From positions 1 to 36,377 of the IMG/VR virus record IMGVR_UViG_3300021091_000206: a DNA stretch of 36,377 nucleotides; one strand, written 5' to 3'. Under the pieces are notes generated by a model, which was given only the letters and a program-made list of their open reading frames with translations, did not search any database and was not told where the DNA came from. Both the position numbers and the translations under genes were made by a program. Every line of letters begins with the position of its first letter. Position 1 is the first letter of the stretch. The DNA comes from a virus. This document shows, piece after piece, positions 1-36,377 of this stretch.

Positions 1-2170
1 AATTACAATATTGGAACGGACCATCAGCACTACCATTACCTGTATAGCTTCCAAACTTGCTAAAGCCTGCTATTTCTGCAAAGCAATAGGCAACATAAGT
101 AGAAGTAGAAGCATTGACATCTGTATCTGTTCCAATAGTAAATACAGTAGATGTTGGTGATGTGTTATTCCAATGACCAGGACTTCCGTCAGTTGTTGAT
201 GCAGTCGTTTGATTAAGAAAAATTACCTTGTTTGCTCCAAGATTGCTATTATATATTGCCCAATCACCAGTAGTATTTCTTCTTTTAAAAATCAACATCT
301 TTGGTGCAACACCCAACCCATGTCCTACAGTCGCACTAGCACCTGTTCCTGTATAAGTCACAATACTAAATCCAGCAGTTGTGCTTACAGATACAGTAGA
401 AGTAATAGAGCCTGAAGTGTTAGATGATGTTGTGCCTTGATTAGCTTGCCATTGCCATGCTACATAAGTATCGCTACTTGTATTTAATTGTGCTAATGCA
501 CCGACTGTAAATCCGTTAGAGTTAAATGCTGTGAGTCCTGTTGTTTCTGTGGTTTCAGCAGTTGTTGTATTGCTTTCTAATTGTTTTTGCACACCACGCA
601 CAGAATCATATAATCCATGATCTGCTGCACCATTTCTTTCTTTTATCCATACCCAATCAGGTTTAAATAATGCTTGATTTACTACTACTTGCGTTGTTCC
701 TGTTCCTGTATATAGCGTTGCATCAAAATACTTATTACCTTGCAATATAGTAGGTGTAGGTAGGTTAGTAGTGCATAGTGCTTGGAAGCCTGTAGGTGGA
801 GTGTATGCGAATGGGCGTTGTCCGAAGTTAATATTAAGCTGTGACCTATTTAAAGCACCACCATTTAAACTTGCAAACAATGCTGTTGCAGTTGTTGGAA
901 TAGTAGTTAATATTGCGCCTGTTCCAGCAACAGGATTACCACTATTAAACCAAGTTCCATTTGCGCCTACCCACATTTTTCCGTTCGCAATATCAAATGC
1001 AAACATTGCAGTTTGATTATTTGTAACTGCTGTATATGATGTGGTAGATGCTTGATTGTAAGCTATACCATTTTTTAAATCATACGAATATAAATTGCTA
1101 CCAGTTGTAATTAAACCACCTGTATCTCCAACAGCACTAACTCCAACATAAGTATTATTACCAGCACCAACGGTAGTTGTATACAATCCTTCAAAGTAAA
1201 ACAAATTGCTTGTTGGCAATGCCATTGTGAAGAATGTTGAAGTATCTGTAGAACTTGATGCAGGATATGTCAAATTTGCATTTGATAATGTATTAGTTGC
1301 ATTTCTAAATGAAAGTGGATTAAATGTTGGATAATTCCCAACAGGCTGTGTGCCACTACTTGCATTAGTAGGGCTATCTATCATGGCATCATAAGTGACA
1401 CCAGCTGTGACAGAGATGTTGTTAGGTGTCCAGTTATTACCGTAACCAGAAGAATCTTTACCAATAGCAGCCGCAGTAGCTGCTGAAGTGTCAGCAAATT
1501 TTAGGTAGAAACCATTGGTACCATATGTACCTGCAAACTTTTTAGGAATCCATTGACCAGTGCCTGCGTCTGTTTTACCAAAATAAGATGGATCTAGGGC
1601 TTGTCCGTCAATGAAGTTAATGTCAGCCATGTAGCCGTCAAGGTATGTTCCCCAAGAACCTGCATATAAAGAACCAATACTATTAGCAATATTGTTATTT
1701 ATATTAGTTTCATGGTTTTGTGCTGGATATGAAGCTGTAGCAAATGCTGTAATTTGATTACCATTGACATAAATTTTAACTCTATTAGCTGCTGTTGCTT
1801 GAGTAGTATCCATAGCCACAACAACATGATACCAAGCTGAAGGGTCACGATATACAGATGATGTATTAACATCATAAGTTCCGTTATTAAATACTATTCT
1901 TATAGAATCGCTTTCAAAGCTAATACGATCATAAACTGTGTTTGATGTTCCAGCTCCAAGTAATGCTTGAGCAGCAGAACCTAATGTTCCTCGTTTTACC
2001 CATGCTGAAAATGTGTATGTCTTACGATTACCAGCTACTGTAGGTGTTCTTGATAAATCAGCACTAGCAGAACTTCTAAACCTCAAAGAGTTTCGTATAA
2101 AATAACCAAGGTTGGCTACTGCGCCAAATCCTTTAGCTGATCCACCACCTGTTGTTCCTAATAAAGGCAT
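1..2170 (-). CDS. Large tail-fibre/adhesin protein, LamG + SPRY-like + DUF7483-like (3' end outside window)
   Basis: The frame stays open from the ATG at 2170 to the window edge, giving at least 723 residues; the C-terminus is missing. By eye the N-terminal ~45-215 residues resemble a LamG/concanavalin-type jelly roll (TFSAWVKRG near residue 50, WYHVVVAMD near 115, then GYMADINFIDGQALDPSYFG). Residues ~320-455 look like a SPRY-type jelly roll ending FGQRPFAYTPPTGF. From ~505 the pattern DWVWIKERNG...LYDSVRG, repeated near 625 as KMLIFKRRNTTGDWAIYNS, matches the DUF7483 repeats of marine phage fibres. Such proteins are thought to bind cell-surface glycans. It is the last minus-strand gene of the fibre block in this window and follows the preceding gene by 17 bases, with a purine-rich AGAAAGAAATAGAG leader. 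The fibre class is fairly sure; the receptor is unknown. Confidence 0.85.
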   Translation of the reverse strand, partial: MPLLGTTGGGSAKGFGAVANLGYFIRNSLRFRSSASADLSRTPTVAGNRKTYTFSAWVKRGTLGSAAQALLGAGTSNTVYDRISFESDSIRIVFNNGTYDVNTSSVYRDPSAWYHVVVAMDTTQATAANRVKIYVNGNQITAFATASYPAQNHETNINNNIANSIGSLYAGSWGTYLDGYMADINFIDGQALDPSYFGKTDAGTGQWIPKKFAGTYGTNGFYLKFADTSAATAAAIGKDSSGYGNNWTPNNISVTAGVTYDAMIDSPTNASSGTQPVGNYPTFNPLSFRNATNTLSNANLTYPASSSTDTSTFFTMALPTSNLFYFEGLYTTTVGAGNNTYVGVSAVGDTGGLITTGSNLYSYDLKNGIAYNQASTTSYTAVTNNQTAMFAFDIANGKMWVGANGTWFNSGNPVAGTGAILTTIPTTATALFASLNGGALNRSQLNINFGQRPFAYTPPTGFQALCTTNLPTPTILQGNKYFDATLYTGTGTTQVVVNQALFKPDWVWIKERNGAADHGLYDSVRGVQKQLESNTTTAETTETTGLTAFNSNGFTVGALAQLNTSSDTYVAWQWQANQGTTSSNTSGSITSTVSVSTTAGFSIVTYTGTGASATVGHGLGVAPKMLIFKRRNTTGDWAIYNSNLGANKVIFLNQTTASTTDGSPGHWNNTSPTSTVFTIGTDTDVNASTSTYVAYCFAEIAGFSKFGSYTGNGSADGPFQYCN

Positions 2171-2187
2171 TCTCTATTTCTTTCTCA

Positions 2188-3006
2188 TTATGCGTATTGG
2201 GTTTGTGAACCTAATACTGTATATGTATTTGCAGCTGTTTTAAGTATTGTAAAGCTATATAAGTCAATTGATGTTGCATTACCAGCGCTAGGTGCTGACC
2301 CACCTTGGAATTTTGGTGTCACAGATGCTCCATCAATTTGCATTGCTGATTGATAAAATGTGTTTGATCCTAATTGTGTAGCTAAGTATGCAATTGTAAT
2401 TGAATCGTTAGCATTCATAATTGAATCAAGACTAATACTTGAATTACCACGAACATTAAGTGTCCAGTTAGCTGCTACGTTGGCTGTATAATGACTTACA
2501 GCACCATCTAATACATTGATTGTTGTATTTGCATTGATAGCTGTTCCATTCGATGTAACAGTTTCAATCATTTGACGAACATCAAGGCCTTGATTAAGTG
2601 TAAAACATTTAGTGGTATTTGACCATGTAAGTGTCTTATCGGTAGAAGCTTTAATGGTAAGACCAGCGCCATCTGCAAGAGCATCAGTAGGAGAAGCCGT
2701 GTTGGCAATTTCAATATTTTTATCTGTAACAACAAGAGTGGTTGTATTGACCGTTGTTGTTGTACCTGATACAGTTAAATTACCAGATACAGTTGCATCT
2801 GTAACTGTAATTGAACCAAGACCACCAGAGAATGTTGGAGCAGCTGTGAAAGTAGCTGCACCTACGACAGTCATTGTTGACTGAACATTAAGTGGTTGTG
2901 CAATATTATATTTGGTTGCATCAACCGTGATGATTGTTGTTTCGCCAACATTCAGTTTTAGATTGGTGTCGCCTTGTATGATGTCTGCTCGGATTTTACC
3001 TGCCAT
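2188..3006 (-). CDS. Repeat-rich tail-fibre-like structural protein
   Basis: The 272-aa protein opens MAGKIRADIIQ and has a low-complexity Thr/Val/Asn-rich body. The motif SGNLTVSGTTTTVNTTTLVV followed by TDKNIEIAN is the recurring beta-repeat motif of cyanophage and pelagiphage fibre proteins. The C-terminal half (from about residue 140) is less repetitive and may be a globular tip. It has no signal peptide or membrane segment. Start support is AAGG nine bases before the ATG. It lies between the ATT-start gene and the LamG fibre in the same minus-strand run, so a virion-surface fibre role is inferred. No named T4 orthologue is recognised. Confidence 0.8.
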   Translation of the reverse strand: MAGKIRADIIQGDTNLKLNVGETTIITVDATKYNIAQPLNVQSTMTVVGAATFTAAPTFSGGLGSITVTDATVSGNLTVSGTTTTVNTTTLVVTDKNIEIANTASPTDALADGAGLTIKASTDKTLTWSNTTKCFTLNQGLDVRQMIETVTSNGTAINANTTINVLDGAVSHYTANVAANWTLNVRGNSSISLDSIMNANDSITIAYLATQLGSNTFYQSAMQIDGASVTPKFQGGSAPSAGNATSIDLYSFTILKTAANTYTVLGSQTQYA

Positions 3007-3017
3007 GATTGTTTACC

Positions 3018-3440
3018 TTAAAATATTGTCCATGTTGAGTTATTGGATACACTTACCGTTATATTATTGGCCACCGTAAGTGGACCGGCTGAAGAACCAT
3101 TATAACCATCACCAATAGTTGTGTTAGTTGTTATTTCATTTGCATTAATACGAATAACACCATAATGGTCCGCTGCCAAATATGGAGTTGTTACGACTGA
3201 ACCACCAAGGTAGATAACTTCAATATTATCTGTAGCTGATGGAGGTGCAGTTGAAAATACGATTTGTCCATTAATAACTGAATAAGAATCTGTTTTTTGT
3301 TTAACACCCGTGATGAATACTAATACAGATGCTTCATTACCATAGTCATATGTTAAATTAAATGTTGTAGTAGAGCCATCGCCAGAGAAAAACTGGCTTC
3401 GTATTGCGCCTGACTGTGGTATGTTTCCAATGTAGCTAAT
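3018..3440 (-). CDS. Small fibre-associated protein with apparent ATT start codon
   Basis: An open frame of 140 codons fills the gap between two fibre genes. It has no in-frame ATG and only late internal TTG/GTG codons. A TAA lies two codons upstream of ATT at 3438-3440, so initiation must occur at or after that point. The protein reads (M)SYIGNIPQSG, then SGDGSTTTFNLTY and IVFSTAPP, and ends STWTIF. It aligns by eye with the N-terminal domain of the 7012-7785 protein (MSYIGAVAP, then SGNASTTAFTLTR and TFTSAP), where ATG sits exactly at the ATT position. AGAGG lies nine bases upstream and a CATAAATA late-promoter-like box about 28 bases upstream. Alternatives are a point mutation or sequencing error in the start codon. 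Its role is probably a fibre or baseplate accessory. Confidence 0.75.
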   Translation of the reverse strand: MSYIGNIPQSGAIRSQFFSGDGSTTTFNLTYDYGNEASVLVFITGVKQKTDSYSVINGQIVFSTAPPSATDNIEVIYLGGSVVTTPYLAADHYGVIRINANEITTNTTIGDGYNGSSAGPLTVANNITVSVSNNSTWTIF

Positions 3441-3467
3441 TTTGTTTTACCTCTTTAAGTTATTCTT

Positions 3468-3475
3468 TATTTATG
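3468..3475 (-). promoter_or_regulatory. T4-type late promoter candidate (CATAAATA)
   Basis: The minus strand reads CATAAATA, one mismatch from the T4 late -10 element TATAAATA. The expected start about 6 bases downstream would leave a leader of roughly 20 bases that contains AGAGG, followed by the ATT-start gene. The box overlaps the end of the preceding gene. The motif is short in AT-rich DNA, so this is suggestive only. Confidence 0.4.
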
Positions 3476-3476
3476 C

Positions 3477-4424
3477 TCAACCTTTAAGTGCTGCAACATC
3501 TGCTTGGAGTTGCTTAATAAGTTCTTGTTGTTCTTGTATGGCTTTTGTAAGTGTAGCTACTAGGAATGATGTATCCATACCTTGATAAATTGGTTTTCCC
3601 TCTGCATCTACAGCATCTTTTTCACCACTTACTGCTTCTGGAAAATGTTCTTGTAGTTCATGAGCAATAAAACCTTGACCAGCAGTTCCGCTTGCTTTCC
3701 ATGTATAAGTTACAGGATTTAATTGTGCAACTTTATCTAAAGCTCCTGACATAGGAACTATGTTTTCTTTTAAGCGATAGTCAGAGTTTGAATTGTAGCC
3801 TACTGTGTTACTTCCTGTTGTAATTGTTCCACATTCTTGTGTGCTGTTATGCCAAGAAACTAAATAAGTATTTGTTCCTGAAGTATTAAAGACCCTCATA
3901 GTAGCTGAACCAAAATTAGATTTAACTATTAAAGCATTTGTGGTAGGAATAGTTGTTGTTCCTATTCCAACTTCACCGTCAGATGCTATACGCATCGCCT
4001 CTGTACCACCTTCTGTAAAGGCTATGGTGTCAGCAGCAGGAAAGAATATACCTGTGTTGGTGTCGCCAGAGGCGGTTATAGCTGGAGCTGTGTTGGATCC
4101 AGCACCAGCAACCAAAGTTGTTACAGTTGTAGTGCCATTTAATGTAATATTTGAAGCAATTTGTGAGCTAGTGATGTTACCAGTAATCTGTGTATTGGCT
4201 ACCGCTAATGCAGTCTGAGCTTTCCAAATTGAATTTGTTCCATCAGTAGTCAAATAATATGTCGTATTACCTGATTGGCTTGGTAAAGCTGCACCGGTCG
4301 CTAACTTAGCTGCAGTTACATTTGCATCGGCAATTTTTGCCGTAGTAATGCTACCGTCAGCAATATCTGCGGCTACAATTGCACCATCTGCTAAAATACC
4401 ACTTGTAATTTTTTGAATTGCCAT
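3477..4424 (-). CDS. Tail-fibre protein with C-terminal S74 intramolecular chaperone
   Basis: The 315-aa protein starts with tandem short repeats (AIVAADIADGSITTAKIADA), followed by a region ending in the fibre-type GDTNTGIFFPAADTIAFTEGG motif. The C-terminal ~102 residues are a peptidase S74 chaperone domain: SDYRLKENI at 214-222, FIAHELQEHFPEAV near 253-266, and a coiled-coil-like LTKAIQEQQELIKQLQ tail. In this family the chaperone trimerises the fibre and then cuts itself off just before the Ser of the Ser/Lys dyad. Here that predicts cleavage between Asn213 and Ser214, with Lys219 as partner. AAAGAG precedes the ATG. It lies directly downstream of the XkdW-like small gene. Confidence 0.92.
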   Translation of the reverse strand: MAIQKITSGILADGAIVAADIADGSITTAKIADANVTAAKLATGAALPSQSGNTTYYLTTDGTNSIWKAQTALAVANTQITGNITSSQIASNITLNGTTTVTTLVAGAGSNTAPAITASGDTNTGIFFPAADTIAFTEGGTEAMRIASDGEVGIGTTTIPTTNALIVKSNFGSATMRVFNTSGTNTYLVSWHNSTQECGTITTGSNTVGYNSNSDYRLKENIVPMSGALDKVAQLNPVTYTWKASGTAGQGFIAHELQEHFPEAVSGEKDAVDAEGKPIYQGMDTSFLVATLTKAIQEQQELIKQLQADVAALKG

Positions 4425-4429
4425 TTATT

Positions 4430-4837
4430 TTACTCTTTAATTGGAGGATTACCCTCTGGTTTTGGATATTTCTCTTTTACTTCTTTTATCTTATTAAACC
4501 ATTCTGAATCTTTTAAGTCAGTTCCATTATTTATAGCATGCCATAGCATATCTAATTGTTCAAAACCGTCTGGATATTCTTTGCAACGGTCATATGAATA
4601 CTGGTAATACTTTGCTAACTTTTCTTGAAAGGCAAGTTCAGCATCAATCTCTTCTTTTGTTGGTGGTTTTTGTCCATTAGGATCCCACCATTTGTGCCAT
4701 GTAAATCCACCGCCAGCGGCTTCTAATTCAAATCGGCATCCAGGTCTGAGCGCTTTAATGGCAGTGTCAACACCGTAAGCCATTCCGCTTTCACCTGTAA
4801 AATTCTGCATTACTTCATTTGCATTTTGTAAATTCAT
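4430..4837 (-). CDS. Conserved small protein of the fibre region, possible fibre-assembly helper
   Basis: The 135-aa, charged, soluble protein has a C-terminal half (DGFEQLDMLWHAINNG, then EWFNKIKEVKEKYPKP) that matches a motif found in many short phage proteins next to fibre genes and at the ends of fibre proteins. The N-terminal half, with WHKWWDPNGQKPPT, resembles tail-fibre-assembly-type proteins. Placement between the glycine-rich adhesins and the S74 fibre fits an accessory or chaperone role, but no activity can be read from the sequence. GAGGAA precedes the ATG. It ends five bases before the next gene starts. Confidence 0.7.
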   Translation of the reverse strand: MNLQNANEVMQNFTGESGMAYGVDTAIKALRPGCRFELEAAGGGFTWHKWWDPNGQKPPTKEEIDAELAFQEKLAKYYQYSYDRCKEYPDGFEQLDMLWHAINNGTDLKDSEWFNKIKEVKEKYPKPEGNPPIKE

Positions 4838-4868
4838 ATATTGTTCCTCAGTCAGTCAAAATTATTAT

Positions 4869-5747
4869 TTAGTTGATGCTATAAACAGCTGCGTTACTTG
4901 TAAATGTTCCAGGTCCTGTAAAGGTATGTATTGTATAAGGACTTGATGTTGTCACAGTACCACCCGTAGCACCTTGGCTACCCGAATAACGGACAATGAC
5001 GATACCTGAACCGCCAGCGCCACCAGTAGCTGGGGCTGCAGATGAACCTGCAGCTCCTCCAGAACCACTTCCGCCGTTTCCTCTATTAGTTGTTCCTGCT
5101 GAACCAGGTGTTGATGATGGTGCACCAGCACCAGCGCCACCAGCTGCATAAGTTACTGAAGAACCAGATATAGAAGATGCTGTTCCTGGTCCAGCTGAAC
5201 CTCCCGTTGAAGTAGATGGAGCAGTACCACCAGCTCCGCCTGAACCTCCGCCACCACCACCTGCACAATTTGTAGAACCATAAGTTCCGGCACCTATACC
5301 ACCATTGTTACCTTGTCCTGGTGTTCCTGCTCCAGCTGCAGGAGCTGTACCAGTGGTTCCACCTCCTGAACCTCCTGAACTTCCATGTTCAGTATGAACA
5401 CCGCCACCATAACCACCTCCAATAGCTGTTGTTATGCCAGTGAATGATGAATTTGAACCTCTAGTTCCTATTGGTGCACCACCAGAACCACCGCCACCAA
5501 CAGTAATAGTGTATCCTGTGCTTGTTGTAATTGATGTAGATCCTGATAGATATCCACCTGCACCACCTCCAGCGCCAGCAACAGCTGATGCTGGCCCAGC
5601 GGCATCTCCACCACCTCCACCACCAGCAACTATAAGATATTCAATTGAAGTTGGTCCACCAGCTTGTGTTTCATTCAATCCCGTTGGATATCCATATCCA
5701 GTCGGTCTAAAGTTTTGTAATGAAAATTGTTTTGAAGTTTCTGCCAT
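4869..5747 (-). CDS. Glycine-rich adhesin / receptor-recognition protein, copy 2
   Basis: The 292-aa protein has a short N-terminal anchor (FRPTGYGYPTGLNE). It continues with IEYLIVAGGGGGG and a long glycine-rich body with GAGGGAGGY, YTITVGGGG, GTPGQGNNGG and GAGGSGIVIVRYS motifs, ending FTGPGTF...VYSIN. This is the glycine-rich domain family of phage adhesins. By analogy with T-even gp38 adhesins, polyglycine sheets may display variable loops for receptor binding. It is a tandem paralogue of the 5756-6679 gene: head and tail are conserved while the glycine-rich middle differs. The gap to the upstream gene is 8 bases. Other-frame reading frames over this GC-richer block are shadows. Confidence 0.88.
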   Translation of the reverse strand: MAETSKQFSLQNFRPTGYGYPTGLNETQAGGPTSIEYLIVAGGGGGGDAAGPASAVAGAGGGAGGYLSGSTSITTSTGYTITVGGGGSGGAPIGTRGSNSSFTGITTAIGGGYGGGVHTEHGSSGGSGGGTTGTAPAAGAGTPGQGNNGGIGAGTYGSTNCAGGGGGGSGGAGGTAPSTSTGGSAGPGTASSISGSSVTYAAGGAGAGAPSSTPGSAGTTNRGNGGSGSGGAAGSSAAPATGGAGGSGIVIVRYSGSQGATGGTVTTSSPYTIHTFTGPGTFTSNAAVYSIN

Positions 5748-5755
5748 AATAATCT

Positions 5756-6679
5756 TTAATTAATTGAGTAAACATCAGGAATTCCAACTAAAGATCCTGA
5801 TCCTGTAAAAGTATGTATTTGGTATCCACCTGAAGTAGTAATTGTACCACCTGTAAATTTAGCCGTAGGTGAAGTGTATCGGACAACAGCTATACCTGAA
5901 CCACCAGTTCCGCCACTATGAATCATTGGAAAATCACCACCACCGCCGCCAGCTCCTGCACCTCTATTTGCAGTTCCATTTCCACCTGCAACTCCTGCTG
6001 GGCCGCCGCCACCGTTAGATGACCCATTGCCACCTCCACCAGAACCTCCTGTTCCTCCAGTAGCGCTTACTCCAATTCCACCGCCACCACCTCCAGCATA
6101 GGTTACACTAGATCCTGAAATGGAAGATGAGGTTCCTGCACCACCAGTTCCGCCAACGGTACCAGAACCATTACCACCAGCACCTCCAGCACCGCCACCG
6201 CCGCCTCCGCCGGAATATACTGAACTTATTCCACTTCCTCCATTATTACCTTGTCCAGGTGTGCCAGAACCGCCAGCAACATTTGCTTGACCAACACCAC
6301 CGCCACCAGAACCACCGTTTGCTCCAAGTCCTGAATCTGTCAACAAACCGCCGCCGCCACCTCCACCGACAGAAGTTATTGTGGTTAATCCTGTACCAGA
6401 TATTGAAGAATTTGAACCAGAAGTGCCTCTTGAAGTTGGGTTTGAATAATTTATACCGCCCGGTCCACCAGCACCAACTGTAATAGTATAAGTAACTGTT
6501 GTATCTAATGTTTCAGTAGTAGCTTTGTAACCACCAGCTCCACCACCACCACCGTGACCACCACCTCCACCTCCACCTCCAGCTATAACAAGGTAGTCAA
6601 TAGATGTTGGGCTTTCAAGTGCATTTAATCCTACTGGATAATCATATCCTGTTGGACGACCTAATCTTTTAATAGGCAT
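5756..6679 (-). CDS. Glycine-rich adhesin / receptor-recognition protein, copy 1
   Basis: The 307-aa paralogue of the next gene has the same order of parts: RLGRPTGYDYPVGLNA, then SIDYLVIAGGGGGGG, a body with YTITVGAGGPGG, GTPGQGNNGG and GAGGSG-like motifs, a GGTGGSGIAVVRYT segment, and the end IHTFTGSGSL...VYSIN. Long polyglycine runs suggest a stacked polyglycine-II-type adhesin core. Its ATG overlaps the stop of the preceding gene by one base (TAATG), so the two are translationally coupled. Receptor specificity cannot be inferred. Confidence 0.88.
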   Translation of the reverse strand: MPIKRLGRPTGYDYPVGLNALESPTSIDYLVIAGGGGGGGGHGGGGGAGGYKATTETLDTTVTYTITVGAGGPGGINYSNPTSRGTSGSNSSISGTGLTTITSVGGGGGGGLLTDSGLGANGGSGGGGVGQANVAGGSGTPGQGNNGGSGISSVYSGGGGGGGAGGAGGNGSGTVGGTGGAGTSSSISGSSVTYAGGGGGGIGVSATGGTGGSGGGGNGSSNGGGGPAGVAGGNGTANRGAGAGGGGGDFPMIHSGGTGGSGIAVVRYTSPTAKFTGGTITTSGGYQIHTFTGSGSLVGIPDVYSIN

Positions 6680-7008
6680 TAAGCTATCTCTGAACCAAAG
6701 ACATTAAATGAAACATTTGCAAAGTTTGTATTGCAACGAACAACATCAGCGGCATCAATTGTCATACCTAAAGTGATACCAATTGAATCAGCTGCAGGCA
6801 CAACACCACCACGAATAATATAGTGTTTTACATTGTCTGCTTCACCATTAGGTGCAACTGCAATTGAATATGATGCGTTAGAAGCTGTTTGATTACAAAC
6901 GGTGATTGTAGATATAACTGTCTGCGTTGCCGCAGGAACAGTATATACACCTGTCAATGTGTTTGCTGTTGGACTTGATTGTCCTAATACTTTATATGTG
7001 GTTGCCAT
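6679..7008 (-). CDS. Small structural protein of the fibre block
   Basis: This 109-aa protein begins MATTYKVLGQSSP and contains GVYTVPAATQTVISTITVCN, typical of small beta-rich virion proteins in T4-like marine phages. It resembles the 108-aa protein at 7796-8122, which has TVYTCPASTQTTLIGLTLSN at the same place, so the two are probable paralogues. It has no membrane segment or catalytic motif. It is coupled through TAATG to the first glycine-rich adhesin. A role as adaptor or decoration protein in the tail or fibre is inferred from position only. Confidence 0.72.
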   Translation of the reverse strand: MATTYKVLGQSSPTANTLTGVYTVPAATQTVISTITVCNQTASNASYSIAVAPNGEADNVKHYIIRGGVVPAADSIGITLGMTIDAADVVRCNTNFANVSFNVFGSEIA

Positions 7009-7011
7009 GCG

Positions 7012-7785
7012 TTACATTCCTGATAGTAAAAATGGGTTAAATCCTAGGTCAATCGCTACATTTGAAGCTGCCGTTAGACGACCTTTTGCGTCAACGGTAA
7101 ATGATGCTACATTTGAAGCACCGCCATAAGTTCCTGCGGTTACTGCGGTACTTGCTAATTTGGCTGTTGTAACTGAACCATCTGCTAATTCAGTAGTCGT
7201 CACAGAACCTGCCGTTAAAGCTGTAACTGTTGAAGTTGTTCTGAAACCTAAATGTCTAACTGTTACATTTGAACCATTATCTGGTGCAGAAGTAAATGTA
7301 ATTGTTGAACCTGATAAACTAAAGTTTTCAGGAGCTGTTTGTATGACACCATCAATTGCTACAACTAATGAATTTGCTGAAGCTGGTGTTTCTGATAAAG
7401 CAACTGTAGTACCTGTGCCATTGGCAGTAAAATTATCTACTGTAAATTGACGAATATTGTTGGCTAATTTTGCATAGGTAATTGAACCATCTGGAACAAA
7501 AGCATAATTAGATACACCTGAAGCACGATAGACAACATAGATGTTATTTGTACCTGAACCTGGCGCTGATGTAAATGTAAGTGTTAAACCGTCAACATTA
7601 TAGGCTGTCGTTGGCTCTTGACGAACATTTTCAACAAACACATCGATGTCTGTTGGACTTACAACTTGACGAGTAAGTGTAAAGGCTGTAGTAGAAGCAT
7701 TACCACTAAAACGTTCAGCGTCTAATTGTGGAACTGCAGCTCTCGTTGGGTCGTATGCTGGTGCAACTGCGCCTATGTATGACAT
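7012..7785 (-). CDS. Tail-fibre-like protein with MSYIG N-terminal domain
   Basis: The 257-aa protein opens MSYIGAVAP and holds two copies of a beta domain: F-SGNASTTAFTLTR...TFTSAPGSGTNNIYVVY at ~25-90, and FTANGTGTTVALSETPA...TFTSAPDNGSNVTVRH at ~120-185. It then has the ADGSVTTAKLA repeat seen in the S74 fibre and ends ASFTVDAKGRLTAASNV, a common fibre motif. This modular build is typical of marine T4-like fibre or baseplate-attached proteins. The N-terminal domain is shared with the ATT-start protein at 3018-3440. AGGA precedes the ATG. Which tail structure it joins is unknown. Confidence 0.78.
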   Translation of the reverse strand: MSYIGAVAPAYDPTRAAVPQLDAERFSGNASTTAFTLTRQVVSPTDIDVFVENVRQEPTTAYNVDGLTLTFTSAPGSGTNNIYVVYRASGVSNYAFVPDGSITYAKLANNIRQFTVDNFTANGTGTTVALSETPASANSLVVAIDGVIQTAPENFSLSGSTITFTSAPDNGSNVTVRHLGFRTTSTVTALTAGSVTTTELADGSVTTAKLASTAVTAGTYGGASNVASFTVDAKGRLTAASNVAIDLGFNPFLLSGM

Positions 7786-7795
7786 CTAGTTATTC

Positions 7796-8122
7796 CTATG
7801 TTATTTCTAATAAACTTGCAATTACATCAAGTGAACCATTAGCACTTGTATCAATTTTTAATTCATCAGCCGCCTGTAAAACTACTTTTTGTTCGCCACC
7901 AATTGGAACAAGTGTTGATCCTGTTAAAATTGGTGCATTAGATATAACAGAATAATTAACAGATGAACGTCTTAAAAATACATTAGCGGTAACTGTACCT
8001 GCTGATTTATTTGAAAGTGTTAAACCGATAAGTGTGGTTTGTGTGGAAGCTGGACAAGTATAAACAGTATTACCACTTGTTATGATGTTTGCAGCTACAT
8101 TTGATTTGAAGGTATTTGCCAT
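7796..8122 (-). CDS. Small structural protein, paralogue of the 6679-7008 product
   Basis: The 108-aa protein begins MANTFKSNVAANI, followed by TVYTCPASTQTTLIGLTLSN, ILTGSTLVPIGGEQKVVL and a short hydrophobic end. The pattern (first-strand motif, conserved Pro-A-x-T-Q-T, C-terminal strand) matches the other ~109-aa protein in this block, so both may come from duplication. It has a good Shine-Dalgarno sequence (AAGGAAAAC) and a perfect TATAAATA late box just upstream, so it may head its own late transcript. Function beyond virion component is not known. Confidence 0.75.
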   Translation of the reverse strand: MANTFKSNVAANIITSGNTVYTCPASTQTTLIGLTLSNKSAGTVTANVFLRRSSVNYSVISNAPILTGSTLVPIGGEQKVVLQAADELKIDTSANGSLDVIASLLEIT

Positions 8123-8145
8123 TTTTTATGTTTTCCTTAATACTC

Positions 8146-8153
8146 TATTTATA
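8146..8153 (-). promoter_or_regulatory. T4-type late promoter (TATAAATA)
   Basis: The minus strand carries an exact TATAAATA, the -10-only element recognised by T4-type late RNA polymerase (gp55 sigma with gp33). It lies in the 43-base gap between the cupredoxin-domain fibre gene and the 7796-8122 gene. The expected start leaves a leader of about 18 bases with AAGGAAAAC before the ATG. It is one of the few intergenic exact matches and agrees with a gp33 homologue in the same genome. Confidence 0.6.
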
Positions 8154-8165
8154 CTTTAATTACAT

Positions 8166-9131
8166 TTATCCTAAAGCAATTGCAAATGCTAATGAATTAT
8201 CTCCGGACGCATTGGCAGCTGCAAAAGCAGCTGCGGCTGTTGTATTGACCGAAGTAACAGTAGGTTGAATAATTAAATTACCAACCATTCCAGCATGGTT
8301 TTGACATTGATAAACATATGTGTTGCCAGTTAATATGTATGGAACTTTCCAAATAAGTGTGCCTGTTACTTTTCCTTGTGCTGAACCTTCGGTTGTCACC
8401 ACACCTGCGGTTGATACATGTGTAAGCCCTACATTATATAAAGTGCCACCATTTGTTTCTCGTATTAAAAATGGATGTCCAGATGCGTTAATATTAAATG
8501 AAATTGTTTGTCCAGGATGTAAATATATGTCTGGATTATTACCAGAATATTGGTCAAACAAATAAGCACCCGATCCGGAATTCACTACGGATAAAGTTGT
8601 TACTCCCGATTTTACATTTGCATTTTGAGAGAAAACCCAATCATTCACATGAACGTTTGTTGAAGCTGATAGGAGACCAGCTGCACTTATGACTGTGGAA
8701 ATATTGGCTGTTCCAGATACCGCAACATTACTTAAAGTTGTATTGGCAGTAACAGCAAGTGTATTGGATAATGTAGCCGCACCAGTAACAGCAAGCGTAT
8801 TAGATAATGTAGCTGCACCAGTAACAGCAAGCGTATTAGATAATGTAGCCGCACCAGTAACAGATAGTGTGTTGGCGATTGAAGCTGAACCATTGACAAT
8901 TAAATCATCAAAGCCAAGAGCATCAAGTGTAATGTTTCCTGATACCGTAAGATTACCAGAAATAGTGGTATCACCAACAACATTCAGCGTATTACCAGCA
9001 ACTAGATTTGTATTTGCATAAAAAGTACCAGCAATATTATCAGTAAGATTATTTGCTACTGTAATTAAATCTTGGGTAGCAATTAGCCATTGTTGAAACG
9101 TATTTGCCGTGGTTACATAAGTAATTGGCAT
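8166..9131 (-). CDS. Tail-fibre-like protein with tandem repeats and a cupredoxin-like domain
   Basis: The 321-aa protein has an N-terminal segment with QWLIATQDLITVANNL. At residues ~48-140 a repeat region contains near-identical 12-residue units LAVTGAATLSNT. At ~165-290 lies a beta domain with PDIYLHPGQTISFNINASGH, then an Ala-rich end. The last domain has His219 after NASG and Cys276-x2-His279-x2-Met282 in YQCQNHAGMVGNLII. This is the ligand layout of type-1 copper proteins, with C-x2-H-x2-M spacing as in amicyanin. Similar tails occur in marine phage fibre proteins. Whether copper binds is unknown; the fold could be structural. Its ATG overlaps the stop of the preceding small gene by one base. 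Confidence 0.8.
   Translation of the reverse strand: MPITYVTTANTFQQWLIATQDLITVANNLTDNIAGTFYANTNLVAGNTLNVVGDTTISGNLTVSGNITLDALGFDDLIVNGSASIANTLSVTGAATLSNTLAVTGAATLSNTLAVTGAATLSNTLAVTANTTLSNVAVSGTANISTVISAAGLLSASTNVHVNDWVFSQNANVKSGVTTLSVVNSGSGAYLFDQYSGNNPDIYLHPGQTISFNINASGHPFLIRETNGGTLYNVGLTHVSTAGVVTTEGSAQGKVTGTLIWKVPYILTGNTYVYQCQNHAGMVGNLIIQPTVTSVNTTAAAAFAAANASGDNSLAFAIALG
8761..8868. repeat. Three tandem 36-bp repeats inside the fibre gene
   Basis: The unit GTATTGGATAATGTAGCCGC plus 16 further bases occurs head to tail at 8761-8796, 8797-8832 and 8833-8868. Units 1 and 2 differ at a few silent positions and unit 3 diverges at its 3' end. They encode the 12-residue LAVTGAATLSNT unit. Such in-frame repeats could expand or contract by recombination or slippage, changing fibre length. 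Confidence 0.9.
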
Positions 9132-9358
9132 TATGTTTTCCTCATTTGTGCTATTTCAATTAGCATATTTTTAATCTCTGACATGTCTTGTTCTAATTGT
9201 GCTAAACGCATTTTAGTTTCAGATTGTTCTTCTTTTTGTTTTTTAGCAATCTCACGCTTCATCATGTAGTCATTTAATCCAGCCTTGTCTGTATTTAGAA
9301 CAGCCTTGGAATGAATATCACGAATTAAATGATTATGGTCTTTTACTTTTGCATACAT
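9131..9358 (-). CDS. Small coiled-coil protein conserved next to the DUF4815 baseplate gene
   Basis: The 75-aa protein begins MYAKVKDHNHLIRDIHSKAVLN. Its second half is a charged helix with heptad-like spacing (KQKEEQSETKMRLAQLEQDM, then IKNMLIEIAQM), suggesting a coiled coil. Small proteins with the same start are common directly downstream of the giant DUF4815 gene in marine T4-like phages, so it is probably a structural accessory. AGGAACATAATC precedes the ATG. The stop overlaps the next start by one base. No enzyme motif is seen. Confidence 0.75.
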   Translation of the reverse strand: MYAKVKDHNHLIRDIHSKAVLNTDKAGLNDYMMKREIAKKQKEEQSETKMRLAQLEQDMSEIKNMLIEIAQMRKT

Positions 9359-9360
9359 GA

Positions 9361-12300
9361 TTATGTTCCTGATGGTAACGCAATAGCTCTTAAATCACGC
9401 ACTTTTGGAACTTCAGTTGTATCAGAGCCGGACATGACCACTTTAATTGAGAATGTCTTAAATGTGTTATATGCAGTTGAGCCAGAGGTATAAGTTATAG
9501 CGTTATTTGCTAAATCTGTGCTACCTGGTGCAAATACTAATTCACGGTAATCATCATCACTTGTTGAAACATAACTAGCATTACCTAGTTGACCCATGAG
9601 TTGATAGTTCTTATCATCAAACAAATCAGTATCAGAACCAGAAAGAACCTTGTAATAGACATGAATATTTGAACCAGATGGTTTATATGCAGTTAGATAC
9701 ACACGAAGGTCACCAGAATCAAAGCCATCAGCAAGTGTAACTCGGCGTGTCATGTAACGAGTTTTAGCATTACCACCAGATTTCTTATCTTCACCATTAT
9801 AGGTGACCGAAGCATTTGAACCGCCACCAGCACCTGGTGTGAGTGTAATTGTTGGTGATGTTGTATAACCTGAACCAGCATTTGTAAGTGTAATTGCAGT
9901 AATGACATTACTTGCTACGGTAGCCGTTGCGGTAGCACCTGAACCACCACCACCAGTAATTGTGACTGTTACATCAGCAGAGTTTGCATAAGCTGAACCT
10001 GAATTTGCAATTACAAAACCTGAATTAATTAATGGTAAATCATTAATGTTATTATCAACAAAAATACCACCAAAACGAGTAATATCTAATATTGGTGAAA
10101 CAGATTCATTTGATGTTGAAATGGTTGCTTTGAGTATAAATGAAGTATTACCTGTGGTTGGATTTAATACTCGGCGTCCGTCACCATCATTCATTGTGTA
10201 ATCTTCTAATGGATTAATTGATTTAAATGAAGTAATGCCACCTGTAGATTTTTCAGATGAGAAAGTATATGAAACTGAAGTATTTACCATCGTCACTTGA
10301 GATGTAATTAAATGAGTTAAATCATAATTTACATTAGCACTTGGTTTATCAACCAAGAACTGTGCTGTCGCTGATGTTGTGCTAAACACTTTACGGAAAA
10401 TTCTAAACATAATGTCAATGTTTTGATCAGCCGTCCATGTAGAACCATTTTGTGACTGGAAGAATGAACCACCATATGGTTGTTCAGATATTTGTAGTCC
10501 AGAAACTAAATCTAATTTGCCAACTTCAGCTACATAGGCCTCATAACCATTTGAATTAGATAATAATACAAATGAATGTTCACCAGGTATCATATAAACT
10601 GGTGCATCAAATACGAATTCAGTATATTTGGTTGCATCATCTAAATCAGGCGAATCACTAATCTTCACTTTATCTGGTGTAAGTGTTACAGAACCATACG
10701 GATAAACAATTGTTGATGATGGATAACCATTAACTGTTGGTCTTAATTGTAAAGTCACTGGTGCTGTATCGTGTTTGGTTTTAAAGCACACACGAAGTTT
10801 ATCAATGAAAATGCCTTGTGGATATTGAGCCGGAGCAATTAAGAATGTTTGTGCTAATGGATCCCACCAACCAGAAACAGGAACATCATTCACACTTGTT
10901 GTTGTAGTTACACGAGAATCATTAACGGATGTCCTTTGAACCGTTGGTGCAACAGTTGATACAACTGTATTTTCTGTGGTTTGCAATAGACCTTGTGCAT
11001 AGAATGAGGCATCACCGTTTGTGGTTGATGATGGAATATCACCAGTAGATGAATCAATTAAGCGGAATAGTTTTTCACCCGTTCTAAATGTGCTTGCAGG
11101 TATATTAAAAATACCAGCCACATCACCAGCACGAGTGGTCGTTAGGCGTCCAATAGAGTAGGTTGATGTTGTATCTGGTGTGGTTGACCATGTACCAGAG
11201 ATAGTTACATTTCTTGTAGAAGCATTATAAGATGAAATAGTTGCTTGTTGACCTGCACCTGTGCCACCAACAATAAAAATAGTATTACTATTTGAGGTAT
11301 TACCATAAAGAACTTCATTGTTAGCACCACTAGCATCAATTGATAAAGTAATTGTATTTGACGTAGTTGCATTAGCAATACCTGAATAATGTTCATAACC
11401 AGAAATTCTTGTGCTGGTTGATGTTGAAGAACCAATTAAGTTAGCATTAGCAATATTAAATGATGTTGTTGGTGTAATATTGACAACAAACGCTGATGTA
11501 TTTGATGTTTTAACAATTATAGCAGAACCATTGGTTGTAGCAGTTGCATTATTAAAAATGGTAACTGTTTCAGTATTAGAGGTTGTTGTTCTATAATTTA
11601 AACCATTACCAGCAAGAATAAATCTATTTGCACGAGCTACATTTTTTTCAACAGCTGTGTTATCAAAAAATGGAAATAATATGGTATCTGGTTTAAAATC
11701 AGAAGCCGTAAATAATACACTTCTTGACCTCATATAAGGAACAATAGAAACATCCACTACACGGTCACCAATGGATTGTGTAATGGTTTCAGGTACAACT
11801 TGTGATAATACACCAGTGCGAGTTTGACCAGTTGTTGTGGTTGTTGTGGTTCTTCTAACATTTCTGAGGCCACCACCACCACGCTGTGTAAAGTCAAACG
11901 ATGATGTTGATGTTCCTGTCCAAGCAGTTTCCCATGAGCCCCATTCAGTAGTAAATGCAGAAGCATTTGTTGCAGTTAAAATTAAATCCCAAGCATCTTT
12001 ATCACCACCAAGATTTACAAGAACATCTGCTTTTTTATCTGTATCAACCCAAACATCTGATGGTGGATTGAGTATTATTTTGCCAAGATAATTAACCACA
12101 TTAAATGGATTAATGTTTATTGTTTTTGAAGCTGAATCTTGTGTTACAAAAGTGGTGTTTGAAGCTGCAACTGTTACAAATGGACCAGTTTGTAAGTATG
12201 ATGTAGAATTAGCTGCATCAAAATTAAGCATACGAGATGTTACATTACATGATGGTCTTAATTCTTGATATTTTGGATCGATAGCAGCTTGATACTCTGA

Positions 12301-15300
12301 AGAAGTAATATCAGCCACAGAATGACCTTTAAATGAATCTACAATAATACCATTTTTAAATCTTGGTAAGTTTGTAGTATCAAGAATAGTTAAATCTTGC
12401 TTATTCAAAGCATCTTGTTCAAGTAAAGATAATGAGGTATAATATTCTAGGTTTCCAATGCGAGTATCAAGTGTTCCAATATCTCTCATGGTATAACGGC
12501 GATTATTAATATATTGAACGTCAATTTCTTCTGTATCAGAAACGTATGCTGGCTCACGCAAGACATAAAGATTCATTGTATCATCTTTAGGTCTAGGAAT
12601 AGTTGGATTTAAACTTGGAATACCTTTATTTACACTAAATGTTCTATTTTTATTTAAAACAACACGATCTATACGAGGTAAATAATAACTATAATCTAGT
12701 AAAATGTCTGAACCATTTTCTGGTATTTTTGGACCAGTTGTTGATGAATCCACATCAAATTCAACGGTAGAACCAAGAGCCGCCGTTGCATTTTTACGAA
12801 CCGGTCTAAAATCTAAACTATCACGCAATTCATATTCATTACCTGTTGTTGGTGAAATATATTCGGTAATCGTATCATAATTTGGATATGAATCTACCGT
12901 AAAGAATCCTGCTCCAGATGATGTATGAAGATTATATCTTACAACTAATGGGCCAGCTGGCGCTGTTTGACCCGGTTTTAATTTAATAAAAGCGTGGTCA
13001 TAATAAGAATCTTTTTGTCCATTATTAAATGAATAACGTGATGTTACATCAGTGTAACCTGTATTTGCTACAGCAGCACCATTGTAATCATAAACACTAA
13101 CAAGCTCAATAACATCTGAAACAAATAATGATTGTGCTGTGTCTGGTGTTTTAACCACATAAGTATTTGCAATTGTTGTTTGACCCTGTGAAGCAAAAAC
13201 TAATACCGCTGAATTAGCAAATATATTTTCACCGCCAGTTGTTTGAACAGTCGCATTAGCAGACACTAATGTTTTTGTTTTAGCTGGACTACCTGAAGCT
13301 AATGTAAAGTCAATTGTTGCAATTATATTTGCAGTCATATTGTTTGCATTGGTAATTGTCAACTTACGAGTTGTTGTATTGACAGATGTAATTTTATCAG
13401 CAGGAACAGTTTCACCTACAATATAAGGTGATGTACCAGCAGTTGTTACAATGACTTGATAATTTTGTTGTTTTGCTGAAGTAGATGTAGCTGAAGCTAT
13501 ACTTTCACCGGAACTAACTGATAGAGCTGGCGAATCTGAAGACACAAAAGTTTGTCCTTCATATAATCTACGATATGAAAATGAAAAATCAGAAATTGTA
13601 TTTTGCGTAATATAGTTCTCACCCAACGGAAATATAGTAGTTTCAAAAGCTGAATCTGTTAAGAAAGCATCACTATCCGTTGAAGCTGGATCTTTAGAAC
13701 GTGAATCAATATCAGCAGCATTAATTCTAGTTGTACCTGTAAATGTGGCAATAGAATCTACATCATTAAATTCAAAATCAATGGCAAATGCGGATGCGCT
13801 ATTTGGTGTTGTAGTAAAAGATTCTGCTAAGCTTATTGTTTGTGTAGCAGTGGTAAATCCTGAAATTCTTTTTGGTAATTCATCAGAACCTAGACCCGAA
13901 GTAATACGAAGTTTTGCACCCTTATAGGCATCGCTTACACTGGAAAATATTTGACCTGCTGTAACATTACCAATGGTGACTGAACTTGATGTAGCAGTAT
14001 TAATTGTACCTGTAATAGAACCAATACTTACATCAAACAAATAACTTTTATATTCGTAAGTGGCTGAATTAGATGTATTAGCAGCTGAATCAAATGCAAT
14101 AGATTTAACACGAGCTGTACCAATTTTTGTATTGGTAATAGCAGCTGAAGATGTTACGTTAATAGAAGCATTGGGCACACAATGTAAATCAACAGTAGAA
14201 AGACTATTAATTGGAAACGAACCAAAGTGATTGTTTGTATAAACAAAGTTACCATAGTCAGCTGATAGTCGTTTGTTTTGCACATTTTCTGTGGTACGAG
14301 GTTTATCTATTGTAATTGTTGTTGGTGCAATTGATTCATATTCATAACCAAACACATAGGCTTTACCTGGAGATAGAATAACATCCATGTTAGCCGTATT
14401 TGACGTGTTAGTTTGTAATGAGATTTGGAATGGGCGAACCGTATAGTTGCCTGATTCATCATATGTTCTTCGTGCTAAAGTATCTTCAAGCACCGAATAA
14501 ATTGGAAAACGATAACTACGAGTAAGCACTCCATATTCAACACGAGCTAATTCAATGAATTGTAATGTGTCAGTAGAATCAAAACTACGAGTGGCTAATG
14601 TTAAATTGATTTTAAATCTGTCAGAACCTGGAGCTTGATAATTAGAAGCATCTTGTGCTGGATCTAATAATGAAGTATCTGAACTTGATGTGGTAGTTGA
14701 TTCTGTTATTTCAAAACCAATTCTTGCATTGGCTGTTGTGTTAGAATATTTTGATGTAGCAATGGTTTGTTCATCATTTTGAATAAAGAAACCATCATAA
14801 AAATACACGCCTTCAGTTACAGAGAATAGTTGGCCTGTGCCTACTCCTGCTGAAGAAATATTAGCTGATGTTGGTGAATTTTCAAAAGTAAAAATTGTGT
14901 CGCCAGGTGCAAATGCAGTACCAAAAATTTGTTTGACCATTAATGTTTTTGGGTCACCTGTACCAGCATCAGCATCAAAAACTTTAATAACTTCAGCTCG
15001 TTTTGTTGGTGTAGAAACAGAATCTACAATCGTAGCACCAACAAAGTTATTGGCAGTAACAGCCGTGCCAGCATATGTTGAATCTAATTTTAGATAAGTA
15101 GCATCTTGAAGATATGTTGTTCCACCAGAAACCACAGAACCGTTTTTGAATACATGATTACCAAAACGCTCTACTTGTTTTTGAAGGATTGTTTGTAATT
15201 GAGTTAGTTCACGGGCTTGAACAGCAAATCCAGGTTTAAATAACATGCGAAGAAATTTCTTATCTTCATCAAAGTCATCATAGTATGGGTTTGCATTAAA

Positions 15301-15318
15301 ATTAGTATTGATACTCAT
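9361..15318 (-). CDS. Giant DUF4815-type virion structural (baseplate) protein
   Basis: At 1985 aa this is the largest gene in the window. The N-terminus ([50 protein letters not shown]) is the hallmark of DUF4815 proteins in T4-like cyanophages. The long middle is beta-rich and Thr/Ser/Asn-rich. Near residue 1780-1840 lie the [13 protein letters not shown] and [16 protein letters not shown] repeat modules, also present in gp6, gp7 and gp8 here. The C-terminal part reads [12 protein letters not shown]-like and ends [16 protein letters not shown]. It sits directly downstream of gp8, where T4 keeps its gp9/gp10 peripheral wedge genes, so a peripheral wedge or fibre-attachment role is likely but inferred. 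GAGGAAATAA precedes the ATG. Confidence 0.88.
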
Positions 15319-15327
15319 TTATTTCCT

Positions 15328-16935
15328 CTAAAATGTAACAACAAATTTAATATTTTCAGCCTGACCATCTTCTCGTTCTGTTTTAATGACATTCTCGGCA
15401 TAAAGAATATCACCAGTATATGGTTGAAATTCTGGATCGGTTTTAGAAATTACAACCCTAGATACACCGGATGTTAAACCAACCAATGGAAGACCAAGTG
15501 TTATTGTCCCCACAACCTTACTTATTCTAACTTCGTTAGATTCTTGTGCATTTACATGACCATAGAAAGTAGCCGCATTTACTGACCCTTGGTAAACATA
15601 TTCATCTAAAGTATAACTTGAACCTGCAACTAATGTTAAATCTGTTGTTTGTGAAATAACAGAGTTAGCTGTTGCTTGTGTTACTGCTGAAGTATTACCG
15701 TATTTATGCGGATTGGCAAGAAGTCCATACTGGCGGAAAGAAGTATTTGATGAAATTAACCCACCTTCAGTAGAATCAATTTCACCTATACGAGTAGCTG
15801 TCATAATGTTTGAACCACCCAACTCTTTTGCAGGATTATAGGCATGACCAAATTTTGGTGAAAGAATTACACGAGCATTTGCATTTGTTCCTGAACCGTA
15901 AATAAACGCATTAGCTCTTGAGTATCCTGTGCCAATAGTTGTTACAGTAATCTTGGATACATTTGCATTAGCTGAAGATACGCCTGAAGTTGTATTAGAA
16001 AGTGTAGCAGACGCAATCACACCTGTTCCATCACCATCAATATAAACTCTGGTTGAAATGGACACATTACTTGTATTACCACCAGCTGCCGTTGTGGCTG
16101 TTGAAAGTGTAAGAACACCTGTTGCATTAGCGGCGCTACTAATAAATGTTCCTGTTGCAATACCTGTACCAGAAATGGTCATATTTGCAAGATTGGCAAG
16201 TGCAGTTACATTATAGATTGCTAAAATTTTGGCGGTATTTGCTAAAGTAAGTGTTGTTTGGCCTGAAACAAAGCCATTTACTTGCACATTAGAAGCCTGA
16301 CGATAATTTGTACCAGCTGATGTGACTATAATAGTGGTCAATTCGCCATCAACCACACCGGTAGTATCTACATTATAATCTAATTGATTTGTTGATGATG
16401 GAGCTGGAACCCAATCAGTTGTTAAAAATTTGTTTGATGGTTTAACATTATACATGTATTTCCAAATATAACCATCAGCTGTACCAATATTACCATTTGA
16501 TGTTGAGTAATCACCGGTGGGTTCTACTGTTGAATTAGCAGAATTGTTATTTGACATACATTTATATACACTACGATCCGTAGTAATCACATACATCGGT
16601 TTTAGATTTTGAGAGGTATTGGCACTTAACAAGCTATTAATTTCAATGGTATCATCGTATTGACGGAATTTAGTATTACCCGACCAATTAACTCTAGGAA
16701 TAACTAACTCAATATCGTTGGCCGTTAATTTTTTAGCCGCATACATGTGATCCCATGTGTCTTTTTCAGCGTCAATTGTATCTACAATAGAATCGGGTGA
16801 GGCTTCATTTGCATAGGGAATATGGTTTCCTATAAAAATATAAAGAATTGGATCAGTATTACCCGAATTATATAAAGCATTACGCCACAGTTTGGCGTTA
16901 TTGTAACCTAGTTTTTTAGTAGTTATTGATGGCAT
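15328..16935 (-). CDS. 8: Baseplate wedge subunit, gp8-like
   Basis: This 535-aa protein carries signatures of T4-like gp8: NAKLWRNALYNSG, YIFIGNHIPYANE, LVIPRVNWSGNTKFRQYDD, MYVITTDRSVYKCMSNN and DGYIWKYMYNV...WVPAP in the first ~200 residues. T4 gp8 is 334 aa and forms part of the wedge with gp7, gp10, gp6, gp53 and gp25. The extra ~200 residues lie between ~205 and ~380 and consist of beta repeats (IIVTSAGTNYRQASN, ITVTTIGTGYSRANA). The C-terminus (LPLVGLTSGVSRVVISKTD, GDILYAENV) is conserved-looking. The ATG lies six bases after a TATAAATA motif and has only a weak AAAGA ribosome site. Confidence 0.8.
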   Translation of the reverse strand: MPSITTKKLGYNNAKLWRNALYNSGNTDPILYIFIGNHIPYANEASPDSIVDTIDAEKDTWDHMYAAKKLTANDIELVIPRVNWSGNTKFRQYDDTIEINSLLSANTSQNLKPMYVITTDRSVYKCMSNNNSANSTVEPTGDYSTSNGNIGTADGYIWKYMYNVKPSNKFLTTDWVPAPSSTNQLDYNVDTTGVVDGELTTIIVTSAGTNYRQASNVQVNGFVSGQTTLTLANTAKILAIYNVTALANLANMTISGTGIATGTFISSAANATGVLTLSTATTAAGGNTSNVSISTRVYIDGDGTGVIASATLSNTTSGVSSANANVSKITVTTIGTGYSRANAFIYGSGTNANARVILSPKFGHAYNPAKELGGSNIMTATRIGEIDSTEGGLISSNTSFRQYGLLANPHKYGNTSAVTQATANSVISQTTDLTLVAGSSYTLDEYVYQGSVNAATFYGHVNAQESNEVRISKVVGTITLGLPLVGLTSGVSRVVISKTDPEFQPYTGDILYAENVIKTEREDGQAENIKFVVTF

Positions 16936-16941
16936 GGTCTT

Positions 16942-16949
16942 TATTTATA
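16942..16949 (-). promoter_or_regulatory. TATAAATA motif immediately before gp8-like gene
   Basis: The minus strand reads TATAAATAAAGACCATG. It is an exact late -10 element, but its predicted start would fall at or just before the ATG at 16935. A transcript from it would be nearly leaderless. It may be a real late promoter or an AT-rich ribosome-binding context. The motif overlaps the last codons of the gp7-like gene. Confidence 0.35.
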
Positions 16950-19509
16950 TCAATATAATAAGAGTTTGTGCAGTTGCATTTGAAGTAAATGCAGAAGAAA
17001 CCGCAAGATTTGTATTACTTATGATGCTACTTATGGTTCTAATCACACCATTTACAGCCACATTAGAACCTATAGAAATAATACCATTTGTATTGGCAAT
17101 ATTAAATTTAGTATTTGTACCGGTAACAAATATAGAAGAAGCTGTAACATTCACAGTACCAGAGATTGTATTGGTTGATGTGGTGGAAATTGTAATTGTA
17201 TTTGGTGTAATTAATTTTAATTCATTCAAATCAGCATAATTTACAAAACCTGCTGGGTGCATGAGTTGTTTTAATATTGTTTTATATTTTGAAAACTCGG
17301 TAAGTGAAGAAGTTACATAAGAATAATTCACATAGTAATCACGACCTTGCAATTTTCTTTCAGAGGTAGAAAGAATAGAATCAGATGTTCTCCAACGACC
17401 GGGTAGAGTTATGTATCCTGCTTCAATTTGTGCATTAGCCGTAGCCGTTCCACTACCTGTACCGGTTAAATCAACTTGTGGAATAAATTCATATCCTGAA
17501 CCACCACTTAATACTTCAATGCTTATAATTTGGCCAGGCTGCGTATTACCAATAAATGGCGTTAATATTTCACCATCACTCATTATGGCTGAAATTTGAA
17601 TGTTTGCGTTTGCACCTGAAGCTGTTGAAATAGTTAATACTGGAAAATTATTTTGAACATAACTCACTCCACCAATTGGATAAACTCCATAGCGACCTAT
17701 TTTTTTACCTGTAGCCGTAGAAGTGAAATTTACATTCACATTTGCATGAGTAACATTTGAAATTGAATTAATATAACGACTTTCATTGTTAATAATAATT
17801 CTATCGCCAACTCTAATTTCTGTACCAAAATCAGTTCCTGTGCCAATCAATTGTGCTGTATTATTTGAAATATTAGCTGTTCCTGTAACTCTTGATGGTT
17901 GAATTTCAATTTGTGTAATTTGTCCATTAGCTAATACCGCTTTGACGGCTGCAGCTGCACCACGACCATTTGTTCCTACAGGGTTAGAACCAAAGTTAAT
18001 TTCATCGCCAACGGCATATCCTGTTCCGCCATTATTGATTGCTATACGACCTACTGAACCAAATGTTTTAATATCAAAAGTGCTATTACCAGCAGTATAT
18101 GTTGCGCTATTTGCGTCTAATATTGGTGATATAGCTGTAGATGTATTTGAAAAAATAATAAGAACATTAGTAATTGGCCCAAGACTTGTAATTTCTAATG
18201 ATGTAAGAGCATCAGCAATAACTGTGGCTACATTTTCACCAGCGGCAATAATTGAACTTGGAAAACCATAATCAGCGGCTGAAATAACTGTGTTAGCATA
18301 GGTTGAAATAACATCGTCATTGACAGTGTATGTATTTGAAGTTGAATTAGCAACTCCTGTGGTATCAATACCATCAACTGCCAGGTCTAATAAAAACGGT
18401 GAAGCAATATTTGATACTGCAATATCGCCACTATTGAGGAAACCGGCACCACCATTAGTAACTGTAATAGAATCAATATAACCTTCAACAACATCATCAA
18501 CAACAGCAATAGCATCTTCTGAAGCGCCACCACCAGTCACAATTACAACATCACCTACATTATAACTTGAACCACCATCAATAACAAGAATACGATTGAC
18601 AAAAGAAAAAGTATCTGTTTCTAATGTGATAAGTGAATCATCATCAGCAACTATATCAACTTCAACTATTTCTCCTTGTTGAAAAGAACCAAGAAGTGTT
18701 TTTTCACTAATGAATAATTCAAAAGGAAAACCAAGGTTTAATTGGTCAGTAATAATTCTTTCGGTAGCTTTTTCAATTAAAGCTGTGGCGCCAGAAGTGA
18801 CGCCTGTTACTTTGCGATTATTAAGTAATTCAATATTAAAATCAGAATAAACTATTTTAACTTCAGAATTGGCTGAAGGTGCCGTATAAAATACAAGTTT
18901 TTTAGTTTCTTTGCGGAAAAAATAATCAGTTAATTCAGTTTTTAATACATCATCTACAAAAACTGAAATATCACCATTTGTTGGTTCTTGAGCTAATAGG
19001 AATGTAGTATTACCTGAGGCTACAGCACTAGCAGAAGTGTTACCATTGGCGGTATAAAGGCTTCGTATATCTGTTTCAATACGAAGAACATTATCAATTA
19101 CCCATTTACCATCAGAAGCTCTTAATACATTATTTTTTGGTAAAATGATGTCAACTTCATCATTAAAGAGCATTCTAAATAATAGTTTAAATGCACTCTC
19201 TGAACCTTTTGCTAAATACAAAGGCAGAACATTTTTAATTAGAAATGCTTTATCAACCTCAACATCTTTTGGTATGAGTGTAGCATAACTATTAAAAAAG
19301 TTAGATTCAAAATCATCAATAGATAAATCAACATCGGAGAGATGTTTTAAGTCTTTTGCTTTGGCTGTTAAATCGTTTAGTTGAGTGCCTTGTTGTGTTT
19401 CAAGGTATTCATAGTAAGCTTCCAAAAATGTAATGAATACAGGATATTCTTCCCGAATAAACTCTGGAACTTGACGATTAACAAGTAATGAGGTTTTTAA
19501 GTCAGACAT
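16945..19509 (-). CDS. 7: Baseplate wedge protein, gp7-like
   Basis: The 854-aa protein opens MSDLKTSLLVNRQVPEFIRE, EYPVFITFLEAYYEYLE, then LPLYLAKGSESAFKLLFRML, the conserved head of the wedge protein found between gp6 and gp8 in T4-like marine phages. In T4 this place is gp7 (1032 aa), the wedge core that starts wedge assembly. The middle contains several G-x-GY beta modules (NGGAGFLNSGD, NNGGTGYAVGDEI, SGGSGYEFIPQ). The last ~70 residues are fibre-like (GTVNVTASSIFVTGTNTKF). It overlaps the gp6 stop by one base. The gp7 label rests on gene order and N-terminal resemblance, so it is less certain than gp6 or gp25. Confidence 0.72.
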   Translation of the reverse strand: MSDLKTSLLVNRQVPEFIREEYPVFITFLEAYYEYLETQQGTQLNDLTAKAKDLKHLSDVDLSIDDFESNFFNSYATLIPKDVEVDKAFLIKNVLPLYLAKGSESAFKLLFRMLFNDEVDIILPKNNVLRASDGKWVIDNVLRIETDIRSLYTANGNTSASAVASGNTTFLLAQEPTNGDISVFVDDVLKTELTDYFFRKETKKLVFYTAPSANSEVKIVYSDFNIELLNNRKVTGVTSGATALIEKATERIITDQLNLGFPFELFISEKTLLGSFQQGEIVEVDIVADDDSLITLETDTFSFVNRILVIDGGSSYNVGDVVIVTGGGASEDAIAVVDDVVEGYIDSITVTNGGAGFLNSGDIAVSNIASPFLLDLAVDGIDTTGVANSTSNTYTVNDDVISTYANTVISAADYGFPSSIIAAGENVATVIADALTSLEITSLGPITNVLIIFSNTSTAISPILDANSATYTAGNSTFDIKTFGSVGRIAINNGGTGYAVGDEINFGSNPVGTNGRGAAAAVKAVLANGQITQIEIQPSRVTGTANISNNTAQLIGTGTDFGTEIRVGDRIIINNESRYINSISNVTHANVNVNFTSTATGKKIGRYGVYPIGGVSYVQNNFPVLTISTASGANANIQISAIMSDGEILTPFIGNTQPGQIISIEVLSGGSGYEFIPQVDLTGTGSGTATANAQIEAGYITLPGRWRTSDSILSTSERKLQGRDYYVNYSYVTSSLTEFSKYKTILKQLMHPAGFVNYADLNELKLITPNTITISTTSTNTISGTVNVTASSIFVTGTNTKFNIANTNGIISIGSNVAVNGVIRTISSIISNTNLAVSSAFTSNATAQTLIILI

Positions 19510-21566
19510 TAAATAGCTTCAAGTGTTGTTACAATAGATGTAGGATCTTCTTCATCAATGGTAATAATGGTATTACGAACCGATTGTATAATTCCTTTTT
19601 CCGATTCAATAGACAAACGGATCAGTCCATCATCTGTGTCTATTGAACGAATATTGATGTCATTAATAATAATCTCACCGGTATCATAATCAATTGTACC
19701 AGCTGTTGAATCAACAATTTGTCTTTCAGCGTTTGTGTCATAGTAAATTGTTCTTAATAAACCTGTGCGAGTATCAATCACAGCCGTTGCGGTTGCACCA
19801 TATCCATTGCCGCCAGTAATCGTTACAATAGCACGAGAATAATCAATACCACGAGTTGTCACTTCAATACTTTGAATTGAACCGTTGACAATGGTAGCAG
19901 TAGCATTAGCACCTGTGCCATCACCAGTAATTGTCACGGTTGGTGCAGTTGTATAACCTGCACCCGGATTTGTAATTGAAATTGAACTAATTCCTGAAAA
20001 TGACTGAGGTATTTCTTCAAATGTTACCGTTCTTGCCACACCATTAGAATCATTAACACCAAATTCTGACGACACTAATTTATTTGAAATAGTACCACGA
20101 TGTAAAGGCACATTAAAATTAATTGTATATGCTTGACTTTCACCAATGGTTGGTTTAAATCGTTTTTGCACACGAACAATTGTTTCTGAGCCAAGAATGG
20201 CATTTAAGTCGGTTTTGTCTATATCATCTTGTAATTTAGAAAGTATAAAACGAGTATCAAATTTATTTAATTCACGATCACGATAAGTTAAAACAGCATC
20301 ACGAATAACATTTTTAATTGATGTTTCAGAGCTTGTTGTTTTTTTAGCATCATATTGAACGGTGTTTTCAACAATGAGATATAGAAATTCTGGATCCAAT
20401 ATTTCAGCTTGAACAGCTACAATAGCTTTAGGTGAAATAATTTCATCAATGATTCTTTGTTTTTCTGTTTCTGAAATATAATAATTAGCTGTTGGTTTCA
20501 ATGAAACAAATACTTTACCATAAACACGAGGAACATTATCTTCGCCACCCCATATGGAAACAGAATCAAGGTTTGGATAATTGTTTAAAATATATGATTC
20601 ATAATCTTTGAATGTCACTAAACGATTTTGTGTTGAGAATTGAGCCGCAGCTGAAAATTTAATATCATCCACAGATTCACGGTCAGCGCCACCTGCAGCT
20701 GCACTCACCGGTGTAATTGTAAAGTTTGATTGTGAGTTACCCAATGAATCGGTGAGTGTTGCTGTGGCTACAAAATTATTGGCTTTATTTGCAGCTGTTC
20801 CATTGTTTAATAGATATGTGGTTGATACAGAAGCACCATCAGGTAAAGATTTACCAATAACATCGTTACCAAAATAAATTTGATATTTTCCATTTCGTTC
20901 TTCTTGTAAGAAAAATACCTCAGATGAAGCATCAATATCTAATATATCTGTTACTTTATTATAAACAGATGTTGAAGTATTACCCACACTTGGCGCAACA
21001 GTTACTTTTAGTGTAGTGGTATCAATATTACTATCAGGTAATGTAAATACTTGTTTTGGATTTGTAGCTGCATTATGTGTAAAATTATAGGTAACAAGTT
21101 GACCTTCATAAATTTCAAGATTTTCAAACACAAATTGACTATTGGCTTTTGTTACAGTTACATCATCAAGCACTACAAAATTATATGATTTAGAATCAAT
21201 TTGATTTGATAGAAATGAAAAACCCTCCGATATAGTCATTGTAGCTGCAGTTGTTGTATTTGATTCTACTGAAAAATCAATAATTGCTACAGGAGCTCGT
21301 GTTGAATATGGCACATAGTTTAATGTTTTAGCATGTGACACAGCTGAATCTCTTAATAGTGCGGTATCAAGGAATGCCTCATTGGCAACCATATTAAGAT
21401 AATAGGCATTATAATGAGTATTATAAGCCAAAATATCTAATAGAATGTTTAAACCAGCTCCATCAAAATCATAGTCGGTAAATTCTGCTTGTTGATTTAA
21501 AAATGTTTTTAGATTTGTCTTGATTGTATCAAAATCAAGTTCTGATATTCTTAAACGGTCTGCCAT
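19509..21566 (-). CDS. 6: Baseplate wedge subunit gp6
   Basis: The 685-aa protein has a strongly conserved N-terminus: LRISELDFDTIKTNLKTFLN, FDGAGLNILLDILAYNTHYN, AYYLNMVANEAFLDTALLRD, then HAKTLNYVPYSTRAP. This is the gp6/gpJ-like wedge family; T4 gp6 is 660 aa. The central part has FFLQEERNGKYQIYFGNDVI and RLVTFKDYESYILNNYP, typical of gpJ folds. Near ~525-600 a G-x-GY module (NPGAGYTTAPTVTITG) is inserted. gp6 dimers tie the wedges into the inner baseplate ring and drive the hexagon-to-star change. It is followed by gp7 (one-base overlap) and preceded by gp25 with a one-base gap. Confidence 0.92.
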   Translation of the reverse strand: MADRLRISELDFDTIKTNLKTFLNQQAEFTDYDFDGAGLNILLDILAYNTHYNAYYLNMVANEAFLDTALLRDSAVSHAKTLNYVPYSTRAPVAIIDFSVESNTTTAATMTISEGFSFLSNQIDSKSYNFVVLDDVTVTKANSQFVFENLEIYEGQLVTYNFTHNAATNPKQVFTLPDSNIDTTTLKVTVAPSVGNTSTSVYNKVTDILDIDASSEVFFLQEERNGKYQIYFGNDVIGKSLPDGASVSTTYLLNNGTAANKANNFVATATLTDSLGNSQSNFTITPVSAAAGGADRESVDDIKFSAAAQFSTQNRLVTFKDYESYILNNYPNLDSVSIWGGEDNVPRVYGKVFVSLKPTANYYISETEKQRIIDEIISPKAIVAVQAEILDPEFLYLIVENTVQYDAKKTTSSETSIKNVIRDAVLTYRDRELNKFDTRFILSKLQDDIDKTDLNAILGSETIVRVQKRFKPTIGESQAYTINFNVPLHRGTISNKLVSSEFGVNDSNGVARTVTFEEIPQSFSGISSISITNPGAGYTTAPTVTITGDGTGANATATIVNGSIQSIEVTTRGIDYSRAIVTITGGNGYGATATAVIDTRTGLLRTIYYDTNAERQIVDSTAGTIDYDTGEIIINDINIRSIDTDDGLIRLSIESEKGIIQSVRNTIITIDEEDPTSIVTTLEAI

Positions 21567-21567
21567 T

Positions 21568-21972
21568 TTATCTAATTCGCTCTAGGAAAAAATTAATCGT
21601 AATTGGGTTTGGATCATTAATCACAAAGAATTCTAATTCAACTTTAAAACCATTATTATCTGGATCTGGTGATGCTGTTACTTTAGATACTTGGGCACGA
21701 GGTTCAAAATTGTCAATTGTTTCGGTAATTTCTCTTTCAATTTGTGCGCCAGTTACGGCATCTACATTTTCAAATAAAAGGCGGCGTATATTACTACCAA
21801 TTTCTGGTTGAAACAGCCTTTCATAATGGTTTGTTAAAACCAAATTCTTGACTGCATTTATAATCGCATATTCATTCTTATGCGTGTTAATATCTTTCTT
21901 TACTGGATGAATTGTAAAATTCAAATCCAAATCTTTGAAAGACCTTGCGTTATCTATATCTACTGTAGCCAT
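21568..21972 (-). CDS. 25: Baseplate wedge subunit gp25
   Basis: The 134-aa protein is close in size to T4 gp25 (132 aa). It shows the gp25/GpW-like fold signature: DLDLNFTIHPVKKDI, EYAIINAVKNLVLTNHYERL, FQPEIGSNIRRLLFENVD, then the conserved EPR motif in NFEPRAQVSKV and the end PITINFFLERIR. The family is conserved from contractile phage tails to type VI secretion (TssE), where it nucleates sheath assembly on the baseplate. The gene lies between gp5-like and gp6, the usual order. An AATAAATA motif lies a few bases before the ATG, like that before gp8. Confidence 0.94.
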   Translation of the reverse strand: MATVDIDNARSFKDLDLNFTIHPVKKDINTHKNEYAIINAVKNLVLTNHYERLFQPEIGSNIRRLLFENVDAVTGAQIEREITETIDNFEPRAQVSKVTASPDPDNNGFKVELEFFVINDPNPITINFFLERIR

Positions 21973-21979
21973 GTTCTAT

Positions 21980-22984
21980 TTATTCTACTTCGGAAGCGGA
22001 ATTAACATCCGAGCAGTCTGTTCCACTGGTTCTTGTATCACTAGGGCACGAAAAGTCTTTTTTACCAGACTGCCTTCTATCATAAAAGTTACCACCAATC
22101 CAACGATGATAATCACCATTATGTCTTATATGTGAATCGCCTTTGATAGTTTCAGTTTTACTACCTACACTTGCATTAAAAGCTCCACCCACAGTAAGAT
22201 TGAAATTACCGGCAACTTTCCAATTTACATTACCGTCAACGAATAAATTAACATTACCTTGGACATAAACTGAATCGTTACCAACAATTACACTAAACTT
22301 GTCTTTTTGAATACGTTCTGCACGGTCTCCAGCAGGTCCCCATTCAACATATGAACCTGACCGATGGTACAAGTGTATTCTTTCGTTATTTTTTGTGTCA
22401 TCAAACTCTAGGGCGTGTCCTGATTCACTCTCATATACATTATTATATGGGTAAGTGGCATTGTAATATGGCTCTGGTTCTACCCGTGAAGCCTTCTTTG
22501 CCTTTTTAAGTGATACAATAGAATCATCTATCGTTTCGTTTCTTGCCAAGCGTGAAGTGGTTGGTTCATCAAGTTTTCTTGGATAAACCGTTTGTGTTTC
22601 ATTTGGTTTAACTGGTGATGATGTCAACCTATCACCCGTTCTTGGGTCTGAATAAGCTTCTTGTGGATTACCTGCTTTCAATGGAATGCTAGGAAATACA
22701 CCAATCATAACTGGTTCTTGTGCGTTCTCGCCATCAACAAAGAAACCAAAAACCATGTCACCTTCTTTTGGTGCATATGGGTGAGGATTATTTACAGGAA
22801 GACTAGGCATAGCCCATGGTAGATTTTCAGTTGGCAGTTGCATTTTATTATCTGCATGCCAACCCATACATCTTACACGGCAACGACCAAGTTTTAGTGG
22901 GTCTTGTCGGTCTTCAACTACACCGACCCACCAAGTGAACCCGTTTTTACCAGCAAAATCTTTTGTGTCTTCGTTATATTGCAT
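21980..22984 (-). CDS. 5: Baseplate central spike / hub protein gp5-like, lacking the lysozyme domain
   Basis: The 334-aa protein starts with an OB-fold domain (FTWWVGVVEDRQDPLKLGR, CRVRCMGWHADNK, LPWAMPSLPVN, GDMVFGFFVDGENAQEPVMI), the spike domain shared by T4 gp5 and VgrG/gpV. The C-terminal part has beta-prism-type repeats (DSVYVQGNVNLFVDGNVNWK, GNFNLTVGGAFNASVGS). T4 gp5 (575 aa) has a lysozyme domain between these parts. Here the OB fold passes through a short charged linker straight into the repeats, so no muralytic domain is present. It is preceded by the gp27-like hub gene with a one-base gap, matching a gp27-gp5 complex. Confidence 0.86.
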   Translation of the reverse strand: MQYNEDTKDFAGKNGFTWWVGVVEDRQDPLKLGRCRVRCMGWHADNKMQLPTENLPWAMPSLPVNNPHPYAPKEGDMVFGFFVDGENAQEPVMIGVFPSIPLKAGNPQEAYSDPRTGDRLTSSPVKPNETQTVYPRKLDEPTTSRLARNETIDDSIVSLKKAKKASRVEPEPYYNATYPYNNVYESESGHALEFDDTKNNERIHLYHRSGSYVEWGPAGDRAERIQKDKFSVIVGNDSVYVQGNVNLFVDGNVNWKVAGNFNLTVGGAFNASVGSKTETIKGDSHIRHNGDYHRWIGGNFYDRRQSGKKDFSCPSDTRTSGTDCSDVNSASEVE

Positions 22985-22985
22985 A

Positions 22986-24323
22986 TTAGAATTCTAGTAT
23001 AGCCCTTGTTTGTTGCGGATTATCAGCAGGAATAAAGTCGTTGCTGTTGGAACTTGAAGCTACCTCAATGATTGTTTCGTGCTTTTCAAAACCAATCATA
23101 TGCCTTGAGGCTACAATAACATATTTACCACTTAAACTCTTATCTTCATTATCACCGCCTTTTTGTTTTTTACCAAAATTTTGAACTTCCAAATTAACAT
23201 TAAATCCTGATGTTAATTGAAAATTACCAGGCATAACAAGTTTTACTCTTTTACCCATAAGATTGGTCAATATAGCTTTTCTTTGGAATATAAAGTTTTC
23301 TTGAGCTTCAACTTTACTCAATGAAGTTGGATCAGCTTGTTTGATATAATTACTTAACTGACGAGCTGTACCAAATAAACTTACAACTTTTTTTGAATCA
23401 AACGCTTCGTCATTTTTTTGACCATCACGATTTTTCATTGTTGTTATATTTGGATTATCATTACCATGTTTCATACTTAAAAAATGGTCACCGTAACTAA
23501 TATTTTTTCTTTCAAATATTCGTGTCATCGGGTCAAACCCCATAAATTTACCCGCATTAACACCAGCTCGTGTTTTTTCAATAGAATCGTTTTGCGCTAT
23601 TACTTCAAGGTAACGAGCAGAACTAATTTCTTGAATTGAATTTTTATCTGATTGATTTTTTATTTCAAATTTAACATCCAATATATTTTTTTCTGCAAGA
23701 AGTGTTGACAATGAAACAAAATTGTATCCAACTAGATTTTGAAAGAAAACATAATTAGGTGAATTCTGTTTATCTAAAGCTCTTTTGGTACACCATTCAA
23801 TAGCATCAAATGGTCTTAAATTGGGTATTACAATGCTACGAATGCCACTTGTAGGTTCATATATTCCGCCAATGTTATTTTGTGGCACTTTTAAATAATT
23901 TAGTAGTATTTTCTCCACAACTTCTGAATATGTTAAATCATAATTCTGATTAATTCTTTGTTGATCCGAAAACATAAGTTCATCAGAAACAAAATGTAAA
24001 ACAAATGTTTCACTATTTTGATTATCATTTATACGGTCGGATTGTTTATAGATACGGAAAGCTTTACGATATTTACCAATATCAGAATTTTTATCTTTTG
24101 ATATATCAATCAGTATTGATTCTGAACCATCAAATAAAAGTTTACCCGAAAGTCCAATAGAGTCACGAATAATAATATTGCCAGAAATTACAGGTAAAAA
24201 CATTGAATCATAAATATTTAATTCTTCATATATTCTTTGAATATCAATAGGGCCACCCTTTGTCACTAAAGTTAATTCGTGTATATGAAACTGTGTGGAG
24301 TCTTTAACGCTTAATTGGCTCAT
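22986..24323 (-). CDS. 27: Baseplate hub protein, gp27-like
   Basis: The 445-aa protein begins MSQLSVKDSTQFHIHELTLV, followed by YEELNIYDSMFLPVISGNII, IRDSIGLSGKLLFDGSE, a YSEVVEKILLNYLKV segment and RPFDAIEWCTKRAL. The order of a first beta domain, a connecting helical part and a second beta domain is that of the gp27/gpD tail-hub family (T4 gp27 is 391 aa). The trimer would join the hexameric wedge ring to the trimeric spike encoded next door. Its ATG overlaps the gp53 stop by four bases (ATGA). Assignment rests on pattern and position, not on a search. Confidence 0.75.
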   Translation of the reverse strand: MSQLSVKDSTQFHIHELTLVTKGGPIDIQRIYEELNIYDSMFLPVISGNIIIRDSIGLSGKLLFDGSESILIDISKDKNSDIGKYRKAFRIYKQSDRINDNQNSETFVLHFVSDELMFSDQQRINQNYDLTYSEVVEKILLNYLKVPQNNIGGIYEPTSGIRSIVIPNLRPFDAIEWCTKRALDKQNSPNYVFFQNLVGYNFVSLSTLLAEKNILDVKFEIKNQSDKNSIQEISSARYLEVIAQNDSIEKTRAGVNAGKFMGFDPMTRIFERKNISYGDHFLSMKHGNDNPNITTMKNRDGQKNDEAFDSKKVVSLFGTARQLSNYIKQADPTSLSKVEAQENFIFQRKAILTNLMGKRVKLVMPGNFQLTSGFNVNLEVQNFGKKQKGGDNEDKSLSGKYVIVASRHMIGFEKHETIIEVASSSNSNDFIPADNPQQTRAILEF

Positions 24324-24970
24324 AATTTAATAACTCGTTTGAATTCTTTTTCAACTTCCTGGACAAATTCACTTTTTAATAATCTTATTTCTCTTTTAGC
24401 TTCATTTTCTTCTACTTCATAGTCGTAATAAGTTTGTTTTTCTTTAGTGATAGCTTCAGTCACAACAGCGCCACTATCTAATGTATATGATGTGCTTGAA
24501 GATGCCACATTTGCATAGGTGTTAGCATCAACTTGAAACCTTTCTTCAATTTCTGTACCATCTGAAGCCGTTCTTGTAATAATTTTATAATACGCTTTAG
24601 TATTATTAGTGCTTTGTGCCCATTGAAGACCTGAAACCGGTGTTGTATTAGCTGCACCATTAGCAGTATATTTCGTGTCAATAAATTCGATAAGAGTGTT
24701 ATGTGGTAATGGCCAATCAAACTGTGGGTCAATAATATCATTAAATAACAATACAATCCAATGCCTTTCAGGATTATCATAAAATTTGCCAGCAATAATT
24801 TCTGGTGTATCTGAATCTTTAACTGAATATTTGTAAAAAGCTGATGAGTTTTCTTTCAACTCCTTTTCAAAACCAAAACGTGTAATAATATTAGTAACAG
24901 TATCAAGGCCTGTCGTTTTTGTGTTACTCGTGTAAAATGTTTTAGGGTAGTAATTAAAAAACTTTGCCAT
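24320..24970 (-). CDS. 53: Baseplate wedge subunit gp53
   Basis: The 216-aa protein (T4 gp53 is 196 aa) starts MAKFFNYYPKTFYTSN and contains the family core DTPEIIAGKFYDNPERHWIV followed by LLFNDIIDPQFDWPL. This corresponds to the T4 stretch with PEEIA...YGNPQLYWV and the LysM-like part of the family. The C-terminal third is a charged helix (YDYEVEENEAKREIRLLKSE, FVQEVEKEFKRVIKL). gp53 locks neighbouring wedges together through gp6 and gp25. GTAGGAAATAAT precedes the ATG. It lies between gp48 and the gp27-like gene. Confidence 0.86.
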   Translation of the reverse strand: MAKFFNYYPKTFYTSNTKTTGLDTVTNIITRFGFEKELKENSSAFYKYSVKDSDTPEIIAGKFYDNPERHWIVLLFNDIIDPQFDWPLPHNTLIEFIDTKYTANGAANTTPVSGLQWAQSTNNTKAYYKIITRTASDGTEIEERFQVDANTYANVASSSTSYTLDSGAVVTEAITKEKQTYYDYEVEENEAKREIRLLKSEFVQEVEKEFKRVIKL

Positions 24971-25000
24971 ATTATTTCCTACAATATTTTTTGATTTTTT

Positions 25001-26245
25001 TTAAAATTTTCGGAAATCAGCTTTAGTAAGATAAACTGTTTCTGTAAATTGTAATTGCACTTGAATTGCCACAGGCATACCAGTTCTACCTAGTGATGGT
25101 GTATCTTCACCAGAAACTTCATAAGCTGAAAAACCATTAGGTGCATAATTCACATCAATATTTTTAAGAACACATGTTGCTATTGGAGGAATATTTGGAT
25201 TCTGTGAAGCTCCGTAGTAAAATCTAATATCAAATTCTGATGGAGGTATTAAAAATATACCAGCATCTGCAAGCTCTGGAGCTTGGTGAAAACGAAGCCT
25301 TTCAATAATCTTTTGAACTTCTAACGCTTCTCTTTCATCTCTAGGATAAAATGTAAAGTCAAATTGAAATTGACGGAAGTTTGGTGTTTGATAAATCATT
25401 TCTATCATTGGATTTGCAACTGATCCGGTCGCAGCAGCAAATAATGCTTGACCACCCGAACTACCTTTCAAAGCGTTTAAAACTGCATTTCCTACACCAG
25501 CTTTAATAAGTGATGCGGTCGCTGTTCCATATTCTTTATTTTTTATTTGGTCAATTGCAGATGATCCTGCACCCATTACTTTACCAATAGCACTGTCACC
25601 TAGGTTTAAATCCTGATAATTCTGCGAATAGGTGTAGTTTAATGTGTCAGGCATATATAATGCAATCGCATCGGTTGTGAGTTTGGTGGTTTTTAAAAGA
25701 CTTAATGCTCCCGTTCTATTACCACCAGTAATTGTTTTAATGTTAGTATCTAATATAGCTTTGGTTGATGCAGAATCACCAGTTAATTTGGTTGATTGTG
25801 AAAATAAATTACCAATTTTACCAGTAACATTATTTAACCCACCCAATGCACTACTTACACTCCTACTAGCTATATTAGTAAGACTAGCAAATTTACCACC
25901 AGTAGATGAATTGATTGAATTTAATCCACCATTTACTTTACTTAATAGTCCACCACCAAAAGAACTAGATACATTTCCAACATTTCCGCCTAATGTTTGA
26001 GAAGCCGCCGAAGCACCCTTACCACCAATAGGAATACTTTCATCAGCTAGTGTTCCTTTGAAATCAGTATTTTTTTGCTCACTAATATAAATGACCAGAT
26101 AATGGCCTTTATCTGTTGACCCAACATCCATTGGATAACGAAAGGTGTTTTTTTCAAATTGAGTACCTTCAAGAGCCGATAATGGACCAAAATTTCTACT
26201 GTTTTGTTTATTGAATTTTATATCGCCGAGACCGAAAAGAGGCAT
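25001..26245 (-). CDS. 48: Baseplate tail-tube cap protein gp48
   Basis: The 414-aa protein begins MPLFGLGDIKFNKQNSRNFG, PLSALEGTQFEKNTFRYPMD, then GHYLVIYISEQ, a head shared by gp48 proteins of marine T4-like phages (T4 gp48 is 364 aa). The middle is Ser/Gly/Asn-rich and helical. The C-terminal domain (FRQFQFDFTFYPRDEREALE, VQKIIERLRFHQAPEL, GFSAYEVSGEDTPSLGRTGM) has the tail-tube-type fold signature. gp48 caps the hub and starts the tube together with gp54, which is encoded on the other strand at 27314. It is the first gene of the minus-strand baseplate run and is divergent from gp4. Confidence 0.87.
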   Translation of the reverse strand: MPLFGLGDIKFNKQNSRNFGPLSALEGTQFEKNTFRYPMDVGSTDKGHYLVIYISEQKNTDFKGTLADESIPIGGKGASAASQTLGGNVGNVSSSFGGGLLSKVNGGLNSINSSTGGKFASLTNIASRSVSSALGGLNNVTGKIGNLFSQSTKLTGDSASTKAILDTNIKTITGGNRTGALSLLKTTKLTTDAIALYMPDTLNYTYSQNYQDLNLGDSAIGKVMGAGSSAIDQIKNKEYGTATASLIKAGVGNAVLNALKGSSGGQALFAAATGSVANPMIEMIYQTPNFRQFQFDFTFYPRDEREALEVQKIIERLRFHQAPELADAGIFLIPPSEFDIRFYYGASQNPNIPPIATCVLKNIDVNYAPNGFSAYEVSGEDTPSLGRTGMPVAIQVQLQFTETVYLTKADFRKF

Positions 26246-26286
26246 GGTTATTTCCAGAGGTAAATTGTGTTAATTAGCATAGATAG

Positions 26287-26294
26287 TATTTATG
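26287..26294 (-). promoter_or_regulatory. Late promoter candidate for the baseplate operon (CATAAATA)
   Basis: In the 46-base divergent gap the minus strand reads CATAAATA, one mismatch from the T4 late element. Its start would lie about 36 bases before the gp48 ATG. It overlaps the ATG of the plus-strand gp4-like gene at 26292, so the two directions could interfere. No clear plus-strand promoter was found in the gap. Confidence 0.4.
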
Positions 26295-26723
26295 TCATAT
26301 AGAGGGTGGTTTCGACCAAAAAATCCAATAAAATACAAAGGCGATGCAGCTAATATCGTCTATCGTTCTAATTGGGAATTAAGAGTGATGAAGCATTTAG
26401 ATATTGATCCCAATGTTCTTTGGTGGGCGTCAGAGGAGTTGTCTATTCGCTACAAATCTCCAATTGATCAAAAAATGCACCGTTATTATCCAGATTTCAT
26501 TGTTCATGTTAGGCAAACTAACAATATAGAAAATACATTGATTCTTGAAATCAAACCAGAAAAACAAACCAAGAAACCAACTCAAAAGCATAAAACAAAG
26601 AAGTTTATTCAAGAGGCCGCAGCTTATGCCATTAATCAAGAAAAATGGAGAGCTGCAGACCTATTCTGTAAAGAACATGGATGGGAGTTTAAGATTTTAA
26701 CTGAAAAAGACCTTGGCATTTGA
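26292..26723 (+). CDS. 4: Head completion protein gp4-like, nuclease-type fold
   Basis: The 143-aa protein is near the size of T4 gp4 (150 aa). It shows the family pattern FRPKNPIKYKGDAANIVYRS, NWELRVMKHLD, VLWWASEELSIRY, YYPDFIVHV and LILEIKPEKQ. Glu29, Asp68 and Glu86-x-Lys88 sit where a PD-(D/E)xK/TnsA-like nuclease core has its acidic triad and lysine, so an end-trimming role in head completion is possible. In T4, gp4 acts with gp50 and gp65 before tail joining. The leader has no obvious Shine-Dalgarno sequence. It is the first gene of the plus-strand operon. Confidence 0.82.
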   Translation: MSYRGWFRPKNPIKYKGDAANIVYRSNWELRVMKHLDIDPNVLWWASEELSIRYKSPIDQKMHRYYPDFIVHVRQTNNIENTLILEIKPEKQTKKPTQKHKTKKFIQEAAAYAINQEKWRAADLFCKEHGWEFKILTEKDLGI

Positions 26724-26735
26724 GATAAATAGACA

Positions 26736-27314
26736 ATGGCATATTTAATAGATCGCATTAAAGATTCTTTAGCAAAAGAAGGGTTAACTCCTCGTTCTAA
26801 TCAAGCAAGAGATTGGTTACAATCTAAAATAGCAGAATTAAGACCAACTCGTGAAGCTTTAATGCGTGATAAAAATAAATTAAGAGAATCTTCAGTTATT
26901 GGCAAGATGTATTTCTATTTTTATGACCCGAAAACAAAAGATAAAATGCCATATTATGATAGATTTCCATTGGTCATACCAATTGAACCATATAATGATG
27001 GTTTTTTAGGATTAAATTTGCATTATATTTCTCCAAAATATCGCATAACACTTTTAGATAAATTAAGTGCAACAATCTCTAATAAAACATATGATGAAAG
27101 AACAAGATTAAAATTGAGTTATAAATATTTAGCTAGCGCTTCAAGAATATTTGAGGCCACTCCGTGTATTAAAAAATATTTGTATAATTATATACAATCA
27201 AGATTTTTAGAAATAACAGCAGATGAATGGGATATTGCAGCTTTATTACCAATGGAAAGTTTTGTTGGTGCTTCGACAAGTAAAGTTTATGCTAATTCAA
27301 AGGAACAATTTTAA
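26736..27314 (+). CDS. Conserved T4-like phage protein of unknown role, next to gp4
   Basis: The 192-aa soluble protein has a helical N-terminus (MAYLIDRIKDSLAKEGLTPR, SNQARDWLQSKIAELRPTRE). A conserved-looking core follows: GKMYFYFYDPKTKDKMPYYD, RFPLVIPIEPYNDGFLGLNL, HYISPKYRITLLDKL. The C-terminus (YLYNYIQSRFLEITADEWDI, ALLPMESF) is also distinctive. This core occurs in many T4-like phages. In T4 the neighbour of gp4 is gp2, a DNA end protector, so a related DNA-end or connector job is one guess from synteny, but I see no motif that proves it. GATAAATA lies just before the ATG. The stop overlaps the next ATG (TAATG). Confidence 0.78.
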   Translation: MAYLIDRIKDSLAKEGLTPRSNQARDWLQSKIAELRPTREALMRDKNKLRESSVIGKMYFYFYDPKTKDKMPYYDRFPLVIPIEPYNDGFLGLNLHYISPKYRITLLDKLSATISNKTYDERTRLKLSYKYLASASRIFEATPCIKKYLYNYIQSRFLEITADEWDIAALLPMESFVGASTSKVYANSKEQF

Positions 27315-28072
27315 TGTCATTTTCACCCAATTTATTCTTATCTAATATAAGAGCAAAAGACGGTTTAGCTAAACCATCAAGGTTTGAAGTTATTCTTCCT
27401 ATACCAACATATATTGGAAATTTTATTGGCAATTCAATTATTGAAAAAATATTAAATTTTCCTAATTCAGTATTTAATGATGTAAGTAATGCTATTGGTT
27501 CTGCGTTTGGACGCCAAGGACAAAAATCTGATCAACAATCAGTTTCATCAAACCCGTCTATTTCAAGATATTTAGCCTTACAATGTGAGGGTGCTGAATT
27601 ACCGGGTAAAACATTAGCTACTGCTGATGTAAAAGTATATGGACCAATATTTAAAGTACCATATCAGACACAATATGCTGATATGGCATTAACATTTTTA
27701 TGTACCAATCAGTTTCATGAGAGAAAACTATTTGACCGTTGGATGGAAGCTATTCATCCTACAGATACAAATAATTTTCGATTTCCAAAAGGTCAATCTT
27801 CACGATATATGACCAATATTAAAATTATACAATATGATGATTTTATAAAACAGATTTATGCGGTTGAATTGATTGATGCTTTTCCCATTGGTGTAGCTCC
27901 TCAAGCATTAAATTGGAGTGAAGATGGATTCCATAGACTTCAAGTTCAGTTTGCATATCAATATTTTAAAGTGCAATACGATGGAAATTATAATTTAGCC
28001 GCAGCTGCAACCGCATTATTTGGTGCTGCTGGATCTAGATTATTACCTTTAGGAAAAGCAATTACAAGATAG
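27314..28072 (+). CDS. 54: Baseplate tail-tube initiator, gp54-like
   Basis: The 252-aa protein begins MSFSPNLFLSNIRAKDGLAK and PSRFEVILPIP. It has the tube-type core LALQCEGAELPGKTLATADV, KVYGPIFKVPYQTQYADMAL, TFLCTNQFHERKLFDRWMEA and the end LQVQFAYQYFKVQY. This is the gp19/gp54 tube fold with an extra N-terminal segment. T4 gp54 (320 aa) sits on gp48 and primes polymerisation of gp19. Position beside gp26-like and tape-measure-like genes fits initiator better than the main tube protein, which is normally next to the sheath gene. AAGGA lies nine bases before the ATG, which overlaps the preceding stop by one base. Confidence 0.8.
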   Translation: MSFSPNLFLSNIRAKDGLAKPSRFEVILPIPTYIGNFIGNSIIEKILNFPNSVFNDVSNAIGSAFGRQGQKSDQQSVSSNPSISRYLALQCEGAELPGKTLATADVKVYGPIFKVPYQTQYADMALTFLCTNQFHERKLFDRWMEAIHPTDTNNFRFPKGQSSRYMTNIKIIQYDDFIKQIYAVELIDAFPIGVAPQALNWSEDGFHRLQVQFAYQYFKVQYDGNYNLAAAATALFGAAGSRLLPLGKAITR

Positions 28073-28099
28073 AAAGTTAATTATTAAAGCGAGGATATT

Positions 28100-28831
28100 A
28101 TGTTACCAAAACTAGATGTGCCTATACATGAAGTTAAATTAATTTCAACGGGCAAAACGATCCGTTTTAGACCATTTTTGGTCAAAGAACAAAAACTATT
28201 TCTAATGGCGTCAGAATCTAATGACCCTAAAGAAACGATTAATGTTATTCGTCAGGTATTAAAGAATTGTATTCTTGATGAGATTGATGTTGATTCATTA
28301 CCAACTTTTGACCTTGAATTCCTGTTTATGAATTTAAGAGCTAGGTCAGTAGAAGAAATTGTAAATTTAAAATACAAATGTAACAATGTAGTTTTAAACG
28401 ACAAGGGTGAAAGTGATGCTTGTACCGGTGTCGTTGATTTCAAAGTTAATTTACTTGAAATTCAGCCTACAAAGAACCCAAATCATACAAACAAAATTCA
28501 ATTGACTGATAATTTAGGTGTTGTTCTTAAATACGCATCGTTTGACATGATTCAAAAATATGAAGACAAATCTGAAGGCGAAATTATGTCTTCAATGTTA
28601 GTTGATTGTGTTGATTATATTTACGACAAAGACCAAATCTATTATGCTAAAGATGCTTCAAGAGATGATTTGATTGAGTTTGTTGATAATCTACAGCAAA
28701 AAGATTTAGAAAAGATTAAAGTGTTTTTTGATACTTTACCTGAAATTAAAAAAGATGTTCACTTTAAATGTCCAAAATGTGGATATGAAGAGGACATCTC
28801 TATTAAAGGATTACAAAGTTTTTTCGTTTAA
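28100..28831 (+). CDS. 26: Baseplate hub assembly chaperone, gp26-like (zero-frame product)
   Basis: The 243-aa protein fits the T4 gp26 family (T4 208 aa): MLPKLDVPIHEVKLISTGKT, IRFRPFLVKEQKLFLMASES, VLKNCILDEIDVDSLPTFDL, EFLFMNLRARSVEEIVNLKY. Cys94 and Cys108, with Cys224 and Cys227 in FKCPKCGYEED, look like a four-cysteine zinc ribbon split by a helical insert. gp26 acts in hub assembly in T4. The last codons AGT TTT TTC GTT TAA include a phased -1 slippery heptamer, and a second frame continues for 66 codons (see the next entries). GAGG precedes the ATG. By position before the tape-measure-like gene it resembles the G-type chaperone of other tailed phages. Confidence 0.85.
   Translation: MLPKLDVPIHEVKLISTGKTIRFRPFLVKEQKLFLMASESNDPKETINVIRQVLKNCILDEIDVDSLPTFDLEFLFMNLRARSVEEIVNLKYKCNNVVLNDKGESDACTGVVDFKVNLLEIQPTKNPNHTNKIQLTDNLGVVLKYASFDMIQKYEDKSEGEIMSSMLVDCVDYIYDKDQIYYAKDASRDDLIEFVDNLQQKDLEKIKVFFDTLPEIKKDVHFKCPKCGYEEDISIKGLQSFFV
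28819..28825 (+). promoter_or_regulatory. -1 programmed frameshift slippery heptamer T TTT TTC
   Basis: The heptamer has exact X XXY YYZ form in the zero frame of the gp26-like gene (AGT TTT TTC), three codons before its stop including TTC. The -1 frame becomes open only at 28807, after a TAA at 28804-28806, so the heptamer falls inside the 25-base overlap. No strong downstream stem was seen by eye. The nearby zero-frame stop could help pausing. Confidence 0.75.
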
Positions 28832-29025
28832 TTTTTCGTTATGATACACTAGGGAACTACTATCAGACGAACTTTGCTTTAATGCAACATCACAAGTATA
28901 GTTTATCTGAGCTTGAACAAATGATCCCTTGGGAAAGAAATATCTATGTTAGTTTATTAATTAAATACCTTGAAGAAGAAAAAGAAAGATTAGAATTACA
29001 AAAACAACAGAGAAAAAATAGATAA
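28825..29025 (+). CDS. -1 frame extension of the gp26-like chaperone (GT-type 'T' domain)
   Basis: Reading -1 from the slippery site gives 66 residues after Phe242: RLIFRYDTLGNYYQTNFALM, QHHKYSLSELEQMIPWERNI, then YVSLLIKYLEEEKERLELQK and QQRKNR. The fused product would be 308 aa. The segment SLSELEQMIPWERNIY plus a charged helical tail is like the T part of lambda G/GT-type tail chaperones, which contacts the tape measure. The extension ends four bases before the tape-measure-like gene. If not made by frameshift, an internal ATG at 28882 would give a 47-aa protein, but it has no Shine-Dalgarno sequence. Confidence 0.75.
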   Translation, partial: RLIFRYDTLGNYYQTNFALMQHHKYSLSELEQMIPWERNIYVSLLIKYLEEEKERLELQKQQRKNR

Positions 29026-29029
29026 AAAA

Positions 29030-30925
29030 ATGGTAACAAAAACTACTAATTTTAACCCTATGGTTGCAGCTTTAGCTAAAGAACTAGGTTATGGAAATGT
29101 TGATGAATTTAAAAAAGCTTTAGGTAAAAAACGTAAAAAAGACAAAGACAAAGAAACTGGTTTTCTTGGAGGTGTTGAAGTTGGTTCTGGTTTTGGTGTT
29201 GGAATTAAAAAACGTCTAGATAAAGGTCAAGGTCTTAAACAGTCTATTTCTGGGGGATATGGAGATTTTAAAAAAACACTTACTCTAGAAAATATGAAAA
29301 GAAGAATGTTAGAAAAAACATTTGGTGGTTCAGGTTTTATTTCTACATTTGCTCGTGGTAAATTAAAAAAAAAATACGGGACAATTAATCCTGAAGATGA
29401 TGATGAAGGTGAAAATGGAACATCACCTACATTTGATTATCTAAAATCTATAGCTCAAAGTTCTTTGGCTCTTCCTAGTATAGCCAAAGATATGAACACT
29501 CTTCGCCAAAACATTGTTGAATTGGCTAGAATTGAAAGAAAAACAGAAGACCAACAAGATTTATCCAAACAGGGCGACTTTTTTAAAGAACAAGACGCTT
29601 TAGAATCTCAACTAGAAGCACAAAAACTTAAACCACAAACTCCTGGATCTCCAACAGTTATCAAAAAATATGATGACATGAAAGATTCCGGTGATGCTGG
29701 TGGTGGTTTTCTTGGCGGTATTATTGATTCTGTTAAAAATGGATTACTTGGCGGACTAACATCATTATTTAATCCAATGGCACTTTTAAAAATATTAGGT
29801 AAAGCTTTTGCCATAGGTGCCTTACTTTATTCTCTATTTGAAGGTATAACTGCTGGGTTTAAAAAATGGCAAGAAACTGGTGATTTAAGTGAAGCAATTA
29901 TAACCGGCCTCGGTGCTATGATTGATTTTCTAACTTTTGGTTTATTTGGTGAGGATTCATTAAGAAAATTATTTAATAGTATAGGTGAAGTTGTTGAACC
30001 AATTATAGACAGTATTAAAGAGGCGTATTATTCATTTAAAGATTGGATAGCCAATAATGTAGGAATACCTAGTATACCAATGCCTGAATTTATTCAAAAA
30101 TTAGGCGGTCCAGCATCTATTGGTCCGTATTACCCATTTAAAAAAGATTCTAAAAGTTCTGCTAAAGAAAATTCAGCTGGCGAATATAAAGCTAAAAGAA
30201 CCGAAGAAAAAGTTCAAAAAGAAATGCAAAAAGCCACAGATGTTATTGCTGGCGTTAGTAAAGATTTAGGTTTAAGTCCATCACAAGATTCTACTGATGG
30301 AATCGTAAAAGAAGTTAGTAAGGGATTAGAAAAAGCCACAGCTTTAGGTAGTCAAATGCCTAAAGACAATAAGCAACGAGCCGATATTTTAGGCCAAATA
30401 AATTCTGTTACTGCAAGTAATTTAGAAAATATTAAGAAATTAAACGCAAAGGGTGATTATAGTTTAGGTCGTGCCGAAGATTATGAAAAAAATGTAGTTA
30501 ATCCTGTTAAAACTGAATTAGCTACTGCGATGGACAAATTTAAAAAAGGTCCTGAAGGTGGTTATGGTAATATGCTTTCAGGTTCTATGGACAAAGCAGC
30601 TGCAGCTATTAGTGGTAAAATATCTGCTGGCGGTCCAGCACAAAACTCATTAGGTGGTGGCGCTTCAATGCTGGGTGGCGGAGGTTCTTCTGGTGGAGGA
30701 ACATCACCAGCTCCAGCAGCGCCGTCTTCTACTATGGGTGCTGATTTAGCAGCAAAATCATCACAAATATCTGAAGGTCAGAGAATGGAATCAGCAGCTG
30801 ATATTGGTTCATTATTCAATGCGCCTGTAACAAATAACGCATCTGGTTCTATGGGAAGTGGAAGCAAACCTCAAGTGGGTGACACATATAATATGGACTT
30901 ATTAAACCTATTAGCAAGAACATAA
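29030..30925 (+). CDS. Putative tail tape-measure protein
   Basis: The 631-aa protein has a basic N-terminus (ALGKKRKKDKDKETGFLGG). An IAQSSLALPSIAKDMNTLRQ helix follows near 145. A Gly/hydrophobic block at ~223-280 (GGFLGGIIDSVKNGLLGG, KILGKAFAIGALLYSLFEG) looks membrane-active, and GFKKWQETGDLSEAIITGL follows. After it comes a charged helical stretch, then a Gly/Ser-rich segment and the end SEGQR...NAPVTNN. A hydrophobic block inside a helical, low-complexity protein right after a G/GT-like chaperone is the usual build of tape-measure proteins; T4 gp29 is 590 aa. The paralogous second gene follows three bases later. Direct gp29 homology was not recognised. The ribosome site is weak, so coupling to the frameshift product is possible. 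Confidence 0.68.
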   Translation: MVTKTTNFNPMVAALAKELGYGNVDEFKKALGKKRKKDKDKETGFLGGVEVGSGFGVGIKKRLDKGQGLKQSISGGYGDFKKTLTLENMKRRMLEKTFGGSGFISTFARGKLKKKYGTINPEDDDEGENGTSPTFDYLKSIAQSSLALPSIAKDMNTLRQNIVELARIERKTEDQQDLSKQGDFFKEQDALESQLEAQKLKPQTPGSPTVIKKYDDMKDSGDAGGGFLGGIIDSVKNGLLGGLTSLFNPMALLKILGKAFAIGALLYSLFEGITAGFKKWQETGDLSEAIITGLGAMIDFLTFGLFGEDSLRKLFNSIGEVVEPIIDSIKEAYYSFKDWIANNVGIPSIPMPEFIQKLGGPASIGPYYPFKKDSKSSAKENSAGEYKAKRTEEKVQKEMQKATDVIAGVSKDLGLSPSQDSTDGIVKEVSKGLEKATALGSQMPKDNKQRADILGQINSVTASNLENIKKLNAKGDYSLGRAEDYEKNVVNPVKTELATAMDKFKKGPEGGYGNMLSGSMDKAAAAISGKISAGGPAQNSLGGGASMLGGGGSSGGGTSPAPAAPSSTMGADLAAKSSQISEGQRMESAADIGSLFNAPVTNNASGSMGSGSKPQVGDTYNMDLLNLLART

Positions 30926-30928
30926 TAA

Positions 30929-32638
30929 ATGTCACCAACACTTGTCACTAACAAAGATAAACCAGAAGCTAATTTAGCAGATTCTTTTAGCATCATCGCA
31001 AAGAATTTTCTACTTCTACCTGGTATCGCTCGTGACTTAAATGAAGCTGTTCAAAGTATTGTTGGTATTGTAAAACAAAAAGGTGGTGAAGCAAAAGAAA
31101 GTCCTGACGAGAAGTTTATTGTTGAAAAAGACTTTCAAGCTAAAGAAAAACTTAAAGCGCCAACATCTGTTACTGAAGGAAAAGTTGCTAAGAAAAAAGG
31201 AATATTGGGGTCATTAATGGGCATGTTAAGTCCTAAAAAAATGATTAAAAATCTAATAATAGGATTTAGAAAGTTACTCAGCCCTAAAAACATAATGAAA
31301 GTTTTAGGAAAAATAGCATTACCGGTATTAATTGTGTCAACTATATGGGTAGCAATATCATCAGCCTTTGAAAAATGGAAAGAAACGGGTTCTATTTGGG
31401 AAGCATACAAAGAAGCTGTAGGAAGTGTTGTTGAATTTCTTACTTTAGGTTTTATTGACAAAGAAACAATAAAGAATTTATATCAAGGAGCTGCTGATTT
31501 TCTGATGCCTGTTATTAAACCTATACGAGAGTTTTTTGGTAAATTTTCTGATTGGGTTGGTGAAAAGTTTAATGGTGTATTAAAATTATTTGGTATTGAT
31601 GTTAAACCTAAAGAGGCGCCTCAGGTGCCACAGAAAGAGCAGGTTGTTACTCCTGGTACATTAAGGAGTGAACAACCAGTTAAAGAGAAAGACGCTCAAC
31701 AAAAAGCCGCTGACCTATTATCTAAACCTGTTACTTTACCAAGCGAACCGCCTCCACCAAAACCAGAAGTTGAACCAGCTGCACCAACACCAACAATATT
31801 AGCTCCAGAGGCAGCACCAACGCCAGCTCCAATTAAAAAAGGTAAAGCTCCTCAAGCTAAAGAATCTAAACCAGCGAAAATTGGTTCTGAAAGTGGTAAA
31901 AAAGCTGTAATTAATGAACTAAACGCTGAGAAAATTGAAGACCCAACGGCTCGTGCTGCTATTTTGGCTCAAGTCGCACATGAATCTGGTGGATTCACCA
32001 CATTAAGTGAAAACTTAAATTATAAAGCACCAACATTATTAAAATTATTTCCTAAAAAGTTTATGGGACCAGATGATGCTCAACAAGTATCCTCTGGCGG
32101 ACCTCAAACTGTAGCAGAACGCATTTATGGCGGCCGAATGGGAAATGCTCCAGAAGGTTCGGGAGACGGATTCAAATATCGTGGTCGTGGTTTTATACAA
32201 TTAACAGGTAAAGATAATTATAAAAGATTTGGTTATGATGGTAATCCTGATGACTTAACAAAACCTGAAGGTGCAGCTGAAAGTGCTATTAAATTTATGA
32301 AGGGATATAAGGGTGATTGGTCAAATATTACTGCTGTTACTAAATTTGTTAATGGTGGAACTTTTGGTCTTGCGGAAAGAGAAGAATATTTCCAATCTTT
32401 CTTAAATGATCCAACAATTACAAAAATAGATTCAGCATCTTCTGCTCCAAGCGGAGGATCAGTTGCGTCTGCATCTAGTGAAGTATCATCAGGCCAAAGA
32501 CAACAAGCAAAACCACAAACACCAATGGTTGTCAATGCACCTACAACTAATAACACCAAAGTGGTTAATAATCAACCAGCTACAATAACTAAAGATAAAT
32601 CAAACCCAACAAATATGGTTCTTGCTCGTGTGGCATAA
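30929..32638 (+). CDS. Tape-measure-like paralogue with a GH19 muralytic domain
   Basis: The 569-aa protein repeats the architecture of the previous gene: SIIAKNFLLLPGIARDLNEA near 20, a hydrophobic block at ~88-148 (KVLGKIALPVLIVSTIWVAI, then AFEKWKETGSIWEAYKEAVG), FSDWVGEKF near 207, and the end SSGQR...NAPTTNN. A Pro/Ala-rich linker (~270-315) leads to a GH19-type domain at ~320-490: AHESGGF with Glu352, LSENLNYKAP with Glu361, FKYRGRGFIQLTGKDNYKRF and FVNGGTFGLAEREEYF. GH19 enzymes cut peptidoglycan or chitin; two acidic residues fit the catalytic pair. As a likely virion protein it could open the wall at entry. An alternative is a lysis enzyme, but no signal peptide is seen. Confidence 0.85.
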   Translation: MSPTLVTNKDKPEANLADSFSIIAKNFLLLPGIARDLNEAVQSIVGIVKQKGGEAKESPDEKFIVEKDFQAKEKLKAPTSVTEGKVAKKKGILGSLMGMLSPKKMIKNLIIGFRKLLSPKNIMKVLGKIALPVLIVSTIWVAISSAFEKWKETGSIWEAYKEAVGSVVEFLTLGFIDKETIKNLYQGAADFLMPVIKPIREFFGKFSDWVGEKFNGVLKLFGIDVKPKEAPQVPQKEQVVTPGTLRSEQPVKEKDAQQKAADLLSKPVTLPSEPPPPKPEVEPAAPTPTILAPEAAPTPAPIKKGKAPQAKESKPAKIGSESGKKAVINELNAEKIEDPTARAAILAQVAHESGGFTTLSENLNYKAPTLLKLFPKKFMGPDDAQQVSSGGPQTVAERIYGGRMGNAPEGSGDGFKYRGRGFIQLTGKDNYKRFGYDGNPDDLTKPEGAAESAIKFMKGYKGDWSNITAVTKFVNGGTFGLAEREEYFQSFLNDPTITKIDSASSAPSGGSVASASSEVSSGQRQQAKPQTPMVVNAPTTNNTKVVNNQPATITKDKSNPTNMVLARVA

Positions 32639-32672
32639 AAAAATACCCGCCAAAGCGGGTATTCTCTTTTTA
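32636..32672. terminator. Bidirectional rho-independent terminator
   Basis: AATACCCGC (32642-32650) and GCGGGTATT (32655-32663) form a perfect 9-bp stem with a CAAA loop. On the plus side CTCTTTTT follows; on the minus side the A-run at 32636-32643 gives a T-rich tail. It lies in the 41-base gap between the convergent GH19 protein gene and gp32, so it can stop both transcripts. It is the clearest terminator in the window. Confidence 0.93.
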
Positions 32673-32679
32673 GATTAAA

Positions 32680-33570
32680 TTACTCAGCTAGTGATTTGAA
32701 ATAATCTAAATTATCATCATCAGCTGCAATCTTAGCGTCAATTTCATTTAATGCTGAATCATTAAAGTTCTCAACGATTACATCTTCAGCTTTAGTTTTT
32801 GGTACTACCTCACCCTCAAAACCTAAAACTTTATCTAATCTTGCTTTTAATAAAGCATATGATTTAAAATGTTTTGGATCTAAGAATTCTTTTAATGAAT
32901 GTTCTTGCTTCCATAATGTTTCAAGTTTAGCATCATCACCATCAAGTAAAGCTGATTTCTCAGCAAATTCTGATTTATCATAGTTACGATAACCTTCAAC
33001 ATTACGAATCTTCAATTTAAAGTTAGCACCTTCCCACATATCAAATGGATTAACTGGCACTTCATCAGCAAATTCTGGATTCATAGCTTCAGTAATCTTA
33101 TCAAAGATTTTCTTACCAAATTTATAAATCTTAATCTGACCTTCATTTTCAGGATTGCTTGGATCAGAAACAATATACACGTTTGCTACATAATTTAATC
33201 TTCGTTTCTGCTTACGAGCAATTTCTTTATTTGCTTCAATACCAGAATTCCATAATGTAGAATTATATTCTGAAACTGGATCTTTTTGGTTAAGTGTTGT
33301 AAGAGAGTTCTCAATATACCAACCGCCTGGACCTTGGAAGCCATGAGAAAAAACTCTTACCCAAGGTAATGCGTCTTCACCATCTACAGCAGGTGCTGGT
33401 AGAAAACGAATAATAGCCATGCCATTACCAGCTTTATCTACTGTGGGTTGCCATAAACGGGGATCTTCTCGTGAACCGGATTCGGTTGTTGTTTGAGTTG
33501 TAGCTTCAATCGCTTTTGTTAATTTTTCTAAACTAGAACGATTGCGTTTAAGTGATTCAAAGTTGTTCAT
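32680..33570 (-). CDS. 32: Single-stranded DNA-binding protein gp32
   Basis: The 296-aa protein (T4 gp32 is 301 aa) has a basic N-terminal LAST-like motif (KRNRSSLEKL at 8-17) for cooperative binding. Its OB-fold core runs RLWQPTVDKAGNGMAIIRFL, ALPWVRVFSHGF, GGWYIENSLTTLNQKD, NYVANVYIVSDP, VNPFDMWEGANFKLKIRNVE and GYRNYDKSEF. The acidic C-terminal tail (DAKIAADDDNLDYFKSLAE) would bind replication partners such as gp59. T4 has a zinc site of one His and three Cys. Here His76 remains, but the protein contains no cysteine at all. It protects ssDNA and organises replication, recombination and repair. gp59 is encoded just upstream. AAAGG precedes the ATG. Confidence 0.95.
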   Translation of the reverse strand: MNNFESLKRNRSSLEKLTKAIEATTQTTTESGSREDPRLWQPTVDKAGNGMAIIRFLPAPAVDGEDALPWVRVFSHGFQGPGGWYIENSLTTLNQKDPVSEYNSTLWNSGIEANKEIARKQKRRLNYVANVYIVSDPSNPENEGQIKIYKFGKKIFDKITEAMNPEFADEVPVNPFDMWEGANFKLKIRNVEGYRNYDKSEFAEKSALLDGDDAKLETLWKQEHSLKEFLDPKHFKSYALLKARLDKVLGFEGEVVPKTKAEDVIVENFNDSALNEIDAKIAADDDNLDYFKSLAE

Positions 33571-33602
33571 TGTGTTGCCTTTCGTATGTAAATGTATGTT
33601 AT

Positions 33603-33631
33603 TGTATAATTGTATTTCGTTTTATCCACAA
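33603..33631 (-). promoter_or_regulatory. Possible host-type promoter for gp32
   Basis: On the minus strand, TTGTGG (33626-33631) and TATACA (33603-33608) are separated by 17 bases in the 77-base gap between gp59 and gp32. The predicted start would leave a leader of about 26 bases with AAAGG. Strong independent transcription of gp32 is expected in T4-like phages. The match is only moderate and AT-rich DNA gives such pairs by chance. Confidence 0.35.
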
Positions 33632-33647
33632 ACTACCATAATATATC

Positions 33648-34256
33648 TTATTTAGTCTTCTGATTTAATACTTCTTTCAGAATTAACTTATATCTTACAC
33701 TATCTTGAGGCATAAATGCGGTATACTTGAGCGCAATTTTACGGTATTCAGGCCATCGAATAGTATCCGATATTTTCTTTGACCACATTGGAAAGAAATT
33801 AAGTACCATATTTAAAATACATAAAGTTTCAATTTCAATTTCTTTTCGTAGTGCTTTGGTCAAAAGAATTGGGTAATCACCATCGGTAAACAATAGTGAA
33901 TTTGGATTATTTAATCCTCCAAATAATTTTTGACAATCTTCATTAAACATGTATGATATAGCTTGATGATACTTTTTATGTTTAAGATATCGTGCATTAG
34001 CTTCGTCTTGTAATAAAGAACCTATCCAAATATTTTCATCTTCAACCAAATTAAATACAATAAGGTCTGTTAGTTCCTCTTTAGTATTATATTTGCGTGA
34101 TAATTTATAGAAGTGATACTTGTCTTTACGATTTTCAAATGAATCGATGGTTGAATTTATTTTGCCATTATATCGAAAGAAATCATAAGTTTCTTTGGTA
34201 AAGTGAAGCTTTAGAGCTCGAAATAATCCAAAAGTTTCATAACCAGTCATAATCAT
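33648..34256 (-). CDS. 59: Loader of DNA helicase, gp59
   Basis: The 202-aa protein (T4 gp59 is 217 aa) is helical and shows the family pattern: YETFGLFRALKLHFTKETYD, FFRYNGKINSTIDSFENRKD, KYHFYKLSRKYNTKEELTDL, DENIWIGSLLQDEANARYLK and SLLFTDGDYPILLTKALRKE. Near the end comes SDTIRWPEYRKIALKYTAFM. In T4, gp59 binds forked DNA and gp32 and loads the gp41 helicase. Its placement immediately upstream of gp32 matches the known gene 59-32 link. Two nearby ATG codons (34256 and the third codon) could both serve; the first is kept. The stop is followed by CTAAATAA-like AT-rich DNA. Confidence 0.9.
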   Translation of the reverse strand: MIMTGYETFGLFRALKLHFTKETYDFFRYNGKINSTIDSFENRKDKYHFYKLSRKYNTKEELTDLIVFNLVEDENIWIGSLLQDEANARYLKHKKYHQAISYMFNEDCQKLFGGLNNPNSLLFTDGDYPILLTKALRKEIEIETLCILNMVLNFFPMWSKKISDTIRWPEYRKIALKYTAFMPQDSVRYKLILKEVLNQKTK

Positions 34257-34260
34257 CCAT

Positions 34261-34293
34261 AAAATAAAATGGGAGTTTTATAGAGTCCTCCCA
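34261..34293 (-). terminator. Weak hairpin with T-rich tail before gp59
   Basis: On the minus strand TGGGAG (34293-34288) pairs with CTCCCA (34275-34270) around a 12-base loop and is followed by TTTTATTTT. It follows the 31-aa micro-ORF and precedes gp59. The short stem makes it a weak terminator or attenuator at best. Confidence 0.4.
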
Positions 34294-34304
34294 ACTCTTT
34301 TACA

Positions 34305-34400
34305 TTACCACCAACCGGTGACTTTGCCAACTAACTCAACCACCACAACAGCAAGAGCTACATTAGCTAATAAATTAACATCTAAAGCGACTTTAGGCAT
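34305..34400 (-). CDS. 31-aa hydrophobic micro-ORF
   Basis: A small frame lies in the 204-base gap between gp33 and gp59. It reads MPKVALDVNLLANVALAVVV, then VELVGKVTGWW. Residues ~10-25 are hydrophobic enough for a short membrane segment, and the Trp-Trp end suits a membrane interface. Start support is strong: AAAGGAG sits six bases before the ATG, the best ribosome site in this area, and a hairpin follows the stop. I do not recognise it. Small membrane peptides in T4-like phages can affect host functions, but nothing here shows which. No other gene explains this gap. Confidence 0.6.
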   Translation of the reverse strand: MPKVALDVNLLANVALAVVVVELVGKVTGWW

Positions 34401-34460
34401 GTTATACTCCTTTAAGTTAATTTGCTATTTTATAAGTTGCGTATGAGATAGCAATAAAAC

Positions 34461-34685
34461 TCATATTGGTAATCTAGCAGACTTTTCTTTCAATAGATTG
34501 TGATCCATAGCATCCATTTCAATCTTTGATTTCAAATTAGCATTAATAAGAGTAGCTGCTACTTCAATTTCTAATCCTGTTTTCTTACAATGTTCTACAA
34601 TTGCCTCTATGTAATTATAATCTGTATTTGCTACTAAATTATTAATAGCACGAGCAAATTTATTCATTTCATCTTTTGTTGGCAT
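34461..34685 (-). CDS. 33: Late-transcription coactivator gp33
   Basis: This 74-aa protein has the compact helical pattern of short gp33 homologues from marine T4-like phages: MPTKDEMNKFARAINNLVAN, TDYNYIEAIVEHCKKTGLEI, EVAATLINANLKSKIEMDAM, DHNLLKEKSARLPI. The tail aligns with the T4 stretch IEKIQSEAIDENLL. T4 gp33 (112 aa) binds the RNA polymerase flap and links the late sigma gp55 to the sliding clamp, activating TATAAATA promoters. Such motifs occur in front of structural genes here. The stop is one base from the preceding gene's reading run. Confidence 0.82.
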   Translation of the reverse strand: MPTKDEMNKFARAINNLVANTDYNYIEAIVEHCKKTGLEIEVAATLINANLKSKIEMDAMDHNLLKEKSARLPI

Positions 34686-34686
34686 A

Positions 34687-34962
34687 TTATTTCTTAATTG
34701 ATACAGGCGAATCAGGATTTAGTGTTTTGCTTTGTTTTGAATAAGCATATGTAACACAAACGGTATCGGACTGAGAGGCATAAGAACATCTTACTGAAAG
34801 TGGATCGATTCCCTTTTCAATAGCTTCTGAAACATTCTTTGACATTAATACTCTGTCATTTCCATAATAATATGCGATACCACCAACAATTGATAATAAT
34901 ACAATCGTTAAACAAACAAAAAAGATTGCACTTACTTTAACGGCTTCTTTTACTTGTGTCAT
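34687..34962 (-). CDS. Small single-pass membrane protein, unknown
   Basis: The 91-aa protein has one clear membrane segment (AIFFVCLTIVLLSIVGGIAY, ~12-31) after a short basic N-terminus. The tail carries MSKNVSEAIEKGIDPLSVRC, SYASQSDTVCVTYA, with two cysteines that could pair in an oxidising compartment. Similar proteins with GIDPxSVRC and a second Cys occur in many marine T4-like phages, but no function is known to me. Its ATG overlaps the stop of the SleB-type hydrolase by four bases (ATGA), so they are translated together. An envelope-related role such as helping the hydrolase is a guess. Confidence 0.72.
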   Translation of the reverse strand: MTQVKEAVKVSAIFFVCLTIVLLSIVGGIAYYYGNDRVLMSKNVSEAIEKGIDPLSVRCSYASQSDTVCVTYAYSKQSKTLNPDSPVSIKK

Positions 34963-35519
34963 TGGTTTAATTCCTTTTTATCGTAAAATTTATGTCGACC
35001 AATTTGTGTTAGATATGTTACATTTTTCCAATGAGGGTGAACATAATCTGCATGATAGAATAAAGCACCACGGCTTGGATCATTTATCTTATCATGATTG
35101 GTATAAACATATACAGCTAATTCACGAATATTATTATACAACGAATAATTGAAATGTGTCAAGGATTTAACATCAAATTTGCCTTGACATATCCAAGAAA
35201 ATTGGCAAATGGATCGTATTTTCTGTTTAACCACACCACAAATGGTATTGGGAAATATTTCACTTTTAACACGGTTCATGGTGACCATGCCAACGGCAAT
35301 TTGTCCAGGTTGTGGTTCATAGGCCGATTCAAAGTAAATATTTTGTGCTAAACACTCTACTTGTTGCTTAGCTTTAGGTGATAAATCGTTATAACTAATT
35401 TTAACTGGCATTGGATCAATTTGTGTTGTCATTACATTACTGAATACTAAAACTATTAATACTAATATAGATGTTGCAATAATCATTGTTGTTGTGCTGA
35501 GTGTTTGTGTTCTCTGCAT
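34959..35519 (-). CDS. SleB-type cell-wall hydrolase with N-terminal membrane anchor
   Basis: The 186-aa protein starts with a signal anchor (MIIATSILVLIVLVFSNVM, ~12-30). The Hydrolase_2/SleB domain follows: VECLAQNIYFESAYEPQPGQ with the expected catalytic Glu64, IAVGMVTMNRV, FPNTICGVV, CQFSWIC, RGALFYHADYVHPHW and IGRHKFYD at the end. Family members are lytic transglycosylase-like peptidoglycan hydrolases; phage copies are common in marine T4-like genomes. The anchor suggests export of the enzyme, as in signal-anchor endolysins, so host lysis is the best guess. AAAAGGAGATACT before the ATG is a near-perfect ribosome site. It is coupled to the next small membrane gene. Confidence 0.9.
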   Translation of the reverse strand: MQRTQTLSTTTMIIATSILVLIVLVFSNVMTTQIDPMPVKISYNDLSPKAKQQVECLAQNIYFESAYEPQPGQIAVGMVTMNRVKSEIFPNTICGVVKQKIRSICQFSWICQGKFDVKSLTHFNYSLYNNIRELAVYVYTNHDKINDPSRGALFYHADYVHPHWKNVTYLTQIGRHKFYDKKELNQ

Positions 35520-35557
35520 AGTATCTCCTTTTAGTTAAGGCTATGAAAAACCTTTGA

Positions 35558-35836
35558 CTATACGGTTGTGCTAGTTTTTTTATGTGTTGTTTTAGTTTCA
35601 ATATTAGAAACAAAGCCATTAAGTTCTTGTGCTTTGGTTATAATATCTTTCTCTGATGGGTATGTTGGATAACCTGGATGGTCTGGTATTGATCCGCCAT
35701 TAAGTTTTGCTACTTCAACTTTGACTGACCAATCATTACTGATTTGTTCTCGCTTGCCGTGATATTCTTCCGCAAGCATATCTTTTGCCATTTTTAATAA
35801 TTCAAGGCGAATTTCAAAAGGTGTCATATTTGACAT
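35558..35836 (-). CDS. Conserved small phage protein of unknown function
   Basis: The 92-aa soluble protein begins MSNMTPFEIRLELLKMAKDM, LAEEYHGKREQISNDWSVKV, followed by HPGYPTYPSEKDIITKAQEL and NGFVSNIETK. This sequence type is common in T4-like cyanophages and their relatives, always near replication and transcription genes, but I know of no function. It has a helical N-terminus, then an acidic, Pro-containing middle, and no membrane segment. GGAGAAATAATT precedes the first ATG; a second ATG three codons later is less well spaced. It is followed 38 bases later by the SleB gene. Confidence 0.78.
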   Translation of the reverse strand: MSNMTPFEIRLELLKMAKDMLAEEYHGKREQISNDWSVKVEVAKLNGGSIPDHPGYPTYPSEKDIITKAQELNGFVSNIETKTTHKKTSTTV

Positions 35837-35838
35837 AA

Positions 35839-35973
35839 TTATTTCTCCTGTGTGTTTGTGTTTGTGCTAGTAACCATTATGTGTGTTTGATTACTAGGTT
35901 TATTTAGTATATTTTTGTCTTTGGGCCTGCCACTAAACCAAATTACTTCAGCTATTGTTATCTGATATTTCAT
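35839..35973 (-). CDS. 44-aa ORF coupled by TAATG, unknown
   Basis: A small frame starts at ATG 35973, whose A is the last base of the preceding stop (TAATG), and stops two bases before the next gene. It reads MKYQITIAEVIWFSGRPKDK, then a polar Asn/Thr-rich tail. AGGA six bases before the ATG supports translation. A longer frame from 36030 overlaps the upstream gene and has no ribosome site, so I prefer this start. The length and bland composition mean it could still be non-coding. Confidence 0.42.
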   Translation of the reverse strand: MKYQITIAEVIWFSGRPKDKNILNKPSNQTHIMVTSTNTNTQEK

Positions 35974-36197
35974 TATAATCCTACAAACATGGTATATGCA
36001 CATATGACTATTATAATAAGGCCTATCCATTTAAATATTATACCTATAAATCTGTAAAAGAAAAACAATATAAAACCAATGCACATTAAAAATGCAACAT
36101 CAGACATACTGTCATAATTAATTAAACTGTTTACCTTTTCAGATTGTTTTACAATCGATTCAGCAATTTCTTTTACATTTTCTAATACTAAAGGCAT
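35973..36197 (-). CDS. Small membrane protein, unknown
   Basis: The 74-aa protein has a polar, helical N-terminal third (LENVKEIAESIVKQSEKVNS). Two close hydrophobic segments follow: VAFLMCIGFILFFFYRFIGI at ~34-53 and IFKWIGLIIIVICAYTMFVG at ~54-73. A hairpin of two membrane helices, or one long helix, is likely. No family is recognised. It sits at the upstream end of a run of small genes leading to the SleB hydrolase. An AGGA about eight bases before the ATG is a reasonable ribosome site. A role at the host envelope is only inference. Confidence 0.6.
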   Translation of the reverse strand: MPLVLENVKEIAESIVKQSEKVNSLINYDSMSDVAFLMCIGFILFFFYRFIGIIFKWIGLIIIVICAYTMFVGL

Positions 36198-36228
36198 AAT
36201 ATAATCCTATCATAGTCAATTAATAATG

Positions 36229-36377
36229 TCAAGCAAATTCTTCATTAATGCCTGACCAATAATAATCAATATATTCATTCAATGGTTTCAGGTAATCATG
36301 CTTTTGCTTAATTACAATTTGAGAGTCACCCTCAACTAAACCAAATACTAATACAATTTGATTAATTTCTTTACTGG
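36229..36377 (-). CDS. C-terminal part of an unrecognised gene (5' end outside window)
   Basis: The minus-strand frame entering at the window end is open for 48 residues to TGA at 36229-36231: SKEINQIVLVFGLVEGDSQI, VIKQKHDYLKPLNEYIDYYW, SGINEEFA. It ends 31 bases before the ATG of the next gene. Only this tail is visible, so the family and total length cannot be given. It is charged and soluble with no membrane segment. Confidence 0.6.
   Translation of the reverse strand, partial: SKEINQIVLVFGLVEGDSQIVIKQKHDYLKPLNEYIDYYWSGINEEFA

Follow-up and report, generated by a model that had tools for sequence, protein, structure and literature searches.

A conserved slippery heptamer points to programmed -1 frameshifting in the gp26-like tail chaperone gene of an uncultivated T4-like virus

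The window analyzed here, 36,377 bases of DNA, is a single IMG/VR virus record bearing T4-like structural genes. Table 1 lists the features around its gp26-like gene. The protein encoded by this gene matches PF12322 in the Pfam profile search (3.3e-60) and phrog_150 in the PHROG profile search (2.3e-67), and its identity to cultured relatives is only about 40%, the record being that of an uncultivated T4-like virus. The open reading frame ends with the zero-frame codons CAA AGT TTT TTC GTT TAA, with TAA at 28829-28831. An earlier note on this DNA had pointed to T TTT TTC in zero-frame phase just ahead of this stop, to a -1 frame opening 12 bases before the heptamer and to a 198-base gap before the next gene. 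Both the sequence and the translations agree with it: the -1 frame opens at 28807, and between the gp26 stop and the next ATG (29030) there are 198 bases.

Table 1. Features of the gp26-like locus, with positions in the window.
Feature	Position	Strand	Basis
gp26-like gene, short chaperone form (TAC-N, lambda gpG analogue)	28100..28831	+	243-aa ORF
Shine-Dalgarno-like AAAGGA within the gene, 8 nt ahead of the heptamer	28805..28810	+	sequence; anti-SD duplex -5.4 kcal/mol
Open -1 frame; post-slip reading from 28825, 66-residue T domain (cyanophage gp51)	28807..29025	+	phrog_634, pN/pS
Slippery heptamer T TTT TTC, zero-frame phase (X XXY YYZ)	28819-28825	+	216/216 distinct -1-frame junctions
Predicted trans-frame product, long form (TAC-NC, lambda gpGT analogue)	28100-28825 joined to 28825-29022; 28100..29025	+	profile alignment
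Candidate downstream hairpin	28835..28871	+	folding, about -9.7 kcal/mol
631-aa ORF, presumed tape measure protein	29030..30925	+	position and length only

From 28825, the -1 frame comprises 66 codons with its stop at 29023-29025. The predicted trans-frame product would therefore have 242 + 66 = 308 residues, with Phe241 and Phe242 read on the heptamer. The 66-residue extension had been described as resembling real protein. It does have the character of real protein, since it matches phrog_634, "baseplate hub assembly catalyst", with 4.8e-26 in the PHROG profile search and shows the selection described below (pN/pS 0.10), but it is not anonymous: it is the known gp51 domain of cyanophages, whose records label the same stretch gp51, adjoining gp26. 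It also matches the C-terminal part of phrog_150. The PF12322, phrog_150 and phrog_634 matches thus place both gp26 and the gp51 C-terminal domain at the locus. Lambda families were absent from the Pfam and PHROG profile matches for the locus, and the Rfam search of the window gave 0 RNA family matches.

The presumed tape measure ORF begins 4 bases after the T-domain stop and has no Pfam or PHROG match. The next ORF, at 30929-32638, is about 29% identical to it over 208 residues (1e-22) and also contains an endolysin-like domain (phrog_181, 2.8e-48). This second ORF looks like a duplicate of a tape-measure-like gene that has become joined to a cell-wall enzyme, where the tape measure identity is itself presumed.

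Protein similarity was used to collect related loci, the search patterns being free of the heptamer, and isolate genomes were added. A -1-frame extension is present in 216 of the 217 distinct related junctions, and in all 216, finished isolate genomes among them, the heptamer is kept in phase as T TTT TT(C/T). The comparison of the same junction across relatives, proposed in the earlier note as a check, shows a slippery site conserved in each of these 216. The junctions that bear it include those of Kyanoviridae and of the Straboviridae Aeh1, KVP40, V07, ZPAH1 and LPCS28. The sole exception, L075:2501-3290, is an in-frame fusion of gp26 and the T domain. Another relative from IMG/VR (L005) has a premature zero-frame TGA within gp26, which is probably a sequencing error.

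Codon choice within the heptamer is also constrained. TTT encodes the first Phe in 216/216 junctions against a background of 0.75, and TTC the second in 199/216 against a background of 0.25 (p 2.5e-86). The codon ahead of the Phe pair ends in T in all of them, whereas Ser, Asn and Asp codons elsewhere in the genes often do not. Under background codon usage, the probability that xxT TTT is always kept was estimated at about 10^-28 for 91 loci with less than 80% local identity, a figure to be taken as a guide only because the rows are related by ancestry. The conservation of the heptamer is far beyond chance.

Signs of selection were also observed upstream of the heptamer. In relatives, the anti-SD duplex is strongest, at about -6.3 kcal/mol, for 8-mers that begin at -15 from the heptamer, compared with -0.86 for the background. 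Codon choice at this element favors GAG and AAG well above background; for Glu, GAG accounts for 75% against 28% (p 4.6e-11). Such a codon bias suggests selection on the RNA and not on the protein alone. The AAAGGA of the window, 8 nt upstream of the heptamer, falls within the spacing of about 8-14 nt of the dnaX type and is probably a frameshift stimulator. A conserved downstream hairpin was considered as well, but folding, consensus folding and pair counts in 43 relatives were not convincing for it as a general feature. The hairpin energy varies by lineage (-14.2 in S-PM2, -15.6 in P-SSM2, and weak in others), and consensus folding of the aligned downstream regions found no common structure.

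We then consider how the -1 frame could be translated. In the window there is no ATG, GTG or TTG from 28807 until the ATG at 28882, 19 codons beyond the slip, and in 123 of the 216 junctions the -1 frame has none of these codons before codon 16 beyond the heptamer. For the 55 no-start loci of the window's clade, pN/pS was computed over the 15 codons that follow the gp26 stop: the -1 frame gives 0.10 and the other two frames give 2.0 and 0.80, with 0.20 for the final part of gp26 in the same loci. Purifying selection in this no-start clade acts strongly on the -1-frame protein encoded just past the stop.

The homology to T4 provides another line of evidence. T4 gp51 consists of a PF12322 protein (3.9e-52, residues 1-201) followed by a T domain, and its phrog_150 match covers residues 3-248. 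When the profile of the trans-frame product is aligned with T4-type gp51, the match (E 2.2e-16) is gapless at the junction; the T domain alone gives E 8e-13. PF12322 occurs in one copy in each of the 14 frameshift-type genomes searched and in two copies in T4, RB43 and phage 31, whose gp26 genes are without the heptamer (T4 reads TTC TTT). In sequence terms, gp51 of T4, RB43 and phage 31 is the in-frame equivalent of the predicted frameshift product. BLASTP between T4 gp26 and gp51 gives only E 2e-6, but their paralogy is plain from the Pfam profile. In the tree, which has several long branches, the frameshift group is set apart from the two-copy group (96/94) and there is a single gp51 clade (100/100), as expected from one duplication. 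In RB43 (L177:2501-3794), gp51 and gp26 stand in tandem on one strand with an overlap of a few bases, which is likely a trace of the gene duplication; the T4 pair is divergent.

One alternative treats the downstream frame as gp51, a small gene in its own right with a start codon of its own, reached by reinitiation or internal initiation. It is annotated in this way in S-PM2, P-SSM2 and others, and an ATG stands near the start of the -1 frame, soon after the heptamer, in 65/216 junctions. However, beginning at the first start codon in the window would cost 19 conserved residues, and neither the 123 junctions without a nearby start nor the protein-level conservation in the window's clade is what a separately started gene predicts. 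The SD-like element ends about 23 nt ahead of the usual cyanophage ATG, a spacing too great for initiation, and it occurs as well in junctions that lack the ATG. Moreover, T4 gp51 is fused to the gp26 domain. We consider a separate gene very improbable as the explanation of the locus, although a separate T domain could also arise in those relatives with an ATG shortly after the heptamer.

The Ackermannviridae bear on the same question. Those searched have one PF12322 copy and the T domain in the -1 frame, but the heptamer is missing: their gp26 genes end in sequences such as ATT TTC ATT TAA, with GAR ATT TTC ATT TAA common in the zero frame (L168, L171, L172, L352-L371). In K446, VP-1 and SKML-39 the heptamer is missing and TAATG overlaps are present, a point in favor of a separate gp51 gene, and to judge from their sequence these overlaps could restart translation; many other Ackermannviridae have no start codon there. 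The earlier note had held relatives with no slippery site and a separate start to be evidence against its proposal. Such relatives exist, but they were found only in the distant Ackermannviridae.

The poly-T tract raises another possibility, namely that RNA polymerase rather than the ribosome slips, giving mixed mRNAs and the same proteins. The six-T run at 28819-28824 could in principle allow this, and all junctions contain at least 6 T. Nevertheless, the run is just six T long and is mostly interrupted by the C that closes the second Phe codon; TTC is used there in 199/216 junctions though TTT is the commoner Phe codon, which is the opposite of what transcriptional slippage would lead one to expect. 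The fixed zero-frame codon phase and the SD-like element also suit ribosomal slippage, and we rate the transcriptional version as even more remote than a separate gene. Finally, an artifact of sequencing or assembly, or gene decay, that splits a single gp26-gp51 fusion can practically be dismissed: one locus, L075, is indeed fused in frame, but that fusion comes from a deletion removing the gp26 C-terminus and the heptamer region, the identical offset and heptamer recur in 216 distinct junctions, some of them from finished isolate genomes, and both frames are under strong selection. L075 is a close relative, and its deletion may be a true one or an assembly error.

The predicted fold of the gp26-like protein was also examined. 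The AlphaFold model has a mean pLDDT of 92.5, and its N-terminal ~85 residues align with the HK97 tail assembly chaperone 2ob9 at Z 7.5 and rmsd 3.6 over 83 residues. Two structural-genomics entries, 3fgx (Z 7.9) and 3klu (Z 7.5), rank with 2ob9 in the top three, far ahead of the unrelated matches (Z 4.6 in row 5 and Z 2.6 in row 6). A plain Foldseek search against PDB gave no significant match, with the HK97 chaperone listed at a weak E-value, and the search of solved structures by sequence returned chance matches only. The model gives moderate support for a tail assembly chaperone fold in gp26.

Programmed -1 frameshifting on the gp26-like gene, yielding a G/GT-type pair, is clearly the best explanation and in our judgment very probably correct. 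It is preferred because the slippery site is invariant and the -1 frame is selected as protein without a start codon, and because homology to T4 gp51 is gapless over the junction and the predicted fold resembles that of a tail chaperone. The fusion of a gp26-like chaperone to a T-type extension, as first proposed from the letters of the window, is thus supported by heptamer, selection, homology and fold alike. What we infer from them is the slippage itself, its rate and the role in assembly. Most ribosomes would end at the TAA, giving the short tail assembly chaperone. On T TTT TTC a fraction would shift one base backward as the two Phe tRNAs re-pair with TTT TTT, probably aided by the AAAGGA 8 nt upstream as in dnaX, and would read the -1 frame to 29025, giving the long form with a gp26 domain and a gp51/T domain. 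Both forms may coat the tape measure protein and recruit tube subunits, like lambda gpG and gpGT.

The locus can be compared with several known systems. In E. coli dnaX a Shine-Dalgarno-like stimulator lies upstream of the slippery heptamer, as the SD-like element does at the window locus; the dnaX heptamer is A AAA AAG and its hairpin is fixed, whereas the hairpin is inconsistent in the T4-like junctions. Lambda slips on G GGA AAG, while the window has a T TTT TT(C/T)-type site with an upstream SD-like element. In lambda gpG/gpGT, as at the window locus, a short chaperone ORF has its -1 slippery site close to the end and is extended by T before the tape measure gene, which in the window is presumed (Levin 1993; Xu, Hendrix, Duda 2004). 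For cyanophages, Sullivan et al. (2010, PMC3037559) described a gp51 without the first ~200 residues, so that the domain of the -1 extension is annotated there as a truncated separate gene, and gp51 as missing in Aeh1. The frameshift reading explains both the missing N-terminus and the apparent absence: gp26 of Aeh1 ends in GAT TTT TTC GAC TGA, followed by an unannotated gp51 domain in the -1 frame (L175:3277-3444).

The earlier note had presented the frameshift as a new extension of the G/GT principle to the gp26 family. This part does not hold, as the T4-like case was published in 2022. Tail assembly chaperone genes of T4-like phages, which share with the window the gene family and the -1 extension domain, had already been identified (Vladimirov, Gautam, Davidson, Virology 2022, 566:9-15), a work cited in PMC10885494 and, with regard to the poly-T slippery sequences of such genes, in PMC12846349. 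The core finding is known, and the window is a new example of a T4-like frameshifted chaperone, not a new kind. Vladimirov and coworkers reportedly found conserved frameshifting in several T4-like groups, with genes 26 and 51 separate in the T4 group. Prior work exists for the gp26/gp51 duplication as well, which is not a new insight. Two points are possibly new, the internal SD-like element and the Ackermannviridae junctions that have lost the heptamer, no description of either having been met in a limited literature search.

We further propose, as a combined view whose chances we put as evenly balanced, that in the T4-like tail chaperone family the conserved internal SD-like element sets the ratio of the two forms and that three solutions for the long form exist: frameshifting in Kyanoviridae and several Straboviridae, duplication with loss of the slippery site in the T4 group, and loss of the heptamer in Ackermannviridae, where the T domain would be separately started or made by some other route.

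The comparative evidence is strong that an environmental T4-like lineage relies on frameshifting for its long tail chaperone. The results also suggest that many short separate "gp51" entries in databases are misannotated halves of one fused protein. The frameshift, duplication and Ackermannviridae states provide natural variants for asking why two chaperone forms are needed.
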